A stretch of DNA of 46,091 nucleotides. Origin: an uncultured Granulosicoccaceae bacterium. GTDB taxonomy: Bacteria; Pseudomonadota; Gammaproteobacteria; Granulosicoccales; Granulosicoccaceae. Where the stretch lies: NCBI GenBank assembly GCA_938003855.1, contig CALKXD010000067.1:1-46091 (forward strand), in the 5' to 3' direction. Under the pieces are notes generated by a model. It was given only the letters and a program-made list of their open reading frames with translations, had not been told where the DNA came from and ran no database searches. A program made the position numbers and the translations under genes. Shown piece after piece: positions 1 through 46,091 of the stretch. The stretch's first letter is position 1, and every line of letters begins with the position of its first letter.

Positions 1-459
1 GTAACCAAACCGCAATGTAATAAAATGGAACCCGTAGAGACGAGAGCAGAGCCATCATGACACCAGAGTCACCCACTACCTTTGTAGCCGGGAAGGAATC
101 TGATGACCGGGTAAGTATCGCAGACAGAAGTACCCGCTGTAAGTATTTACCGCTCAGGGTTGTCGGAATTTTCGTCTTCGAGTTGTTTACCGTCTACCAG
201 CACGGTGTAAAGCGAGTCGTCTATCGCGCCTGATGTAATTACCTGGTGCGGTACGTAGTATCGTCAGTCGCGCCGATAAGTGCCGCAGTAGCGTGACTGC
301 CCGACACAGTGTGTCGAGTGTTAAGTGTAGTAATGAAAGCTATTCCTCCAGCTTCCTGTGGCAGCGTACAGAATTTATCTGACTGCCACAGGTTTTTTAC
401 TTCCTGTTAATCTTCCCGCCGCGTTTTTCAGTCATCCTGGCTGTAATCACTATTAATCC
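1..459. other. Left-edge region without a confident gene
   Basis: No gene can be supported here. A short plus-strand frame (57-233, about 58 codons, starting in an ATGA overlap with a frame that enters from the left edge) competes with a minus-strand coding-like stretch. That minus-strand stretch ends at a stop at 147 and seems to continue upstream only after a frame change near 255-270. Either could be a decayed gene. A terminator-like hairpin sits at 355-398. The end of the RND operon at 460 has no obvious terminator of its own in this stretch. Confidence 0.4.
355..398 (+). terminator. Rho-independent terminator-like hairpin
   Basis: A perfect 10-bp inverted repeat, CCTGTGGCAG (355-364) and CTGCCACAGG (383-392), has an 18-nt loop and is followed directly by six T residues (393-398) on the plus strand. 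The orientation fits a plus-strand transcript arriving from the left, yet no solid plus-strand gene lies just upstream. It may terminate a gene mostly outside the window or a decayed gene, or protect against read-through towards the convergent RND operon. Confidence 0.6.
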
Positions 460-3400
460 CTAGGCCGGACGCACTGCCGCCTGTGGTGCAGTGGTGTTTG
501 CCGGCTTCGGGTTTCGTTTTAAGAGTTTATCGCCAAGTACCAGTAAGCAGGGTGTCAGCAGCAGCGTAAGCAGGGTTGCGAACGCCAGCCCGCCGGCAAT
601 GGCACTCGCCAGTTGTGTCCACCACATGGTCGATGGTGCGCCAAACTCCAGCACCCGTCTAAAAATATCTATATTAAGAGACAGCACCATCGGGATCAGG
701 CCGAGAATAGTGGTTATCGCGGTTAGAAACACTGGTCGCAATCGCAACAGGCCGGTCCGCAAAGCAGCGTCACGCGGTGTGTGTCCTTCAGAGCGAAATC
801 GGTTATAGGTATCGATCAGAACTATATTGTTGTTCACCACGATACCGGCAAGCGCAATGATGCCCAGGCCAACCATCACAATACCAAACGGCTGTGCGGT
901 TATGATAAGGCCCAGCAGTACACCTGAGGTGGAAAACACAATTGCACTTAACACTACAATGGTTTGAAAAATACTATTGAACTGAACAATCAGGCACAGT
1001 GACATCAGGAATATAGCCGCGGCAAATGCCTTCACCAGAAACATCATGGTTTCCATCTGATCTTCGTTTTCACCGGTGAAATTGATCGTGATGTCCGGGT
1101 CTATCGGGCCGTCAGCGAGTGCTTTTTGCAACGCATTGAGCTGGTCTGTCGGTAACTTGCCTTCAGCGACATCCGATTGAACCGTGATAACGCGACGGGT
1201 ATTAACGCGATTGACTGTGCCGGTCTTGGCTGCCGGCTCCAGAGTGACAAAATTAGTGATCGGTATCATGCCGTTGCTGGTCGGCACGCGCAGTTGATCG
1301 AGTTGTTGCAACTTGCGCTCATTCAGTGGAAAGCGAACGCGGATGTCGAGCTCTTCATCGGAGTCATCCGGACGATAGCCGGCGACGCGTATGCCATTGG
1401 TGATCATTTGTACTGCGTTGCCGAGCAGGGCCACATCCGCGCCGTAACGGGCGGCCTGTTCGCGATCTACCTGCAAGCGCCATTCAATGCCCGGTAGCGG
1501 CAGGTTGTCTTCCGAGTCGACAAAGCCTCCTACCTCGCGCATCACCTTATGCACATAAGCCGTGGCAGCCGGTAGTTTATCGGGTTTGCCTGAGCTGATT
1601 TCTATATTAATAGGCTTGCCGCCGGCCGGGCCGTCTTCCTGCTCGCGAAATTCTATAATAGTGCCTGGAATGTCGGCGGTGAGTTGCCGCATTTCATCCA
1701 TAATGACGCGCGCTTTGCGTCTGGTGTTCCACTCGATAAATTCAAGTTGAATGACGCCGATTACATCAGCGGATAAGCCCGGATCACCGTTTACGCCGCC
1801 CATCGATTTGGCATAGACGGATTTGAGCTCCTGCATCGGTAGCAGACGTTCTTCCACTGACCGTACGATGCGATCTTTCTCTGCCATTGATAAATCCCCG
1901 CGGGCGTGTATCTGCACCTGAGCTATTTCCGGCTCTGTGCTTGGAAAAAACACAACGCCTTTGCCCAGCATTCCGTACACCACATAGGACCCCACCAGCA
2001 CCAGCACCGCGGCGAACAACGTCAGTGCCGGGAAATTCAGCAGGCGGGACAACACGTGGCCATAACCACGGGTAATCGGGCCGAGTTTTTTAACCGGCGC
2101 ATTGTTGGTGCCGGGTCTGGCTTTGTCGCCGCCGAAACTGCCCCCGAGTACCGGGATAAAGATCAGTGCCATGCTAAGTGACGCCAGCAGGCAGATGATG
2201 ACAGTCATTGGCAGAAATTTCATAAACTGGCCAACCATGCCCGGCCAGAAGATCACCGGAAAAAATACCGCCAGTGTGGTTGCCGTGGAGGCTGTGATCG
2301 GCCATGACATACGCTGCGCTGCAGCTTTGTAAGCCTGTCGGCGTGTCATGCCTTCTTTGAGGTTTCGATCTGCCAGTTCGATCACCACAATCGCACCATC
2401 GACCAGCATTCCGACGACCAGTATTAAACTGAACAGCACTACCACGTTCATGGTGAAGCCAATCGTATAGAGCACCAGAATTCCTGCCAGAAATGAGCCC
2501 GGTATTGCCAGGCCAACCAGCAGCGCTGATCGTACGCCGAGTGCGGCGATGATCACGATCATCACTAGAATCACTCCGGACAGGATATTGTTTTGCAGGT
2601 CGCTGAGCATGGTGCGAATCTGTTTGGACTTGTCCTGGTGGAAGCCAACTTGTATGGAGTCGGGCCAGAGTGTCTGCTGTTCGGCGACCAGATCGCGAAT
2701 GGCCTGATTGGTCTCAATGATATTGGCACCGATCCGCTTTGATACTTCAAGGCCCAGCGCCTGTTGTCCGTCGACTCTTGCAAAGCCCTGTGGGTCTTTA
2801 AAGGTACGACTGACCGAGGCAACATCGCCGAACGTTATGACTGTGTCGCCGGTCACTTTGACGGGCATCGACAGAATATCCTGTATGTCTTCAACCACGC
2901 CCGGTACCTTAAGCACCATGCGTCCGGCACCGGTATCTATGGCACCGGCGGCCACCAGCAGATTGTTGCTATTGATCAACCCGAACAGCTCATCGTAGCG
3001 AACCTGATAAGTTTCCATCACCACCGGATCAACAACGATCTCAAGTACTTCTTCGCGTTCACCACCGATGTTCACTTCAAGGACGCCCGGTTGTGCTTCA
3101 ATTTTTTCCTTCAGGTCACGTGCGATTCGCAGCAGGCTGCGCTCGGGAATCGGCCCGGCAAGCGATACCGTCAGTACAGGGAACAAAGCCACATTGATCT
3201 CATTGACAACAGGGTCGTCGGTATCACCGGGCAGCTTTGATTTTGCGATATCGACTTTCTCACGGACATCGGCAAGTGCGGTGCCGGGATCAAAGCCTGC
3301 GTCAAACTCCAGCATCACCGAGCCGTGTCCTTCCGAAGCGGTACTGGTGATTTGTTTGACGCCGGGGATACTCTGTAACTCGGTTTCCATGGGCCGGACA

Positions 3401-3591
3401 AGAAGCCGCTCACTGTCTTCCGGTGATATACCTTCGTGGCCCATCGACACGTAGATTATTGGAATAGCGACATCCGGCTCAGCCTCTTTGGGAATAGCCA
3501 GATAAGACAACACGCCGCTGAGCAGGAAAAACAGCAGTACCAGAATTACCGCGCGGTTGCGTCCGAAGGCTGCTTCTATAATTGCGTTCAT
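460..3591 (-). CDS. RND efflux pump inner-membrane transporter
   Basis: This 1043-residue protein has the usual length and layout of an RND (AcrB/MexB superfamily) proton-driven exporter. It has an N-terminal membrane helix (about 13-33), a first large periplasmic loop, a helix block around 335-480, a second periplasmic loop and a C-terminal helix block (about 860-1025) with the family-typical run VVNNNIVLID. The helix 4 motif reads GMLVDGAIVVIE (D398, G399), where AcrB has two adjacent aspartates, so only one proton-relay Asp is kept. It would pump substrates from the periplasm or outer leaflet through an adaptor and an outer-membrane channel; no channel gene is present here. It is the last gene of a tetR - adaptor - pump operon and starts 2 nt after the adaptor stop. 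The substrate cannot be told from sequence. Confidence 0.93.
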   Translation of the reverse strand: MNAIIEAAFGRNRAVILVLLFFLLSGVLSYLAIPKEAEPDVAIPIIYVSMGHEGISPEDSERLLVRPMETELQSIPGVKQITSTASEGHGSVMLEFDAGFDPGTALADVREKVDIAKSKLPGDTDDPVVNEINVALFPVLTVSLAGPIPERSLLRIARDLKEKIEAQPGVLEVNIGGEREEVLEIVVDPVVMETYQVRYDELFGLINSNNLLVAAGAIDTGAGRMVLKVPGVVEDIQDILSMPVKVTGDTVITFGDVASVSRTFKDPQGFARVDGQQALGLEVSKRIGANIIETNQAIRDLVAEQQTLWPDSIQVGFHQDKSKQIRTMLSDLQNNILSGVILVMIVIIAALGVRSALLVGLAIPGSFLAGILVLYTIGFTMNVVVLFSLILVVGMLVDGAIVVIELADRNLKEGMTRRQAYKAAAQRMSWPITASTATTLAVFFPVIFWPGMVGQFMKFLPMTVIICLLASLSMALIFIPVLGGSFGGDKARPGTNNAPVKKLGPITRGYGHVLSRLLNFPALTLFAAVLVLVGSYVVYGMLGKGVVFFPSTEPEIAQVQIHARGDLSMAEKDRIVRSVEERLLPMQELKSVYAKSMGGVNGDPGLSADVIGVIQLEFIEWNTRRKARVIMDEMRQLTADIPGTIIEFREQEDGPAGGKPINIEISSGKPDKLPAATAYVHKVMREVGGFVDSEDNLPLPGIEWRLQVDREQAARYGADVALLGNAVQMITNGIRVAGYRPDDSDEELDIRVRFPLNERKLQQLDQLRVPTSNGMIPITNFVTLEPAAKTGTVNRVNTRRVITVQSDVAEGKLPTDQLNALQKALADGPIDPDITINFTGENEDQMETMMFLVKAFAAAIFLMSLCLIVQFNSIFQTIVVLSAIVFSTSGVLLGLIITAQPFGIVMVGLGIIALAGIVVNNNIVLIDTYNRFRSEGHTPRDAALRTGLLRLRPVFLTAITTILGLIPMVLSLNIDIFRRVLEFGAPSTMWWTQLASAIAGGLAFATLLTLLLTPCLLVLGDKLLKRNPKPANTTAPQAAVRPA

Positions 3592-3593
3592 GC

Positions 3594-4688
3594 TCAGGAT
3601 CCCTGCGTTGTGGCCTGTTCATCCGGTTCTTCAACAGTCTGCACTTTTTCACCGGCATTGACGAAACCCTGGCCGAGCGTAATGATGTTTACGTCATCCG
3701 GTATGCCGGTAACCCAGGCGCCATTGCTTTCGGTTTTTACCACGGTGATAGAGTGAAACGTAACCTCGTTGTTCTCGTCAACAGCTTTCACCCCCAGTGC
3801 GCCGCTTTCGTCAAGCGCCAGTATCGCAGGCGATACCAGATGTGCCTGCAGCGTTTCAACCGGGATTCTGATCTCGGCGCTGACGCCAGTCAGTGGTTTT
3901 GCCGGAGGTTCGGTAATCAAAACCTCTATGCGAAAACTGCGCGAGATGGAATCGGCCATTGAGGAGACATAGCGAATGTCGCCCTGCAGGGTTTCACCGG
4001 TGATCAACTTCACCGTCGAGGTAATGCCTGTGTCGATATCGGCAATATTCTGCTGCGGTACGTTGCCAGTGATCAGCAGTTGGCTGTCATCAACCAGTGT
4101 CGCCACCTGCGCACCACGGTCGACAAAATCACCGATTTCTATATCGATGTCGTCCACCAGTGCATCCATGGGGGCGATCAGGCTGGTGTTACTGATCTCC
4201 AGTTCTGCGGCCTGTACTTGCGCTCGCGTCGATTCAAGCCTTGCGGCCGCAGACTCCAGGTTGAATTTTGACTGCAGGCCTTGTTTCTGTAGTTTTCTGG
4301 CGGCCTCATATTCATTGGTGGCCTGTACACGGTTGGCGTTGGCGACGGCGAGTTCGGCGGCGCGATTATCAATCGACAAGCGGGCTATTACGTCACCACG
4401 TTTGACGCGTTGTCCCTTGTTGATCATCAGTTCTTCCACCCGGCCATCGGTCTCTGCACGCAGTTTCATCACGACTAACGGCTCGGCCTGGCCCTGCACT
4501 ACGACTTCCCGGGTAATAGTTTGCGCAGACTGTCGGCGGGTTTGCACTTTCATGGCGGTCGTTTCGCGCTTTTCCGTGGTTGGCGTCGCGGTGCTGTCGG
4601 TACTCTGCCGGTCACCGATCTGGCCGCTGAGCATCCACAGGATAAGCAGGATGATGGCCGCGAGCGCTAACAGTATTGATTTGTTCAT
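3594..4688 (-). CDS. RND periplasmic adaptor (membrane fusion protein)
   Basis: The protein has about 364 residues. The frame is open upstream to 4859, but that part overlaps the tetR coding region. The ATG at 4688 is preferred because it forms an ATGA overlap with the tetR stop and begins a typical N-terminal anchor (MNKSILLALAAIILLILWML). Next come a lipoyl/barrel-sandwich segment (VVQGQAEP, then GRVEELMINKGQRVKRGDVIARL), a coiled-coil hairpin rich in Ala, Arg and Gln (about 120-165), the second lipoyl half (SLIAPMDALVDDIDIEIGDFV) and beta-barrel and membrane-proximal domains. It would link the RND pump to an outer-membrane channel. It is translationally coupled to tetR and lies 2 nt upstream of the pump gene. 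Confidence 0.9.
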   Translation of the reverse strand: MNKSILLALAAIILLILWMLSGQIGDRQSTDSTATPTTEKRETTAMKVQTRRQSAQTITREVVVQGQAEPLVVMKLRAETDGRVEELMINKGQRVKRGDVIARLSIDNRAAELAVANANRVQATNEYEAARKLQKQGLQSKFNLESAAARLESTRAQVQAAELEISNTSLIAPMDALVDDIDIEIGDFVDRGAQVATLVDDSQLLITGNVPQQNIADIDTGITSTVKLITGETLQGDIRYVSSMADSISRSFRIEVLITEPPAKPLTGVSAEIRIPVETLQAHLVSPAILALDESGALGVKAVDENNEVTFHSITVVKTESNGAWVTGIPDDVNIITLGQGFVNAGEKVQTVEEPDEQATTQGS

Positions 4689-5371
4689 GGTTGCGTTTCC
4701 AGGGGGGGCAGGCGGCGGGTGGCGGCGGGTCTGCCGGTATGAGCAGAGCGATTGTTGCGCAGCGTTAACAGCATGAATTCGGTGACTGAATCTATATACT
4801 GCTGCGGTGACGATTGCGGGCAGTTCCAGATCCGGTTGAGTGCGCCGTGAAAAGTACACTGCAGACCAATGCGTAGAGCGTCATCGGCGACAATATTAAA
4901 ACTGCCGTCGTCAATGCCGCGGTCCACTACCTGACAGAAAATCCGGTTAATGTGTTGCTCCTGCTTGTCGAATTGTTGTTGCAGATCGGCGCTGAGATGA
5001 CTGCGGAAATCCGCGCGCTGACAGTATTGGACGACGCGCCGATAGCAGGGCATTTGACGATAATAAGAAAACGCCCGGTGAATCAGTTGCCGGAAGTGCG
5101 CGGTAGACGTGCCACGGCAGGGTGCTGCCAGCGCGTCATTGAGAGATTGGTAAAAATTCAGTGCCAGTGTTGCGTAGATTTCATGTTTGCTATTGAAATG
5201 CAGATAGACGGTGCCTTTAGCGATGCCGACAGTACGCGCAAGTTGCGCAATAGTAACCGCTTCCCAGTCGTCGTTCGAAAACCTCTCCAGTGCCACCTTG
5301 AGAATTTCCTTTTCCCGGTGATTGAAGTCGCGAGCCTTACGGCTGCAAGAAGCAGCTGATGCGATGTCCAT
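4685..5371 (-). CDS. TetR/AcrR-family transcriptional regulator
   Basis: This 228-residue protein has an N-terminal TetR DNA-binding domain. Residues about 18-64 include ILKVALERFSNDDW and the helix-turn-helix IAQLARTVGIAKGTVYLHF followed by NSKHEIY, all strongly typical of the family. The rest is an all-helical ligand-binding domain. It is the first gene of the efflux operon, and its stop overlaps the adaptor start by 4 nt. The likely role is a local repressor released by a pump substrate, acting at the 17-bp palindrome 76 bp upstream. The ligand is unknown. The last 30 or so residues are low-complexity and Arg/Pro-rich. Confidence 0.92.
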   Translation of the reverse strand: MDIASAASCSRKARDFNHREKEILKVALERFSNDDWEAVTIAQLARTVGIAKGTVYLHFNSKHEIYATLALNFYQSLNDALAAPCRGTSTAHFRQLIHRAFSYYRQMPCYRRVVQYCQRADFRSHLSADLQQQFDKQEQHINRIFCQVVDRGIDDGSFNIVADDALRIGLQCTFHGALNRIWNCPQSSPQQYIDSVTEFMLLTLRNNRSAHTGRPAATRRLPPLETQP

Positions 5372-5771
5372 CGGTAGTTTAATCCAGGCGCTGTGGCAGC
5401 GGGGGAAATTGATACAATTTTTTTGATCCGTTCATCTTTGCCAGAGGTTATTCACTGAATAACAAGCTATGTTGATACATTGTGCGGTGGACATGGCGCA
5501 TGATCAGAATCGGTAAGGACGTGTAAAGTCTCGATGTCGGTAAAAAATGCTGCCAATTAATCACCAGGACTGACCGGCGGCTATAAAATGACCAAGAGTC
5601 AGCAACCGTGTAAAAGATAGTCTGGATGGTGGAACATGCAAGGTTGGTTTGTGTCGTTCCGGGTCGGGAGCAAAATGGTTTTTAGGTCTACGCTTTGCAG
5701 TAACGTGGTAAACAGGATAATGAGTCATTAACAGCAGCAACTGGCAATTTCTAAGCAGGTCGATACTGGCG
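5372..5771. other. Divergent intergenic region upstream of tetR
   Basis: These 400 bp separate the efflux operon from a plus-strand hydrolase gene. The region holds a perfect palindrome at 5447-5463 near the tetR side and a T-rich tract at about 5417-5424. No gene longer than a few codons, RNA gene or clear sigma-70 pair could be identified in the remainder. Confidence 0.5.
5447..5463. promoter_or_regulatory. Candidate TetR operator (17-bp palindrome)
   Basis: GTTATTCACTGAATAAC is a perfect inverted repeat with 8-bp arms and one central base. It lies 76 bp upstream of the tetR start, inside the only promoter region of the tetR-adaptor-pump operon. TetR-family repressors usually bind short palindromes of this size near their own promoter, so autoregulation is the simplest reading. 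Binding is inferred, not shown. Confidence 0.55.
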
Positions 5772-6602
5772 GTGTGGCTGATGGCAGTGGTGGTGTCATG
5801 CGTGGTCCCTGCGCATCAGCAGGTGGATCACACGGCGCGCTTGTCCGGGTTTGAGCGCGCATTGGTTGACGGCCGGTCTTTCCGGCATGTGGTTTACAAA
5901 AAAAACGCTGCTGGCAGCGCAGCGCCGTTGCACATCTATATTGAGGGAGATGGAATCTCCTGGCGCACCCGCTACATCATCTCCAGTGATCCAACGCCTC
6001 GCAACCCACTGATGTTACGCCTGATGGCGCTCGATCAAAATGCTTCGGTGTATGTCGGGCGGCCGTGCTATCTGGGGCAGGTTAGCGATGCGGTCTGTGA
6101 TTCAGATGACTGGACCTATGGGCGTTTTTCCGCCGACGTGGTGGATAGCATGGCGCAGGTTATCCGTGATCAATCCGCTGACTATCCTTCGATTGTATTA
6201 ATTGGCCACAGTGGCGGAGGGGCATTGGCGTTGTTGCTTGCCGAGCAGCTCGATAAAACCCGTGCGGTGATCACCGTGGCTGGCAACCTTGATGTAACCG
6301 CTTGGACCGAGCACCATCAGTACACCCCGTTGTATAACTCCATTGACCCTGCGTCACGTCCGGCATTGCCGGCGTATATCAGGCAATTGCACTTGCTGGG
6401 TGGACGCGATGACGTCATACCACCGTCATTGGTTAATGACTGGCTGGTGAGTCAGCCGACTGCGGAGATCTGGCGCTTTGATCAATACACCCATTCGTGC
6501 TGCTGGGACCAGCAATGGCCGCGGGTCCTGACATGGATGGATTCATTAACGCCGGGTCGCGCGCATCAGCGTCAATCGCTAACCAAGGCCCGCGTCCAGT
6601 AG
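5772..6602 (+). CDS. Alpha/beta-hydrolase, possible lipoprotein
   Basis: The product is a serine hydrolase of the alpha/beta fold with 276 residues from the GTG start. The nucleophile elbow GHSGGG (S147) follows a strand (SIVLI). A plausible acid is the Asp in LLGGRDDVIPP and a plausible His lies in YTHSCCW near the C-terminus. The oxyanion strand reads LHIYIEGDG. The start is uncertain: GTG 5772 or ATG 5781, with the frame open back to a stop at 5721. The N-terminus has a hydrophobic run ending V-V-S-C (C10), which resembles a lipobox, but the positively charged n-region appears only if translation starts at a non-standard codon further upstream. The substrate is unknown. The 3' end overlaps the convergent glycerophosphodiesterase gene by 24 bp. 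Confidence 0.75.
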   Translation: MWLMAVVVSCVVPAHQQVDHTARLSGFERALVDGRSFRHVVYKKNAAGSAAPLHIYIEGDGISWRTRYIISSDPTPRNPLMLRLMALDQNASVYVGRPCYLGQVSDAVCDSDDWTYGRFSADVVDSMAQVIRDQSADYPSIVLIGHSGGGALALLLAEQLDKTRAVITVAGNLDVTAWTEHHQYTPLYNSIDPASRPALPAYIRQLHLLGGRDDVIPPSLVNDWLVSQPTAEIWRFDQYTHSCCWDQQWPRVLTWMDSLTPGRAHQRQSLTKARVQ

Positions 6603-7319
6603 CAGCCCGGGGTAGTTGCTGAATACTCCATCTACGCCCTGCGCAAACAGTTCACGGGCATCGTCAGCGGTATTGACGGTGTAGCAGTAAACGCCCAGAC
6701 CGGCACGGTGATAACTGTCAATGGCATCTGCCGTCAGCAGAGTGTTGTCGTGCAAATGAAGATTAATCGCGCTGACTTCATCGGTCAGCGTCTTCCAGTC
6801 GGGTGGAGCAACAAGAAACAACGAAGCACGCGGAATAAACTCTATTTGTCGGGCAGCGCGCAGCAACGCAATGTGGCTGAAGCTGGAGATCACCATATCC
6901 GGCAGGGTGTGGCGTCGATGCAGCACCTCGGCAATCTGATCGGTGGTCGGGATTTCCCAGCCGCTGGACGGTTTGATCTCGAGATTGATCGACAGATCCA
7001 GAGACTCACACACGTCCAGGCATTCATCGAGCGTGGCGATGCGCTCGCCCCGATAGCGGCTACTGAACCAGGCCCCGCTATCCAGTTGTTCTAATTCTTC
7101 CATACTCGATTCGATCACCAGGCCGTGGCCATCGGTACAGCGATCAAGGTCGTCATCATGATGAAGAACGGGAATGCCGTCACTGGAAATATTGACGTCG
7201 ATTTCAATCCAGTCAGCGCCTTCGTTCGCAGCCAGTTCGATCGCCGCAATTGTATTTTCGGGGGCATTACCACTAGCGCCCCGATGAGCGGTGATTCGCG
7301 GTATAGACTTCTGCTTCAT
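6579..7319 (-). CDS. ugpQ: Glycerophosphodiester phosphodiesterase
   Basis: This 246-residue single-domain protein has no signal peptide, matching the length and cytoplasmic location of UgpQ-type enzymes, which hydrolyse glycerophosphodiesters to sn-glycerol 3-phosphate and an alcohol. Visible active-site motifs are AHRGAS (H12, R13), PENT (E21), the metal ligands in WIEIDV (E39, D41), HHDDDLDRCTDG (catalytic His near 53-54) and LEIKP further on. The C-terminal VYCYTVN and DGVFSNYP are also typical of the family. No ugp transporter genes are near, so the role is probably general phospholipid head-group scavenging. It lies divergent to the MocR regulator with about 100 bp between them. Confidence 0.92.
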   Translation of the reverse strand: MKQKSIPRITAHRGASGNAPENTIAAIELAANEGADWIEIDVNISSDGIPVLHHDDDLDRCTDGHGLVIESSMEELEQLDSGAWFSSRYRGERIATLDECLDVCESLDLSINLEIKPSSGWEIPTTDQIAEVLHRRHTLPDMVISSFSHIALLRAARQIEFIPRASLFLVAPPDWKTLTDEVSAINLHLHDNTLLTADAIDSYHRAGLGVYCYTVNTADDARELFAQGVDGVFSNYPGLLLDAGLG

Positions 7320-7423
7320 AAGTTACAAAATCCCTTAGAGCCACTTTGTATCGCGGTTGCGACACGACACTGATATGCTAGCCGATTTGAAATTATCCGT
7401 CCCATTAGCAGGAGACAATAAAC

Positions 7424-8938
7424 TTGACCGGTGAGCCCGACAATCTCCGAAAGTCCAGCCAGCCAATGTGGCGGCAACTGATCCGGCTGTCGAACGAATC
7501 AGGGTCAAGCCTGCAGAGCCAGCTGCGTCGTGCGCTTGTGACGGCAATTCTCGATGGACACATTCCGCATCATCGCCCGCTGCCATCGTCCAGAGAGCTG
7601 GCGCGCCAATTGGGGGTTGCACGCAATACCGTGGTGCATGCTTATCAGCATCTGATGGATGAAGGTTATCTGATCGCCGAAGAGCGGCGTGGGTACTTTG
7701 TTAACTCCGAACTGGTCAATAGTCGCATCGCCCGCGCACCGAAGCCGGTAGACAGCAATGCTGATCAGCCGGATTGGCAAAAACGCCTGAAAACGCGCCC
7801 GTCGAAGCAGCGCAACCTCGAGCCCTCGCTGCGCGATTGGCGTGGATTTGAGTATGCCTTTACCGCCGGGCAAACTGATCCGGCGTTGTTTCCGATCAAC
7901 GAATGGCGAGAGTGCTGTCGTCAGTCACTGGCGGTGCAGGCTATCACCGACTGGATGCCTGACTCCGTAGACAACGACGATCCACTGCTGTTGGAGCAGA
8001 TTCAAAACCGCGTGTTACCCCCGCGCGGTTTATGGGTCGGCACCGAACAGATTCTAGTCACAATGGGCGCCCAGAATGCGTTGTATCTGCTGGCCCGATT
8101 ACTGGTAAATCCTGGTGACAAGGTAGGCTTTGAAGATCCCGGCTACCCGGATGCCCGCAACATCCTGGAGCTGAGAAACTGCGATATGGTGCCATTGCCA
8201 ATCGACAATGATGGTCTGGTGGTGGACGATCGGATCAACGAATGCAGCGTGGTGTACTGCACGCCGAGCCACCAGTCGCCAACTACTGCCACCATGTCAC
8301 TGGAGCGTCGCAAAGATCTGCTGCGCCGGGCCGGTCAGCACGACATCCTCATTATCGAAGATGACTATGAAAGTGAGTTAAATTTTGCCGGCGCACCGAC
8401 ACCGGCACTGAAAAGCCTCGATGGCAATGAGCGCGTGATTTATGTCGGCAGCCTGTCCAAGACGCTGGCCCCCGGTCTGCGTCTTGGCTACATGGTCGGT
8501 CCTGCCGAAATGATCGACGAAGCGCGTGCGCTGCGTCGGCTGATGTTGCGCCATCCCCCTTCAAATAATCAAAACGCCGTCGCACACTTTCTGGCGCTTG
8601 GTCACCATGATTCACTGGTGCATCGATTATCGGCCAGCTACAAGCGACGCTGGGAAGCTATGGAAGCTGCCCTTAACGAGTTTCTACCCGAGTCCAGTAT
8701 GGCGCCGGCCTTCGGAGGCAGTGCGTTCTGGGTCAGGCTGCCGATCGGTGTCAGCGCAAACGAAGTGGCGCGAGTGGCAAATGAAAACGGTATACTGGTG
8801 GTTTCGGGCGATACCTATTTCTTTGAGCCATCGCCCGACAATGCGTTTTTACGGCTCGGTTTTTCGTCTATTCCTGCAGAGAAAATTGGTCCGGGCATCG
8901 AAAAGCTCAGCCGCCTGATTGATGATCTGGTCGGTTGA
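7424..8938 (+). CDS. MocR-type regulator (GntR HTH fused to aminotransferase-like domain)
   Basis: The protein has 504 residues starting at TTG, with a well-placed AGGAGA at 7410-7415. Residues 30-95 form a GntR winged helix (PLPSSRELARQLGVARNTVVHAYQHL). Residues about 140-500 form a fold-type I aminotransferase-like domain. EDDYESE (313-319) and GSLSKTLAPG, with K346 as the PLP-binding lysine, are intact, so PLP binding is expected. MocR proteins usually control neighbouring genes in response to an amine or amino acid. The plus-strand dehydrogenase, importer and sarcosine oxidase genes that follow, or the divergent glycerophosphodiesterase, are candidate targets. The link is inference from position. 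Confidence 0.9.
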   Translation: MTGEPDNLRKSSQPMWRQLIRLSNESGSSLQSQLRRALVTAILDGHIPHHRPLPSSRELARQLGVARNTVVHAYQHLMDEGYLIAEERRGYFVNSELVNSRIARAPKPVDSNADQPDWQKRLKTRPSKQRNLEPSLRDWRGFEYAFTAGQTDPALFPINEWRECCRQSLAVQAITDWMPDSVDNDDPLLLEQIQNRVLPPRGLWVGTEQILVTMGAQNALYLLARLLVNPGDKVGFEDPGYPDARNILELRNCDMVPLPIDNDGLVVDDRINECSVVYCTPSHQSPTTATMSLERRKDLLRRAGQHDILIIEDDYESELNFAGAPTPALKSLDGNERVIYVGSLSKTLAPGLRLGYMVGPAEMIDEARALRRLMLRHPPSNNQNAVAHFLALGHHDSLVHRLSASYKRRWEAMEAALNEFLPESSMAPAFGGSAFWVRLPIGVSANEVARVANENGILVVSGDTYFFEPSPDNAFLRLGFSSIPAEKIGPGIEKLSRLIDDLVG

Positions 8939-8999
8939 ACCGGCGTTTAATTTAACCGGGGTAGAGTACTGTCCGGAAACCTGATGTGGCTAGCTTCTC

Positions 9000-9028
9000 G
9001 CAGTGCCGGGCGCTCTCCCCGGCACTGC
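9000..9028. other. Strong intergenic hairpin
   Basis: A perfect 11-bp GC-rich stem, GCAGTGCCGGG (9000-9010) and CCCGGCACTGC (9018-9028), has a 7-nt loop. It lies 62 bp after the MocR stop and about 96 bp before the dehydrogenase start. No T-run follows, so it is not a classical terminator. It may be a 3' end stabiliser, a Rho-dependent end or a protein-binding site. Confidence 0.55.
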
Positions 9029-9124
9029 ACAGATACCTGCGGCCGGGAACAACCACCGCCGTTTTCCCCGCTGGCCCCGGGTGGTGACTACTCCCGTCTT
9101 GATATCAAATAACCTGGAGAATGT

Positions 9125-10000
9125 ATGAGTAACAAAGTGGCTTTCATCGGACTCGGTGTCATGGGTTACCCAATGGCTGGCCATCTGGCAGCGGCGGGTC
9201 AACAGGTTGCGGTGTATAACCGTACCAAAGCGAAATCCGATCAATGGGCGGTGCAGCATGGCGGCGCCGCGCATGGCACTCCCCGGGAAGCGGCCGGGGG
9301 CGCCGGGTTTGTGATGGTTTGCGTCGGCAATGACAACGATTTGCGCTCGGTAGTTTACGGCGATGACGGCGTACTGGCCGGAATGCAGGCGGGCAGCACA
9401 CTGGTAGATCACACTACTGCATCGGCGGAAGTCGCACGTGAACTCTACGCAACGTGCAAGGAAAAAGGCATTCATTTTATCGATGCACCGGTATCCGGCG
9501 GGCAGGCCGGTGCTGAAAACGGAGCGCTGGCAATTATGTGCGGCGGTGAACAGGGCGCTTTCGATGCCGCTGAGCCGATTCTCGCTGCGTACGGTAAGAC
9601 AGTTGCCCTGATCGGTGAGCCTGGCGCCGGCCAGTTAACCAAGATGGTCAATCAGATCTGTATCGCCGGGTTGGTGCAGGCGCTGGCAGAAGGAATCAAC
9701 TTCGCACAGTCTGCCGGTCTCGATGTTGAGAAAGTCATGGGTGTCGTTGGCGGCGGTGCTGCGGCGTCGTGGCAGATGGTCAATCGCTACGAAACCATGG
9801 CGCGCGACGAATTCGAATTCGGCTTTGCGGTTGACTGGATGCGCAAGGATTTGTCCATCGTGATTGATGAGGCGCGTCGTAATGGCGCATCAGTGCCGGT
9901 CACGGCCATGGTCGATCAATACTATGCAGACGTTCAGAAAATGGGCGGCAACCGGTGGGATACTTCCAGTCTGATTGCGCGACTGAAAAAATTCTCCTGA
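9125..10000 (+). CDS. NAD(P)-dependent beta-hydroxyacid dehydrogenase (3-hydroxyisobutyrate dehydrogenase family)
   Basis: This 291-residue protein has the family's normal size. The Rossmann motif GLGVMGYPMAGHL (9-21) is at the N-terminus, followed by YNRT, which suggests NADP preference because Arg follows the second strand. The substrate-binding signature DAPVSGGQAGAENG (120-133) and the catalytic lysine region GQLTKMVNQ (K173, N177) are intact. Members oxidise 3-hydroxyisobutyrate or reduce tartronate semialdehyde, succinic semialdehyde or similar compounds, and the substrate cannot be fixed here. It lies just upstream of the importer and sarcosine oxidase genes on the same strand, so it may process a product of that catabolic unit. 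GGAGA precedes the ATG. Confidence 0.88.
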   Translation: MSNKVAFIGLGVMGYPMAGHLAAAGQQVAVYNRTKAKSDQWAVQHGGAAHGTPREAAGGAGFVMVCVGNDNDLRSVVYGDDGVLAGMQAGSTLVDHTTASAEVARELYATCKEKGIHFIDAPVSGGQAGAENGALAIMCGGEQGAFDAAEPILAAYGKTVALIGEPGAGQLTKMVNQICIAGLVQALAEGINFAQSAGLDVEKVMGVVGGGAAASWQMVNRYETMARDEFEFGFAVDWMRKDLSIVIDEARRNGASVPVTAMVDQYYADVQKMGGNRWDTSSLIARLKKFS

Positions 10001-10184
10001 TCCGCGCGAAGAAGCCCGGCTGCCAAGCCTGATCGCAAGGTTGTCATCAAAACGACGATCAAATCACCAATCTTTGGCTGCCGGTTGCGCCAGCGACCGT
10101 GCTGCGTCACACTATGTCCAGATAAGCAGAGTGTAATCATTTATTTACACCCTGCGCCGGCTCATGCAATTTCGTTGGAAATAA

Positions 10185-11270
10185 ATGTCTAACAATCCTC
10201 TCGTTAGATTTCAAAACGTACAAAAAAGCTACGACGGCAAGATCCTGGTGGTCAAGGATCTCAATCTCGACGTAGAGAAAGGTGAGTTTCTCACCATGTT
10301 GGGGCCATCCGGGTCAGGAAAAACAACCTGCCTGATGATGCTTGCGGGATTCGAGCCCGCCACCCATGGTGAAATCTACCTCGATAATCAACCGATTAAC
10401 AATGTACCGCCACACAAGCGTGGCATTGGTATGGTATTTCAGAATTACGCACTGTTTCCGCACATGACTGTGGCGGAGAATCTGGCCTTCCCGCTCGAGG
10501 TCCGGAAAATGTCCTCGAGCGAGCGACAGGAAAGAGTCAAGCGCGCTCTCGACATGGTGCAACTCGGGGCTTTCGGTAACCGCCGCCCGGCGCAGTTGTC
10601 TGGTGGTCAGCAACAGCGTGTAGCCGTCGCCCGCGCCCTGGTTTTCGATCCCGACCTCGTGCTGATGGACGAGCCGCTCGGAGCGCTGGATAAAAACCTG
10701 CGTGAGCAAATGCAATACGAGATAAAGCACATCCACGAAAATCTTGGTGTAACAGTGGTGTACGTCACCCACGATCAATCCGAAGCGCTGACCATGTCGA
10801 ACCGCATTGCGGTGTTTAACGATGGGGTGATTCAGCAGCTTGCAGCACCTGATGCGCTCTATGAACGCCCTGAAAATGCCTTTGTGGCCCAGTTTATCGG
10901 TGAAAACAACAAGCTGCGTGGAACCGTCACAGAGATCGACGGCGACGACTGCGTGGTACAGATTAACGACGAAGCGTTTGTGTATGCAAAAGCGGTCAAT
11001 GTTGGCAAGAAAGGCGAGCAATCAACCTTGTCATTGCGACCCGAGCGTGTCGTCATATCGCCAAACCCGCAAGATGTACAAAATATGTTTGAAGCCCGTG
11101 TGCTCGAGCTCATTTACCTCGGAGATCACATCCGCACGCGGATTGCCCTGTTGGGGCGCGAAGACTTTATTGTGAAAGTGCCAAACTCTGCTAATCATGC
11201 GTTTTTGCGTGAAGGAGAATTGGTGACGGTTGGTTGGTTACAGGAAGATTGTAGAGCGCTGGATGCGTAG
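10185..11270 (+). CDS. ABC transporter ATP-binding protein (PotA/MalK-like)
   Basis: This 361-residue ATPase belongs to the importer subfamily that carries a C-terminal regulatory domain. Walker A GPSGSGKTT (40-48), Q-loop VFQNYALFPH (about 84-93), signature LSGGQQQRV (138-146), Walker B VLMDEP (159-164) and the H-loop in YVTHD are intact. Residues about 240-355 form a TOBE-like domain with LSLRPERV. It powers the importer encoded by the next three genes. The gene order ATPase - binding protein - permease - permease matches PotD-type (COG0687) transporters of polyamines and other small cationic or methylated amines. The downstream soxBDAG genes suggest a sarcosine- or betaine-like substrate, as an inference. 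Confidence 0.92.
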   Translation: MSNNPLVRFQNVQKSYDGKILVVKDLNLDVEKGEFLTMLGPSGSGKTTCLMMLAGFEPATHGEIYLDNQPINNVPPHKRGIGMVFQNYALFPHMTVAENLAFPLEVRKMSSSERQERVKRALDMVQLGAFGNRRPAQLSGGQQQRVAVARALVFDPDLVLMDEPLGALDKNLREQMQYEIKHIHENLGVTVVYVTHDQSEALTMSNRIAVFNDGVIQQLAAPDALYERPENAFVAQFIGENNKLRGTVTEIDGDDCVVQINDEAFVYAKAVNVGKKGEQSTLSLRPERVVISPNPQDVQNMFEARVLELIYLGDHIRTRIALLGREDFIVKVPNSANHAFLREGELVTVGWLQEDCRALDA

Positions 11271-11448
11271 GCTCGCAGAGCCCGTCCTTTAGGTCGTAGT
11301 CAGCCGCTGTTCAGCTGATTGCAGGATGTTAAAAAGAGCGTGCATTGACCGCGAATTATCTCTCGCTAGTAGTTCAGGATAATAATTAAGTGGTCTGACG
11401 TATTCCGGAAAAGCCGGATTATTTATAAAAAAACGAGGATTTTACGCG

Positions 11449-12528
11449 ATGAAAAAAGTTACGACGTTACTGGCAGCCAGCCTTGCTGCTGCTGTTGGAG
11501 TTGCTAATGCGGCCGACAGTATTACGGTTGTTTCCTGGGGTGGTGCTTACACCAAGTCACAGGTCGAGGCATATCACAAGCCGTGGATGGCGGCGACGGG
11601 CAACACTGTTGTCTCTGAAGATTACAACGGTGGTTTGTCTGAAGTGAAAGCTCAGGTCGAAGCCGGCAATGTAAAGTGGGATCTGGTTGACGTTGAATTA
11701 TCAGACGCTATTCGTGGCTGTGACGAAGGTCTGCTCGAGCCGCTCGACATCAACGACATGCCTGCGGGCGCTGATGGCACGGCAGCTGCGGATGACTTTC
11801 TGCCAGGGACCTACTACGATTGCGCAATTGCCAACATCGTCTGGTCTACTATCTATGCCTACGATTCTACAAAGATGGAAAACAAACCATCAACCATCGC
11901 TGATTTCTTCGATTTAGAAAGCTTTCCCGGTAAGCGTGGTTTGCGTAAGAACCCGAAAGCCAACCTGGAAATGGCACTGATGGCTGACGGCGTTGCAGCA
12001 GCAGACGTCTACGATGTTCTCGGTACCGAAGAAGGTGTTGAGCGCGCACTGGCAAAAATGGAAACTCTGAAAGGCAATGTTGTCTGGTGGGAAGCTGGTG
12101 CACAGCCTCCTCAGCTACTGGCTGACGGTGAAGTGACGATGACTACGGCCTATAACGGTCGAATCTTCAACGCTGTTGCCTCTGAGAACAAGCCATTCGA
12201 AATTGTCTGGGACGGCCAGATATGGGATCTCGATTTGTGGGTAATGCCTAAAGGTGCACCTAACAAAGAAGCAGCGATGGATTTCATCAAGTACTCAACC
12301 GGTACAGAAGCGCTGGCAGCTCAGGCTAGCTGGATCTCCTACGGTCCGGCTCGCAAGTCGTCTGCGTCACTGGTAGGTTCTTTCCATGATCAGCCAGATC
12401 TGAAAATGGATGTGCACATGCCTACTGCACCGAACAACATGACCAACGCTCTGCAAAACAACTTTGAATTCTGGGCTGATAACCAGGATCAGTTGAACGA
12501 GCAGTTCAACGCCTGGCTTGCCAGGTAA
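11449..12528 (+). CDS. PotD-like periplasmic substrate-binding protein
   Basis: The protein has 359 residues with a Sec signal peptide (MKKVTTLLAASLAAAVGVANA, cleavage expected after ANA at about 21-22). The mature start SITVVSWGGAYTKSQVEAY is typical of spermidine/putrescine-type binding proteins (COG0687). Aromatic and acidic residues likely to bind an amine include W29, D79, E81 and the WWEAGAQPP segment. It is preceded by GAGG and a roughly 178-bp gap, so it may also have its own promoter. A perfect 10-bp hairpin follows the stop and separates it from the permease genes, which fits the usual excess of binding protein over membrane components. Confidence 0.92.
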   Translation: MKKVTTLLAASLAAAVGVANAADSITVVSWGGAYTKSQVEAYHKPWMAATGNTVVSEDYNGGLSEVKAQVEAGNVKWDLVDVELSDAIRGCDEGLLEPLDINDMPAGADGTAAADDFLPGTYYDCAIANIVWSTIYAYDSTKMENKPSTIADFFDLESFPGKRGLRKNPKANLEMALMADGVAAADVYDVLGTEEGVERALAKMETLKGNVVWWEAGAQPPQLLADGEVTMTTAYNGRIFNAVASENKPFEIVWDGQIWDLDLWVMPKGAPNKEAAMDFIKYSTGTEALAAQASWISYGPARKSSASLVGSFHDQPDLKMDVHMPTAPNNMTNALQNNFEFWADNQDQLNEQFNAWLAR

Positions 12529-12549
12529 CTGTCAAGCTCTACTGTTCGG

Positions 12550-12572
12550 CGCTCCGGGGTTTCCCCGGAGCG
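12550..12572 (+). other. Intercistronic hairpin between binding protein and permease genes
   Basis: CGCTCCGGGG (12550-12559) and CCCCGGAGCG (12563-12572) form a perfect 10-bp stem with a TTT loop, beginning 22 nt after the binding-protein stop and ending 29 nt before the permease start. No long T-run follows. Such hairpins are known (for example after malE) to stabilise the upstream mRNA or cause partial termination, lowering permease output. That role is inferred here. Confidence 0.65.
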
Positions 12573-12600
12573 ATCTATTCTGCCTTAAACGACACTCAGC

Positions 12601-13845
12601 ATGACAACTGCTACTGCCGAAACTATTGACGACGCGCTACTAAAAAAGCGTCTCGACAAAGCCATGTTCAGAAGCCGTTTACGCGCTTTTTTGCTGGTGT
12701 CGCCCTTGTTGTTATTCCTGTTCGTGGCGTTCATCGCCCCGATCGGATATTTTCTCGGGCTTGGCATCTGGGACAGCACGTTCCATAACCACATGCCAAA
12801 AACGACTGAGGCTCTGCGAGACTGGAATTCCATCTCAGAGCCCGACGAAAAAATGTATGCCGCCTTAGTGGCCGATATGGTCGTCGCTCGTGAAAACCGC
12901 ACGATCGGCAAAGTGGCGACCCGGGTAAACCGGGAAAAACCCGGCTCACGTTCCCTGTTTACGTCGTCAGCACGTAAAGCAGCGAAGCTCGAAGCGCCGT
13001 TCAAGGAAAGTCTGCCCGGGGTTAAGAAAAACTGGAACGACATAGCGGTCTGGCAGGCGATGAAAACCGCCTCTCGCAGGCTCACTCCCGGCTACTACGC
13101 CGCCGCCCTCGACTTGAAACTCAACAGCGACGGCTCATTCCAGCGTCAGGATGAAAAACGTCGTATTCACATGATCCTCATGTTGCGCACGCTGCAGATT
13201 TCTCTGCTGGTGACGCTGTTCTGTCTGTTTCTGGGTTACCCCATCGCCTACCTGCTGGCCACTCTGCCAGCGCGTACGTCAAACCTGTTACTTATTCTGG
13301 TACTGCTGCCTTTCTGGACATCTATTCTGGTGCGGACCACGGCATGGATTGCAATGTTGCAATCACAAGGGGTGGTTAATGATCTGCTGGTGTATTTTGG
13401 CATTACCGATGATGGCAGCCGCTACTCACTGATATACAACAAGCTTGGTACCCTGATCGCCATGACCCACATTCTGTTGCCGTTTATGGTGCTGCCACTG
13501 TATTCGGTAATGAAAGGTATCCCGCCCAGCTATGTCAGGGCGGCCAAAAGCCTGGGGGCCACCAACTGGACCGCATTCTGGCGAGTCTATGCGCCGCAGA
13601 CGATACCGGGAATCGGTGCCGGTGCAATTCTCGTCTTTATTGTTGCCATCGGGTATTACATTACGCCTGCGTTGGTGGGTGGTCAGGAAGGCACAATGAT
13701 TTCGAATACCATCGACGATCACATGCGCAAGTCGCTCAACTGGAGTCTGGCATCGGCGCTGGGCGGTGTGTTGATGATCGTGGTGCTGACACTTTACTGG
13801 CTCTATGACCGTGTTGTCGGCATAGACAACATGAAACTCGGATAG
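12601..13845 (+). CDS. ABC transporter permease (PotB-like) with long periplasmic insert
   Basis: This 414-residue inner-membrane protein is longer than typical PotB (about 280 residues). Helix 1 spans about residues 26-55. A hydrophilic stretch of about 135 residues (56-190) follows, and then come the usual five permease helices. The EAA-like coupling motif YVRAAKSLGATNWTAFWRVYAPQTIPGI is split here only for citation: it starts at YVRAAKSLGA and ends at PQTIPGI. Extended PotB homologues of this kind occur in other proteobacterial PotD-type systems. The ATG at 12601 follows a hairpin-containing gap. It pairs with the next permease, which starts 3 nt after its stop. Confidence 0.88.
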   Translation: MTTATAETIDDALLKKRLDKAMFRSRLRAFLLVSPLLLFLFVAFIAPIGYFLGLGIWDSTFHNHMPKTTEALRDWNSISEPDEKMYAALVADMVVARENRTIGKVATRVNREKPGSRSLFTSSARKAAKLEAPFKESLPGVKKNWNDIAVWQAMKTASRRLTPGYYAAALDLKLNSDGSFQRQDEKRRIHMILMLRTLQISLLVTLFCLFLGYPIAYLLATLPARTSNLLLILVLLPFWTSILVRTTAWIAMLQSQGVVNDLLVYFGITDDGSRYSLIYNKLGTLIAMTHILLPFMVLPLYSVMKGIPPSYVRAAKSLGATNWTAFWRVYAPQTIPGIGAGAILVFIVAIGYYITPALVGGQEGTMISNTIDDHMRKSLNWSLASALGGVLMIVVLTLYWLYDRVVGIDNMKLG

Positions 13846-13848
13846 GTT

Positions 13849-14754
13849 ATGGCTCTTCCAGCATATGCAGGGTGGGGTGAGCGCCTCTGGTATTACACGT
13901 TCAGGTTTTTGTGCTTCCTGATATTTGTATTCCTGATTTCACCGATCCTGATCGTTCTGCCACTCAGCTTCAACGTCGAACCTTACTTCTCCTTCACACC
14001 GGGCATGTTAGCCGGTGACGCCGAAGCCTATTCGCTGCGATGGTACAGAGATATTCTCACCAACGGTATGGCTAACCCTGAAGCGACCACCGGTTGGTGG
14101 GCCGATGTCTGGAACAACGCGCAGTGGGTGCGGTCGATGCGCAATAGTTTTTTTATTGGAATCTTCGCCACTATTATCGCTACCGCGTTCGGTACGCTGG
14201 CGGCGGTAGGACTGAGCCGTTCGGAAATGCCATTTAAAAAGTCCATCATGGCAATTCTAATCTCGCCGATGATTGTGCCATTGGTCATCACCGCGGCCGG
14301 TACTTTCAAAGCATTCAGTCTGTTCGGGCTTGCCTACACCCATATCGGCGTCATTCTGGCGCATGCCATCCTCGGTATTCCGTTTGTGATAATCACCGTG
14401 ACGGCGACATTGGTCGGCTTCGACCAGAGCCTGGTTCAAGCGGCCTATAGTATGGGGGCATCACCGCTGAGAGCGTTCTTTAAGGTACAAATGCCGCTGA
14501 TTCTGCCCGGTGTGATCTCAGGCGCACTGTTCGCGTTTGTGACCTCATTTGATGAAGTCGTAGTGGTCATTGCACTGGGCTCGGTTGAGCAGCGAACTAT
14601 CCCCCGGCAGATGTTTTCCGGAATCCGCGAGCAGATTTCCCCGACGATTCTGGCGGTGGCGACTATATTGGTTATCATATCCATTGCACTGCTGGCGACA
14701 CTTGAATTGATTCGCCGACGCGGCGAGCGGTTGCGCGGCGTGACGCCCACCTGA
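13849..14754 (+). CDS. ABC transporter permease (PotC-like)
   Basis: The protein has 301 residues with six predicted membrane helices, starting with FRFLCFLIFVFLISPILIVL. The coupling-loop motif is AAYSMGASPLRAFFKVQMPLI, cited as AAYSMGASP followed by FKVQMPLILPG, and contacts the ATPase. The segment FVTSFDEVVVVIAL is a strong marker of PotC/YdcV-type permeases. It starts 3 nt after the partner permease stop and is the last importer gene before soxB. Confidence 0.91.
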   Translation: MALPAYAGWGERLWYYTFRFLCFLIFVFLISPILIVLPLSFNVEPYFSFTPGMLAGDAEAYSLRWYRDILTNGMANPEATTGWWADVWNNAQWVRSMRNSFFIGIFATIIATAFGTLAAVGLSRSEMPFKKSIMAILISPMIVPLVITAAGTFKAFSLFGLAYTHIGVILAHAILGIPFVIITVTATLVGFDQSLVQAAYSMGASPLRAFFKVQMPLILPGVISGALFAFVTSFDEVVVVIALGSVEQRTIPRQMFSGIREQISPTILAVATILVIISIALLATLELIRRRGERLRGVTPT

Positions 14755-14830
14755 AAAGGCGCCACGCGCTCCTCATAACAGGCAGCTATTGCGCCGCCGA
14801 ATCGCCTCTGGTCGTTTTTGGAACACCGCT

Positions 14831-14849
14831 GTCGTGAGTTTTTCACGAC
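14831..14849. other. Short intergenic hairpin
   Basis: GTCGTGA (14831-14837) and TCACGAC (14843-14849) form a 7-bp stem with a GTTTT loop in the 179-bp gap between the importer permease and soxB. No terminator T-run follows. It could be a weak regulatory or processing site, or chance. Confidence 0.3.
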
Positions 14850-14933
14850 GATGCAGCCACGCCGCAGTGGCAATGGTCTGTCCGCAGTTTCCCGGACTGT
14901 TCCAACTCTATAACTCCCGGTAGATTTTGCTCT

Positions 14934-16178
14934 ATGAAAGCCTATTCACTGTTTTCTCTGGCGCGCAATGCGATGTCCTACCATCGCAACTGGCAGCGAG
15001 CCTGGCGCAGTCCGGATCCCAAAAAACACTATGACGTGGTGATCATCGGTGGTGGTGGTCACGGGTTGGCGACGGCCTATTATCTGGCCACCCAATGTGG
15101 CATCAGTAATGTCGCCGTGTTGGAGAAAGGCTGGCTGGGTGGCGGTAATACCGGGCGCAACACAACCATAGTACGGTCCAATTATTTACTCGATGCATCT
15201 GCCGGCATGTACGAGCACGCCGTCAAACTGTGGGAAGGCCTGAGCCAGGAGCTCAATTACAACGTCATGTTCTCACAACGCGGCCTGCTGCATCTGGCGC
15301 ACAGTGTTCACGATATGCAGGAAATCGGTCGGCGTGGCAACGCCATTCATCTGAATGGGATCGATTCCGAATTCCTGACACCGGCTCAGGTAAAAGAAAT
15401 GCTGCCGATCATCAATCTCGATTGCCATTACCCGGTGATGGGTGGCTTGCTTCAGCGGCGTGGCGGCACTGCCCGGCACGACGCGGTTGCCTGGGGTTAT
15501 GCCCGTGGTGCCGATGCCGCCGGTGTTGATATTATCCAGAATTGCGAAGTCACCGGGATGCGTATCGAGAACAACCAGGTTGTCGGTGTTGATACCTCCC
15601 GGGGTTTTATCGGTGCTGGCAAAGTGGGGTCGGTGGCGGCTGGGCACAGCAGTGTGATCGCCGAGATGGCGGGTTTTAAACTGCCGATCGAATGTTATCC
15701 CCTGCAAGCCCTGGTGTCGGAACCCGTAAAGCCGATCATCGACTGCGTGGTGATGTCGAATGGCATTCATGTGTATGTCAGTCAATCGGATAAAGGCGAG
15801 CTTGTCGTCGGTGCCGGTTCTGATGCCTATAACTCCTATTCGCAACGCGGCAGCTATGACTTCATTGAACACACGGTCGGGCCGCTGTGCGAGCTGTTCC
15901 CGCTGTTTTCGCGGCTGCGAATGCTGCGCCAATGGGCGGGTATTGTTGATGTAACTGTTGACCGCTCCCCGATTCTGTCAAAAACCTCCGTGAAAAATCT
16001 GTTCTTCAATTGCGGTTGGGGTACCGGCGGTTTTAAGGCGACACCGGGCAGTGGCCATGCCTTTGCGCATTCCATCGCCGCCGGTGAAATGAACGCTATC
16101 GCAGCGCCGTTTTCTATTGATCGCTTCAATACCGGAGCGCTGATTGACGAAGGTGCGGCTGCCGCCGTGGCGCACTAA
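14934..16178 (+). CDS. soxB: Sarcosine oxidase beta subunit
   Basis: This 414-residue flavoprotein matches the beta subunit of heterotetrameric sarcosine oxidase, which holds the sarcosine site and covalent FMN. The dinucleotide motif [18 protein letters not shown] lies at 34-51. [10 protein letters not shown] contains H182, in the position of the His that links FMN in characterised enzymes. The start sequence [21 protein letters not shown] is conserved in the family. The enzyme oxidises sarcosine to glycine, passing the one-carbon unit to folate as 5,10-methylene-THF or releasing formaldehyde, with peroxide formed. It is first of soxB-D-A-G and lies downstream of the PotD-type importer. Confidence 0.95.
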
Positions 16179-16269
16179 TGGACAGCCGGCATAACAATGG
16201 TGTTGGCCACAGTATTTATTCCAGCCTCTACAGCGGCGTTTTTGTCGCTATGATCAAGTCGGAAACCCC

Positions 16270-16560
16270 ATGTTTATAATTACCTGCCCGTATTGTGGTG
16301 ATCGGGACCAGACCGAGTTTACCTGTCACGGCGAAGCCCATATTGCGCGTCCGCTCAACACTGAGTCACTCAGTGATGAGGAATGGGGAGACTACGTTTT
16401 CTTCAGGCAGAACCCGAAAGGCATGCATCGTGAGCGCTGGGTTCATGCACATGGCTGCCGCCGCTGGTTTAATGCCTTGCGCAACACAGTGAGCGACGAA
16501 ATATTTGCCACCTATAAAGTGGGTGATGCTCGGCCGCCGTTGCCGGAGAATCCGTCATGA
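16270..16560 (+). CDS. soxD: Sarcosine oxidase delta subunit
   Basis: This small 96-residue subunit binds zinc in the heterotetramer. C6, C9, H59 and C63 are all present (TCPYCG and VHAHGCRRWF) and fit the known Zn ligand pattern of the family. WGDYVFFRQNPKG is a family hallmark. It starts 91 bp after soxB, and its TGA overlaps the soxA ATG (ATGA, 16557-16560), so the two are translationally coupled. Confidence 0.95.
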   Translation: MFIITCPYCGDRDQTEFTCHGEAHIARPLNTESLSDEEWGDYVFFRQNPKGMHRERWVHAHGCRRWFNALRNTVSDEIFATYKVGDARPPLPENPS

Positions 16561-19500
16561 GCCAATCGTGCCGACTGGACAGTGGTGGCCGCATCGACCG
16601 CAGTAAGGTTCTGCAATTTACCTTTGATGGAAAAAGCTATACCGGCTTCAAGGGCGATACCTTAGCCTCGGCGCTGCTGGCCAACGGGGTCAAGTTGCTG
16701 GGTCGCAGTTTTAAGTATCACCGGCCGCGTGGCCTGATTGCAGCGGGCTCGGAAGAACCCAACGCATTGATGCAGCTTGAAAACGGCGCTTATACTGAGC
16801 CCAATACCCGGGCTACTTGCATAGAGCTCTACGACGGGTTGGTTGCCAACTCGCAGAATCGCTGGCCCAGCCTCGGCTTTGACGTCGGCGCGATTAACTC
16901 CTCGGTAGCGCGTTTTTTACCTGCCGGCTTTTACTATAAAACGTTTATGTGGCCGGCGTCGATGTGGATGACCTATGAAAAATTCATCCGCAAAGCGGCT
17001 GGCTTAGGCGTCAGCCCGACCGAGCCTGATCCCGATGTCTATCACAGTCGCTATGCTACCTGCGATGTGCTTGTTATCGGTGGTGGACCGGCCGGCCTGG
17101 CGGCGGCAACAGCGGCAGCGGGTTCTGATGCCCGTGTGATGTTGATCGATGAGCAGTCCGAATTCGGTGGCTCGACGCTCGGTGCGGCAGCAGTGCCGGA
17201 AGTTGCCAGTTGGGTCGCAGCCTCAACCGCCGCACTGGCGGCAAACAACAATGTGACACTGCTGCCTCGCACCACCGTGACCGGCTACTTTGATTACAAC
17301 TATCTGACCGCTGTGGAGAAAGTCACAGACCATCTCGGGCCGGGCAACGGAGGTACCGCGCCGCGGCAGCGCTTTTGGAAAATCCGCGCCAGCCGTGTGG
17401 TCATTGCCGCGGGTTCCATAGAGCGGCCGTTAGTCTTTGCCGACAATGATCGACCGGGAATAATGCTCGCCAACGCAGTCAGCACATATATAAATCGCTT
17501 TGGTGTATTGCCCGATCAGAATATTGTGGTGTTTACCAACAACGACAGTGCTTATCGCACAGCTGTAGATGCTGCGCGCAGCGGTGCAACGGTTACAATG
17601 GTTGATACCCGTGCTGAAGTCTCCGCAGAGTTGACCAGGGTGTTGCAGCAGCACAAGGTAAAGCAGTTTACCGGTCACGCGATATCCTCTGTGCAGGGGA
17701 CTAAAGGCGTCAAAGCCGTGCGAATTATGCCGTTGAGTGCCGATGGTAAATCATTGCAGGGGCAAGCCTGGGAGATTAACTGCGGTATCGTTGCCAACTC
17801 GGGCGGCTGGACACCGTCAGTGCATATGTTCAGTCAAAGCGGCGGCAAGTTGCAGTACGATAACTCGATTGAAGGCTTTGTTCCCGATCCGGCCAAAGCC
17901 AAGCGCATTAACCCGGGTTTTTCGGTGGGTGCCTGCAACGGTAGCTTTGCCACAGGTGACTGCATTGCCGAGGGAGCACAGGCCGGTCGGCAGGCGGTTG
18001 AAGCTTGCGGGTTTGTGGCATCAGATGTAGCCATGCCTGAGTTAACCGATGCTCTCAATGACACCGGAATGGGAGGCATTGCCGCATTGTGGCTGGTGCC
18101 CACAGTCCATCCGGTGGGCGAAGGGCCGGCCAAGCATTTTCATGACTTTCAGAACGATGTAACTGCCGCCGACATCCACCTTGCTGCGCGCGAAGGATAC
18201 TTATCGGTCGAGCATCTGAAACGCTATACCACGACTGGTATGGCCACTGATCAGGGTAAGACCTCAAACCTTAATGCGCTGGCTATCATGGCTGAGATTC
18301 GCGGTGCGCAAATTCCTGAAGTTGGCACGACCACCTTCCGTCCACCGTTTACGCCGCTGACATTCGGTGCTATCGGCGGACAGGAATCCAAAGATCTGTT
18401 TTTGCAGGAACGCCATACCCCCATGCATCAATGTCATGTGCAAAATAATGCCGTGTTTGAAGATGTCGGGGACTGGAAGCGCCCGTGGTATTTTCCGCAC
18501 AGCGGCGAAGACATGCATGCAGCAGTGCAGCGCGAAACCTTAAGCGTGCGCACGGATGTCGGAATGCTCGATGCATCGACGCTCGGTAAGATAGATATAC
18601 AGGGGGCTGATGCGGCTGAGTTTCTGGAGATGATCTACACCAACAACTGGAAAAAACTTGCTATTGGCAATTGCCGTTACGGCCTTATGCTGAATGAGCA
18701 CGGGATGATTTTTGATGATGGTGTCACCACCCGCCTGGGTGAACATCACTACCACATGACCACTACCTCCGGGGGCGCTGCCCGGGTGCTTAACTGGCTT
18801 GAAGAATGGCTGCAAACAGAGTGGCCGGAAAAACAGGTCTATTGCACCAGTGTCACCGAGCAATGGGCGGTGGTTGCACTGAATGGACCCAAAGCGCGTG
18901 ATCTGTTAGCGACTCTCTCTGACATCGATCTCAGTAAAGAGGCCTTTCCGTTTATGAGTATGCGGGAAGGGCAGGTGGCGGGAATTCCGGCGCGTGTTTA
19001 TCGAATCAGTTTTACCGGTGAGCTGGCGTATGAAATTAATGTCCCGGCGCGTTTTGGTCGGCAGTTGTGGGAAACACTGCAAGAGGCCGGCAAGCCATTT
19101 AATTTGTGTCACTACGGCACTGAAGCCATGCACGTACTGCGTGCTGAGAAAGGCTTTATTATTGTTGGTCAGGATACCGACGGTACCGTCACCCCGGCCG
19201 ATATGGACATGGACTGGATCGTATCGAAGACCAAGCCTGATTTTCTTGGCAAGCGTTCTTTTCTGCGCAGTGACACGGCGCGCGATGATCGTCAGCAGTT
19301 AGTCGGATTGCTCACCACAGACCCAACGGTGGTGCTGATGGAAGGCGCGCACATCGTGCAGGAGATAAAAGACGCCCCGCCGATGACCACTATCGGGCGT
19401 GTGACTTCAAGCTATATGAGCCCGAATCTAGAACGCTCTTTTGCGCTGGGTATGTTGAAAAACGGCTTGGCCCGCAAAGGGGAGACCGTCCAGCTTAGCC

Positions 19501-19580
19501 TGATGAACGGCGATGCTGTCGAAGCTCTGGTAACAGACCCGGTGTTCATCGATAAAGAAGGAGTACGTGTGCGTGGCTGA
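16557..19580 (+). CDS. soxA: Sarcosine oxidase alpha subunit
   Basis: The protein has 1007 residues, the family's normal length. The N-terminus (about 10-110) is a ferredoxin-like Fer2_4 domain without cluster cysteines, with SFKYHRPRG. Residues about 165-480 form a FAD/NAD domain with [20 protein letters not shown] starting near 168, and [16 protein letters not shown] at its end. The C-terminal third (about 600-1000) is a GcvT/aminomethyltransferase-like folate domain ([44 protein letters not shown] in part). It is expected to bind NAD and THF and to couple sarcosine demethylation to methylene-THF formation. It overlaps soxD by 4 bp and soxG by 8 bp. Confidence 0.95.
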   Translation: [1007 protein letters not shown]

Positions 19581-20154
19581 TCAAGCGACTTTGCGAGCGG
19601 GTATGGCAACGCCACTGTCAGGCCAGTCGTACTCTTCAAACGGTATTACGATCAGTGAGCAGCAGAGCTGCGATAAATTGATTGTTCGAGCCGATTTTTC
19701 CGATGCAGCTACCGTGGCCGCATTGAGCCAGGTGCTCGGGCAGACGCCAGCGCTGGAAGCAAACACCTACAGTATGGCTGACGATAAAGCGGTCTATTGG
19801 CTGGGCCCTGATGAGCGACTGGTCTACCTGCATGCGCAGACAGCGGCAGACACCATCGGTTCGGTGCAGGCGGCAATACCGGCAGGTAAAGGTGCTGTCG
19901 TAGATGTGAGTGACTACTACACCGTGATTCAACTCAGTGGTCAGAATGCGCGCGACGTATTGTCCAGTGGCACACCATTTGATGTCCACCCGCGGGTATT
20001 CGGTGCTGGGCAATGTGCCCAGACTCGTTACGGGAGTGCGACCGTGCTGTTATCAGCGCTGGACGATGATACACCGACCTTCAATGTGCAGGTACGCTGG
20101 AGTTTTGCGCAGTATCTGTGGACCTATCTGGCGCGCGTTGCCGGCTACTGCTGA
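19573..20154 (+). CDS. soxG: Sarcosine oxidase gamma subunit
   Basis: This 193-residue subunit completes the heterotetramer. The GTG at 19573 is chosen because AAGGAG (19558-19563) lies 9 nt upstream; an alternative GTG at 19567 is only 3 nt from it. Features typical of SoxG include YWLGPDERLVYL, VDVSDYYTVIQLSGQNARDVL and FDVHPRVFG with TRYGSATVLL. The fold is related to the GcvT C-terminal region. It overlaps the end of soxA by 8 bp and ends the sox operon. No glyA, purU or folD gene follows, unlike many sox operons. Confidence 0.9.
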   Translation: MADQATLRAGMATPLSGQSYSSNGITISEQQSCDKLIVRADFSDAATVAALSQVLGQTPALEANTYSMADDKAVYWLGPDERLVYLHAQTAADTIGSVQAAIPAGKGAVVDVSDYYTVIQLSGQNARDVLSSGTPFDVHPRVFGAGQCAQTRYGSATVLLSALDDDTPTFNVQVRWSFAQYLWTYLARVAGYC

Positions 20155-20280
20155 CCCGGCAGCATCGGGTGCTATGCGCAGCCTAATGCCTATTGCGCGT
20201 CTATCAGCATCAGTGATATCGAAGCTGGTTGTTTCGGCATAGGATTATTGCCATGTATGCCGGTAACCGCATGGCTGGTT

Positions 20281-20550
20281 TTACGCGGTTGGTTTTTGCG
20301 GTTGTGACGTTGGCTCGGATGGGGCGTCGGTAAAGTCGGGGTCCAGCTTTATCGTAAGCTTGACGTCAAGGACCTCGATAGAATCACCGGCGATAATTTT
20401 TTTTCGCTTGCGCGTTTCGACGTTGCCGTTGAGTTTGACCTGCCCGGAACTGATGATCGCCTTCGCTTCGCCGCCACTGCCTGCGAGACCCTCGAATTTC
20501 AGTAGTTTATATAAATCAACAGGTTGCTTCTTAAGTAAAACGGTACGCAT
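20281..20550 (-). CDS. ybcJ: S4-domain RNA-binding protein (YbcJ-like)
   Basis: The protein has 89 residues from the ATG at 20550. The frame is open to 20610, but the N-terminal extension looks non-coding. The core VDLYKLLKFEGLAGSGGEAK and the basic GQVKLNGNVETRKRKKI segment are the S4 RNA-binding fold as seen in small YbcJ/RlbA-like proteins that bind structured RNA. A short acidic, Pro-rich tail (about 70-89) is extra. It faces the sox operon convergently and seems to be a single-gene unit. Confidence 0.85.
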   Translation of the reverse strand: MRTVLLKKQPVDLYKLLKFEGLAGSGGEAKAIISSGQVKLNGNVETRKRKKIIAGDSIEVLDVKLTIKLDPDFTDAPSEPTSQPQKPTA

Positions 20551-20768
20551 AGGCGCAGTATAACTAATGCGGGTGTAAAGTGTTATCCCTCTGCAGGAGG
20601 AAAGTCGCAATATCGAAAATGATTCCGTAGGCCGGCAGCAGGCTTGTGTTTCTCAAGCTGAATTTGCACTTTTGCGACCAAATAACCTGCTGGTGTATGC
20701 TGACAGCAAGTCTCGATCACCAGCAATGCTGCTTGTCGTGAAAGGCAATACCTAACAGGATAAATTAG

Positions 20769-21611
20769 ATGAACAAAGGTGCGTGTCTGTGTGGTGAGGT
20801 GCAGTACGAGTTGCTCGGTGAACCCGACAATATGATGCACTGCCACTGCTCAATCTGCCGGAAAATTCACGGCACTCCGTTTGCCACTTACGTGCAGGTT
20901 AGCGGTGTAAGATGGCTGTCCGGCGAGGCGTCTATCAGCCGCTACGAATCGTCTCCCGGATTTCATCGCTGCTTCTGTGGCAAATGCGGGTCTGTGTTAC
21001 CGGAGTCCCTCGACAACGCCGACTTTATGTTTGTTCCCGCCGGTGGGCTCGAGGGCAATGTCGACGCGGTACCGACCAAGCATATTTTTGCCTCGTCGAA
21101 GGCTACCTGGCACGAGATTACCGATCGACTACCGCAGCACGACTCCTACTCTGCGGACGCACCGCCGGGAATCGATCAGCCGGATCGAAGTGGCCGCTGC
21201 GGTGATCATATCGGTGGCAGTTGTCAGTGTGGGAAAGTGACCTACCAGTACAAAGGCGAGGCCAAACTGATGATGTATTGCCATTGCAGTCGCTGCCGGA
21301 AAGTAAAGGGGGCTGCGCATGCATCGAATGTATTCGTGTTGCCGGAAGATTTTGAATGGCTGCGGGGGGAGGACAACGTGGTTGTTTATGATCACGCAGA
21401 GGCAGAGCGCTTCGGCAATAGTTTCTGCGGTAGCTGTGGCTCGTCAATGCCACGTAAGTCAGAGAAATCCCCGATGGTAAATATTCCCGCCGGAGGCCTG
21501 GACGATGCGCCCGGTATCGAGAGCAAAGGGCATATTTTTATTAACTCAAAGTCAAACTGGTTTGAAATTACCGACGGCCGGGCTCAGTTTGAAGAGATGC
21601 CACCTGCGTAG
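20769..21611 (+). CDS. Tandem GFA/CENP-V-type zinc protein
   Basis: This 280-residue protein contains two copies of the GFA (glutathione-dependent formaldehyde-activating enzyme, CENP-V) fold. Copy one (about 4-125) has C6, C8, then HCHCSIC (C25, C27, C30) and CFCGKC (C68, C70, C73). Copy two (about 148-265) has C152, C154, CHCSRC (C171, C173, C176) and CGSC (C220, C223). Most members have one domain. The founding Gfa enzyme was proposed to help formaldehyde react with glutathione, but many homologues have unknown roles. Its place beside sarcosine oxidase, a possible formaldehyde source, is suggestive only. AGGA at 20757-20760 fits the ATG. Confidence 0.87.
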   Translation: MNKGACLCGEVQYELLGEPDNMMHCHCSICRKIHGTPFATYVQVSGVRWLSGEASISRYESSPGFHRCFCGKCGSVLPESLDNADFMFVPAGGLEGNVDAVPTKHIFASSKATWHEITDRLPQHDSYSADAPPGIDQPDRSGRCGDHIGGSCQCGKVTYQYKGEAKLMMYCHCSRCRKVKGAAHASNVFVLPEDFEWLRGEDNVVVYDHAEAERFGNSFCGSCGSSMPRKSEKSPMVNIPAGGLDDAPGIESKGHIFINSKSNWFEITDGRAQFEEMPPA

Positions 21612-21658
21612 CACAACCCGCTGCCGGCAAAGGTTTGCCGCGCATCCCCCTGGTAAGC

Positions 21659-21683
21659 CTCGGGCACTTAAGGGGTGCCCGGG
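21659..21683. other. Hairpin between convergent genes
   Basis: CGGGCAC (21661-21667) and GTGCCCG (21675-21681) form a 7-bp stem with a 7-nt loop, extendable by one wobble and one more pair. It lies between the stops of the convergent GFA and thioredoxin genes. It could be a two-way terminator, although no T-run is present. Confidence 0.4.
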
Positions 21684-21695
21684 CTCTATGCTGCG

Positions 21696-22094
21696 TTACA
21701 GCGCTGCTTGTAGCAGTGGTTCCAGTGCTGTTGCGCTGGTTCCAGCGACGTTCCGTGCCACCTCTTCACCGGCTTTGAAGGTGATCAGGGTACTACGGCG
21801 GGTAACGTTGAGTTCGGCGGTGATTAAATCACCTTTGAACGTATCCCAGTCCACTTTGAACCAGGTGATTGCCTGGTAGTCGGCATTGCTATCGATTAGT
21901 GCACTCACGGTGCGCTCTTGAGATCGACAGGTGCCTCACCACGGGGCGTAGAAGTCGAGCAAAAACGGCTCACCACTCGCAAGCGCCTGCTCGTAGGCTT
22001 CGCGGGTGAATTCCACTTGCTTCGCATCGGCAGCCTGCACAGCGCCGGTAACTAGTGCGAGAGCGGGAATAGCCAGAAACTGGCGTCTTTTCAT
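21696..22094 (-). CDS. Candidate exported selenocysteine thioredoxin (in-frame UGA as Sec at codon 53)
   Basis: One continuous frame of 132 codons carries a single in-frame UGA (21938-21936, codon 53). It begins with AGGAG, then ATG at 22094. The N-terminus MKRRQFLAIPALALVTGAVQA is a signal peptide with cleavage expected near A21-A24. A thioredoxin core follows: EPFLLDFYAPW, then UGA, then GTC, giving W-U-G-T-C where relatives have W-C-x-T-C. Downstream are SQERTV, a VDWDTFKGDL segment, NVTRRSTLITF with its Thr-Leu turn replacing the usual cis-Pro region, and AGEEVARNVAGTS. The coding pattern is uninterrupted on both sides of the UGA. A SECIS-like fold lies just after it. Alternatives are a nonsense-mutated gene or a base error (TGC to TGA). 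It would act as a periplasmic thiol-disulfide or peroxide-coupled reductase. Confidence 0.7.
21889..21938 (-). promoter_or_regulatory. Candidate bacterial SECIS element
   Basis: Numbering from the base after the UGA, CUGUCGAU (6-13) can pair with AUCGAUAG (40-47), making 8 bp with one G-U. Inside it, AG-C-GCAC (20-26) pairs with GUGC-A-CU (32-38) with one C/A mismatch, closing a five-base loop CGUGA (27-31). The loop starts 26 nt after the UGA and has G as its second base, as in the general bacterial SECIS pattern (loop G, about 16-37 nt from the UGA). Folding was done by eye, without energies. Confidence 0.5.
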
Positions 22095-22138
22095 AAGCTG
22101 AGTGTCTCCTTTTAAAAACTGGTGATCGTGGAGGTTTC

Positions 22139-22166
22139 ACCATACTACGAGTGCCGGCAAAAGCAA
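22139..22166 (-). promoter_or_regulatory. Candidate sigma-70 promoter for the thioredoxin gene
   Basis: TTGCTT (22166-22161) and TATGGT (22144-22139) are separated by 16 nt on the minus strand. They would start transcription about 37 nt before the thioredoxin ATG, leaving room for AGGAG. The match is moderate, but it suggests that the gene with the in-frame UGA has live expression signals. Confidence 0.35.
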
Positions 22167-22289
22167 AAAGTTCATGTGTCTTTGTGAAAAATAAGCGCAG
22201 TGAAGACGTACGGTAAATGGTGCGTCGGCTGCGGCGTAACACGGTGAAAGCTGAGAACTCAGCCGCATTGCGTATTGTCAGCCCACGGG

Positions 22290-23096
22290 CTAACCGGCAA
22301 AGGCTTTTTCCATAACAAAACTGCCCGGTCGACTGTTAGAACCCTCTGTCAGGCCTGCTGCCTCGCAAATAACCTTCAGATCTTTGTTTAATCCCAGTGA
22401 GCCGCAAATCATCACGCGGTCGGTGTCGGGGCTGAGCGCCGGTACGTTCAAATCGCTGAACAGTTGTCCACTTTCCATCAAATTGGTGATGCGGCCGCGC
22501 GGGCTGAAGTCTTCCTGCGTGATTGACGGGTAGTAGCGAACTTTGCCTTCCGCATCGTCGCCAACCAGTGGATCCTGTGGCAGATTGCGAATCAGTTGCT
22601 GGCTGTAGCCAAGCTCTTCTATTTGCCGGCAAGTGTGAGTGAGGATGATTTCATCGAAGCGCTGGTAGAGTTCCGGGTCGCGGATTAATGAGGCGAACGG
22701 CGCGACACCGGTGCCCGTGGCGATCATGTAGAGGCGCTTGCCGGGCAGTAACGCATCCAGCACCAGGCTGCCCACTGGCTTGCTTTGTACGATAATGCTG
22801 TCGCCCACTCTGATGTGCTTCAGGCGGGAAGTCAGCGGACCGTTCTGTACCTTGATCGAGTAGAACTCCAGCTCGTCGTCCCAGGATGGGCTGGCGATTG
22901 AGTAAGCCCGTTGCAGTGGTCTGGCATCGTCATTGGCAGGCAGGCCGATCATGGTGAATTCACCGGAGCGGAAGCGCAAACTGTCCGGGCGGGTGACACG
23001 GAAGGAAAAGAGTCGATCGTTCCAGTGCTTGATCGCGGTGACGGTCTGGGCGTCCGGAAATTTACGGGCTGACGTATCTTTATTATTGCTTGACAT
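22290..23096 (-). CDS. fpr: Ferredoxin-NADP reductase
   Basis: The protein has 268 residues. The FAD-binding barrel includes RAYSIASP, and the pyrophosphate region has GPLTSRL. The NADP domain has ATGTGVAPFASLI and MICGS, and the C-terminus FVMEKAF resembles the FVxEKA ending of bacterial Fpr proteins. It moves electrons between NADPH and ferredoxin or flavodoxin in the cytoplasm and is often tied to oxidative-stress defence. It is on the same strand as the thioredoxin, 195 bp upstream of it. That gap contains a separate candidate promoter, so co-transcription is not certain. The divergent lar operon starts about 317 bp away and may need low-potential electrons if its LarE carries a cluster, which is inference. 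Confidence 0.92.
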   Translation of the reverse strand: MSSNNKDTSARKFPDAQTVTAIKHWNDRLFSFRVTRPDSLRFRSGEFTMIGLPANDDARPLQRAYSIASPSWDDELEFYSIKVQNGPLTSRLKHIRVGDSIIVQSKPVGSLVLDALLPGKRLYMIATGTGVAPFASLIRDPELYQRFDEIILTHTCRQIEELGYSQQLIRNLPQDPLVGDDAEGKVRYYPSITQEDFSPRGRITNLMESGQLFSDLNVPALSPDTDRVMICGSLGLNKDLKVICEAAGLTEGSNSRPGSFVMEKAFAG

Positions 23097-23413
23097 AATG
23101 GGGCTGAATTTATGAACAGATCGTTTATTAAATCAATAATGAGAAGGTATGGCCATCGGGCAACAGATAAAAGGACCAATTCACAGCCTGGTGCAAAAAA
23201 ACCCGATCATATTTCGCCCAGCGGTCGGAAGTGTTGTTTTTATCCGCCCGTATCGAGTTTGTATCCGGGCCGTTGAAATACCGCGGGCACTTTTTTACGG
23301 TCGCGGTAAACTAGCGGTTTATTCAGTCGCCGGAAACCTGCTGCACTGCGTTCAATGCTACCCGTAGCCGGCGTGATCGATCGTAACAACACCGTGATTG
23401 CGGGGTGCGACCT
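23097..23413 (+). promoter_or_regulatory. Divergent fpr-larA intergenic region with a candidate lar promoter
   Basis: No gene is supported in these 317 bp. TTGAAA (23273-23278), a 17-nt spacer and TACGGT (23296-23301) form a moderate sigma-70 pair on the plus strand, about 105 nt before the larA ATG. No nickel- or lactate-responsive operator could be recognised. Confidence 0.3.
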
Positions 23414-24712
23414 ATGAAAATTGAACTGGCGTTTGGTCACGAGGGTATGACCATCGACCTCCCTGCGGACGCGCAGGCGACGGTAATCAGAAAGCCCGCG
23501 CAGGCGCTGACTGCACTGCCGCCGCAGATTATTGCCGACGCGCTGGCGAGCCCTGTTAACTGTGATCCATTGTCGGTGCTGGCCCAGGGGATGAAAACAG
23601 CGTGTATTTTGATTTGTGATATCACCCGCCCGGTGCCTAATTACCTGTTTTTACGGCCGTTGATAGAGCAGTTGACCGGTGCCGGTGTTCCGCTTGACGG
23701 TATTACCGTGCTGGTGGCAACCGGCCTGCACCGGCCTAACCTCGACGATGAACTGGCAGAGCTGGTCGGTGATCCCTGGGTATTGGAGCATGTACGGGTC
23801 GAAAACCACTATGCACGCGACGAAGATTGCTTTGTGCACCTGGGGACGACAGCAAAACACCAGGTGCCGGTAGGGCTTAACCGGTTATTGGTCGACGCTG
23901 ATATTAAAATTGCCACCGGTCTGGTGGAGCCCCACTTTATGGCCGGGTATTCCGGTGGTCGCAAAGTGATCGCACCCGGTGTAGCGCACCATGAAACTAT
24001 TCGCACCTTTCATAGTGCACGGTTTATGGAAAGTCCGTTCGCCACTTCCTGCAACCTGCACAATAATCCATTGCACGAGACGCAACTGGAAATCATCAAC
24101 ATGCTCAGCGGGCCGGTGCTTGGCCTCAATACCGTACTCGATGAGCATCGCAATCTGGTGTTTGCCTCGTTTGGTGAAATCATCGCAAGTCATATGGCAG
24201 CGGTGACCCATGCACGCGAAAGCTGCGAAGTCTCTGTCGGGCAGAAATTCAACACCCTGGTCACTTCATCTGCAGGTTATCCGCTGGACAAAACCTATTA
24301 TCAAACGGTCAAAGGGATGGTGACGCCACTCGACATACTCGAACAAGGCGGCGATCTCATTATCGTCTCCGAATGCTCCGAGGGTTTTGGGTCTGAAGAA
24401 TTCTGCGCAGCGCAGAAACGACTCGTTGAGCTGGGCCCGGAGGCGTTCCTGCAAACACTCATGGCAAAGAACCTCGCCGACGTCGACGAATGGCAATCAG
24501 AAATGCAGTTGAAGCCAATGCGTGTAGGACGGATAAAATTGTACGCGCCGCAGCTCGGCGATAACGCCGCAGCAATTACCGGCGTAGAGATGATTGATGA
24601 TGTCAGTGCGGCGATAAGCGAGAGCATGGCCCGGCATCGCGATGAAAATATCGCCGTGATACCCGAGGGACCGTATGTGGTGCCGTTCGCGACTGCGGGC
24701 GCGGGTAGCTGA
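23414..24712 (+). CDS. larA: LarA-family nickel-pincer-dependent racemase/epimerase
   Basis: The protein has 432 residues from the ATG at 23414; a GTG nine bases upstream is less likely. All residues known from Lactiplantibacillus LarA appear at matching places: DITR (D69, R72), ATGLHRP (H106), EPHFMAGYSGGRK (H174 and K184, the lysine that carries the nickel-pincer nucleotide), H200, and YYQTVKGM (Q297, K300). The enzyme should move a hydride at the alpha carbon of a 2-hydroxyacid through the Ni(SCS) pincer cofactor. LarA homologues differ in substrate (lactate, malate, aromatic or sugar acids), and this one cannot be assigned. It is first in larA-C-E-B; larC starts 2 nt after its stop. Confidence 0.9.
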   Translation: MKIELAFGHEGMTIDLPADAQATVIRKPAQALTALPPQIIADALASPVNCDPLSVLAQGMKTACILICDITRPVPNYLFLRPLIEQLTGAGVPLDGITVLVATGLHRPNLDDELAELVGDPWVLEHVRVENHYARDEDCFVHLGTTAKHQVPVGLNRLLVDADIKIATGLVEPHFMAGYSGGRKVIAPGVAHHETIRTFHSARFMESPFATSCNLHNNPLHETQLEIINMLSGPVLGLNTVLDEHRNLVFASFGEIIASHMAAVTHARESCEVSVGQKFNTLVTSSAGYPLDKTYYQTVKGMVTPLDILEQGGDLIIVSECSEGFGSEEFCAAQKRLVELGPEAFLQTLMAKNLADVDEWQSEMQLKPMRVGRIKLYAPQLGDNAAAITGVEMIDDVSAAISESMARHRDENIAVIPEGPYVVPFATAGAGS

Positions 24713-24714
24713 CG

Positions 24715-25908
24715 ATGCAGATTGATCGCATTGATCTGAATCCACTGGGCGGCATCGCCGGTGACATGTTCGCCGCTGCGTTGTTTGATGCATTTCCCGG
24801 GCAATATACCGCGTTTCAAAATGACCTGGCGCTGCTGGGTGTGAAAGGCCTGGCTGCAGACCTGCAGGATCGGCAATCGAAAGGCATGCGCGCCGGTCAT
24901 TTCAGCGTTACTCAGGACACGCAAAGCAAACCGCCTAGAACATTGCGTGCCGTGCAGGAGTTTCTCGGTAACACCCCGCTTGCACCCGAAGTCATAGAGA
25001 CGGCCTGCGCTATCTATAAACTGCTTGCTGGCGCTGAAGCGGCGGTCCACGGGAAAACCCTGGAGACCATACATTTTCATGAAGTCTCCGATTGGGATTC
25101 CATGGTCGACATACTCGCCGCCGCCGGTTTAATAGCACGCCTCAATTGTCGCCAGTGGCGTATAGGGCCCTTGCCGCTTGGTGGAGGCACCATTAATACC
25201 GCACACGGGTCGATCATGTTGCCGGCACCGGCCACCACTGAATTACTGGCTGGCTTTGAATGGATTGACGATGGCGTCAGTGGTGAGCGTGTTACCCCCA
25301 CCGGTGCGGCAATTGTTGCCTTTCTCAAGCCGGTGTCGTTGCAATCTGCGGCACCAGCTGCGACGCAACTATGCAGTGGCAGCGGTTGCGGAACCCGTGA
25401 GCTTGCTGATCGAGCCAACGTTCTGCGTGCGACCGCCTATACCCGTGTTGGCGGCGACAACCTGCAGCAGGATCAGGTTCTACAGCTGGCGTTTGAAATT
25501 GACGACATGACCGGCGAAGAACTCGCCAATGCACTGGATAGATTGCGCCGTAATGATGGCGTGCTGGATGTATGCAGTGTGGCGGTGATGGCAAAAAAAT
25601 CACGCATGGCGACCGGTGTGCGAATACTTGCCGCCGCACACGCCGGCCCCGAGATTATCAAGCAGTGTTTTATAGAATCCAGCACACTGGGTGTACGATA
25701 TCAGCGGCTGGACAGATTTCTGGTCAGGCGTGATATCGACAACATTGACGGGTTACCCGTGAAGCTCGCACACCGTCCTGATAACCGCCTGACGGCCAAA
25801 GCAGAAAGCGACCACCTTGCAGATACCGCGCTGCCTGAAAGACGTGAGCGGGCCGCGCATGCAGAGCAGCTTGCACTTAAGTCGCAACAGGCCCGGCACG
25901 ATGATTAA
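24715..25908 (+). CDS. larC: LarC nickel insertion enzyme (pincer cofactor cyclometallase)
   Basis: This single unbroken frame encodes 397 residues, unlike the L. plantarum gene, which is split and needs a frameshift. NPLGGIAGDMFAAAL lies at the N-terminus, HFHEVSDWDSMVDI (about 122) gives a His/Glu/Asp-rich metal region, and VTPTGAAI, GSGCGTREL and LAFEIDDMTGEELA are typical LarC segments. LarC uses CTP to insert nickel into the dithiocarboxylated pyridinium nucleotide, forming the carbon-nickel bond. It overlaps larE by 8 bp (25901-25908). Confidence 0.92.
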   Translation: MQIDRIDLNPLGGIAGDMFAAALFDAFPGQYTAFQNDLALLGVKGLAADLQDRQSKGMRAGHFSVTQDTQSKPPRTLRAVQEFLGNTPLAPEVIETACAIYKLLAGAEAAVHGKTLETIHFHEVSDWDSMVDILAAAGLIARLNCRQWRIGPLPLGGGTINTAHGSIMLPAPATTELLAGFEWIDDGVSGERVTPTGAAIVAFLKPVSLQSAAPAATQLCSGSGCGTRELADRANVLRATAYTRVGGDNLQQDQVLQLAFEIDDMTGEELANALDRLRRNDGVLDVCSVAVMAKKSRMATGVRILAAAHAGPEIIKQCFIESSTLGVRYQRLDRFLVRRDIDNIDGLPVKLAHRPDNRLTAKAESDHLADTALPERRERAAHAEQLALKSQQARHDD

Positions 25909-26740
25909 ACCGCTGACATCGCCTGAAGCCCGTCGATTGACCGATCTGCTGGTGGCACGAGAAGGCGTCTTGCGAGTGGCGCTTAGCGGTGGTATCGACA
26001 GCCTGACACTCATGACGCTGGCGGCACGCGTCAGAACCGGCCCGACGATAGCCATGCATGCGGTATCTGCCGCGGTACCGGATGAGGCCACGCAACGCTG
26101 TCGGCAACTGGCAGAACGCTTTGGCTGGTCACTGAAAGAAATAGACGCTGAAGAATTTTCCAATCCGGCCTACGTCAGTAATCCGGTCAATCGCTGTTAC
26201 CACTGTAAGTCGAGCTTGTTCGACCGGATCATTGCCAGTGTTGAGGCAGAGTCCGGCGGTGTCGGCACTATCGCTACAGGCACCAACGCGGATGACCTCG
26301 GTGACTATCGTCCCGGACTGACAGCCGCACGTGAGCGCAACGTATGGCAGCCTTATGTTGAAGCCGGTGTCGACAAAAAAACCCTGCGCCGTATCGCCGC
26401 AGAGCTGGGCCTGGGCGCACTGGCCGACCTACCCGCACAGCCCTGCCTGTCGAGTCGTGTCGAAACCGGTATTTCTATTAACGTCGATGACCTTCGCTTT
26501 GTGCACAAAGTAGAACGTCAGCTGACAGCACTGACCGAGGCGGGTGATATTCGCTGTCGTATCACCGAAGCGGGCGTCGTGGTGCAACTGCCGGCAGATA
26601 ACTCTGCGTTTACTGATGCTGGAAAACACAGTCGCCTGGTGGCCTTGACGCGGGAGTTGTGTGCCTCACACCAACGCCATTACCTGGGCATCGAGCAATA
26701 CCGGATGGGCAGTGCTTTTCTGCGAGCCGACAATGACTGA
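25901..26740 (+). CDS. larE: LarE sulfur transferase for the nickel-pincer cofactor
   Basis: The protein has 279 residues from the ATG at 25901; the frame is open upstream, but that part lies within larC. The PP-loop SGGIDS (29-34) binds ATP. NPVNRCYHCKSSLFD gives C99 and C102, and AQPCLSSR gives C182. LarE converts the carboxylates of the pyridinium intermediate to thiocarboxylates. Enzymes with one Cys sacrifice its sulfur, whereas a three-Cys type holds a [4Fe-4S] cluster that carries extra sulfide. The CxxC plus a third Cys seen here point to the cluster type. It overlaps larC and larB by 8 bp each. Confidence 0.9.
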   Translation: MIKPLTSPEARRLTDLLVAREGVLRVALSGGIDSLTLMTLAARVRTGPTIAMHAVSAAVPDEATQRCRQLAERFGWSLKEIDAEEFSNPAYVSNPVNRCYHCKSSLFDRIIASVEAESGGVGTIATGTNADDLGDYRPGLTAARERNVWQPYVEAGVDKKTLRRIAAELGLGALADLPAQPCLSSRVETGISINVDDLRFVHKVERQLTALTEAGDIRCRITEAGVVVQLPADNSAFTDAGKHSRLVALTRELCASHQRHYLGIEQYRMGSAFLRADND

Positions 26741-27398
26741 TGTCGAATTTGACTGGCAGCGTGAGTCGAGAACCGGAATTGCCGAGGCCGTATTGTGCAG
26801 CGGTAAAAGTCACGTGCAGTTGCAGCAGATTATCGATAGCGCACAGAGCCGATCAGCATCGTTGTTGCTCACTCGCCTGAGTGCATCGGCCGCAGAGGCG
26901 ATCGCAGCCAGTGGTCATGTGAATTTACAGTATTTCCCCACATCGGCCACCGCACTACTGGATAACGGCTTGCCCGAGGTGGTAGATACCCGCTGCCTGA
27001 TTGTAACGGCAGGCACGTCGGATATGCCGGTTGCTGAAGAGGCGCAGGTAACACTTCGCTACTATGGATTGAAAGCCGCGATAATAGCGGATTGCGGTGT
27101 TGCAGGATTATGGCGAATCACAGACAAGCTCGAAAAATTGCGACAGGCACCGGTTATAATCGCTGTAGCGGGGATGGAGGGTGCGCTGTTCCCGGTGTTA
27201 GGCGGACTAGTGCCGGGGCTGGTGATTGCGGTTCCTGCGTCCACCGGCTACGGTGTCAGCGAACAGGGAAAAGCCGCGCTAAGTACCGCTCTGGCAACCT
27301 GTGCACCGGGTGTGGTGTCGGTGAATATAGATAATGGCTATGGTGCCGCCTGTGCCTTGTTGAAAGTGCTGCGTCACAAAACGTTTGGCGGTCCGTGA
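26733..27398 (+). CDS. larB: LarB pyridinium carboxylase for the nickel-pincer cofactor
   Basis: The protein has 221 residues from the ATG at 26733, which overlaps the larE stop by 8 bp. The fold is related to PurE. Typical segments are DTRCLIVTAGTSDMPVAEEA, VIIAVAGMEGALFPVLGGLV and the C-terminal TCAPGVVSVNIDNGYGA with C190, likely the Cys that attacks the pyridinium ring. LarB carboxylates and hydrolyses nicotinic acid adenine dinucleotide, the first step of pincer cofactor synthesis. It ends the four-gene operon. Nickel transport genes and a larD-type channel are absent. Confidence 0.92.
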   Translation: MTDVEFDWQRESRTGIAEAVLCSGKSHVQLQQIIDSAQSRSASLLLTRLSASAAEAIAASGHVNLQYFPTSATALLDNGLPEVVDTRCLIVTAGTSDMPVAEEAQVTLRYYGLKAAIIADCGVAGLWRITDKLEKLRQAPVIIAVAGMEGALFPVLGGLVPGLVIAVPASTGYGVSEQGKAALSTALATCAPGVVSVNIDNGYGAACALLKVLRHKTFGGP

Positions 27399-27649
27399 GT
27401 CAGGCTGCTCGTCAGTGCGTCGCCACACAAAAACAGTTCTTTCAGTACGGCACGCTTCGCGTTTCGGGTGAAATTGCTGCGTTCTTTGTTAAGTCAATTG
27501 CTGGCCGGGCCGATGTTGCCGCTGGGCGTCACTGCCACACCGGTTACGCCGGATTTCGCGGTGTATTGTGTCTCTGATGTTTTCGCATAGCAGCGCCGGT
27601 GTGCGTTGTCGTTGTACAATCGTCGTTTAATTATTATCAGGGTTATAGC

Positions 27650-28054
27650 ATGGCAATGGATAAAGATAAGGTTTCCAATAGCGGCTTCGGCTTTCTGCAG
27701 CGAGCGACGCTGGCAACCACTGCCAGTGCCATAGCTCTCAGTTTATTACTGGCCGGACCATCGGCAACCGTCGCGCAGGACAAACTGTCCAAGTTTCTAT
27801 TGATTAAATTGTCCCGGGAGCAATCGGCTGTTCTGTGTGGCTCTGAGATCTATACGCAATGTATGGGCTTCAGTGCGGACAGCTGTACCTCGCTATCAGA
27901 AAAAGCGATAGACATGTGTCTGTCGTCCTTGCCGGATACCATCAATCTATCGCAGCTCGACAACGACACTCTGGAAGCCTGTCCGCGAGTGGTCTATGAA
28001 GAAGCCGGTTATAATGAAGGTAAAGCACTGGCTTGTTTGCAGAAGGCGATGTAG
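27650..28054 (+). CDS. Small exported cysteine-rich protein of unknown function
   Basis: The frame encodes about 134 residues from the ATG at 27650; another ATG lies at 27656. A long signal sequence ends near SATVAQ (about 40-44) after a hydrophobic run (IALSLLLAG). The mature part of about 90 residues has six cysteines (in LCGSEIYTQC, DSC, DMC, EAC, LAC), an even number that would allow three disulfides in the periplasm or outside. I recognise no family. A GC-rich gap of 251 bp separates it from larB, so it is probably its own unit. It converges with the sulfatase gene across a terminator. Confidence 0.65.
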   Translation: MAMDKDKVSNSGFGFLQRATLATTASAIALSLLLAGPSATVAQDKLSKFLLIKLSREQSAVLCGSEIYTQCMGFSADSCTSLSEKAIDMCLSSLPDTINLSQLDNDTLEACPRVVYEEAGYNEGKALACLQKAM

Positions 28055-28070
28055 CAAACAGCAAGAGCAC

Positions 28071-28103
28071 AAAAATCGGCGGTGGTTCTGTGACCGTCGC
28101 CGA
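28071..28103 (-). terminator. Rho-independent terminator for the sulfatase gene
   Basis: On the minus strand, a stem TCGGCG/CGCCGA with two inner mismatches and three more pairs closes a 6-nt loop (28103-28076). It is followed by five T residues (28075-28071). It lies 16 bp downstream of the sulfatase stop and is well placed to end that transcript. Confidence 0.6.
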
Positions 28104-28118
28104 ATCATCCGGTGGTCG

Positions 28119-30248
28119 CTATTCAGTCAGGTAGAAATTGTACCACTGTGCTTCCTGACCACTGAGATTCCCTGACGGGTAATCCTTGCGTTGCAGTGAA
28201 TCAGTCCAGCCACGCAGATCGTCACGCAGACTGGATGCGATATCAGGGCGCTGCTGCAGTAGGTTTTCGGTCTCGTGGTTACCATCCAGATTAAACAGGT
28301 ACTCTCTGTTTCCGGCGGCAAGATATTTCCACGGTCCTTTGCGTACCGCCGCTTGTGTCCAGAATCGCCAATACAGTGATCGCTCCTCCAGGCCGTATTC
28401 TTCGCCGGTTAGATGCGCCAGTAGATTGCTGCCGTCGAGATCCGCTGGAATGTCGGCCCGTGCTGCCGCAAGGCTGGTGGTGGCCATATCCAGGGTGGAG
28501 ACCGCCGAATCATAAACGGTGTTGGACGGTAGCTTTCCGGGCCATGTGACAATGTAGGGCACCCGAATACCACCTTCAGATAACATGCCTTTTTCGCCAA
28601 CCCAGGGATTGTTCAATGAGCCGTCCCATACACCGGTATTGTCTTCTATATCAACATCCAGTTTATGCAAACCAAGCGGTGCACCGTTGTCGCTGATGAA
28701 AAAGATCAGGGTATTGTCGGTGAGTCCGTTTTCTTCCAGGTTGTCGCGCAGACGGCCCACGCCATCGTCTATTGCCGACATCATGGCGAGTGCTGTGTGC
28801 CGTCTTTCCTGGGCAATATTCTGGTGCCGGGAGAGATATTTTTCCGTAGCTGCCAACGGTACGTGTGGCGCATAGTAGGACATATAAAGAAAAAACGGTT
28901 GCTGCTTATGCCGTTCTATAAATGCCAGACCAGCCTCGGTGGCGACATCAAGTCGATAGTCGGTATTGCGCCGGTAATTCACCGGTACCGTATTGCCGCT
29001 CAGATCAAAGTTGGTCCACCAGGTGTTCTGATACCCGAAGTAGACGTCATCAAAACCACGCACATGAGGAAAATACGGCAGACGTTGCTCGGGTGTTAGT
29101 GTGGCTTGATCGTAGGCAATAGAATTTTGATCGATTTCCAGATGCCACTTGCCCACCATGCCAGTGGTATAGCCGGCATCCTGCAAGCGGTCGCCAATAG
29201 TAAGCTCAGACAGCGGCATGGGCGTATAGCGATTGTCGTCAAGGCCAAAGCGTTGCTGGTATTTACCGGTTAACAAACCGGCTCGAGACGGCGTGCATTG
29301 CGGCGCAGTGACGTAGCCCGACGTCATGCGCACACCATCGGCTGCAAGCTGATCAATGTGCGGTGTTTGAATGTCGCTGAGAATGCCGCTGGCTCCCAGG
29401 TCGGCGTAGCCCTGATCGTCGGTAAACACCACCACGATGTTGGCACGCTCGTCGAGATCGCGATCGCGCATCTGCTGCTCACTGGGTGGCAGGCCGATTC
29501 GTGAATCAGTCTCCAGCAGTACCAGTTGCTGGTGGGCCCGGGTAAACCACAAGCGCGATTCAAAATTGTCCAGTGGCCAGCGCAGATTGAACAAATCGAT
29601 GGTCAATCCGGAGTGGCGCTCCTGCAGTTCTAGAAAGTGACGCTCGGCCAGCGTGTTGTTACCCAGCATCTTCTGTGCAATACCACGGCTGTATAGTGCA
29701 GTGTCGATATAGGTGGAGTCTGGAAAATCACTGATCAGTTGCCCGAGTAACTCATAGGCCGCTCGATAATGCTTTTGATCGGTTAAAATGATATAGGCTT
29801 TCAGATACTGCGCATCATCAGACAGGTAGTCATTGTTGTTCTGATTGATCAGAGTGTTCAGTGTCTGCAGTGCTACCGGCCAGTTGCCCTGTTCGCGTTC
29901 ATTGATCGCCTGCATAAACAGCTCGAACGAAGCCCCGGTGCCATATTTCACAGCTTCGGCCAGTACCACGGTCTTGATCATTGCATGGGTCTTTTGCACG
30001 CCAGTCGGTTTCTGCAGCAAAAACTGGCGGTACTTCTCAGCCGCAGCCGGGTAGCGACCCTCGGCTTCCAATGCTTTGGCTGTGATAAATAATCCGCTAT
30101 CGGCCGGTACGGATTTAATGGTTCTATCTGCAGTGGTTTCATCGCCGTTGCCGCCGTTACAGGCAGCCAGCGTGCAAGCCAGCAGTGCGGTGCACAATGC
30201 CGGTGGTTTACGAATAGGTTGTATCGGGGGAATAATAGTCACAGGCAA
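28119..30248 (-). CDS. Sulfatase lipoprotein with N-terminal TPR-like repeats
   Basis: The product has 709 residues, longer than common sulfatases (about 450-550). Residues 1-30 form a lipoprotein signal ending LAAC (C30). Residues about 50-245 are helical repeats resembling TPR or outer-membrane assembly adaptor repeats (for example YPAAAEKYRQFL and FPDSTYIDTALY). Residues about 268-700 form a type I sulfatase: NIVVVFTDDQGYAD with metal Asp pair D277-D278, CTPSRAGLLTG with C318 as the formylglycine precursor, GKWHLE, and FFISDNGAP with the distal metal ligands. It probably removes sulfate from a glycan or other ester at the cell envelope. It needs a formylglycine-generating enzyme, which is not in the window. 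Confidence 0.88.
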   Translation of the reverse strand: MPVTIIPPIQPIRKPPALCTALLACTLAACNGGNGDETTADRTIKSVPADSGLFITAKALEAEGRYPAAAEKYRQFLLQKPTGVQKTHAMIKTVVLAEAVKYGTGASFELFMQAINEREQGNWPVALQTLNTLINQNNNDYLSDDAQYLKAYIILTDQKHYRAAYELLGQLISDFPDSTYIDTALYSRGIAQKMLGNNTLAERHFLELQERHSGLTIDLFNLRWPLDNFESRLWFTRAHQQLVLLETDSRIGLPPSEQQMRDRDLDERANIVVVFTDDQGYADLGASGILSDIQTPHIDQLAADGVRMTSGYVTAPQCTPSRAGLLTGKYQQRFGLDDNRYTPMPLSELTIGDRLQDAGYTTGMVGKWHLEIDQNSIAYDQATLTPEQRLPYFPHVRGFDDVYFGYQNTWWTNFDLSGNTVPVNYRRNTDYRLDVATEAGLAFIERHKQQPFFLYMSYYAPHVPLAATEKYLSRHQNIAQERRHTALAMMSAIDDGVGRLRDNLEENGLTDNTLIFFISDNGAPLGLHKLDVDIEDNTGVWDGSLNNPWVGEKGMLSEGGIRVPYIVTWPGKLPSNTVYDSAVSTLDMATTSLAAARADIPADLDGSNLLAHLTGEEYGLEERSLYWRFWTQAAVRKGPWKYLAAGNREYLFNLDGNHETENLLQQRPDIASSLRDDLRGWTDSLQRKDYPSGNLSGQEAQWYNFYLTE

Positions 30249-30490
30249 TTGTTATCAATCTTTTTGTTACCGGTGGCCAGACCACACTTCGTTTACTGAT
30301 CCGTACCCGACACCGTTCCGGCAGGCATGGAGAGGTAGCTATACAGTGCTTAGCGACGGTTTTACGGCGAGCTTGATGACAACGGGCCGCGCCGTAAATT
30401 AAGGTGATGAAGCTCTCATCCCGGCGGCTGGCGGTGTGGTTTTATGCGGTGCTGCGGCAGTCGAGTGCTGCCGTCGGGGGGATCGCGGGC

Positions 30491-33400
30491 TTACGGCTCG
30501 AAGTACACGCTGCGGTGATCGCTGCGTTTTTTCAGCACCCGCGCCAGTGCCGGCAGGTAGGGACTGGTTCTGGCATTTTCACCATTGATGGTGTCCACCT
30601 GCATTTTGCCGTGATTGGTTGCGATGTACACGCAGGCCGCCAACGCCTGATCGAGTTCATTGTCTGACGCATCCAGCATAATCTGCAACCGACGACCAAG
30701 GTTTTCTATGACAAGCACCAGATCGCCGCGGTAGAAACCCAGATAGTTTTGTGCCCGACGTTGCGGCAGTTCATCCCAGTCGAGGCCCAGTCCGCAGGGT
30801 GATACCGGGTCAACGGCACTGCACCAGAAGTGCTGTGGCGGTGGCTCCGCCTGCAACAGGCGGTTATAAGCCCGTTGTGAAATAAATTGCGGTCCACTCA
30901 ACCCGGTGAAAAACAAACCCTGTAACACCTCACCGGACAATTCCATAATGCGCAGCGAACGGAACAGATAGCGCCAACGCAATCGACCGCCTTCGCGATT
31001 GGCGATTTCCCGATTAATTAACCCGTACCGGTCCAGCAGCAAGTGCACGCGTTCGCGACAGGCCTCAAGCTCAGAGAGTGGGTCAGACTCAACCGTGGCG
31101 GGTGGGGTAATCTGCCAGTAGCCCGGCCACTGACTCGACGATGTTCGCGCCCGTCTGCGGGCACCGCTGGCGGTTCTTGCGGCCGCTACCGACGCGCCGC
31201 TCAGTTTGAAGCTTGTGGCAATACCACGGCGCAATGGCAGCAGGGTGTCGGCGGTGACCGACCCTGACCAGACTGCATCCCACCACAGAGCGTTGATTCC
31301 GTTGGTGTCGAGTTCAGGGTGGTTGTTGCGCAGCTGACCGGCTATCTGCTGGTAGCTGTATCGCGCGCTGGTGTCGGTAAATACGTCGGCGAGTTCGGAG
31401 GTTTCATCATCAGATGGCGGGTCGCGCAGCAGGCAGATGTCTTCCGGGTAGCACAACATGATCTGCTGGCGACTGGTGCCGACCCAGGCCAGCTGTTGCT
31501 CGGTGATGATATTGTCGAGTTGAATATTACTGAAGCCCGTCAGACGTGCTGCGAAGCAGTCGCTGATCAGTGCGCTGATGTAGGTGCGGTAGCCGCGCAG
31601 CCGCTCTATTGTATCGATCAGCGATTGCTCGGTGCACGGGCGATTAAAGCCGTGCCAGTTTGCCAGCACGGCGGGCAGTCGGGTCAGCGGCAGGGTTTCA
31701 AAATCGGGCCGGCGCGAAGCGCGTTGCCAGCGCAGTAGAATATCGAAATTCTCAGCATCGCAGTAGTAGACGGTAGCGCTGTCTTCGAGAAGTTCGCCCT
31801 GTATGTACTCACCGCCTTCCAGATAGTTTTCTGGCAGCTGCGGAATGATGCGCTCTATATCTTTGCTGGTGAGCGGACCATAGAACGATAAAATCTCATT
31901 GACAACAATAGGGTGGGTGCGTTGGTCGTCCAGCACTGGCAGGGCAGTTGTGTTGCCGGCAGACCAGCTTGCACCAGTTGCCAGGCCGCAGCTCAACAGA
32001 TGTGCCGCGTCTTCCAGGTGACACACCCAGCGGCGTTTGTCGATGCAGATCTCACACAGTCGTGAGTCGCTGCTGGCAGGTGCGTCCTGCCACTGTGGCC
32101 ACCAGTGCGCATGTTCCAGCAGCACACGCTCTTTAACCCACTCAGTCCATTCATCGGCGTCTGCTGGCAGGTAGTCGGCATGGCTGCGTTGCCGCTTGGC
32201 GGTAAACTGCGCGACGATATCAGCATTGAGCCTGGGCCGCAGGCTGCTGTGTTGGGCTGCGGTCTTGATCAGGTCTTCAGACAGTGCGCTGACCTGCGGT
32301 GTTTCCGGTGAGTCATCGGCATACATGTAGCGGTTGATCTGATCAAACGATAAGTTGGCGGCAAAGGGCGTTGGTCCAGCGGTCTGCACAAAGCTCCAGT
32401 CGCAGACACCGTCGGCGACTTCATTGAGTTTACTTTTTAGTTCAGGCAGCTCGAACTCATCGTTAAGGCAGGTGCGCCAGGCTTCCAGCATCACCGGGAA
32501 GTTGTCCAGCTGCAGGGTGGCGGTCATAAGCTTTTTCGCCTGCAAGCGACTCATCCACAATGGTAGGCGTTGATTAAAGCGCTGACGCGGCAGCAGAAGA
32601 AAGCGACCGGCACATTCGCGGAAGCGTGCACCGAAAAAACCCGAGCCCTCGAGCGATCGGCGCAGATGAGTATCGAGGTTGGCTGGCGACACCATTGCTA
32701 GAATTTCGGCGGGATCGGGGTCGTGCTTGATCTGCAGAACTATAGCGTCATTGTCCGCGTGTATTTCTATGGCATCGCCAAAGCGTTCCAGCCAGGCACT
32801 CTGCAGTGCCAGCGCCCAGGGATGGTTCAGGCGTCCGCCCCACAGGGTATGCAGCACCAGCTGGCGCTGGTTGTCCGGGCCGCGATAGCCACCGGGTCCG
32901 GCATTGATAAGCTCAATTAACAGATGATGCCGGTGGGGCAGGTCGCAGCGACTTATCTCGCGCTGACGCTGCAGGTAGTCAATTAGATTTTCAGCGGCTA
33001 GCTGGTCGAAGGCCAGTTGCTCGCAGAGGTGTGCCTGCAGTGACGGGACATCGCCTTGCTGTAGAAATCCGTTGGCGGATTCTAGAAATTCGCCGATACG
33101 AGAGGCGTAGTGGGCACTGCGGTTGTTGCGTTCGGCGCGCCAGAATGGCGGTGCCAGACCGGCTTTGGCCTGCGTCACCAGTACATCGTTGTGGGTAATT
33201 TGCTTGACCTGCCAGTTCTGTGTGCCGAGTGAAAAGGTATCGCCGATTCTGGCTTCCCAGACAAACTCTTCGTCGAGCTCACCGATTTTGCTGCCGGAGT
33301 CCGCATGGCGGATCTGGTAATAGCCCCGGTCCGGGATGCTGCCGCCCGAATTATAGAGCGCGAACAGCGCGCTTTTTTTCGCCTCGATGGTACCGTCAAT

Positions 33401-34810
33401 ACGATTGTAGACAATACGCGGCTGCAGCTCCCGCACACGCGCGCCTGCATAGCGTCCGGATAATAAATCCAGCACCAGGTCAAAATGCTCACGCGGCGTT
33501 TGCCGGTAAGGCGCGGCACCGGTCAGCAATTTATAGAGCGCCTCTGCCTGCCATATTTCACTGGCGCACATAGAGACGATAATCTGCGCCATAATATCGA
33601 GCGCACCGGTCATCGGTTTCAGAGGTTCCAGGTCGCGTGCCCGGGTGGCGGCAGCCAGGGCCGCGGCTTCGACAAAATCAGCGGAGTGAATCGGGTACAG
33701 CACACCATGGCTTGCTTCCCCGACGCCATGACCGGCACGTCCGATGCGCTGCAGTGTGGCGGCAATCCCCGGCGGAGACTGCATCAGGACCACTTGATCG
33801 AGGTTGCCGATATCGATCCCCATCTCCAGTGAGCTGGTCGCGACGATGGCGCGCAGTTGCTGGTTTTTCAGTCGCCGCTCGACTTCGGTGCGTATTTCAC
33901 GCGCCAGCGATCCATGGTGTGCGTAGGCCAGCAGTGCCGGCGATTGCTCGTTAATTTTCAGGGTGATTTTTTCTGCCATGGCGCGGCTGTTGGTAAAAAA
34001 CAGCGTGCTTCTGTTAGCCAGCGCCAGATCACGGAAACGTTCGGCCAGCGGGTCCCACACTGACAGGCCGTTTTCACTCGCGTGCTTGACTTCAGTCGGG
34101 TAGCGTATCGTCAGCGAGATTTCTTTTTCTGTTGGCGGGTTAACAATGGTCACTGCGCGCTCGTGGCCATTGGCGTCATAGCCGCCGACGTAGCGTGCCA
34201 CCTCGTCAAGAGGATTCACGGTTGCCGACAGAGCGATGCGCTGCAGCGTGCCGGTCAGATCGAGCAAGCGCTCAGCCGATGCCATCAGAGAGACACCACG
34301 ACGGTTGTCGACCAGCGAGTGCACTTCGTCAAGAATCAGTGTCTCGACGGTGCTCAGTGCCTGGCGCCCGCGAATCGTGGTTAGCAGCAGTGACAGGCTT
34401 TCCGGTGTCGTGATTAAAATATCAGGTGGTTTGCGCAGCATGCGCTGCCGGTCGTTCTGTGAGGTGTCGCCGGAGCGGGTTTGCACGCTGATCTTTGGAA
34501 ACCCCCCGGTCGCTACGAGTTCTGACAGCGGCCCCAGCAGATTGCGCTGGATATCATTGTTAAGGGCTTTCAGCGGAGAGATATAAACCACCCGGGTAGC
34601 ACCGGGTACCCAGTACTCACTGGCAAATCGATCCAGTGACCACAAGAACGCCGTGAGCGTTTTACCCGAACCGGTAGGGGCGGTGATCAAGGCGTGGCCG
34701 CCACTGGCTATAACCGGCCAGGCGGCGCTCTGGACATTCGTGGGCGAAGGAAATTTACCGTCGAACCAGTCCCGGATCGAGGGGTGAAATGCGTCGAGCG
34801 GCTTGCTCAT
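30491..34810 (-). CDS. lhr: Large helicase-related protein Lhr
   Basis: The protein has 1439 residues, close to E. coli Lhr (about 1540). The helicase core is intact: Walker A APTGSGKT (44-51), TPES (135-138), DEVH box (161-164), ALSAT and the arginine-finger motif QRIGRAGH. A winged-helix and Lhr-core region follows to about 860. The long C-terminal part matches the bacterial Lhr-CTD, which has been linked to AlkZ-like winged helices and to nucleic acid repair. Lhr is an ATP-driven 3'-5' translocase on single-stranded DNA that unwinds RNA-DNA hybrids. It appears to be transcribed alone. Confidence 0.95.
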   Translation of the reverse strand: MSKPLDAFHPSIRDWFDGKFPSPTNVQSAAWPVIASGGHALITAPTGSGKTLTAFLWSLDRFASEYWVPGATRVVYISPLKALNNDIQRNLLGPLSELVATGGFPKISVQTRSGDTSQNDRQRMLRKPPDILITTPESLSLLLTTIRGRQALSTVETLILDEVHSLVDNRRGVSLMASAERLLDLTGTLQRIALSATVNPLDEVARYVGGYDANGHERAVTIVNPPTEKEISLTIRYPTEVKHASENGLSVWDPLAERFRDLALANRSTLFFTNSRAMAEKITLKINEQSPALLAYAHHGSLAREIRTEVERRLKNQQLRAIVATSSLEMGIDIGNLDQVVLMQSPPGIAATLQRIGRAGHGVGEASHGVLYPIHSADFVEAAALAAATRARDLEPLKPMTGALDIMAQIIVSMCASEIWQAEALYKLLTGAAPYRQTPREHFDLVLDLLSGRYAGARVRELQPRIVYNRIDGTIEAKKSALFALYNSGGSIPDRGYYQIRHADSGSKIGELDEEFVWEARIGDTFSLGTQNWQVKQITHNDVLVTQAKAGLAPPFWRAERNNRSAHYASRIGEFLESANGFLQQGDVPSLQAHLCEQLAFDQLAAENLIDYLQRQREISRCDLPHRHHLLIELINAGPGGYRGPDNQRQLVLHTLWGGRLNHPWALALQSAWLERFGDAIEIHADNDAIVLQIKHDPDPAEILAMVSPANLDTHLRRSLEGSGFFGARFRECAGRFLLLPRQRFNQRLPLWMSRLQAKKLMTATLQLDNFPVMLEAWRTCLNDEFELPELKSKLNEVADGVCDWSFVQTAGPTPFAANLSFDQINRYMYADDSPETPQVSALSEDLIKTAAQHSSLRPRLNADIVAQFTAKRQRSHADYLPADADEWTEWVKERVLLEHAHWWPQWQDAPASSDSRLCEICIDKRRWVCHLEDAAHLLSCGLATGASWSAGNTTALPVLDDQRTHPIVVNEILSFYGPLTSKDIERIIPQLPENYLEGGEYIQGELLEDSATVYYCDAENFDILLRWQRASRRPDFETLPLTRLPAVLANWHGFNRPCTEQSLIDTIERLRGYRTYISALISDCFAARLTGFSNIQLDNIITEQQLAWVGTSRQQIMLCYPEDICLLRDPPSDDETSELADVFTDTSARYSYQQIAGQLRNNHPELDTNGINALWWDAVWSGSVTADTLLPLRRGIATSFKLSGASVAAARTASGARRRARTSSSQWPGYWQITPPATVESDPLSELEACRERVHLLLDRYGLINREIANREGGRLRWRYLFRSLRIMELSGEVLQGLFFTGLSGPQFISQRAYNRLLQAEPPPQHFWCSAVDPVSPCGLGLDWDELPQRRAQNYLGFYRGDLVLVIENLGRRLQIMLDASDNELDQALAACVYIATNHGKMQVDTINGENARTSPYLPALARVLKKRSDHRSVYFEP

Positions 34811-34923
34811 TAATCTGTATCCGGTTTGCTCGATGCCATCTGCGAGCTGATGTGCTCATGATAAGGTCCGCAGTGGCCCGGTGACAATGCGTCCTGCGCT
34901 TGTCGCTCGCGGACCTGCGCGCT

Positions 34924-34951
34924 TTGACTGTGTGCTGCAATACGCTAATCT
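34924..34951 (+). promoter_or_regulatory. Sigma-70 promoter for the PhyH gene
   Basis: TTGACT (34924-34929), a 16-nt spacer and TAATCT (34946-34951) give a good sigma-70 pair. Transcription would start near 34958, about 20 nt before the ATG at 34979, with AGGAG at 34966-34970. Confidence 0.55.
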
Positions 34952-34978
34952 AGCGCCGTGCATACAGGAGACAAGCAG

Positions 34979-35839
34979 ATGCCGGTATTGAGCGAAGCCC
35001 AGAAAGCGTTTTTTCATGAGAATGGCTACCTGGTGGTTGAAGACGCGGTTGATCAGCAAACGCTGAGTGCTATGCAGGCTGACTTTGCCGCCTGGGTAGA
35101 AGACAGTCGCAACCACTCAGAACCCTACGGCGAGGCATTCGATGGTCGGGCGCGCTTTGACGTGGAAGCCGCACACAGCGCCGAGCAACCTGCGCTGCGT
35201 CGTGTCAATGCGCCGGTAGAAATATCCGACGCCTACTATCAGGCCATGAACAACAGCAACATGACGAAGATGCTGGCCGAGCTGATTGGCCCGAACGTCA
35301 AGTTCCATCACAGTAAAATCAACTCAAAATTGCCGGGTGGCAAAACGGCCGTTAAGTGGCATCAGGATTTTCCCTTCACCCCGCACACCAACGATGATGT
35401 GATTACCGCGTTGTTGATGGTTGATGAAGTCACGGCCGAAAACGGCCCGCTGGAAGTCGTTGCCGGCTCGCATCGCGGCAAGCTGCACAGCCTCTGGCAC
35501 AACGGTAGCTTTACCGGTGCAATTGAAAATTCAGTGGCTGAGCAATGTCAGCAACAGGCGATAACCTGCATGGGGCCCGCCGGGTCTGTGTGCCTGATGC
35601 ATACCCGGTTGCTGCATGGTTCCGCGCCTAATTTATCCAGTCACCCGCGAACCTTGTTTATTTGTGTTTACTCGGCAGACGATGCCATACCGCTGTCGCC
35701 TAACCCGATGCCCAATAAGTTCGAAGGCGCATTGGTGAGCGGAGAGAAAACCAATCGCGTACGGTCTGTTGACTACGAAGTAGAATTACCCGAAGTGCCA
35801 AAGGGCGCCTCTTTTTTTGTGCAGCAGGGAGCCGACTAG
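34979..35839 (+). CDS. Phytanoyl-CoA dioxygenase-family (Fe(II)/2-oxoglutarate) oxygenase
   Basis: The protein has 286 residues from the ATG at 34979, chosen over a GTG at 34958 because AGGAG is 8 nt upstream. The iron facial triad is visible: WHQD (H128, D130) and the distal His in RLLHGSAPN (H213), with R224 placed to bind 2-oxoglutarate. The N-terminal FFHENGYLVVEDAV is typical of the PhyH superfamily. Bacterial members hydroxylate small molecules such as ectoine, amino acids or fatty-acid derivatives; this substrate is unknown. It has its own promoter and no obvious operon partner. Confidence 0.88.
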   Translation: MPVLSEAQKAFFHENGYLVVEDAVDQQTLSAMQADFAAWVEDSRNHSEPYGEAFDGRARFDVEAAHSAEQPALRRVNAPVEISDAYYQAMNNSNMTKMLAELIGPNVKFHHSKINSKLPGGKTAVKWHQDFPFTPHTNDDVITALLMVDEVTAENGPLEVVAGSHRGKLHSLWHNGSFTGAIENSVAEQCQQQAITCMGPAGSVCLMHTRLLHGSAPNLSSHPRTLFICVYSADDAIPLSPNPMPNKFEGALVSGEKTNRVRSVDYEVELPEVPKGASFFVQQGAD

Positions 35840-36355
35840 GCACGACTGATAAAGCGATAGGGAGTAGCCCTGTGACGGCAGCGAGTCGATCTGGGGTCCC
35901 GCAGCTTTTGAACACTGCATCGGCCAGGCAGAGTATTCCGGCAGGTGAGTGCACTGAATCTAGGCGCGCAGGCAGCAAAGGAGGGACGCTCTACACCATA
36001 CGGATACACTTGATGCAAACCTGGTAGCCACCAGAGCCGCCAATATGCCTGGCAAAGATTTTTATAGAGCCCGTCTGTGGAACAGCCCGATCTACCATTG
36101 GCTTACTATTGCATCGGGCAGGATGTATATTGTCATGGTGTGCCGGGCAGGAGGAACGGAACAATCAGCAAGCCCGGATTCCGGGCTGCGATAGCGGCTT
36201 TCCGAATCCCGGTAACGGTTGTGGACTCGGCTGCGGTGACTGCCCGTGCTTTAGCGGGGCCGTGGAGTCTGTGGTAGGCAAAAGATTGCGTGCCTGAGTG
36301 GAACGCAGTAGCGCTTGTTTCTGGATGGGCACTAATTAGTGACAAGGTTGTCGAT
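35840..36355. other. Gene-poor stretch of about 516 bp
   Basis: No convincing gene is visible. Short open frames on both strands (such as 36044-36193 plus and 36133-36369 minus) lack recognisable content or good start signals. The notable element is a 17-bp perfect palindrome at 36171-36187. No tRNA-like or IS-like pattern was found. Confidence 0.45.
36171..36187. repeat. 17-bp perfect palindrome
   Basis: AGCCCGGA - T - TCCGGGCT has 8-bp arms around one base. It lies in the gene-poor gap before the HAD-like gene. It could be an operator, or a hairpin core with too small a loop for RNA; function unknown. Confidence 0.4.
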
Positions 36356-36997
36356 ATGCGTAGTAGCAAAGGGATAGGAAGTTTAGTTGCTTTGAATTTT
36401 GACGGAGTGGTGGCGAATGTCAGTGCGCTTGTACTCGACAGGCTGAACCATGTCTTTCATCGCTTTGATCAACCGGTCATTGACCTGTCGTCCTTCAACA
36501 ATCTATGGGGCCTCCCGCTTGTTGAGCTGGTGCAGCGTGCCAGCAACTGCTCAAACCCTGAAGCCATACAGATAGCCAAACAGTATCTGGCCTGTGTTGA
36601 CTCATGCCAGCTGCCCGCCGCCGACAGCGATGCAAACGAGATAATCGATTATCTGATGATGCGGCCCGCGCAGTTGGCCTGTCTGAGCCTTTATTTGCCG
36701 CGTGTGAAGCAACTGCTCGGAGCAACGTCTGCGGCAGGCTCGTTTGACTATGTGAGTGACAGTTGTGATGGCCGTGAGTCGCAGATCGCAAAACTGCTGG
36801 AGACGGCCGGATCTGCTGACGTTTGGCTGATCTCTGACCGGGTGGCTGATATCAAACTGGCGCGCGGACTCGGTATCGGTAGTGTCGCCGCCACCTGGGG
36901 TCATGATGACGAGTGGGATATGGCGCTGCACAGCCCGGACTATATTATCTCTGATAAAATCGAAGCGATGGAATTCATCGCCGGGCGAATGTTGTGA
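36356..36997 (+). CDS. HAD-like protein lacking the catalytic aspartate
   Basis: The protein has 213 residues from the ATG at 36356 with AAGG 8 nt upstream; a GTG further up (36290) is possible. The layout resembles phosphoglycolate phosphatase-type HAD hydrolases. A first strand with LNFDGVVA stands where the DxDGT motif is expected. A helical cap (about 35-130) follows, and then LISDRVADIKLARGLGIGSVAATWGHD, matching the usual GDxxxD region and C-terminal strand. The nucleophile position is Asn (N-F-D-G instead of D-x-D-G), and the GD of motif IV is SD. It may be a non-catalytic HAD or a variant enzyme. It has no clear operon partner. Confidence 0.65.
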   Translation: MRSSKGIGSLVALNFDGVVANVSALVLDRLNHVFHRFDQPVIDLSSFNNLWGLPLVELVQRASNCSNPEAIQIAKQYLACVDSCQLPAADSDANEIIDYLMMRPAQLACLSLYLPRVKQLLGATSAAGSFDYVSDSCDGRESQIAKLLETAGSADVWLISDRVADIKLARGLGIGSVAATWGHDDEWDMALHSPDYIISDKIEAMEFIAGRML

Positions 36998-37201
36998 CTT
37001 TGAAAAACTGAGCGCCGCAGCGGTCGACGTAACGTTGGCCGCCGGAGTTAACAGACTTACAATCGCAGTGTCGTTTTGCTAAAAGCTGGCACCAGCGGCT
37101 GGGGAGTATCCGCTCCAGCGCCGCCGGAAAAACCGGCTGATTGCGCAAGGTCGTTGCACAGCGGGTGTTGCGTTTTTTCGGCGTCCTTCACAGAGAGACA
37201 A

Positions 37202-37663
37202 ATGACTGACTCAACACAACCTACAGTGCCTGATGCGGCTTTCTACGAGTCAACCGACCCTGACGACCCGATCATCGATCAAATTGCCGCGGGTCTGCGG
37301 GCGTATAACCTACAGTTTACCAGTCGCAGTAAGTGCCACTATACGGTGGCGCTCAAAGATCCTGACGGGGTATTGATGGGTGGTGCAGAGTGCATTTCGG
37401 CCTGGCAGTGGATGATGGTGGAAAATGTATGGGTTGACGAGCAGCACCGGAAATCCGGCTATGGCACGCGATTGCTGCAGCAGATAGAAAAAGAAGCCTG
37501 CCGTCGCGGCTGCACCGGTATTTGCCTGGACACCTTCACTTTTCAGGCGCAGGGTTTTTATGAGAAGCTCGGCTATGAGGTGTTTGGCGAGTTGCCTGAT
37601 TTTCCCGCCGGCATACAACGCATCTACATGAGAAAAATACTTGAGCCAAAGTCTGCCGTGTAA
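37202..37663 (+). CDS. GNAT-family N-acetyltransferase
   Basis: The protein has 153 residues from the ATG at 37202 (GAGAG lies just upstream). Acetyl-CoA-binding motif A is VENVWVDEQHRKSGYGTRLL, with the Q/R-x-x-G-x-G/A pattern as R-K-S-G-Y-G. The later segment FYEKLGYEVFGEL is the usual GNAT strand-helix near the acceptor site. The acceptor (amino acid, aminoglycoside, protein or other) is unknown. The following membrane protein gene starts 35 bp after it, so they may share a transcript. Confidence 0.86.
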   Translation: MTDSTQPTVPDAAFYESTDPDDPIIDQIAAGLRAYNLQFTSRSKCHYTVALKDPDGVLMGGAECISAWQWMMVENVWVDEQHRKSGYGTRLLQQIEKEACRRGCTGICLDTFTFQAQGFYEKLGYEVFGELPDFPAGIQRIYMRKILEPKSAV

Positions 37664-37697
37664 GCCTGGATCAACGTCGGCTGCATCAGCGTTGTTG

Positions 37698-39197
37698 ATG
37701 CCCCCTGTGGTTATTGAAAAACAAACTCGCTGGCCCCTGCTCAGCAATGCCGGTGTTCGCTTGTCGCTAGTGCTGTTATTTCTGCTGTTGTCGGCGGTCG
37801 TGCAAGCGCATGTGTCCGAGCAAGCCTTTGTACTGCTGCTGCCGACCAAGGTATATATCAGCGCCGGGGTGGTGGCGGTCATTCTAACGATACTGGCGCT
37901 GGCACTGTTGCCTGAAACTTACCTGACGCGGGCGTTTGCCACCAGTCGGTTACTCGAATTGCCACCGCGCCCAGCTTTGCGGGAATCATTCAGCCTGGTC
38001 AGTTTCGGCGTGTTTTTGCTGTTGTTGTACGGTGGGCTGGCGGGCACCACTGATCCCCTGAAAAACCCCTTGTCTCTGTTTATCTGGACCGTCTGGTGGA
38101 TTGGTCTGCTGAGTCTGCAGGGTATTGCGGGTAATCTCTGGCATTGGCTGAACCCGTGGACCGGTCCGTTGGCAATACTGCGGCGTTTGGCCTCTGGACA
38201 CAGGCACCGGGCCGGTCCGCAACCCGCAGTAGATCATCGCCAGGCAATCGACGCCGTCGGTGCATGGCCGGCCATTGTGCTGCTACTGGCATTCACATCC
38301 TTTGCGCTGGCAGATCCGGTGCCCGGTGATCCGCTGCGGCTAACCTTGCTGGCGTTTGCCTACTGGCTGCTGACACTGCTGGCTATGCTCGTCGTCGGAG
38401 AAGAGCAATGGTTGCAGCGAGGTGAGTTTATTACCATTATCATGCGTCGCTTTGCGCAGCTTGCGGTAGTCGGCGGGCAGGACAACCAGTGGCGAATCGG
38501 CCTGCCGGGTTGGCAGACAGTGGCCCGCCCTGCGACGTCGGTCAGCACCGCTTTTTTTATTCTGCTGATGCTCGGCTGCGGTAGCTTTGACGGCTTGAAC
38601 GAGACCTTCTGGTGGTTAGCGGCAATCGGTGTCAACCCGCTGGAATTCCCCGGCCGGTCCGCTATCGTCAACGAAACAATCACAGGCTTGCTGTTGGCAA
38701 ATGGACTGCTGATCCTGTGTTTTGCGCTGTGTGTCTGGCTGGGACTCTGGCTGGCTTCAGACAAGCGCCCGGGGCCCACCACCGAACCGCATCTGCGCTT
38801 TGTACCGGTATTCACGCGACTGGCCATCTCGGTGCTGCCAATTGCTTTTGCCTACCACATTGCCCACTTTGCAACGTCATTTATGGTGAACAGCCAATAC
38901 GCTGTCGCGGCTCTGTCCGATCCACTGGCAAGTGGTGCAAATTATCTTGGTATCGGGCACCATTTTGTCAGTACCGGGTTTCTTAACTCGCGCGATTCGG
39001 TGCGCCTGATCTGGCTGGCTCAGGCCGCAGTCGTCGTCATCGGCCACATACTATCCGTGATCATAGCCCACCGGATTGCAATCGATCTGTTCGGCAGCAC
39101 GCGTCGAGCAGCCATCAGCCAACTGCCGCTGGCCACTTTCATGATCTTCTATACTTTTCTCGGGCTATGGTTGCTGGCCGCGCCGAAAGGTGCCTGA
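37698..39197 (+). CDS. Polytopic inner-membrane protein of unknown function
   Basis: The protein has about 499 residues from the ATG at 37698; a TTG at 37641 would overlap the acetyltransferase gene. A cleavable-looking N-terminal segment (LVLLFLLLSAVVQA) is followed by HVSEQAFVLLLPTKVYISAG and about 10-12 hydrophobic helices. Conserved-looking polar or aromatic residues in membrane segments include NLWHWLNPWTGP, FAYHIAHFATSF and LGIGHHFVSTG, with many His that could bind a metal or substrate. I do not recognise a transporter family with confidence. It sits upstream of a Liv-type importer but is separated from it by 308 bp. Confidence 0.7.
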   Translation: MPPVVIEKQTRWPLLSNAGVRLSLVLLFLLLSAVVQAHVSEQAFVLLLPTKVYISAGVVAVILTILALALLPETYLTRAFATSRLLELPPRPALRESFSLVSFGVFLLLLYGGLAGTTDPLKNPLSLFIWTVWWIGLLSLQGIAGNLWHWLNPWTGPLAILRRLASGHRHRAGPQPAVDHRQAIDAVGAWPAIVLLLAFTSFALADPVPGDPLRLTLLAFAYWLLTLLAMLVVGEEQWLQRGEFITIIMRRFAQLAVVGGQDNQWRIGLPGWQTVARPATSVSTAFFILLMLGCGSFDGLNETFWWLAAIGVNPLEFPGRSAIVNETITGLLLANGLLILCFALCVWLGLWLASDKRPGPTTEPHLRFVPVFTRLAISVLPIAFAYHIAHFATSFMVNSQYAVAALSDPLASGANYLGIGHHFVSTGFLNSRDSVRLIWLAQAAVVVIGHILSVIIAHRIAIDLFGSTRRAAISQLPLATFMIFYTFLGLWLLAAPKGA

Positions 39198-39505
39198 CCA
39201 CAGCCTGTATTGACGACGCCGGTGTAGAGGTTGCCTAGCCCTTTCGCGGCAATTCTATGCACGCGCAGCGGTGCTTGATGGTGACCGCTGTGGCAGTCTC
39301 GTCGCTGTGGGTAACCCCCGTCGTCGACTACCGTTACCGGCAGAACAGGGTATACTCGAGAGCACATCACGCCATGCGTGGTGGGCACAATTCCCGACCG
39401 GCAACTGGTTGAGTATCACGCGCTATTGACTGATGCGTGTATTTGCAATGCAACAGCCGTATGGAATACACACACAAAACGCTCGATACAGCGAGGAGTC
39501 CAACA
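39198..39505. other. Intergenic region upstream of the Liv-type operon
   Basis: These 308 bp hold no supported gene. A TATACT hexamer (39351-39356) is a good -10 candidate but has no clear -35 partner, and a TTGACT (39426-39431) lacks a matching -10. The importer promoter probably lies here, but I cannot fix its position. Confidence 0.4.
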
Positions 39506-40810
39506 ATGACCGATCACAGCGATAAATCACCGCGTCTCAGCCGTCGAAGTGCGATCAAAACACTGGCCGCCGGGGCCGGCGCTGTTGCTGCCAGTGGCAC
39601 ACTGCCGGGTCTCATGGGGTATTCCCAGGTGCATAGCGCAGAACCGATTCGCATTGGTTTTCAGGTTCATCGCACGGGTATAGGTGCCGCCTACGGACGC
39701 TGGTACGATCGCACAACCGAGGCTGCCGTGAAGCGCATCAACGATGCCGGCGGGATCAACGGACGCCCCATCGAGATTATCGCCGAAGACGACGGCACTG
39801 ATCCGAAGCGCGGTGCAGAGGTGGTTGAGAAATTTGCCAGCCAGCACAAGTGCGATGTGTCCTTTGGTACGCTGTTCAGTCATGTTGTTTTTGGCTCTGC
39901 GCCACGTGCCGGTGAGCTGAAAATGCCGTATTTTGTCGTCTCTGAAGGGCACCATGTGGCGAGTGGCAAGCTGAACCGCTACACCTTGCAGCCCGGTATC
40001 ACTGATGTAAAAAGTCAGGTAGAAGCCATGGGGCCGTTCATTGCCGAGAACCTTGGCAAAAAAGTCACCATGATTTATCCGGATTTTGCGTTTGGTCACG
40101 ACCACCGCGACTATTTTTCCGCCGCCTTTGAAGCACAGGGCGGACAAATCCTCGAGAAAATAGCAATACCGCCAACGGAAACCTCGTTTACCCGGTACTT
40201 CCCCAAAATACCGCGTGACACCGAAGTGATCTATCACGTGATGGTAGGGCCGGCGGTGCTGACCTTCGTTAAAGAAATGGGTGAGTTTTTTGGCCCGAGC
40301 AAACCTGAAATATTCGGTTTTATCGATAGCCTTGAAGCCGTTGACCTCAGCAGCCCCGGTCTTGAATTTCTGGAAGGTACCTATTTCTGGGAAGGACATC
40401 CGCGCTACGCACAGGACGACCAATCCGAATTCGATGCCCTGTACCGCGACGCCGTCGGGGTTGATGCCAATGGCGCGTCAGTGTCCGATGCCAAAGATGT
40501 CTCAACCTATGCGCACATGTTTGGTTGCTGGGAGACCCTGCATGTGATCAAAGCCGGTATGGAAGCGAGTGGCTATAGCGGCATCGCTGATCGCAGCAAG
40601 CTGATCGAGGCGGTCGAAGCGATGTCTGCCATGCCGCATTCGGCAGAGCACCCGCAGGGGGCAAAGATCTTCAACGGTAAAACGCATCAGGTATTTGGTC
40701 ATCAGTACATTTCTAAAGTGATGGATGGCAAATTGAAACTTGTTCATACCACGTCTATCGAAGACACACTGTACGAAGATGAAGTTGACTACACACAGCA
40801 ATCATTCTAG
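39506..40810 (+). CDS. Tat-exported LivJ/AmiC-type substrate-binding protein
   Basis: The protein has 434 residues from the ATG at 39506, with GAGGAG 8 nt upstream. The N-terminus carries a twin-arginine signal (RLSRRSAIKTLAAGAGAVAA, R13-R14), so it is exported folded. The mature part is a type I periplasmic-binding fold: PIRIGFQVHRTG, INDAGGINGRPIEII, DDGTDPKRGAEVVEKF and KVTMIYPDFAFGHDHRDYF. Such proteins bind branched-chain amino acids, amides, urea or aromatic acids. It feeds the LivHMGF membrane complex encoded next. A long hairpin lies between it and livH. Confidence 0.92.
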   Translation: MTDHSDKSPRLSRRSAIKTLAAGAGAVAASGTLPGLMGYSQVHSAEPIRIGFQVHRTGIGAAYGRWYDRTTEAAVKRINDAGGINGRPIEIIAEDDGTDPKRGAEVVEKFASQHKCDVSFGTLFSHVVFGSAPRAGELKMPYFVVSEGHHVASGKLNRYTLQPGITDVKSQVEAMGPFIAENLGKKVTMIYPDFAFGHDHRDYFSAAFEAQGGQILEKIAIPPTETSFTRYFPKIPRDTEVIYHVMVGPAVLTFVKEMGEFFGPSKPEIFGFIDSLEAVDLSSPGLEFLEGTYFWEGHPRYAQDDQSEFDALYRDAVGVDANGASVSDAKDVSTYAHMFGCWETLHVIKAGMEASGYSGIADRSKLIEAVEAMSAMPHSAEHPQGAKIFNGKTHQVFGHQYISKVMDGKLKLVHTTSIEDTLYEDEVDYTQQSF

Positions 40811-40835
40811 AAATCACTGAATGACGTTAGCACGG

Positions 40836-40874
40836 CCTGCCTGCTGCGGCACCTGTTGGTGTACAGCGGGCAGG
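40836..40874 (+). other. Intercistronic hairpin between binding protein and livH
   Basis: CCTGCCTGCTG (40836-40846) pairs with CAGCGGGCAGG (40864-40874) over 11 positions with one T-G wobble. Inside it, CACC/GGTG adds a small inner stem. It starts 26 nt after the binding-protein stop. No T-run follows. As with the PotD-type operon above, this probably raises binding-protein mRNA relative to the permease part. Confidence 0.6.
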
Positions 40875-40975
40875 TCGTGAGCACCGGCAGGCCTGTTATT
40901 GCTGTGCAGCGCCGGATCTCCGGTTTTAAAAAGTACGCAGGCGCTGGCGCTATCGTGAGTAACACAGGCTAGACA

Positions 40976-41902
40976 ATGGATTTTGGACCGCATTTATTTC
41001 TGGCCTCTCTGGAAGGCGCGATCACCACAGCGGTGCTTGCGTTGACGGCAGTGGGTCTGAGTATTGTTTTTGGCATCATGCGGGTGGTAAATGTCGCGCA
41101 TGGCGAGTTCTATATGCTGGGTGCGGTGATTGCCTGGTGGCTGACGTCGGCTATCGGCGGTCATCCGGCACTGGGCTTTGTGGTGGCATTAGTTGTGGCC
41201 CCGCTGTGTGTTGGCGCGCTGGCAGCACTGGCCGATTATCTGGTGTTGCGCCGCATCAACTATGATCCGGAGCGTACCATTGTTGCCACCATCGGCCTGC
41301 TCTATGTGGTACAGCAAAGCACTCTGATGACATTCGGACCGGAAGCCCGCCCGGTCGAGGCACCGTTTAACCAGCGTATTGCGCTGCCGTGGTTTGAATA
41401 CAGCGCCGACGGGTTCTCTCTGATCTGGCCCTGGGGTCTTGGTACCACCACTTATAAGCTTGCGGTTATTGTCGCAGCGGTGGTGATACTGCTGGCACTG
41501 TGGGCATTGATGTCGCGCACCCGGATCGGACTGATAATGCGAGCCACTCAACTCAACCGCGACATGGCACTGACGCACGGTATTAACGTCGAAAAAGTCT
41601 ACGCGCTGGTGTTTGGGCTGGGGGCGGCGCTGGCAGCCCTGGGGGCGGTGCTGATTGTGCCTATTCAGCAAGCGCACTATCTGATGGGAGGAGACCCGTT
41701 GCTGCTGGCTTTTATTGTTGTCATTATCGGCGGCCTGGGCAGTCTGCCCGGCACCGTGCTGGCGGCGGTGCTGATCGGTATGAGCGACGGCATTGTGTCG
41801 GTATTTTTTACCCCGACACTGGCTAAAATTCTGTCGACACTGCTGGTCGCCTTTGTGCTGGTGTTTCGTCCACAGGGCTTATTCGGTAAGCGTCTCGCAT
41901 GA
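40976..41902 (+). CDS. livH: Branched-chain amino acid/amide ABC permease LivH-type
   Basis: This 308-residue membrane protein has about eight helices. Typical LivH segments are GLSIVFGIMRVVNVAHGEFYMLGA near residues 27-50 (cited in part), RTRIGLIMRATQLNRDMA as the cytoplasmic coupling loop, and IVVIIGGLGSLPGTVLAAVLIG. It forms the translocation pore with LivM. Its stop overlaps the livM start by 4 bp (ATGA), showing tight coupling. Confidence 0.93.
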   Translation: MDFGPHLFLASLEGAITTAVLALTAVGLSIVFGIMRVVNVAHGEFYMLGAVIAWWLTSAIGGHPALGFVVALVVAPLCVGALAALADYLVLRRINYDPERTIVATIGLLYVVQQSTLMTFGPEARPVEAPFNQRIALPWFEYSADGFSLIWPWGLGTTTYKLAVIVAAVVILLALWALMSRTRIGLIMRATQLNRDMALTHGINVEKVYALVFGLGAALAALGAVLIVPIQQAHYLMGGDPLLLAFIVVIIGGLGSLPGTVLAAVLIGMSDGIVSVFFTPTLAKILSTLLVAFVLVFRPQGLFGKRLA

Positions 41903-42843
41903 ATAACGGCTGGCGATCATTCTGTTTGCACGCGGTCATCGTCGCACTGCTGGCCTATATGTATATCGGGCTGCCGGAATACCACAGCGGCAACTTTGCT
42001 CGCATAATGGTACTTGCCATTTACGCCATGGCGTACAACGTGTTGTTTGGTTATACCGGTCTGCTAAGCCTTGGGCATGCGTTGTTTTTCTCGGCGGGTA
42101 TGTACGGGCTCGGCCTGACGATTCAGCAATTTGGTGTCACCCCGCTGCCGGGCCTGCTGGCTGGTCTTCTGGCGGCGTTGCTGGTGTCTGCAGTTATAGG
42201 CGCACTGGCGCTGCGTACCACCGGCGTGGCATTTATGATCGTCACACTGATGTTTGCTCAGGCCGGCTACCTGACTATATTGCTGTTTGGCGAGTACACC
42301 CGTGGTGATGAAGGCTTTGTGCTGCAGCAGTCACAGCGCATACTTTTTGGTATTGATCTGTCACAGGCGCAAAACCGGTACTATGCGGCGCTGTTGTTGT
42401 TTTCGGTGTGTTTTATTGCCATTGCTTTTCTGGTGCGCAGTGGCTTTGGCAAAACGCTGGTGGCGATACGCGAAAACGAAGAACGTGCGCGCATGCTGGG
42501 CTACGATATTCAGCGTATCAAGCTCTATGCAATTATAATATCCGGCGTGATGTCCGGTTTGTCCGGTGCTGCTTACGCACTGCTGTTTGGCTACGCCGGC
42601 GCGACCTTCGCAACGGTGCAGTATTCTATTTTTCCGTTGTTGTGGGTGTTGCTCGGCGGTGCCGGCACTACCATCGGCCCCTTGATTGGTACCGTATTTA
42701 TGTTTTATCTGGTCGATTTTGCCAGTGAATTCACCAGTGCTTATATGCTGATCACCGGTGTGGTGTTAATTCTCCTGACGATGTTTGCACCTCATGGACT
42801 AGCAGGGGTGTTGCGCAAACGGGTAATGCCATGGCTGCCGTAA
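41899..42843 (+). CDS. livM: Branched-chain amino acid/amide ABC permease LivM-type
   Basis: The protein has 314 residues with many helices. ALYAMAYNVLFGYTGLLSLGHALFF-like content (here AIYAMAYNVLFGYTG, then SLGHALFF) is the LivM signature. GKTLVAIRENEERARMLGYD is the coupling loop that meets the ATPases, and WVLLGGAGTTIGPLIG lies near the end. It overlaps livH by 4 bp and livG by 13 bp. Confidence 0.93.
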   Translation: MNNGWRSFCLHAVIVALLAYMYIGLPEYHSGNFARIMVLAIYAMAYNVLFGYTGLLSLGHALFFSAGMYGLGLTIQQFGVTPLPGLLAGLLAALLVSAVIGALALRTTGVAFMIVTLMFAQAGYLTILLFGEYTRGDEGFVLQQSQRILFGIDLSQAQNRYYAALLLFSVCFIAIAFLVRSGFGKTLVAIRENEERARMLGYDIQRIKLYAIIISGVMSGLSGAAYALLFGYAGATFATVQYSIFPLLWVLLGGAGTTIGPLIGTVFMFYLVDFASEFTSAYMLITGVVLILLTMFAPHGLAGVLRKRVMPWLP

Positions 42844-43553
42844 GTTTGCTGTCCACCGTACAGCTGTCAAAGCACTACGCCGGCCTGCAAGCCGTCAGCG
42901 GGGTGGATTTTGATCTGTCCGCCGGACAGGTACGAGCATTGATCGGACCCAATGGTGCCGGTAAGACGACCTTCGTTGGCATGTTGTGCGGGCGCATCCC
43001 TGCTACCACCGGTACCGTATGGTTTAACGGACAAAATATCACCCGCTTGCCGGCCCATAAACGCATGGCGCTGGGGATGGCATATACGTTTCAAATTACC
43101 TCTATATTTGCGCGCTTGTCAGTGCACGAGAATGTGGCGCTTGCGGCGCGTCGCTTACACACTGGCGACAAACACCGTGTTGAAGCACTGGTGCAACAGG
43201 CACTGCAACGCGTGAACCTGCAGGACTATCAGCAGCAGATAGCCGGTGTTATGAGCTATGGGCATCAGCGTCTGCTGGAAATTGCCATGGGACTGGCACA
43301 ATCGCCGCGGCTGTTTATTCTCGACGAACCCACGCAGGGGTTGACAGAAAGCGAAGTTGCATCCTTTATAGAATTAATCCGCAGTCTGGCAGGGGAGACT
43401 ACCATTTTATTGATCGAGCACAATATGGATGTGGTAATGAAAACTGCCGATGCCATCACCGTGCTTAACTTCGGTGAAAAACTGGCCGAGGGTACGCCCG
43501 ACGAGATCCGTGCCAACGATGCGGTCCAGGCAGCCTACCTGGGTAAAAGCTGA
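42831..43553 (+). CDS. livG: ABC transporter ATP-binding protein LivG-type
   Basis: This 240-residue ATPase has Walker A GPNGAGKTT (39-47), the LivG-like signature MSYGHQRLLEIAMGLA in place of LSGGQ, Walker B LFILDEPTQGL and the switch His in LLIEHNMDVV. With LivF it powers the permease pair. The start overlaps livM by 13 bp, and the stop shares a base with the livF start. Confidence 0.93.
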   Translation: MAAVSLLSTVQLSKHYAGLQAVSGVDFDLSAGQVRALIGPNGAGKTTFVGMLCGRIPATTGTVWFNGQNITRLPAHKRMALGMAYTFQITSIFARLSVHENVALAARRLHTGDKHRVEALVQQALQRVNLQDYQQQIAGVMSYGHQRLLEIAMGLAQSPRLFILDEPTQGLTESEVASFIELIRSLAGETTILLIEHNMDVVMKTADAITVLNFGEKLAEGTPDEIRANDAVQAAYLGKS

Positions 43554-44251
43554 TGCTTGAAGTCAATAACATAGAAGTCGCCTACGATGACCTGCAGGTG
43601 CTGTTTGGTTTGTCGCTGCAGGTACAGGCGGGTGAAATACTCTGCTTGCTCGGTCGCAACGGGGCCGGTAAAACCACTACGCTGAAATCGATCATGGGAT
43701 TGTTGCCGCTGCGCAGTGGTGCCGTGATGCTGGCGGGTGAGAATATCGCAACACTGCCCGCCTATGACATACCCAAACGCGGTATCGCCTATGTGCCACA
43801 GGGCAGAGGGTTGTTTTCAGAGCTGACGGTCGCGCAAAATCTGGAAGTCGGGTTAATGGTGCGCGACTCCCCGGCCTCGCTGCGCGAGGATATATTATCG
43901 CTATTTCCGCGTTTGCGGGAGCGCTTGAAGCAGCGTGCCGAAACCCTGTCCGGCGGCGAACAACAGATGCTTGCTATGGCACGGGCAATGTGCCTGGACC
44001 CGCAGGTGATCCTGCTGGATGAGCCCACCGAAGGACTGCAGCCCTCAATGATCGAGCTGGTGCGCGATGTTATTTTGCGGTTAAAACAAGACAATGTGGC
44101 GGTGGTACTGGTCGAGCAGCATGTCGATGCGGTGTTGTCGATTGCCGACCGTGTCGCCTTTGTTGATCATGGCGTTATTCCGGAAACCGTAGCGGCCTCC
44201 GTGCTGCAGGCAGATAGCAGCAAGCTGTACCGTTACATCGGTGTCGGCTAG
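43553..44251 (+). CDS. livF: ABC transporter ATP-binding protein LivF-type
   Basis: This 232-residue ATPase has Walker A GRNGAGKTT (34-42), GIAYVPQGRGLFSELTV typical of LivF, signature LSGGEQQMLAMARAM, Walker B VILLDEPTEGLQPSM and VVLVEQHVDAVL. It ends the operon. The ATG overlaps the livG TGA by one base. A convergent hydrolase gene follows after about 150 bp. Confidence 0.93.
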   Translation: MLEVNNIEVAYDDLQVLFGLSLQVQAGEILCLLGRNGAGKTTTLKSIMGLLPLRSGAVMLAGENIATLPAYDIPKRGIAYVPQGRGLFSELTVAQNLEVGLMVRDSPASLREDILSLFPRLRERLKQRAETLSGGEQQMLAMARAMCLDPQVILLDEPTEGLQPSMIELVRDVILRLKQDNVAVVLVEQHVDAVLSIADRVAFVDHGVIPETVAASVLQADSSKLYRYIGVG

Positions 44252-44306
44252 CCTGCGGTAGGTATCAGGAAAAAAAACCAACCTGGCACCGCCTGTGGAA
44301 GAGATT

Positions 44307-44331
44307 GGCCAATATAAAAATTCAATTGGCC
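44307..44331. other. Inverted repeat between convergent genes
   Basis: GGCCAAT (44307-44313) and ATTGGCC (44325-44331) form a 7-bp stem with an 11-nt A/T-rich loop, between the stops of livF and the DUF2235 gene. It is a possible weak terminator, but no T-run follows on either strand. Confidence 0.35.
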
Positions 44332-44398
44332 GTGGGTAGTCGTGTCGAATTGCTGATACCGGTCAGCCCGCTGCTACAACGGATTTGATATTACCGGA

Positions 44399-45586
44399 TC
44401 AGTCTACCGGCGTTTGCCGGGCAGGCAGGTTTTCCGGAGCGTATTTATGGGACTTGCTGCTGGCGGTAGCGCTGATGCGTTCCTGCACCGATGAGTGAAT
44501 AGAAGCCCCCTCCGGAATATAACGCCGCTCTTGTCGCGGTAGATAGTAACCCGGTGTTGCTTTTTTCTGCGGGTGGTCGTGACGCTTGTTGTTTTTTGGC
44601 AGGTACTCCAGCAGTTTCCAGAAAAAGGTCATTGAATCATGCAGCATTGTGGTGGGGCCCGGGGCGGCGTAGTCACGCAGTGAGCCTGCCTGCACATTGC
44701 TTGGGTTGATCCCGTGAACAAGCCGCTTGACCATACTCTCGCGAAACGCCAGGCCATGGTCGCGGGCTTCATCAACCATCCATGACAGCGGGTACTTCGC
44801 CGCGCCACTTTCTGATTCCGGGTAGCCACCACCAATATCCGAGTGCACCCCGGCAAACCACACCTGGCTGATATCCTGTGGTTGCGCTTTTTCATCGCTG
44901 ACAAACGGATTAGTTTTGAACAATTGCGGTTCCACCCAGCGTGCCACCCGAAACATCCGGCGTTCCTCGTCAATCGAAATAGCGTGCCGGAACACCTGCA
45001 CACAGGGGTTGTGTTCAGTATACGGCAGGGCTTCGAGTGCCGGCATATAGAGTCGGTCCGGTCTGGGAACAATAACCGATGCAACCGTGTCCCAGCAACC
45101 CATAAACCGGATCGTGATCCTTTGCGAGTCGAGCACTTCCTGTACCCGCCATGCCGTAGCGTTGTTGTCGTTCAAGGCCGATTGCTTGTACGCAGTCAGC
45201 GCATAGCCACTTAAGTGTGCCTGATGGTTCCGTAGCAGGCCGACTAGATTGATAAATCCGGCAAGCACCCGCACAGTGTGGGCGCCGCGGCTGAAACCAA
45301 ACAGGTAGACTTCGTCGCCTTTTTTGTACTGACTTATCAGGAAGCGGTAAGCGTCGAGTACGTTGTCATCCAGGCCGTAGCCAGTCGCAAGGCCAAACAC
45401 GCCTTTGCATTTGTTTTTGAATGCCGCCCAGGCACCGCTGTTGGATATAGTGCCCACACCGGGATCGTAGAATGCTACTTGGGATTCAGACTCTTTAAGC
45501 ACCCGGTAGAATTTGAGGACGTTGGACTGGTTCTCTTTTATTTCGTTGCCGGTACCGTCGCAACAGATGATGATTTTCTTTGGCAC
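44399..45586 (-). CDS. DUF2235 alpha/beta-hydrolase (T6SS Tle1-like phospholipase family)
   Basis: The protein has 395 residues from a GTG at 45586, chosen because GAGGG lies 6 nt upstream; the frame is open to an ATG at 45646. The DUF2235 pattern is clear: KKIIICCDGTGNE at the N-terminus, FYDPGVGT, and the nucleophile elbow GFSRGAHTVRVLAG (S99), with FAGVHSDIGGGYPE containing a likely catalytic Asp and His region. Some relatives are type VI secretion phospholipase effectors, but many are housekeeping or unknown, and no T6SS genes (vgrG, PAAR, immunity) are near. I leave the function as a putative lipase or esterase. Confidence 0.85.
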   Translation of the reverse strand: MPKKIIICCDGTGNEIKENQSNVLKFYRVLKESESQVAFYDPGVGTISNSGAWAAFKNKCKGVFGLATGYGLDDNVLDAYRFLISQYKKGDEVYLFGFSRGAHTVRVLAGFINLVGLLRNHQAHLSGYALTAYKQSALNDNNATAWRVQEVLDSQRITIRFMGCWDTVASVIVPRPDRLYMPALEALPYTEHNPCVQVFRHAISIDEERRMFRVARWVEPQLFKTNPFVSDEKAQPQDISQVWFAGVHSDIGGGYPESESGAAKYPLSWMVDEARDHGLAFRESMVKRLVHGINPSNVQAGSLRDYAAPGPTTMLHDSMTFFWKLLEYLPKNNKRHDHPQKKATPGYYLPRQERRYIPEGASIHSSVQERISATASSKSHKYAPENLPARQTPVD

Positions 45587-45872
45587 AGCGATCCCTCTGT
45601 TTATTCTAACGCGATGCGCGCTCCGCTGGACGCTTTCAGGTGTCAACCCGCCAGTCGCGTCGCCATTTGCGACTCATGGCTCGCATGGTAGCACCGGCCG
45701 GTGAGTTATGTTGGCCTAAACCGGGCTTTTAAACGAGTGAAAGTTTAGCCAGAGGACGGCTTGTCATCACGGTGGCACGCCGCTCGAAGGGTAGCGGAGT
45801 CGACAGTTAGGCGCCTGGCTATCGTATCGGGCCGGGTAAGGTTGATCATCCGCTTGTGGCAGGCGTGCAGGG

Positions 45873-46091
45873 TCAGGCGAGTTCGCGGGATTCGATTCTA
45901 TCGGGCTCCAGGTATTTTTCAAATCTGGTTCCTGATAATGTTTCACACACGTGGGTGTAGTTATAGATTTTATCTTGATAGCTGCCGCTGTTTATTTTTT
46001 TACGGTCTCTGGATAGAGTGGCTTCCGGCGGGAAGTCCCCTAAGAAGTTGATGACCTTTGCCAGCGTCTGGTTTTGATCCTGAATAAGATT
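45873..46091 (-). CDS. C-terminal fragment of an unknown gene cut by the window edge
   Basis: A minus-strand frame enters at 46091 and runs 72 codons to a TGA at 45875-45873. Composition looks coding: charged and aromatic residues alternate (for example VINFLGDFPPEA, then YQDKIYNYTHVCETLSGTRF). No family is recognised. The start lies beyond the window. The 286 bp between this stop and the DUF2235 start hold no visible gene. Confidence 0.6.
   Translation of the reverse strand, partial: NLIQDQNQTLAKVINFLGDFPPEATLSRDRKKINSGSYQDKIYNYTHVCETLSGTRFEKYLEPDRIESRELA

What the first reader, a model, noticed from the sequence alone, without database searches (positions are those of the whole stretch)
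21696..22094. Signal-peptide thioredoxin with in-frame UGA at the first active-site Cys: candidate selenoprotein
A minus-strand gene of 132 codons reads as a full exported thioredoxin, with signal peptide, LLDFYAPW, the active site and the RRSTL turn. It has just one interruption, a TGA that falls exactly on the first Cys of W-C-x-x-C (W-UGA-G-T-C). Coding is intact on both sides, and the gene has its own AGGAG and a plausible promoter. A random nonsense change would be unlikely to hit the one residue that selenocysteine most often replaces. Automated annotation would split this gene or drop half of it. Sec thioredoxin-like proteins are known as a class, but an exported U-G-T-C member beside fpr and lar genes is worth describing.
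Basis: partly seen in the sequence, partly recalled or inferred. Interest (0 to 1): 0.9.

Follow-up and report, generated by a model that had tools for sequence, protein, structure and literature searches.

The report
Exported thioredoxin built with selenocysteine
A small exported redox protein in an uncultured marine bacterium has a UGA 'stop' codon exactly at its reactive site, and comparison with its relatives shows that this UGA is almost certainly read as selenocysteine; selenium thioredoxins are known, but this exported, membrane-reductase-linked family with an altered active-site loop appears undescribed.

Summary
Window 21696-22094(-) encodes a 132-aa thioredoxin with an export signal and one in-frame TGA, at the first active-site position (W-U-G-T-C). 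It is not an error or a pseudogene: all but one of 13 congeners carry homologues (50-82% identity), each with exactly one TGA at this codon, and so do two further genera (22 distinct genes). Elsewhere the position is Cys. Right after the UGA, ten codons are nearly frozen at synonymous sites and form a hairpin with a CGUG[A/C] loop (bacterial SECIS). The genome has tRNA-Sec(UCA), selA, selB and selD. A GrdB/PrdB-like UGA gene lies beside its selA and has the same SECIS loop. Machinery tracks the UGA form across 48 genomes.

Most likely function (inferred): a Tat-exported periplasmic selenothioredoxin reduced by a CcdA/DsbD-type membrane protein, which co-occurs with it (30/33 genomes with the thioredoxin, 0/15 without) and is adjacent in relatives, but unlinked here.

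Sec-thioredoxin (PF00085, UxxC) is already known. New are the exported, CcdA-linked subfamily and Ser in place of the cis-proline. One gain of Sec and two reversions to Cys fit the tree. No selenium chemistry was tested.

The parts
21696..22094 (-). Sec-thioredoxin gene (132 aa, TAA stop)
   Evidence: Reads through with TGA=U; PF00085 5.5e-13; AF2 model pLDDT 87 with a Trx fold
21936..21938 (-). in-frame UGA, codon 53, read as selenocysteine (first position of WUxxC)
   Evidence: Same codon is TGA in all 22 distinct Sec-form genes and TGC/TGT in the Cys homologues
21898..21916 (-). bacterial SECIS apical hairpin: AGCGCAC-CGUGA-GUGCACU, loop 26 nt 3' of the UGA (the middle C-A mismatch becomes C-G in five relatives)
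   Evidence: Codon invariance; pair counts, with G-C to A-U double change at columns 24/40; same loop in the selenoprotein gene next to selA
22032..22094 (-). twin-arginine-type signal peptide MKRRQFLAIPALALVTGAVQA
   Evidence: R3 R4 L7 invariant and F6 near-invariant in 17 sequences; RRx[FLIVM][LIVMA] in 22/22 Sec forms. The cleavage site is by eye
21792..21794 (-). Ser101 codon, at the position of the thioredoxin cis-proline (RRSTL against canonical xIPTL)
   Evidence: Invariant in A1; Ser in 92 of 96 homologues
22106..22110 (-). AGGAG ribosome-binding site
   Evidence: Sequence
22290..23096 (-). co-oriented upstream FAD/NAD(P)-binding reductase-type gene (fpr-like), 195-nt gap; conserved neighbour in the genus, no direct link shown
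   Evidence: PF00970/PF00175; same neighbour in 10 further loci of the genus

Best explanation
The gene makes a selenocysteine-containing, Tat-exported periplasmic thioredoxin-like reductase. SelB carrying Sec-tRNA-Sec(UCA) is recruited by a SECIS hairpin 26 nt downstream of the UGA and inserts Sec at the N-terminal, attacking position of the WUGTC site (supported by comparative evidence). The folded protein is exported through its twin-arginine signal (inferred). In the periplasm its Sec/Cys pair reduces a disulfide or oxidised-thiol substrate and is recharged with cytoplasmic electrons through an unlinked CcdA/DsbD_TM-like membrane protein (inferred from adjacency in relatives and phylogenetic co-occurrence). 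Sec replaced an ancestral Cys within one clade of Granulosicoccaceae, probably with two later reversions to Cys.
For: (1) The TGA lies at the same codon in 22 distinct genes of three genera and is Cys in homologues elsewhere. (2) Codons u+4 to u+14 show mean excess codon identity of 0.61 against 0.08 in the rest of the gene, permutation p about 5e-6. They fold into a stem with a CGUG[A/C] loop, and four genes carry a paired G-C to A-U double change. (3) tRNA-Sec, selA, selB and selD are in the genome. (4) In the order, SelA is found in 15/17 genomes with the UGA form against 1/16 with the Cys form only, and tRNA-Sec in 16/17 against 2/16 (Fisher p 2e-6 each). (5) A GrdB/PrdB-like gene with a UGA lies between selB and selA in this genome and carries the same CCGUGAG SECIS loop. 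(6) A DsbD_TM/CcdA-like gene lies near the thioredoxin gene in 44 of 80 fetched loci and next to it in three Sec genomes (G016, G017, G018), and occurs in 30/33 thioredoxin-positive against 0/15 negative genomes. It is present in this genome at G000:C7 (L159:4842-5561) with NPC and SPC cysteine motifs. (7) The twin-Arg signal is in 22/22 Sec forms.
Against: No protein or selenium data exist. One UGA-bearing genome, G016 (84% complete), shows neither SelA nor tRNA-Sec. CcdA is not linked to the gene in this genus and was not found in G005 and G012, which have the thioredoxin. The window copy alone folds no better than shuffles over 49 nt (z 0.41), so the SECIS case rests on comparison. TIGR01068 thioredoxin is not reached (48.9 against 96.8 bits) and the cis-Pro is absent, so the exact redox role is open. 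Tat rather than Sec-translocon export was not computed with a dedicated predictor.
Confidence: 0.88

Rival explanations
1. The UGA is a nonsense mutation or sequencing error in a Cys thioredoxin (pseudogene).
For: None beyond the stop itself and the presence of Cys homologues in other lineages.
Against: The same TGA is in 22 distinct genes from independent assemblies. dS exceeds dN downstream of it wherever dS could be computed. The SECIS codons are frozen and the Sec machinery is present.
Confidence: 0.01
2. UGA is read as another amino acid, through a genome-wide code change or near-cognate suppression to Trp or Cys.
For: The position is a Cys in homologues, so Cys insertion would also give a working protein.
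Against: UGA ends genes here: several relatives of this thioredoxin and the GrdB-like gene of this genome end in TGA. The recoding comes with a SECIS, selB and tRNA-Sec. Some Cys misinsertion at a Sec codon cannot be excluded by sequence.
Confidence: 0.03
3. It is a selenoprotein, but its electrons come from elsewhere (the neighbouring fpr-like enzyme, or a full-length DsbD) and the CcdA co-occurrence is indirect.
For: In this genus the conserved neighbour is the fpr-like gene, not CcdA. CcdA was not found in G005 and G012. DsbD-like ORFs also occur in these genomes.
Against: An fpr-type enzyme without an export signal would be cytoplasmic, while the thioredoxin is exported. The CcdA association is strong across Alpha-, Beta- and Gammaproteobacteria.
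Confidence: 0.2
4. It is an oxidase or isomerase (DsbA- or PDI-like) rather than a reductase.
For: Exported Trx folds include oxidases and isomerases; weak PDI-profile similarity.
Against: The partner is of CcdA/DsbD type (a reductive pathway) rather than DsbB, and the protein is a bare single Trx domain with no DsbA insertion or dimerisation domain.
Confidence: 0.1

Closest known systems
Sec-containing thioredoxin (PF00085, UxxC; WP_010956703.1), listed among experimentally verified prokaryotic selenoproteins in PMC13188914 and PMC9312934
   Same: Thioredoxin domain PF00085 with Sec at the first position of the UxxC site
   Different: Here with a twin-Arg export signal, Ser for the cis-proline and a CcdA-like partner; below the TIGR01068 thioredoxin cut-off. 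Whether the listed representative is cytosolic was not checked (PMC5094351 not held)
Trx-like 2 / 'thiol:disulfide interchange protein' selenoproteins (cd02953 or PF13098, UxxC) of PMC2398784 and PMC13188914
   Same: Trx-like domain of the DsbD-type reductive route, UxxC
   Different: Assigned to other domain models; sequences could not be compared here, so overlap is possible
Surface thioredoxins Etrx1/Etrx2 with CcdA proteins (Streptococcus pneumoniae, PMC3914529)
   Same: Extracytoplasmic thioredoxin-fold reductants studied together with CcdA
   Different: Cys-based lipoproteins with the described partner MsrAB2; the substrate here is unknown
Thioredoxin-like protein Trxlp of Edwardsiella (5zf2, 5zpv; PMC6636751)
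   Same: Closest solved structure (37% identity, TM-score 0.89 by target) and the same Ser-Thr in place of Pro-Thr
   Different: Cys form; described as a secreted effector, a role not implied for the window protein
Tat-exported selenoproteins FdnG/FdoG of Escherichia coli (own knowledge)
   Same: Precedent for Sec insertion followed by Tat export
   Different: Molybdenum formate dehydrogenases, unrelated fold

Membership tests
Bacterial selenoprotein (UGA-decoded) | in-frame UGA at a conserved redox position, Cys in homologues | tested here: met
Bacterial selenoprotein (UGA-decoded) | SECIS hairpin immediately downstream with a G in a small apical loop | tested here: met
   same loop in the second selenoprotein gene
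Bacterial selenoprotein (UGA-decoded) | selA, selB, selD and tRNA-Sec(UCA) in the genome | tested here: met
Bacterial selenoprotein (UGA-decoded) | selenium in the purified protein | not testable with these tools
   needs mass spectrometry or 75Se labelling
Canonical thioredoxin (TIGR01068/TrxA) | PF00085 domain with WCxxC (here WUxxC) | tested here: met
   5.5e-13; motif
Canonical thioredoxin (TIGR01068/TrxA) | curated equivalog cut-off of 96.8 bits | tested here: not met
   48.9 bits
Canonical thioredoxin (TIGR01068/TrxA) | cis-proline before the active-site-facing Thr | tested here: not met
   Ser101 invariant in the genus, Ser in 92/96 homologues
CcdA/DsbD-dependent extracytoplasmic thioredoxin | export signal | tested here: met
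   RR-x-F-L signal conserved; by sequence only
CcdA/DsbD-dependent extracytoplasmic thioredoxin | linkage or co-occurrence with a DsbD_TM/CcdA protein | tested here: met
   near the gene in 44 of 80 loci, adjacent in three Sec genomes; 30/33 against 0/15 genomes
CcdA/DsbD-dependent extracytoplasmic thioredoxin | electron transfer from CcdA to the thioredoxin | not testable with these tools
   needs redox trapping in a mutant

The most novel reading that the evidence does not exclude
A previously undescribed selenium-based periplasmic reducing branch: a CcdA-type membrane reductase feeding a Tat-exported selenothioredoxin whose cis-proline is replaced by Ser, gained once in Granulosicoccaceae and twice reverted to Cys, in genomes where neither a Sec-FdhA nor a Sec-SelD was found to explain why Sec decoding is kept (a GrdB/PrdB-like selenoprotein is the other tenant).
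Probability: 0.5. Interest if true: 0.6.

Novelty: new variant of a known kind. Interest (0 to 1): 0.5.

Why it matters
It adds an exported, CcdA-linked subfamily to the known UxxC selenoproteins and gives a clear example of Cys/Sec exchange on a small tree, with Sec and reverted Cys forms in one bacterial family. PMC1794560 proposed that Sec decoding is kept by Sec-FdhA or Sec-SelD. In this genome SelD is a Cys form and no FdhA passed the TIGR01553 cut-off, so this group is a test case for that rule. Practically, standard gene calling would cut the protein at codon 52 or drop it in every genome of the group.

Tried and rejected
Single-sequence folding of the SECIS was inconclusive; only the comparison showed it. 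A covariance-model search of the own genome with the Trx SECIS found only the window copy (4.9e-17; next hit E 1.8). It missed the GrdB/PrdB-like SECIS, whose UGA-to-loop spacing is 9 nt shorter, so it cannot be used to claim 'sole selenoprotein', an idea I held briefly and dropped. The G018 oxidoreductase ORF in L167 was checked for a Sec-SelD fusion and was not one. Sigma-70 promoter scan: no site upstream of the gene. A class-wide search (369 genomes) found no UGA form outside the family, only Cys forms. The fpr-like neighbour as reductase was set aside because of compartment. A literature search for CcdA plus selenoprotein found nothing on point, and the Sec-Trx biochemistry paper was not held.

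Full report
What is there. Window 21696-22094 on the minus strand reads as one 132-residue protein interrupted by a single TGA at codon 53 (21938-21936), followed by a TAA stop. Residues 27-126 match Pfam Thioredoxin at 5.5e-13. The TGA falls on the first residue of the W-x-G-T-C active site. An AGGAG stands 11 bases before the ATG. No sigma-70-like promoter was found upstream by a consensus scan, so the 'plausible promoter' is not supported.

It is conserved, so it is not an error. A search of the genus (14 genomes, this one included) found homologues in all but G011 of the other 13. Several genomes have two copies, and G008 has them in tandem. Every copy carries exactly one in-frame TGA. Translations line up with U at one column and 28 invariant columns, that one included, spread over both sides. 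In the order (48 genomes of one family) 17 genomes carry the UGA form and 16 carry only a Cys form. Outside the family only Cys forms were found, in Rhodobacterales, Rhizobiales, Betaproteobacteria and scattered Gammaproteobacteria. The nearest named relative is 'Chromatiales bacterium (ex Bugula neritina AB1)' (81% identity, L046); others are Granulosicoccaceae MAGs.

There is a SECIS. Between genomes that differ at many synonymous sites elsewhere in the gene, codons 57-66 are almost frozen: Gln59, Arg61, Thr62 and Val63 each use one codon in 17 of 17 sequences. Mean excess codon identity is 0.61 there against 0.08 elsewhere, permutation p about 5e-6, the smallest value that 200,000 shuffles can give. 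This stretch folds into a stem with a CGUG[A/C] loop, 26 nt after the UGA. Across 20 distinct sequences 88.6% of pair cells are standard, more than in any slid control. One pair shows a G-C to A-U double change in four sequences, and a C-A mismatch in the window copy becomes C-G in five relatives. One covarying pair is modest support; the synonymous invariance is the strong part. Cys homologues lack the frozen sequence.

The machinery is there and follows the UGA. The genome has tRNA-Sec with a UCA anticodon, selA, selB and selD. In the order SelA is found in 15/17 UGA-form genomes against 1/16 Cys-only ones, and tRNA-Sec in 16/17 against 2/16. G016, an 84% complete genome, is the one UGA genome with neither. 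These genomes are related by descent, so the Fisher values overstate the independence of the counts.

An internal positive control. On contig C130, between selB and selA, there is a second gene with an in-frame TGA...NTVCLLPV-U-PNCTRAVS... (L200:7772-8935). It is GrdB/PrdB-like (TIGR04483 1.7e-25, below the equivalog cut-off; PF07355 2.3e-6, above its cut-off), and the same gene was found in the sel-gene regions of G017, G018 and G041. Its hairpin, GCGC-CGUGA-GCGC, has the same loop as the thioredoxin SECIS. Two unrelated genes of one genome thus share the presumed SelB-binding loop. SelD here is a 727-aa oxidoreductase-SelD fusion with Cys (HCAGCGSK), not Sec. No genome of the order passed the TIGR01553 formate dehydrogenase cut-off; other FdhA types were not searched. 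PMC1794560 reported that every Sec-decoding bacterium then known had Sec-FdhA or Sec-SelD; this group looks like an exception, subject to those limits.

What it probably does. AlphaFold2 gives a confident thioredoxin fold (pLDDT 87) with a disordered N-terminus. The best solved match is the Edwardsiella thioredoxin-like protein 5zf2 (37% identity). In 92 of 96 homologues, Sec and Cys alike, Ser stands where thioredoxins have the cis-proline. The N-terminus is a twin-arginine-type signal in all 22 Sec forms and 45 of 74 Cys forms. Clustering of neighbours showed one recurrent partner: a roughly 237-aa DsbD_TM/CcdA-like membrane protein, in 44 of 80 loci. In three Sec genomes (G016, G017, G018) it lies next to a UGA thioredoxin. 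In the window's own genome it is elsewhere (G000:C7), but co-occurrence is nearly perfect: 30/33 genomes with the thioredoxin and 0/15 without (Fisher p 7e-10). I therefore infer a periplasmic reductase recharged through CcdA, comparable in layout with the pneumococcal Etrx-CcdA system (PMC3914529). The substrate is unknown. The fpr-like and lar neighbours are conserved only in the genus.

Evolution. In a 96-row tree all 22 Sec forms fall in one supported clade (99/96) that also holds three Cys forms. Three changes are needed, compatible with one gain and two reversions; the short alignment leaves inner forks unsure. G041, one of the probably reverted genomes, still has selA, tRNA-Sec and the GrdB-like selenoprotein.

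What is known already. Sec-thioredoxin with UxxC under PF00085 is listed as an experimentally verified prokaryotic selenoprotein (PMC13188914, PMC9312934), and UxxC Trx-like families are common in marine metagenomes (PMC2398784, PMC1088965). The kind is therefore known. The exported, CcdA-linked subfamily without cis-proline was not found described in the library searched and has no NCBIfam model above cut-off. It may lie unrecognised in the GOS Trx-like sets. I rate it a new variant of a known kind: it works like a selenothioredoxin, but it fails two tested features of the canonical thioredoxin family (the TIGR01068 cut-off and the cis-proline).

Shown, inferred, untested. Shown by comparison: conserved UGA, SECIS constraint, machinery, co-occurrence. 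Inferred: Sec identity at residue 53, Tat export, CcdA as donor, reductase role. Untested: selenium content, activity, substrate.

Noticed in passing
L200:7772-8935 (-), G000:C130; also L202, L205, L206: Second UGA-containing gene, GrdB/PrdB-like (motif UPNC), between selB and selA in this genome, with the same SECIS loop CCGUGAG as the thioredoxin.
   Followed up: partly
L044:340-2523 (G000:C19): selD is fused to an NAD(P)/FAD oxidoreductase (727 aa) and carries Cys, not Sec; no TIGR01553 FdhA over cut-off in the whole order, so what keeps Sec decoding here is an open point.
   Followed up: partly
L015:1501-2506 (G008:C44): Two UGA thioredoxin genes in tandem, diverged from each other (WUPTC and WUGTC); several other genomes also hold two unlinked copies.
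   Followed up: no
L061 (G041), L062 (G038), L104 (G039): Cys forms nested among Sec forms: likely Sec-to-Cys reversions; G041 keeps selA and tRNA-Sec, the other two show neither.
   Followed up: partly
L159:4842-8398 (G000:C7): In this genome the CcdA-like gene lies next to a sortase-like ORF and a 713-aa VIT/VWA-like ORF (by eye from sequence); whether this linkage is conserved was not checked.
   Followed up: no
L002, L003, L004 (tRNA-Sec sub-threshold hits in G000): Sub-cut-off matches to the tRNA-Sec model (32-46 bits), probably ordinary tRNAs with long variable arms; not examined.
   Followed up: no
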